Part shown: positions 1-11,011 of the stretch, one piece after another | Position numbering within the stretch: position 1 is the first letter of the stretch | Layout of the letters: every line of letters begins with the position of its first letter | NCBI GenBank assembly: GCA_027603945.1 | Contig: JADIIU010000229.1 | Location: 1-11,011 of the forward strand | Source of the DNA: Terramyces sp. JEL0728 | Taxonomy: Eukaryota > Chytridiomycota > Chytridiomycetes > Rhizophydiales > Terramycetaceae | Direction of reading: 5' to 3' | DNA: 11,011 nt | The notes under the pieces: model-generated | Told to the model about the DNA's origin: nothing | The model's input: the letters and a program-made list of their open reading frames with translations, nothing else | Database searches by the model: none | Position numbers and translations under genes: made by a program

Positions 1-75
1 AAACTTTAGTATTTCATCAACAGTAATAAACCATTCACTCGTAATATAATTTAAACGGCTTGTCCACTCCAACAT
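1..75 (-). CDS. Possible 5' end of a gene running off the left edge
   Basis: I do not recognise this protein. On the minus strand an ATG at 75-73 opens 25 codons without a stop up to the window edge, beginning MLEWTSRLNY and ending VDEILKF. The residue mix is balanced and protein-like. A TATATA element lies at 157-162, about 80 nt upstream of the ATG, matching the spacing of the TATA-like element before the next gene on this strand. The same frame stays open upstream to about position 165, so an earlier start or a preceding exon is possible. It lies downstream of, and in the same direction as, the hevein gene that ends at 294. Only the left neighbouring sequence could show what it encodes, and the call could be chance. 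Confidence 0.3.
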   Translation of the reverse strand, partial: MLEWTSRLNYITSEWFITVDEILKF

Positions 76-156
76 CCAACATTTGACGTTTGATTGGTCG
101 AGAGCAATTTCAGTAATAAATACAACTACCTCAAAAATGCATGAAATCAATTCGGG

Positions 157-162
157 TATATA
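157..162 (-). promoter_or_regulatory. TATA-like element for the left-edge ORF
   Basis: TATATA lies about 80 nt upstream of the ATG at 75 on the minus strand. The element is common by chance in AT-rich DNA, so support comes only from its position. Confidence 0.25.
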
Positions 163-293
163 CTAAAACATTCCTTTTATCAAGGATTTTAGACTCAGTT
201 AAAATAATCATTATCATTAAAGAAAAAAAAGTATTACCACATAAATATCCAAGTGTCGCGTAAAGTATAACCTTCCAAGAATAAATCACTTTA

Positions 294-1315
294 TTAATAG
301 CAATTTGAAGTTGGAACAAAAGCATAATTTGCCAATCCATTTGCACCATTATTGTTTGGTCCAAAAAGGGAAGCAAAAGAAGTGGTATCAACTTCAAAGT
401 GAGTAGACACACTTTGGTATGGTGGTGGTGAAGCTCCACATCCGTCTGAAATGGTAACGAATACTGTTGCAAAACTGGTGCTCAATTTAACACATTGCCC
501 ACAATTGCTGCTTCCCCATGATAATCCACCCATAGCTGTAGCGCCTCTGTTAGTACCAATGAAGGGGTTGAGGTTTGGATATTTTTGGCCAAAGAAACTA
601 GAACAAGCCAAGCTACTTGTTGGGGTGGTGGAATAGTAATTGTGCTGGGTAATGGCAGCTTGTTGGGTACCACCCGTGCCTCCAGTACCGCCAGTAGTAC
701 CAGTACAAGGTCCAGATTTACAACCAGCTCCACAATAGGTATCTCCAGTTCCACAATCTAATATTATATAAATCTTACATCCATATTGAGACATGCACAA
801 GCCTGCAGCACAACCGCCAGAAGTACATGGCCCAGATTTACAGCCAGCACCACAATAGGCATCTCCAGTTCCACAATCTAATGTAAACTAGTATCATACA
901 CCCATATTGAGACATGCACAAACCTGCAGCACAACCGCTTGAAGTACATGGCCCAGATTGACAGCCAGCTCCACAATAGGCATCACTAGTACCGCAATCT
1001 AATGTAAACTAGTATCATACATCCATATTGAGACAAACACGATCCGCTAGGGCATAAAGTAATTTTGGAAGTAGTTTTGAAAGTAGTGTTTCGAGCCACT
1101 ACTGGGTCAGAAACTGGTGCCGTGTTAGCAGGGTTCTGCTTGAATGCCCTTTCAATCAAGAGAGAACCAATGCTTCCTACGATCAATCCCATGGCGATAT
1201 AACCAAACTTCTTTGCAAGGTTAAATCTTTTGGATGGGAGAGCAGGAGATTCACCATCTTCTGAATTATTGATGCGTACATGTTTGACACTCCAGACTCC
1301 ACGTTCAGATTCCAT
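294..1315 (-). CDS. Membrane-anchored triple hevein (CBM18) protein with double-psi barrel
   Basis: Predicted cell-surface or secreted chitin-binding protein of 318 aa built from four exons (1315-1021, 998-900, 877-779, 757-294). Residues 1-36 are polar, 38-56 form a hydrophobic segment (GYIAMGLIVGSIG) preceded by basic residues, which suggests a type II signal anchor and not a cleaved signal peptide. Three hevein-like modules follow at about 87-115, 119-148 and 152-181, each carrying CxSQYGYCGTxDxYCGAGC and QSGPC or KSGPC. A Gly/Thr linker (about 183-195) leads to a C-terminal domain of about 120 residues with SNCGQCVKL and TISDGCG, resembling the cerato-platanin/expansin (RlpA-like) double-psi beta-barrel. 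Each hevein module is interrupted inside QYG|YCG by a 21-22 nt intron. Splicing is inferred from restoration of this motif. Catalysis is not implied: such barrels are often non-enzymatic. Exons 2 and 3 arose by tandem duplication. Confidence 0.85.
758..778 (-). other. Ultrashort spliceosomal intron, 21 nt, phase 1
   Basis: The intron starts GTAAGA and ends ATTAG. Removal restores SQYGYCGTGDTYCG in the third hevein module. The length is a multiple of three and there is no in-frame stop, so retention would insert seven residues (CKIYIIL in place of Y, in effect) and would not truncate the protein. Confidence 0.85.
878..899 (-). other. Ultrashort spliceosomal intron, 22 nt, phase 1
   Basis: All 22 bases are identical to the intron at 999-1020. 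Removal restores SQYGYCGTGDAYCG in the second hevein module. It is part of the 121-bp duplicated exon-intron unit. Confidence 0.9.
999..1020 (-). other. Ultrashort spliceosomal intron, 22 nt, phase 1
   Basis: The intron starts GTATGA and ends CATTAG on the minus strand. Removing it joins CAATATGGAT to ATTGCGGT and restores the hevein core SQYGYCGTSDAYCG. Unspliced, the frame shifts and soon hits a stop. It contains TACTAG, a possible branch-point-like motif. Confidence 0.9.
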
Positions 1316-1391
1316 GTTTTGTTAGTCCAAAGCGAAATGAAGGTCTTGGTTTTTTAAAGAAGGATTACGCAGTCAATGGGGCTAGGTCAAG

Positions 1392-1397
1392 TATATA
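1392..1397 (-). promoter_or_regulatory. TATA-like element upstream of the hevein gene
   Basis: ATTTATATAC on the minus strand lies about 80 nt before the ATG at 1315. No other promoter element is obvious in 1316-1568. Confidence 0.4.
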
Positions 1398-1568
1398 AAT
1401 GGAAATTCGCCAAACACCCATGATTGTCTTTAAGCCGAATCGGGTTACAGAGAATATGTCTCCTCGTTTACGGTGTTCTAATTAGCAAATTGATACAAGA
1501 CGTGTGTAATTATGCTACCCATCTTTCCTGTATAATAATATTAGCAAATGATGGAGGCAGAGATAGCT

Positions 1569-1782
1569 CTAAAAGAACGGTTGCTTTTTGACATCAGGGA
1601 CCTTCCATTTATAATTAAATAGAGCAACCTTTGCGAAACCAGCCCCAGTTTTGGACAACCCCTTCAATATATATTTCTTCTGTTTAAATTTATCTGATGT
1701 TGGTATTTTTGTTTTCGTGTTATAAGGATCGGGAGTTACGCGAAATAAACTGATGAAAGTGGTGAACTCACCATTCCAACAT
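1569..1782 (-). CDS. Small unrecognised basic protein, one proposed 22-nt intron
   Basis: I do not recognise this protein. An open frame at 1569-1790 has no internal ATG. An ATG at 1782-1780 in another frame can be joined to it by removing a proposed intron at 1771-1750 (GTGAGT at the donor, ATCAG at the acceptor, 22 nt, phase 2). The result is 63 aa starting MLECLFRVTPDPYN and ending KWKVPDVKKQPFF. It is lysine-rich, with KFKQKKYILKGLSKTG near residues 24-39 and no clear membrane segment. Such size and charge would fit a small mitochondrial or ribosome-associated protein, but this is only a guess. The donor is a canonical eukaryotic sequence, yet phase 2 differs from the seven better supported introns. 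It starts 155 bp from the divergent gene at 1938. An unspliced chance ORF remains possible. Confidence 0.35.
1750..1771 (-). other. Candidate 22-nt intron
   Basis: The donor is GTGAGT and the acceptor ATCAG. It is supported by giving an ATG to an otherwise start-less ORF; no homology supports it. Confidence 0.35.
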
Positions 1783-1937
1783 GATCTCAATGCCTTAATA
1801 AATTAAACGCGATTTGTCTGGTCGAGCAACTCCAAATCAAAATGAGCTAATCAATTCTTACGTGATTGTTACTTGCACACCAATCACAAGATTGTCGCGT
1901 TGGCAACGGGTTCCGCAGCATTGAGGATACCTTGAAG

Positions 1938-2307
1938 ATGATCTGGCACTCTTTTAAAATAACCAAAGGGTCGAGTTTCTTTCCAGATACAGCTAGTAAA
2001 ACTGAGCATTTGCAGTCGATTTTGTCTTACAAGTGAAAAACATGTGGAATGGATTGAAATGGTTAGTGATTTACGTATAGATAGAGAAAAGAGAGTAAAT
2101 CGTTGGAATGATGCAACAATTCAACCAAATAGAGCAGCACTTGCATTTCACAAGACCTTGTGCTTGATATATCGAATGGCAGGTGGGGCAGAAATGCAAG
2201 ATGAAGAGTGTTGGGATGACGATGAATTAGGACCAGTAAATACTGCTGAATTGAAACAAAGGTTTAATATTAATGATTCTGCTGATACATTGTATCCAGT
2301 TTCTTGA
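1938..2307 (+). CDS. Small unrecognised helical protein, proposed 19-nt intron
   Basis: I do not recognise this protein. Two overlapping frames look coding: one through about 1866-2033 (HSFKITKGSSFFPDTASKTEHL) and one from about 2034 to the stop at 2305-2307. Removing 2015-2033 (GTCGAT...TACAAG, 19 nt) joins them as SKTEHLHEKHVEWIEMVS, giving 116 aa from the ATG at 1938. The middle is helical and charged (SDLRIDREKRVNRWND, about 37-52), followed by AALAFHKTLCLIYRMAGG and an acidic stretch (QDEECWDDDELG). The start is uncertain, because the upstream frame is open to 1866 without an ATG, so an earlier exon may exist. An AATAAA lies at 2314-2319, just after the stop. Alternatives are a 34-nt intron at 2033-2066 or a one-base frameshift at AAGTGAAA. 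Confidence 0.4.
2015..2033 (+). other. Candidate 19-nt intron, atypical donor
   Basis: GTCGAT...TACAAG, phase 2. It joins two coding-looking frames without a stop. The donor lacks the GTA start of the well supported introns, so confidence is limited. Confidence 0.35.
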
Positions 2308-2311
2308 GTTA

Positions 2312-2449
2312 TTAATAAATGTACAAGTTCTTTTCTTGGAGAATGGCTGGTGGTAATCGAATAGGGTCATGTTTGATTGCATTATTCTCTAATTCGCCAA
2401 TATAATCTTGAATCATTTGTCTGGTGTTGTCACATCTCGAATTCAACAT
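2312..2449 (-). CDS. Tiny unrecognised ORF or last exon of a minus-strand gene
   Basis: I do not recognise this protein. The minus strand is open from an ATG at 2449-2447 to a TAA at 2314-2312, 45 aa, with a convincing soluble composition: NTRQMIQDYIGELENNAIKH followed by PIRLPPAILQEKNLYIY. This reads as the helical C-terminus of a larger protein. A short upstream minus-strand stretch (around 2470-2530, reading WNQIKTL and AVADL) could belong to it if removed segments of 24-25 nt at 2478-2501 and 2440-2464 were introns, giving the join ...VADLCDNTRQ; this is speculative. Its stop is 4 nt from the stop of the convergent plus-strand gene. A short chance ORF is possible. Confidence 0.35.
   Translation of the reverse strand: MLNSRCDNTRQMIQDYIGELENNAIKHDPIRLPPAILQEKNLYIY
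2314..2319 (+). terminator. Polyadenylation signal AATAAA
   Basis: AATAAA starts 7 nt after the stop codon of the plus-strand gene and overlaps the stop codon region of the minus-strand ORF, which shows how tightly the convergent 3' ends are packed. Confidence 0.45.
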
Positions 2450-2622
2450 TCACTGATCACAGGTCCGCTACTGCTCCAAATCAATCAAGAATGTAACCGA
2501 GAGTCTTAATTTGGTTCCATTTGCGCAACTACTTGAAACCCTAAAGAATCATTTTTTGTAAGGTTTAACTGGATTTGGAACAAACATTTGCATAAAAGCC
2601 AAAATCATGAATTCAATCCCTA

Positions 2623-3384
2623 ATGAATATCACAGCTACTCTAGAACAACTGAACGATTTTGGCGACTACCTTGAAGATAACTGGGGGATAATTATACCA
2701 GTAATCGAAACACGGCCAATTGCTTATAGAGTATTCTATCGAGTTGTGCAGCTAATGCCTTCATATCCAGACACAGTCTATGGAATGGCGAATGCTGTGC
2801 TATGCTACCTTACTTTTGTGAATATGCTGTTTTGCTTATGGAATAGACACTTGCTAAGACACAACAAGGAATCACCAACAACAAAAACAATCAGAATGGT
2901 TTTTTGGTATACAGAGCTTGCACTTTACACTTTGTTTTATGGCTCTGAGCTGTACCTGACTCAAGTGATTTACAAGGAACCTGGAACTGTAATTCATCAT
3001 TTGATTGCCTTTTTGATTTTCTATGAACTGCTGGACATCAAAAAAGTTACCCTGCTGACCTTGTTTCCTTTATTTGTTCATGAATGGTATTTCCTGACTT
3101 ACTCGCTGGAATGGGTTGTGCTGTACAATCTTGCAATGCTGGTTTTGGGGTATTTTGGATCGGTAAAAGAATATGGAAAGAGACTTGTGTGGTACTGCAT
3201 AGTTATACAGTATGTAAACTATTACTTTGAATGCGCAACAAAAGGCAACGAAAGAATGTCTGTTTGTGTGGTAATCGACGGGTATCCGCACCTTGGAGCT
3301 ACTATTTCTCTTGGGCTTTTTAGTGGAATTACTACCTATCTGTATTATTCGCTGACTAGGGAATCAAAAATAAAAACAGAGTGA
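2623..3384 (+). CDS. Polytopic membrane protein, TLC-like topology, function unknown
   Basis: Unspliced ORF of 253 aa with about six to seven hydrophobic segments (approx. residues 53-74, 90-110, 124-141, 143-160, 161-178, 185-203, 224-244). A histidine pair (TVIHHLIAFLIFYELLD, about 122-138) in a membrane segment, after a polar loop, and the overall layout recall TLC-domain (TRAM/LAG1/CLN8) proteins, but the match is weak and I make no enzyme claim. The N-terminus is soluble with no signal peptide. The ATG at 2623 lies in a short leader. A second ATG at 2607 is out of frame and overlaps the start, so it could act as an upstream ORF. The last 13 codons plus the stop lie in the first copy of a 40-bp tandem repeat, whose second copy carries an AATAAA that may serve as polyadenylation signal. 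The neighbour on the right is the convergent MHYT gene. Confidence 0.7.
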   Translation: MNITATLEQLNDFGDYLEDNWGIIIPVIETRPIAYRVFYRVVQLMPSYPDTVYGMANAVLCYLTFVNMLFCLWNRHLLRHNKESPTTKTIRMVFWYTELALYTLFYGSELYLTQVIYKEPGTVIHHLIAFLIFYELLDIKKVTLLTLFPLFVHEWYFLTYSLEWVVLYNLAMLVLGYFGSVKEYGKRLVWYCIVIQYVNYYFECATKGNERMSVCVVIDGYPHLGATISLGLFSGITTYLYYSLTRESKIKTE

Positions 3385-3426
3385 TTATTCGCTGACTAGG
3401 GAATCAAAAATAAAAACAGAGTGATT
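3344..3426. repeat. Perfect 40-bp tandem duplication across a stop codon
   Basis: The unit beginning ATTATTCGCTGACTAGGG is present twice with period 40 (3344-3383 and 3384-3423, match running on to 3426). Copy one encodes the C-terminal tail of the membrane protein; copy two is in the 3' UTR. The identity suggests a recent slippage or replication event, or an assembly duplication. Both copies contain AATAAA. Confidence 0.95.
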
Positions 3427-3505
3427 TATCCATTATTTTGTAGCTAAACGCTGCATTTCCGCTTGAATAACATTGTCCTTATTCAGCAAATTTTGAATGA
3501 TTCTT

Positions 3506-4828
3506 TTATTTCAGGAATCGATGGACATAGTTGATTATTCCCAATTCAAAACTAAATGCCAAATGTGCCGACAATAATTCATTGTCAAACCCTGAAATCT
3601 CTGCGTAAGGACTGTCAACATTGTATCCCTCAATATATTCTGGTATTAGTCCGGCAGAAGCAGTATAATGCATTGCACATACAGCAAGTCCCATAACCAG
3701 TGAAGCAGCAAACACAGCGTGTTTGCTACGCAGAAAGAATAGAATCCATAATGCGACTGTAGCCACCACTGAGGCAATAACGATAGAAACTGATAAATGC
3801 ATTGGGTTCATCGTCATTTTTACATTTGCAACTCTAACTGCTGCCATTCCACAATAGTGCATTCCAGCTACACCTAATCCAGTAAAGATACCGCCCAGTA
3901 CAAACACAATTCTGTCTCGGATGCACAAGGAAAAAAAGGTAAATTCGCGGAGGTAGTTTAGAGCTGCACTTTCCGTTTTCATTTTCTGCAACAGTTTTGT
4001 CAATGCATTTGATTTCTTTGTTGATTTGGGCTGGATTCTTGCTTCACTCGGTTTCGGAGATAGCAAGGCGTTCTTTGATAAATTGGATTCATTAAATCTA
4101 TGATCACGAGAGTTGTTGATTGATTCATTGACTTTGATTTCGCGTATAACTGATTCGTCATCAGCTTCTGATATAGCAATAGGAGGTCTTGGTTCATCAC
4201 TTGAAGATTCTTTTCCTTTTGAATAGTTTGCAAGTGTGTTTCTAAACAAACCAAATGCATATGCAGAAGTACACAGCCCAAAATAGACTGAGAATATACC
4301 GACAAATAGTGATACCGAAGTGTATAGTACATTTAGATTTAATGGAGCGAAATGATTGTTGTTAAAGTAACCTTGACTGACAATTGCATCCACTTGATCG
4401 CTCTTGTCATCAGGAATAATAAAGAAAGAGAGTGCGTGGATCCCAATAAAGTGCATACCCCATATTCCACATGCACCAAGAGCGACTGCAGCGATAAACA
4501 TATTGAAAAGTGTCAAGTAAGAGTCAGTCATGCCTTCAACAAATGTTCTACGCTCAAGTCGTATTCCAGGATCCGTGATACTGCATGACGACTGGACGAC
4601 TCCTTCTGATTTTATGCTCTTTGCGCTTGATTTCTTTCTATCCAGCTTTCTTTGTACAAGCAACTTTAACAAATGCGAAATCACTTCGATTGACGTGAAT
4701 GCTCCAAACACTGCAGCCCAGAATGATACGAATATGGTCAGCCAATCCCAACTAACTACGACCAACATTCGCTGGAAAGATAAAAAGGTTTGAACCCTAT
4801 AAGCGATTATTTGATTATCACCTCCCAT
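3506..4828 (-). CDS. MHYT-domain integral membrane protein
   Basis: 440-aa membrane protein with the MHYT signature in three places: GIWGMHFIGIH (about 121-131), AGMHYCGMAA (321-330) and CAMHYTASAG (384-393), spread over six or seven membrane segments. In bacteria MHYT is a sensor module proposed to bind copper through its Met and His residues and to sense diatomic gases, often fused to GGDEF/EAL; here no such output domain follows. The second and third motifs are separated from the first by a long charged, Ser/Lys-rich cytosolic-type loop (about 203-295), as expected for stand-alone fungal MHYT proteins. The start may instead be the second Met (residue 21, MLVVVSWDWL), since the first 20 residues are atypical. 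After the stop, a +1 frame continues with 25 coding-like codons to a TAA at 3435-3433, so the C-terminus is uncertain. Ligand and role are inference. Confidence 0.85.
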   Translation of the reverse strand: MGGDNQIIAYRVQTFLSFQRMLVVVSWDWLTIFVSFWAAVFGAFTSIEVISHLLKLLVQRKLDRKKSSAKSIKSEGVVQSSCSITDPGIRLERRTFVEGMTDSYLTLFNMFIAAVALGACGIWGMHFIGIHALSFFIIPDDKSDQVDAIVSQGYFNNNHFAPLNLNVLYTSVSLFVGIFSVYFGLCTSAYAFGLFRNTLANYSKGKESSSDEPRPPIAISEADDESVIREIKVNESINNSRDHRFNESNLSKNALLSPKPSEARIQPKSTKKSNALTKLLQKMKTESAALNYLREFTFFSLCIRDRIVFVLGGIFTGLGVAGMHYCGMAAVRVANVKMTMNPMHLSVSIVIASVVATVALWILFFLRSKHAVFAASLVMGLAVCAMHYTASAGLIPEYIEGYNVDSPYAEISGFDNELLSAHLAFSFELGIINYVHRFLK

Positions 4829-5356
4829 TATTATGTCATTGTTAATAAACCCTAGCCCTGTAGCTCAATCAGTCCACAAGTTTATTCAAAGAAAGATTAC
4901 TAATAATTCGTGTTACTATGGTCTCATTTGGATATTCATCACGTACTCTTGCCAATGCACGCACACAAAAGACTCAAAGAGTGTGCGATAAAGAAATGTT
5001 CACCTATCGCGAATAATGCCTACATGAGACGTCATTTATTCATGGTTTCAACAATCTCTTTTGGATATGCTTTTATAGAACAGTCCAGTGGCACAGGCTT
5101 GGCGTCCACCAAACTGAAATCCAGATGTCAAAGATTTGTGAAAGCTTAAATTGGATGAAATTTTTCAACAATTGCAAACTAGGTAGAGCCCAACAAGTTC
5201 AATTAATGCCAGAATGAGTTTCAGGTTACCTAATCAGCCAGAAACTGAAAAAGTCGTTCAACTTGTTCAAAAACGGCCACTGACCGCAAAAGTGCCAAAT
5301 GAAGGTAGACAAAGAGAGATTTATATATAAATACAATTGCTGCGGACAAATACTGC
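4829..5356. other. Intergenic region between divergent MHYT and permease genes
   Basis: No supported gene is seen. The region presumably holds both promoters; a strong TATA element lies at its right end. Small open frames occur (ATG at 4918, 32 codons, starting MVSFGYSSRTLANART; ATG at 5214, starting MSFRLPNQPETEKVV, ending at the TATA element), and parts look protein-like, but I could not join them with a convincing short intron. They could be exons of a tiny gene or chance. A tRNA A-box-like string near 4860 has no matching 3' half. Confidence 0.4.
5322..5331 (+). promoter_or_regulatory. TATA box of the Git1-like permease gene
   Basis: TATATATAAA lies 26-35 nt before the ATG at 5357. This implies a very short 5' leader if transcription starts about 30 nt downstream of TATA. 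Confidence 0.6.
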
Positions 5357-6775
5357 ATGTCCAACTACTCAAAGACTTTTATTGCAGTCATCTGCGGTGC
5401 AGCTTTACTGTCAGATGGATACGTCAACAACTCGATTTCAGTAGTTGTCAGTTTATTGAAAAAACAATATCCAGAAGCAGCTGCCAGCAACAAGGAATTG
5501 TTTTCTAGTATTGTACCATTCACCTACCTGGGCACTATTGTTGGTATGCTGACATTTGGTTGGATTGCAGATAAATATGGAAGGAAAGCTGGAATGATTT
5601 CTGCCAACTTGTTGTTGATTTTCTTTACTCTGTGTTGTGCTGCCTCTTTTGAAATTGGAGGGACTGCAGATTCGCTGTTTTGGATGTTGCTTGTATTCAG
5701 GACATTCTTAGGCATAGGGATTGGTGCTGAATATCCTACTGGGTCTGTTGCTGCTGCTGAATCCACCGGAGAACAAGACAGTGGTGGCCATTCTTTGTTT
5801 GTGTTGGTCACTGACTTGGCAATTAATATTGGATTCATCCTGTCTCAATTCATTGCATTCTTACTTGCGCTCGTATTTCAATCTTCCCTGGATGGATTGC
5901 CAAACTATGATGCAATTTGGCGAACATTGATTGCTCTTGGTGTAGTAATCCCAATCGTCATCTTTTTCTATAGAGTTCAGTTGGCAGAACCTAAAGCTTA
6001 TGCGGAAAACTGTCTCAAGATAAAAGTGCCTGTTAGTTTGGTATTGAAAAAGTACTGGTTTAGGCTTGTCGGTTGTGGTTTGATCTGGATGGTTTACAAT
6101 CTAGTTGCCTTCCCGTTTGGAAATTTCATTTCGATTATTACTGACAACATTTACGGTTACGGGAGCAACTCTCTTTCTACTAATTACTGGTGGGACACAA
6201 TGACTTTATTATTTTATATTCCTGGATCACTGGCAAGTGCGTTTTTTGTAAAGCGAATTGGACCTAAAAAGACTTTAATCTTGGGATTATTCTTGCAGGC
6301 AGTAACTGCGCTGGTTCTATATGTTGGATGGAATGCTATTCAACCAAGTGTTGGCTGGTTCTCTGTTGTTTATGGCTGCTTCCTAGCCTTTGGCGAATTG
6401 GGCCCTGGTGGTTGCATAGGATTGATTGCTGCTAATTCTTGTCCTTCAGCTGTTCGTGGCCAGTTCTATGGCATTGCTGCTGCTATAGGCAAGGTAGGTG
6501 CGTTTATTGGAACAAAATACTTTTTCGTTTTACAAGACGCGTTTGGAAGCCCAACTTCTGTAGACTACAACAGAGGGCCGTTTATCGTTGCTTGTGCTTT
6601 GAATATCTTTGCCATTCTACTGGTCTTTATATTTGTAGGAATGATTGGTGAAGATGCTGTAAACCGCGACAATGCAGAATTTAGAGATTATTTGATTGAC
6701 AACGGCTACGATTCCTCTGTATTTGGAGTTGAAGCAAGCCCTAAAGCTATAGAAAGTGATAAAATCACTAAATAA
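5357..6775 (+). CDS. MFS permease, Git1/phosphate-ester transporter type
   Basis: Plasma-membrane transporter of 472 aa with 12 predicted helices and no introns. Visible MFS features are the early ALLSDGYVNN segment (about 16-25, the position occupied by the substrate-site region in phosphate:H+ symporter relatives), loop 2-3 motif GWIADKYGRKAGM (68-80), GIGIGAEYPTGSVAAAE (119-135), and in the second half GELGPGGCIGLIAANS with RGQFYGIAAAIGKVGAFIG (about 349-389). These match the fungal Git1 group, which takes up glycerophosphoinositol, glycerophosphocholine or related phosphodiesters by proton symport, and the wider PHS family. Length is slightly below Git1 of yeast. The substrate cannot be fixed from the sequence; inorganic phosphate is an alternative. 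The ATG at 5357 directly follows the TATA region and starts a short cytosolic N-terminus. Confidence 0.85.
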   Translation: MSNYSKTFIAVICGAALLSDGYVNNSISVVVSLLKKQYPEAAASNKELFSSIVPFTYLGTIVGMLTFGWIADKYGRKAGMISANLLLIFFTLCCAASFEIGGTADSLFWMLLVFRTFLGIGIGAEYPTGSVAAAESTGEQDSGGHSLFVLVTDLAINIGFILSQFIAFLLALVFQSSLDGLPNYDAIWRTLIALGVVIPIVIFFYRVQLAEPKAYAENCLKIKVPVSLVLKKYWFRLVGCGLIWMVYNLVAFPFGNFISIITDNIYGYGSNSLSTNYWWDTMTLLFYIPGSLASAFFVKRIGPKKTLILGLFLQAVTALVLYVGWNAIQPSVGWFSVVYGCFLAFGELGPGGCIGLIAANSCPSAVRGQFYGIAAAIGKVGAFIGTKYFFVLQDAFGSPTSVDYNRGPFIVACALNIFAILLVFIFVGMIGEDAVNRDNAEFRDYLIDNGYDSSVFGVEASPKAIESDKITK

Positions 6776-6876
6776 TATATTTCACGATATTTACTCATGA
6801 ATATAAATTAGAATCTTGTCTTTTTTGACAGCACCACAAAGAATGGTAACAAATAATATTCAATTTATATAATAAT

Positions 6877-8171
6877 TCATATTTTTACATTCCATGCCCC
6901 CTTTGAGGCCGTCATCCTCACACTCAACTGCAGTATTGTGCCAATGAAAAAGGAACCGCCGCAAACCAAAATCGCAGGAGTAAAGTCAATCGTATTGTCC
7001 GCTCTCGTAAAGATTTGAATCATATATGCCCCAGCAATCGGTCCAAATAAACTACCAAACGAATTTCCAAACATGACTGAAGCAGTTTTAGTGCTGATAT
7101 TCTCCTTTCCAAACAAACTTGCTGTCGCAGCTGGGATCACAGATATATATCCCCCAACACCAATACCATATAGTATAGAAAATAGAATGATTGAAGCAAG
7201 GTCGTGTGCTACCACCCATATTGCAAATATCGATACCAAGGCTGTGGTTAAACAAGCAACAAGCATATTCATGCAGCCAAGCCAATCAGCAGCCAAACCT
7301 AACCCGAATCGACCAATTGAACTACCACCGTTCATTAATCCCAAAACCAATGCTCCTTCAGCGGCAGTTAGTCCGTTCGAAACTGCGTAAACAGTGATGA
7401 AAAAGAAGGGAATAAAGTATCCAAATGAATTAAACACACTGGCAATTGCCATTCCGATAAACTTGTGGTCTGCCAAAAATTGTGCCATTACCCCGTCATT
7501 CTTTTTGCTTGGACGTATTCTTTGCTTTAGGAAGCAAGCACAAACAAATGAAATTGAACATCCTCCAATTGCCAGGTATCTTAACGACCTCTGCCAGTCA
7601 AAAGTAACCAGCAGAGCGTTGGTCAACGGACCAAGCAACAACCCGCCTACACCGGCGCCTATTTCAACATGCAGTTACCTGATGCTGCAAGACCAGTTGC
7701 AAACCCTCTACGTCTTTGGAACCAGTGCGACAATACTGAAATAGCTGGGTTGTACGATAAAGCTGAGCCTAATCCAAATAAAACACCTTGGGCCATCAAT
7801 AACTGTAAATATGAAGTGCTGTAGGAAGCAATGTAAAGGGATGCAAACATAATCACCGATCCAGCAGCAGACACTTTGGCATATCCCAATTTATCTGCTA
7901 ATTGGCCAGCAATAACTCCAAACAAAGTCAATCCAGATGCAGCAGAGGCTCCAATCAAAGATACTTCAATGGTAGATACATTTTGAAAAAACGGTAGTGT
8001 TTTATAGTACTGTTGAAACACGCCAAATGTAGTTATTTGACCTATAGATATAAAGTGGATGGCGAATGAGAGGAATATTTGAAAGTATCCGTATCCACCT
8101 TCTGGAAATTCAATTACCGCAATCATATCCTTGTCCGGGTCGTTTTTGTCCCCCATATCAACTTTGTTCAT
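6877..8171 (-). CDS. MFS monocarboxylate-porter-like transporter, one 20-nt intron
   Basis: Membrane transporter of 424 aa from two exons (8171-7679 and 7658-6877) with 12 predicted helices. The start of helix 1 carries FPEGGYGYFQIF, the equivalent of the (D/E)G(G/S)(W/F)(G/A)W signature of the monocarboxylate porter family (TC 2.A.1.13), as in fungal Mch and animal MCT proteins. Loop 2-3 reads GQLADKLGYAKV and the loop before helix 5 WFQRRRGFATGLAASGAGVGG. The last string exists only after removing the intron at 7678-7659. The ATG at 8171 is chosen because it is the first in-frame ATG and lies about 45 nt below a TATA-like element. Yeast Mch proteins do not all move monocarboxylates (Mch5 takes up riboflavin), so the substrate is open. 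It follows the RNase T2 gene on the same strand with a 93-bp gap. Confidence 0.88.
7659..7678 (-). other. Ultrashort spliceosomal intron, 20 nt, phase 1
   Basis: It starts GTAACT and ends AAATAG. Removal joins GCATCAG to GCGCCGGT and restores LAASGAGVGGLLLGPL, a conserved MFS stretch. Unspliced, the protein stops after ASGNCMLK and loses eight helices. Confidence 0.92.
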
Positions 8172-8213
8172 GATGGAAAATGCAATGACGTTTGACACCA
8201 ACCTCGACGGAAA

Positions 8214-8220
8214 ATATAAA
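8214..8220 (-). promoter_or_regulatory. TATA-like element of the monocarboxylate-porter-like gene
   Basis: TTTATAT on the minus strand, about 43 nt upstream of the ATG at 8171, inside the 93-bp gap to the RNase T2 gene. Confidence 0.35.
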
Positions 8221-8264
8221 GACACTCGAGTGTGAAATAGTTACAATTCGAGGGTATTTTATTG

Positions 8265-8810
8265 TTAAAAGTTGCATACAGAAGAAAACTCTGAAATATC
8301 AGCCAATCTCCAAACAAGATCGCTTCCAGCACAAGCGTACAGCTCAATAGAGTCTGTGGCAGAGACTGTTTGATAGACGCCAGTGAATTGCGACGCCATT
8401 TGTTGAATAGTCAAGCCTTGTGAACGCATACCTGCCATCTTTTGTAGCGGGCCGGCAGATAGAGAACACACTTGGTTGAAAAAAGTAGCTGGATCAGTCC
8501 CACCACATACTCCGTGTTTCTGCCATTCGCCAGTTTGGAATGACAGATCATTGTAACAGCCAGCCAGCGGTACTGGTGCATTGCTATCGCCTCCTGCACA
8601 TTGCGAGTTTCCAAACGAACCAGTTTCTGGCCATAAACCGTGGACCATAGGAGTTGGCTGACGATAATTGCCACTGCCTCTTCCTGCTTCCAGTGCGAGA
8701 ACCCCACAGTACGGGGCACCTTGACAATCGATACCGCGTTTATAGAGAGACAGAGCAGAAACAGCAGACACCAAGAACAACATTCTGGCGAATAGAAAAT
8801 GTTTTTGCAT
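8265..8810 (-). CDS. Secreted ribonuclease T2, short form
   Basis: Predicted extracellular or vacuolar RNase T2 of 181 aa, cutting single-stranded RNA through a 2',3'-cyclic phosphate. The N-terminus is a signal peptide (basic start, then LFARMLFLVSAVSALS, cleavage near residue 20-22). Both catalytic segments are present: CAS I as MVHGLWPETG (55-64, His57) and CAS II as GEWQKHGVC (94-102, Glu95, Lys98, His99). The usual first His of CAS II (HEW) is Gly here, but that position is not the catalytic base or acid. Cysteines at 29, 35, 71, 85, 102, 115, 160 and 179 suggest four disulfides. The protein is short for the family (commonly above 220 aa), with a compact C-terminus ending SSVCNF. It is not spliced. 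It lies between DNAJC9 and the MFS gene on the same strand. Confidence 0.88.
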   Translation of the reverse strand: MQKHFLFARMLFLVSAVSALSLYKRGIDCQGAPYCGVLALEAGRGSGNYRQPTPMVHGLWPETGSFGNSQCAGGDSNAPVPLAGCYNDLSFQTGEWQKHGVCGGTDPATFFNQVCSLSAGPLQKMAGMRSQGLTIQQMASQFTGVYQTVSATDSIELYACAGSDLVWRLADISEFSSVCNF

Positions 8811-9377
8811 TTATAGATTTTTACCACGTTTATTCATACCCGCGCCATGCAATGACCCACATGAACGGTCAGTGGGAAACCGAGTAAACATCCTTGGCCA
8901 AGATAATTATCCCTCAGACACTCTTGCAAATAAAATTCAATCGAGCTGGATCATTAGAGATGCCGTAATTGTAGCAGATTTTCCCGTTTGTTTTTTACTT
9001 TTTCCAAAACAGTCGCACTCCTTAACTAGCCGAAAATAGCATCGCGGGTTAACAGTAAATGTAAAATATTGTTCAAATAGCTGAATCGACCTCGCTAGAG
9101 TTACTACTGCATTAAAACGCCAGGATATTTTGTTTCCGATACTTTTTCACTTACTAGAGACCAATTATTACACCTACTGTCACACACTGTATCTTATGAT
9201 GGACACGTTTCTTTCAAAGGGACTTGAATAAAAGGAAATTTTCTTTTCCAGTTTAGCCTTCATTTTCCAGTGTTGGTCAGAATAGATTTGGAAATTAAGT
9301 TTAGCAACTGGCCAAGTTACTGGTGCATCAACAAGCCGTGTATTCCCTCAAGAGGGCCAAACATATTTCATCATTTA
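8811..9377. other. Gap with two unexplained open stretches
   Basis: No gene can be supported. It should contain the RNase T2 promoter and the DNAJC9 3' end. Two stretches look coding. On the plus strand about 8884-9039 reads VNILGQDNYPSDTLANKIQ and ends at TAG. On the minus strand 9347-9180 reads NTRLVDAPVTWPVAKL and KMKAKLEKKISFYSSPFERN and is preceded by a stop, before which ATGATGAAATATG occurs. I could not join either to a start with a convincing short intron. They may be decayed genes or chance. Confidence 0.3.
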
Positions 9378-10116
9378 TTATTCGACATCTGCCTTTCTTC
9401 TTTTTGGTTTACTTTCTTCAAACTCTTCTTTGTGCTTTTCCTCTTTACAATACTTTTCTTCAATATTGGAAATCAATGCAGACAAACGAGATTCATTTCT
9501 CTTTTGAATCTCCATCTTTAACGCCAACTCATTCTCCTTTTCATTCTCGGTCTGCACTTGTTTCTTTTCTTTTTCTAGTCTTGTTTTTCTCTTTTTCAAT
9601 TCTTTTTGATTGATTTTTGGGAACTGTCTGTAGACTGATAATTCACCTTCACTTAGAATAACGTACCTTGGTCGATTGCTAGCTGACAGATTTCCTTGTA
9701 CCTGTCGAGATCGTCATAATTAGAAAGTGGAATGTGGTCAATCATATCCAGTAAATTTCCTTTTGTTTTAACATAAGCCAGAAACACATCGTTCCTTTCC
9801 TGCTCGGAATATCTATAAACCTTTTCATATTCCGCTGAAATATTAACTCTTAGTTACCAATATCACTTTCATTAATCTTTTTAAAGTAAAAATCATATTC
9901 CTTCTCGTCAATCTCTTTTGTCCTGTCGTAAACTTGTCTTTTCTTGGGATCAATCAAGCAAGAGTAAGCCAGGTTTATATCTTGGATTTTCTCATTGTCA
10001 ACATCCTTGTTCTTGTCTGGATGATATAATAGAGCCAATTTCTTGTACTTTTGTTTGATTTCCGACGTAGTTGCTGTTTCTGGTAATTCCAAGATCTCGT
10101 ACAGATTCTTTTTCAT
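9378..10116 (-). CDS. DNAJC9-type J-domain histone co-chaperone
   Basis: Nuclear J-domain protein of 231 aa from three exons (10116-9858, 9834-9667, 9646-9378). The J domain (about 3-72) has LYEILELPETATTSEI, the HPD tripeptide at 32-34 that activates Hsp70, and AYSCLIDPKKRQVYDR. It is followed by the region typical of DNAJC9: YFKKINESDIAEYEKVYRYS, FLAYVKTKGNLLDMIDHIPL, and QLAIDQGELSVYRQFPKI, then a Lys/Glu-rich coiled coil (about 155-225) with ISNIEEKYCKEEK, close to the animal DNAJC9 tail. In animals DNAJC9 binds histones H3-H4 and recruits Hsp70 to remodel them; the same role is inferred. Length is near the animal protein (about 260). Both introns are supported because the joins restore SDIAEYEK and IDQGELS. 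Upstream lie a TATA box and a CCAAT repeat array. Confidence 0.92.
9647..9666 (-). other. Ultrashort spliceosomal intron, 20 nt, phase 1
   Basis: It starts GTACGT and ends GTGAAG, with CTAAG as a possible branch region. Removal restores AIDQGELSVY, matching the DNAJC9 family. Confidence 0.92.
9835..9857 (-). other. Ultrashort spliceosomal intron, 23 nt, phase 1
   Basis: It starts GTAACT and ends TTTCAG, with ACTAAG inside. Removal joins INESDI to AEYEKVY as in DNAJC9. Unspliced, the protein stops after SDIGN. Confidence 0.92.
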
Positions 10117-10133
10117 TTGTCAAACTTTTTATC

Positions 10134-10139
10134 TTTATA
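10134..10139 (-). promoter_or_regulatory. TATA box of the DNAJC9 gene
   Basis: TATAAA on the minus strand lies about 18 nt before the ATG at 10116 and abuts the CCAAT repeat array. Confidence 0.45.
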
Positions 10140-10226
10140 CCAATGCTTGTCTGAACCAATGTTGTCTGAACCAATGCTGTCTGAACCAATGTTGTCTGAA
10201 CCAATGTTGTCTGAACCAATGCTTAT
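10140..10226. repeat. Six-copy 15-bp repeat, each with a CCAAT box
   Basis: CCAATG begins at 10140, 10156, 10171, 10186, 10201 and 10216. The core unit is CCAATGTTGTCTGAA; the first copy is 16 bp and the last diverges after CCAATGCTTATCTG. The array is 24-110 bp upstream of the DNAJC9 start, on which strand it reads as inverted CCAAT (ATTGG), an orientation that also functions for the NF-Y/HAP complex. It could be a multi-site promoter element or a simple minisatellite. Confidence 0.9.
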
Positions 10227-10322
10227 CTGCTTGTAATGTCGCAAGATTAACATATCCAAGAGAAAACTTTTATCTCATCATATAATCAAGCGATCTGTAA
10301 TATAAAAGGAATGTATTAGGTA

Positions 10323-10638
10323 TTAATCAAAGTCAGAATCCTCTTGTTCCTGTTCTTCTCGCGGTTTATGATTCTTGTTTACTTCCTCACACACATCCAA
10401 CCAGTCAGAATACACATCTACAGGTTCAGTCAACGCTAAATCAGTAATATTTACATGTAATTGTCGTTTGCCAATCTACTGAACATGCTGAGCATTTCAA
10501 CGACGCTATTTTTTGCTGTTGGTTGAACTTTACCGTTACTGTATCTTCGTGGGAACAAAAGAAGCATGGAAATGATTTGTCAAGAACTGTCTTTAGTTTT
10601 TTCTGTGGTTTTCTAGTTGTGGATTTGCGTTTTCCCAT
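10323..10638 (-). CDS. ELOF1: Transcription elongation factor ELOF1/Elf1
   Basis: Small nuclear zinc-ribbon protein of 98 aa from two exons (10638-10455 and 10435-10323). It binds elongating RNA polymerase II and helps passage through nucleosomes and transcription-coupled repair. The basic N-terminal tail is MGKRKSTTRKPQKKLK. The zinc ribbon is PCFFCSH (Cys25, Cys28) and LKCSACSVDWQT (Cys49, Cys52). The family hallmark EPVDVYSDWLDVCEE (65-79) is encoded by exon 2, so the 19-nt intron must be removed to obtain a full protein; unspliced it ends TITCKYY. An acidic tail EEQEQEDSDFD follows, as in other fungal Elf1 proteins. The gene is head to tail with DNAJC9 downstream, with the CCAAT array between them. 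Confidence 0.95.
10436..10454 (-). other. Ultrashort spliceosomal intron, 19 nt, phase 1
   Basis: It starts GTAAAT and ends GATTTAG, with TACTGA as a possible branch region. Removal joins QTTIT to SLTEPVDVYSDW, the conserved ELOF1 C-terminal half. This is the shortest well supported intron in the window. Confidence 0.95.
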
Positions 10639-11011
10639 TCAAAAAATTAAAATTCTGTTTCATGAATGAAAAATTAATGGATGAATTACTGTGAGTGCGA
10701 CCCAATACTGATCGACATGGATGCAAACCTTTGTGATTACAACATAGTCCGTTCCTGCTTGAGGATGGTATACTAGTTAACCTGTGCATTCCAATCGAAT
10801 AGACTGGTTGTAATTATCAATTTAGAGCAGCTCAGCAACAAGATCAAGTTTAGCAAAGTCGAACTAACCAGCATTATTATTGCACAAGGAATCACTTGAC
10901 ATCGAATTGGTTTGAAACAGCTTTTCTGTGCCGGCTTTTTTAATTTAAAAGCACAAAGCAAAATAGTCAACTGACTGCATTTGACTATTATCAAAGCTAA
11001 TTCTACGCGAA
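10639..11011. other. Right-edge region without a supported gene
   Basis: It contains the ELOF1 promoter. On the plus strand an ATG at 10662 opens MNEKLMDELL and meets GTGAGT, a canonical donor, at the end of that frame. Further on, 10777-10899 is open and reads INLEQLSNKIKFSKVELT. This could be a divergent gene that continues beyond the window, but I could not find a consistent intron chain. A hydrophobic minus-strand ORF over the same bases looks like its shadow. Confidence 0.25.

Follow-up and report, generated by a model that had tools for sequence, protein, structure and literature searches.

The normal intron class of the nuclear genome studied here almost certainly consists of ordinary U2-type spliceosomal introns close to the minimal size that splicing accepts. 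What is established, at the level of sequence, is the splice signals and their spacing, a narrow peak of intron length, the proteins that intron removal restores, and the presence of genes for U2, U5, U2AF65, SF1, Slu7, and Prp18. The genome that hosts these introns is best read, from its eEF1A, as one of the fungal lineage.

Short Introns Interrupt Conserved Genes

The window, that is, the whole stretch of 11,011 nt under analysis, contains the seven GT-AG segments of 19–23 nt listed in the initial annotation, all of them, like their host genes, on the minus strand. It had been claimed that their removal restores family sequence in four genes, and Pfam profile matches of the spliced proteins bear this out for ELOF1, MFS, hevein, and DNAJC9. 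Likewise, six of the seven lengths are indeed not multiples of three; the exception is a 21-nt hevein intron, which is in frame and stop-free. In the gene of the Elf1-like transcription elongation factor ELOF1 (10323..10638, stop codon included; 98 aa once spliced), excision of a 19-nt intron (GTAAATATTACTGATTTAG; 10436..10454) raises the Zn_ribbon_Elf1 score from 58.3 bits (positions 1–61) to 95.8 bits (1–79 of 79). The DNAJC9-like gene (9378..10116, stop codon included; 231 aa once spliced) has two introns, both placed by the gene finder with no splice motif beyond GT and AG. The first (23 nt, GTAACTAAGAGTTAATATTTCAG; 9835..9857) separates the J and HTH domains, and its support is the restoration of the reading frame. 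The junction of the second (20 nt, GTACGTTATTCTAAGTGAAG; 9647..9666) falls at about residue 143, inside an HTH_DNAJC9 match of 62.9 bits (residues 93–158; only the spliced protein was scanned). In the MFS porter gene (monocarboxylate-porter-like; 6877..8171, with the ATG at 8171; 424 aa once spliced), removing a 20-nt intron (GTAACTGCATGTTGAAATAG; 7659..7678) leaves the MFS_1 total nearly unchanged (69.5 + 46.1 bits as separate pieces vs. 116.7 together), and a single MFS_1 stretch, residues 36–316, now crosses the junction. Finally, the chitin-binding gene with three hevein repeats (294..1315; 318 aa once spliced) carries one intron per repeat: 22 nt in repeat 1 (GTATGATACTAGTTTACATTAG; 999..1020), 22 nt of the same sequence in repeat 2 (878..899), and the in-frame 21 nt in repeat 3 (GTAAGATTTATATAATATTAG; 758..778), the last of which sits within the open ORF 294–887. 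Before splicing, Chitin_bind_1 scores 20 bits in one ORF and has no match in the other; with all three introns removed, it scores 84 bits in three stretches.

Elsewhere in the genome, ten genes were sought by sequence words and eight models were obtained. Of these, gene models for uS5, dynamin, SOD, a mitochondrial carrier, and P450 were compared with families or structures, and RAE1-like, ankyrin-repeat, and AAA-type models, labeled by eye, were left out of the homology comparison. The dynamin gene has seven introns of 20–21 nt, five of which were also placed without motifs, and the spliced protein aligns to a dynamin-1-like chain across six junctions, one of them with a 3-residue gap close by. 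Four introns of 19–20 nt interrupt the U2AF65 gene, three of them within matches to solved U2AF65 domains, and single Pfam stretches span the junctions in P450 (two introns) and SOD (one). Homology thus supports the removal of introns in the unrelated genes ELOF1, MFS, hevein, DNAJC9, dynamin, U2AF65, P450, and SOD. The mitochondrial carrier matches Mito_carr at 211.9 bits; because its junction lies outside the stretch shown, it is not counted as support.

A Narrow Length Class in the Genome Sample

The sample for intron lengths comprises 215 kb (GC content about 39%), taken at 22 places in the 15.0-Mb genome to which the window belongs. A free-length gene finder, which knows only the boundary dinucleotides, has no length preference, and allows introns of up to 150 nt in coding sequence, placed 68 of 151 GT-AG introns at 19–21 nt, compared with 0–14 for eleven decoy pairs, the highest of these counts coming from the antisense pair CT-AC. 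The 22–24 nt bin showed no excess (11 vs. 3–11 for decoys), and above 24 nt GT-AG introns numbered 66 vs. 96–131 for the eleven decoys. In a second run, with learned motifs and lengths of 14–300 nt, 126 of 260 GT-AG introns fell at 19–23 nt, compared with 1–10 for five decoys; there was no excess at 23 nt alone (4 vs. 0–6), and above 23 nt the counts were 129 for GT-AG and 189–244 for the decoys. Given the absence of excess at 22–24 nt in one run and at 23 nt in the other, we define the statistical class as 19–22 nt, with a mode of 20. No GT-AG excess above the short peak was seen in the coding sequence sample, either up to 150 nt or up to 300 nt. The length distribution is therefore dominated by one narrow peak below about 30 nt, as in other ultrashort-intron genomes. 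Together with the conserved branch motif and the several U2-type components described below, this agrees with the earlier proposal that ultrashort introns are the normal class.

These counts come from a simple gene finder, for which a lenient setting gave 33–68 introns with decoys vs. 249 with GT-AG, and some gene models are incomplete (e.g., Prp18, which covers profile positions 3–99 of 143). Retraining of the codon model with GT-AG predictions somewhat favors GT-AG, though not the 20-nt length. Intron density in the sample is about 0.8–1.0 per kb, with an intron in 98 of 157 predicted genes under the lenient setting. By this sample, the intron number of the whole genome would be of the order of 10,000. 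Under the same setting, an in-frame stop occurs in 32 of 34 predicted introns of 3n length vs. 125 of 215 others; as the gene finder sees stop-free 3n introns badly, we draw no conclusion on selection against in-frame introns.

Donor, Branch Motif, and Spacing

Among 79 introns found without motifs, a YTNAY branch motif is common, with the branch A at position 14–16 in 76 and 5–6 nt from the intron end in 70, in a fit that began with a hand-set motif and restricted the A to the span between position 10 and 3 nt from the intron end. The motif with its A 4–7 nt from the end is found in 65 of the 79, compared with a mean of 15.0 and a maximum of 26 after shuffling. The donors, initially described as nearly uniform, are instead GTA-rich, with about 2.5 bits over positions +3 to +6. 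In their GT-AG boundaries, and in a branch motif that could pair with the GUAGUA of U2, these introns fit the U2 type. Introns of the minor, U12 type have an extended ATCCTT-type donor and a TTCCTTAAC-type branch motif; this identity was rejected, the 79 introns having by inspection mostly GTA(A) donors and YTNAY branch sites.

Splicing Machinery

The initial annotation had called for inspection of the U2, SF1, U2AF, and U5 components, all of which are found in the genome (U2AF as U2AF65); beyond these, U1 and U6 were not located. The U2 snRNA gene (C70:14443-14635) carries GTAGTA. The genome search with Rfam gave no U1 match, and the control gave no match anywhere either, so that this result does not establish a lack of U1. 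For U6, it gave two matches of 27.4 and 26.9 bits (gathering score 44) at near-identical loci that show no convincing U6 core by eye. The U6 pattern ACAGAGANRATTAGCA had four one-mismatch matches vs. five for the reversed control (flanks of two of the four were inspected), and CCCCTGCNNAAGGATGA had one exact match (control, none) with no ACAGAGA in the 140 bases upstream. Slu7 and Prp18 genes are present as well. In yeast, the dependence on these two factors varies with branch-to-AG distance, a relation to which the title of Brys and Schwer (1996) also points; their loss, which the short distance would lead one to expect, is ruled out by the presence of both genes, and so is a loss of U2AF65 or SF1, both of which were found. 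The two pieces of Prp18 overlap in the profile and are separated by 14 bases, and two stops fall in the second piece of Slu7; unspliced short introns could be the cause. In RRM1 of U2AF65, RNP1 has His at two positions aligned with Phe in solved U2AF65 chains, and RNP1 of RRM2 is kept.

Lineage of the Genome

The best PDB chain for eEF1A is 1f60 (904.8 bits, gapless over 458 residues), which we take to be the Saccharomyces cerevisiae protein, and the next kind of chain is 4c0s (862.8 bits), presumably mammalian. The protein also carries an insert that we regard as typical of opisthokonts. An opisthokont insert and an eEF1A nearer to yeast than to animals point, from one gene compared by pairwise scores, to a place in Fungi/Holomycota. 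The earlier wording "fungal-type" is accordingly upheld by eEF1A at a depth that stops short of the phylum. For uS5, the best matching PDB chains are only weakly separated.

Alternative Explanations

That the segments are assembly or sequencing insertions fallen by chance into coding sequence is exceedingly improbable, since such errors would not prefer GT...AG over decoys, contain a branch motif whose position is fixed, or peak at 20 nt across contigs. Small size and a narrow length range would also fit DNA-level excised elements, such as the internal eliminated sequences of ciliates, or non-spliceosomal RNA introns, such as those cut by tRNA-type endonucleases. GT/AG boundaries with a YTNAY motif, and a genome with U2, U5, SF1, U2AF65, Slu7, and Prp18 genes, leave this explanation with next to no likelihood; there is in addition an eEF1A that is fungal-like and not ciliate-like, as far as we have assigned the chains to species correctly. 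Ciliate internal eliminated sequences are TA-bounded DNA segments, and they were rejected for the seven window segments restoring proteins, to which this test was limited: all begin with GT and end with AG.

An origin of the sequence in a non-fungal organism of a kind already described as having such introns, such as a rhizarian or ciliate, has a precedent in the 16–17 nt introns of mikrocytids (Rhizaria; PMC10245619), but is very unlikely in view of the gapless eEF1A alignment to 1f60, its lower score with 4c0s, and the insert that we regard as opisthokont-type. Somewhat less improbable, though still unlikely, is a mixed genome, in which the 20-nt class is real and a second class of ordinary-length introns was missed. 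Some predicted introns are longer, and the scans covered lengths up to 150 or 300 nt in coding sequence, in about 215 kb of 15 Mb. On the other hand, long GT-AG introns remained below every decoy pair in both runs. Where short introns are genuine, fewer interrupted frames are left for longer ones to account for; these counts thus oppose a large long class and are compatible with a small one.

Comparison with Known Short-Intron Systems

Ciliates, nucleomorphs, and mikrocytids have comparable classes of tiny introns. Paramecium and dicyemid introns measure about 20–33 nt; there as here, tiny introns are a general class at relatively high density. For both, a 50-species study reports no branch-point signature (PMC2483917), unlike the present genome. 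Missing from the lineages named in the initial annotation were the mikrocytids (16–17 nt, PMC10245619) and the dicyemids. In Stentor coeruleus and other heterotrichs, introns of 15–16 nt in a narrow range have GT-AG boundaries, a nearly fixed branch A (10th/11th position), and a tail of about 5 nt, and all major-spliceosome snRNAs are present; Stentor reportedly shows no strong branch consensus, and 18% of its genes have an intron (PMC9505925). Our genome shares the narrow lengths, the GT-AG boundaries, the near-fixed branch A, and the short tail, but its introns are 19–22 nt long, its branch A lies at 14–16 in a clear YTNAY, U1 and U6 were not located, and introns occur in 98 of the 157 predicted genes (lenient setting), in a 15-Mb genome of fungal lineage. 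Chlorarachniophyte nucleomorphs, which are relic endosymbiont nuclei, have a nearly equal length range and a similarly high density (18–21 nt, as relayed by PMC10245619); in contrast to the strong branch motif found here, their introns are reported to have no branch-point signature and donors largely restricted to GT(A) (PMC2483917). Mikrocytos mackini, a parasite with a reduced spliceosome, has 224 introns of 16–17 nt (PMC10245619); uniform tiny size and conserved sequence are common to both, whereas our genome has a far larger suggested intron number and retains Slu7, Prp18, SF1, and U2AF65. Microsporidia and yeasts share the fungal lineage and a strong branch motif, but their genomes are intron-poor with longer introns: introns average 35.8 nt in the microsporidian Encephalitozoon cuniculi, and several yeasts prefer a branch-to-AG distance of 2–8 nt, counted from the end of TACTAAC (PMC2483917). 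A fungal class of such tiny introns was not found in the literature searched, which did not take in the Rozella/aphelid genome papers.

A Model for Splicing near the Size Limit

In these introns, read here as ordinary U2-type, the GTA(A) donor is followed by a YTNAY motif, whose branch A usually stands at position 14–16, and by an AG 5–6 nt further on, which leaves no room for a polypyrimidine tract. The donor would be paired by U1/U6, and the branch motif recognized by SF1 and then by U2 through the GUAGUA of its snRNA. Branching would yield a lariat loop of about 14–16 nt with a tail of 5–6 nt, and the exons would be joined at the nearest AG. Deletion bias or selection for compactness may have shortened the introns until the span needed between donor and branch site allowed no further loss; at that size, the conserved branch motif would keep them recognizable. 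More tentatively, and with the odds against it, the spliceosome might be length-gated, reading donor and branch site as one unit of fixed span with no polypyrimidine tract and a U2AF65 retuned in RRM1, where the two His of RNP1 stand, so that ordinary-length introns would be inefficient substrates. If true, this would be an independent opisthokont origin of ultrashort introns that kept Slu7, Prp18, SF1, and U2AF65.

The usual intron of this genome thus appears to be about 20 nt long with near-fixed signals, close to the smallest known in any organism. In the 50-species study, the tiny-intron lineages then known are reported to have no branch-point signature (PMC2483917); here, in a fungal lineage, tiny introns come with a strong branch motif of fixed position and a density approaching one intron per kb. 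Many such genes would probably be mis-annotated by prediction programs whose minimum intron length is set higher. The finding raises the question of what roles U2AF, Slu7, and Prp18 play with no polypyrimidine tract and a branch-to-AG distance of 5–6 nt, and it would offer a natural system, nearer to yeast than the ciliates are, for the minimum size of a spliceosomal intron and the determinants of the donor-to-branch distance.

The Seven Introns of the Window

The genome assembly comprises 15,016,339 bases in 231 contigs, of which the window is contig C229. Each of the seven segments that the initial annotation had read as ultrashort introns was found in place, on the minus strand, starting with GT and ending with AG. 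The accompanying claim, that their excision restores known protein families, held for the ELOF1, hevein and MFS porter genes and for the second DNAJC9-like intron; the first DNAJC9-like intron (9835-9857, 23 nt), located between two domains, rests on frame restoration. Removal of the 19-nt ELOF1 intron (10436-10454) raised the Zn_ribbon_Elf1 match from 58.3 bits (positions 1-61) to 95.8 bits (all 79 positions). The three-repeat hevein gene contains one intron per repeat (999-1020, 22 nt, in repeat 1; 878-899, 22 nt, in repeat 2; 758-778, 21 nt, in repeat 3); unspliced, it gave a Chitin_bind_1 score of 20 bits in one ORF, under the cut-off of 27.8 bits, and no match in the other, versus 84 bits in three stretches once spliced. 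For the MFS porter (intron 7659-7678, 20 nt), the MFS_1 total was nearly the same before and after splicing (69.5 + 46.1 bits in two ORFs vs. 116.7 bits), and the spliced protein displays a single MFS_1 stretch (residues 36-316) that spans the junction. The junction of the second DNAJC9-like intron (9647-9666, 20 nt) is covered by an HTH_DNAJC9 match of 62.9 bits (residues 93-158), for which the spliced protein only was scanned. The 21-nt hevein intron keeps the frame and contains no stop, which would allow read-through; support for its excision comes from the agreement of repeat 3 with its two neighbors.

In the intron-bearing part of the hevein gene (758-1020), the introns of repeats 1 and 2 share one 22-nt sequence and sit at the same codon, an identity suggesting that the repeat was duplicated in tandem along with its intron. 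Two other tandem repeats were seen by eye: one of the last ~40 bases of a multi-pass membrane protein ORF, stop codon included (3344-3423), and one, built of a short TGTCTGAACCAATG-like unit, in the stretch that separates DNAJC9 from ELOF1 (10143-10225). An MHYT-domain membrane protein (3506-4864) and a ribonuclease-T2-like protein (8265-8810; 21.6 bits, under the cut-off) are each encoded on the minus strand in one open frame.

Short Introns across the Sampled Genome

We sampled 215 kb, comprising the window, the U2AF65 locus and twenty 10-kb stretches of contigs C1-C20, with a gene finder relying only on codon statistics and boundary dinucleotides and allowing introns of 12-150 nt with no length preference. 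It placed 151 GT-AG introns, 68 of which were 19-21 nt long, whereas eleven decoy dinucleotide pairs gave 118-148 introns each, with 0-14 in this range, the highest being CT-AC, the reverse complement of GT-AG. The 22-24 nt bin alone showed no GT-AG excess in this run (11 vs. 3-11 for decoys), and above 24 nt GT-AG fell below the decoys (66 vs. 96-131). GT-AG predictions were also used to retrain the codon model. In a second run, with motifs trained on the 79 introns of 19-23 nt placed without motif knowledge and lengths of 14-300 nt allowed, 126 of 260 GT-AG introns were 19-23 nt long, versus 1-10 for five decoy pairs; motif-trained runs are partly circular as to motif strength, not as to length. 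The lengths peaked at 20 nt (64 introns), with 30 at 19 nt, 17 at 21 nt, 11 at 22 nt and 4 at 23 nt, the last showing by itself no excess over the five decoy pairs (0-6). Beyond 23 nt, this run gave 129 GT-AG introns versus 189-244 for the same decoys. Where short introns are real, fewer frames remain that long ones could mend, so longer introns may exist as a small class beside the 20-nt class.

Under a lenient setting restricted to 17-24 nt (221,853 bases), 249 introns were predicted, compared with 33-68 for seven decoy pairs, and at least one was present in 98 of the 157 genes predicted with a length of roughly 100 codons or more. Decoy subtraction gives a density of ~0.8-1.0 intron per kb, that is, about 10,000 introns in order of magnitude for the genome, an extrapolation based on a limited sample drawn from large contigs.

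The dynamin model contains seven introns of 20-21 nt, five of which were also placed without motifs; its whole protein matches a dynamin-1-like chain (545 bits), with six junctions within this single alignment, one adjoining a 3-residue gap, and the seventh between two aligned domains. The U2AF65 gene (C2:44938-46279) has four introns of 19-20 nt: three junctions fall within matches to the solved RRM1-RRM2 and UHM domains, the alignment being gap-free at the two where it was viewed, and the first is a predicted junction near the start codon. Single Pfam stretches cross the junctions of two introns in a P450 and of one in superoxide dismutase. The ribosomal uS5 and eEF1A gene models have no introns. 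EF-1-alpha-like GTPase genes occur in pairs with similar scores, at C81:5849-7195 and C81:21113-22459, 15 kb apart, and on separate contigs at C37:26399-27519 and C56:29085-30205; the short gaps that break them would fit short introns.

Intron Anatomy and Splicing Machinery

Among the 79 introns, +3 is an A in 89%, the donor carries ~2.5 bits of information over +3..+6, and A+T makes up 76% of intron interiors. In 65 of them a YTNAY motif lies with the A 4-7 nt from the intron end; when the interiors were shuffled 1,000 times, this count averaged 15.0 and never exceeded 26. A branch fit, seeded with a hand-set motif and allowing the A anywhere between intron position 10 and 3 nt ahead of the intron end, placed the branch A at position 14-16 in 76/79 introns and 5-6 nt ahead of the last base in 70/79. 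The introns of the window follow this pattern: by eye, the hevein introns show TTTAC and ATAAT, with A 6 nt from the end. Introns of such size have no room for a polypyrimidine tract.

The U2, U5, U2AF and SF1 components to which the initial annotation had pointed are indeed encoded: U2 snRNA (140.2 bits, carrying GTAGTA), U5 snRNA (85.9 bits), U2AF65 and an SF1 helix-hairpin domain. Slu7 and Prp18 were found as well, contradicting the simple idea that both are dispensable at a branch-to-AG distance of 5-6 nt. U1 snRNA was not located in a whole-genome search, whose control likewise gave no match, nor was U6 snRNA in one Rfam and two pattern searches of the genome; weak U6-like scores at C199:4823-4928 and C111:34941-35045 come from near-identical loci that appear to be repeated-element copies, not U6. 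In U2AF65, RNP1 of RRM1 reads KEHCHVEF versus KNFAFLEF in the best solved chain, with His at two positions that are Phe in solved U2AF65 chains, and RNP1 of RRM2 is conserved (GFAFCEY). The two replaced Phe are, we assume, RNA-contacting residues, and the changes are possibly linked to the lack of a polypyrimidine tract.

Lineage and Comparison with Known Ultrashort Introns

The eEF1A protein aligns gap-free over 458 residues with PDB 1f60, which we take to be S. cerevisiae eEF1A (904.8 bits), ahead of the next kind of chain, presumably mammalian (862.8 bits), and contains an insert that we regard as typical of opisthokonts. The uS5 comparison was less decisive. GC content was ~39% in the sampled stretches.

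Comparable lengths are described elsewhere: 15-16 nt in Stentor, where position 10 or 11 usually holds the branch A and the tail is 5 nt long (PMC9505925), 16-17 nt in Mikrocytos and 18-21 nt in chlorarachniophyte nucleomorphs (PMC10245619). The literature searched, which left key Rozella and aphelid genome papers outside its scope, contained no report of 20-nt introns as the normal class in Fungi or Holomycota.

The seven introns of the window are confirmed and extend to a class found across the sampled genome (68/151 vs. 0-14 for decoys); their sequence features support the proposal that ultrashort introns are the normal class and a reading of them as U2-type introns. Ultrashort U2-type introns are a known kind, and the literature searched contained no description of them in this lineage. 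As reported in a 50-species study, the short-intron lineages then known (Paramecium, nucleomorph, dicyemids) were without branch-point signature, and strong signatures tend to go with intron-poor lineages (PMC2483917). This genome combines a moderate-to-high number of introns with short intron length and a strong branch motif.
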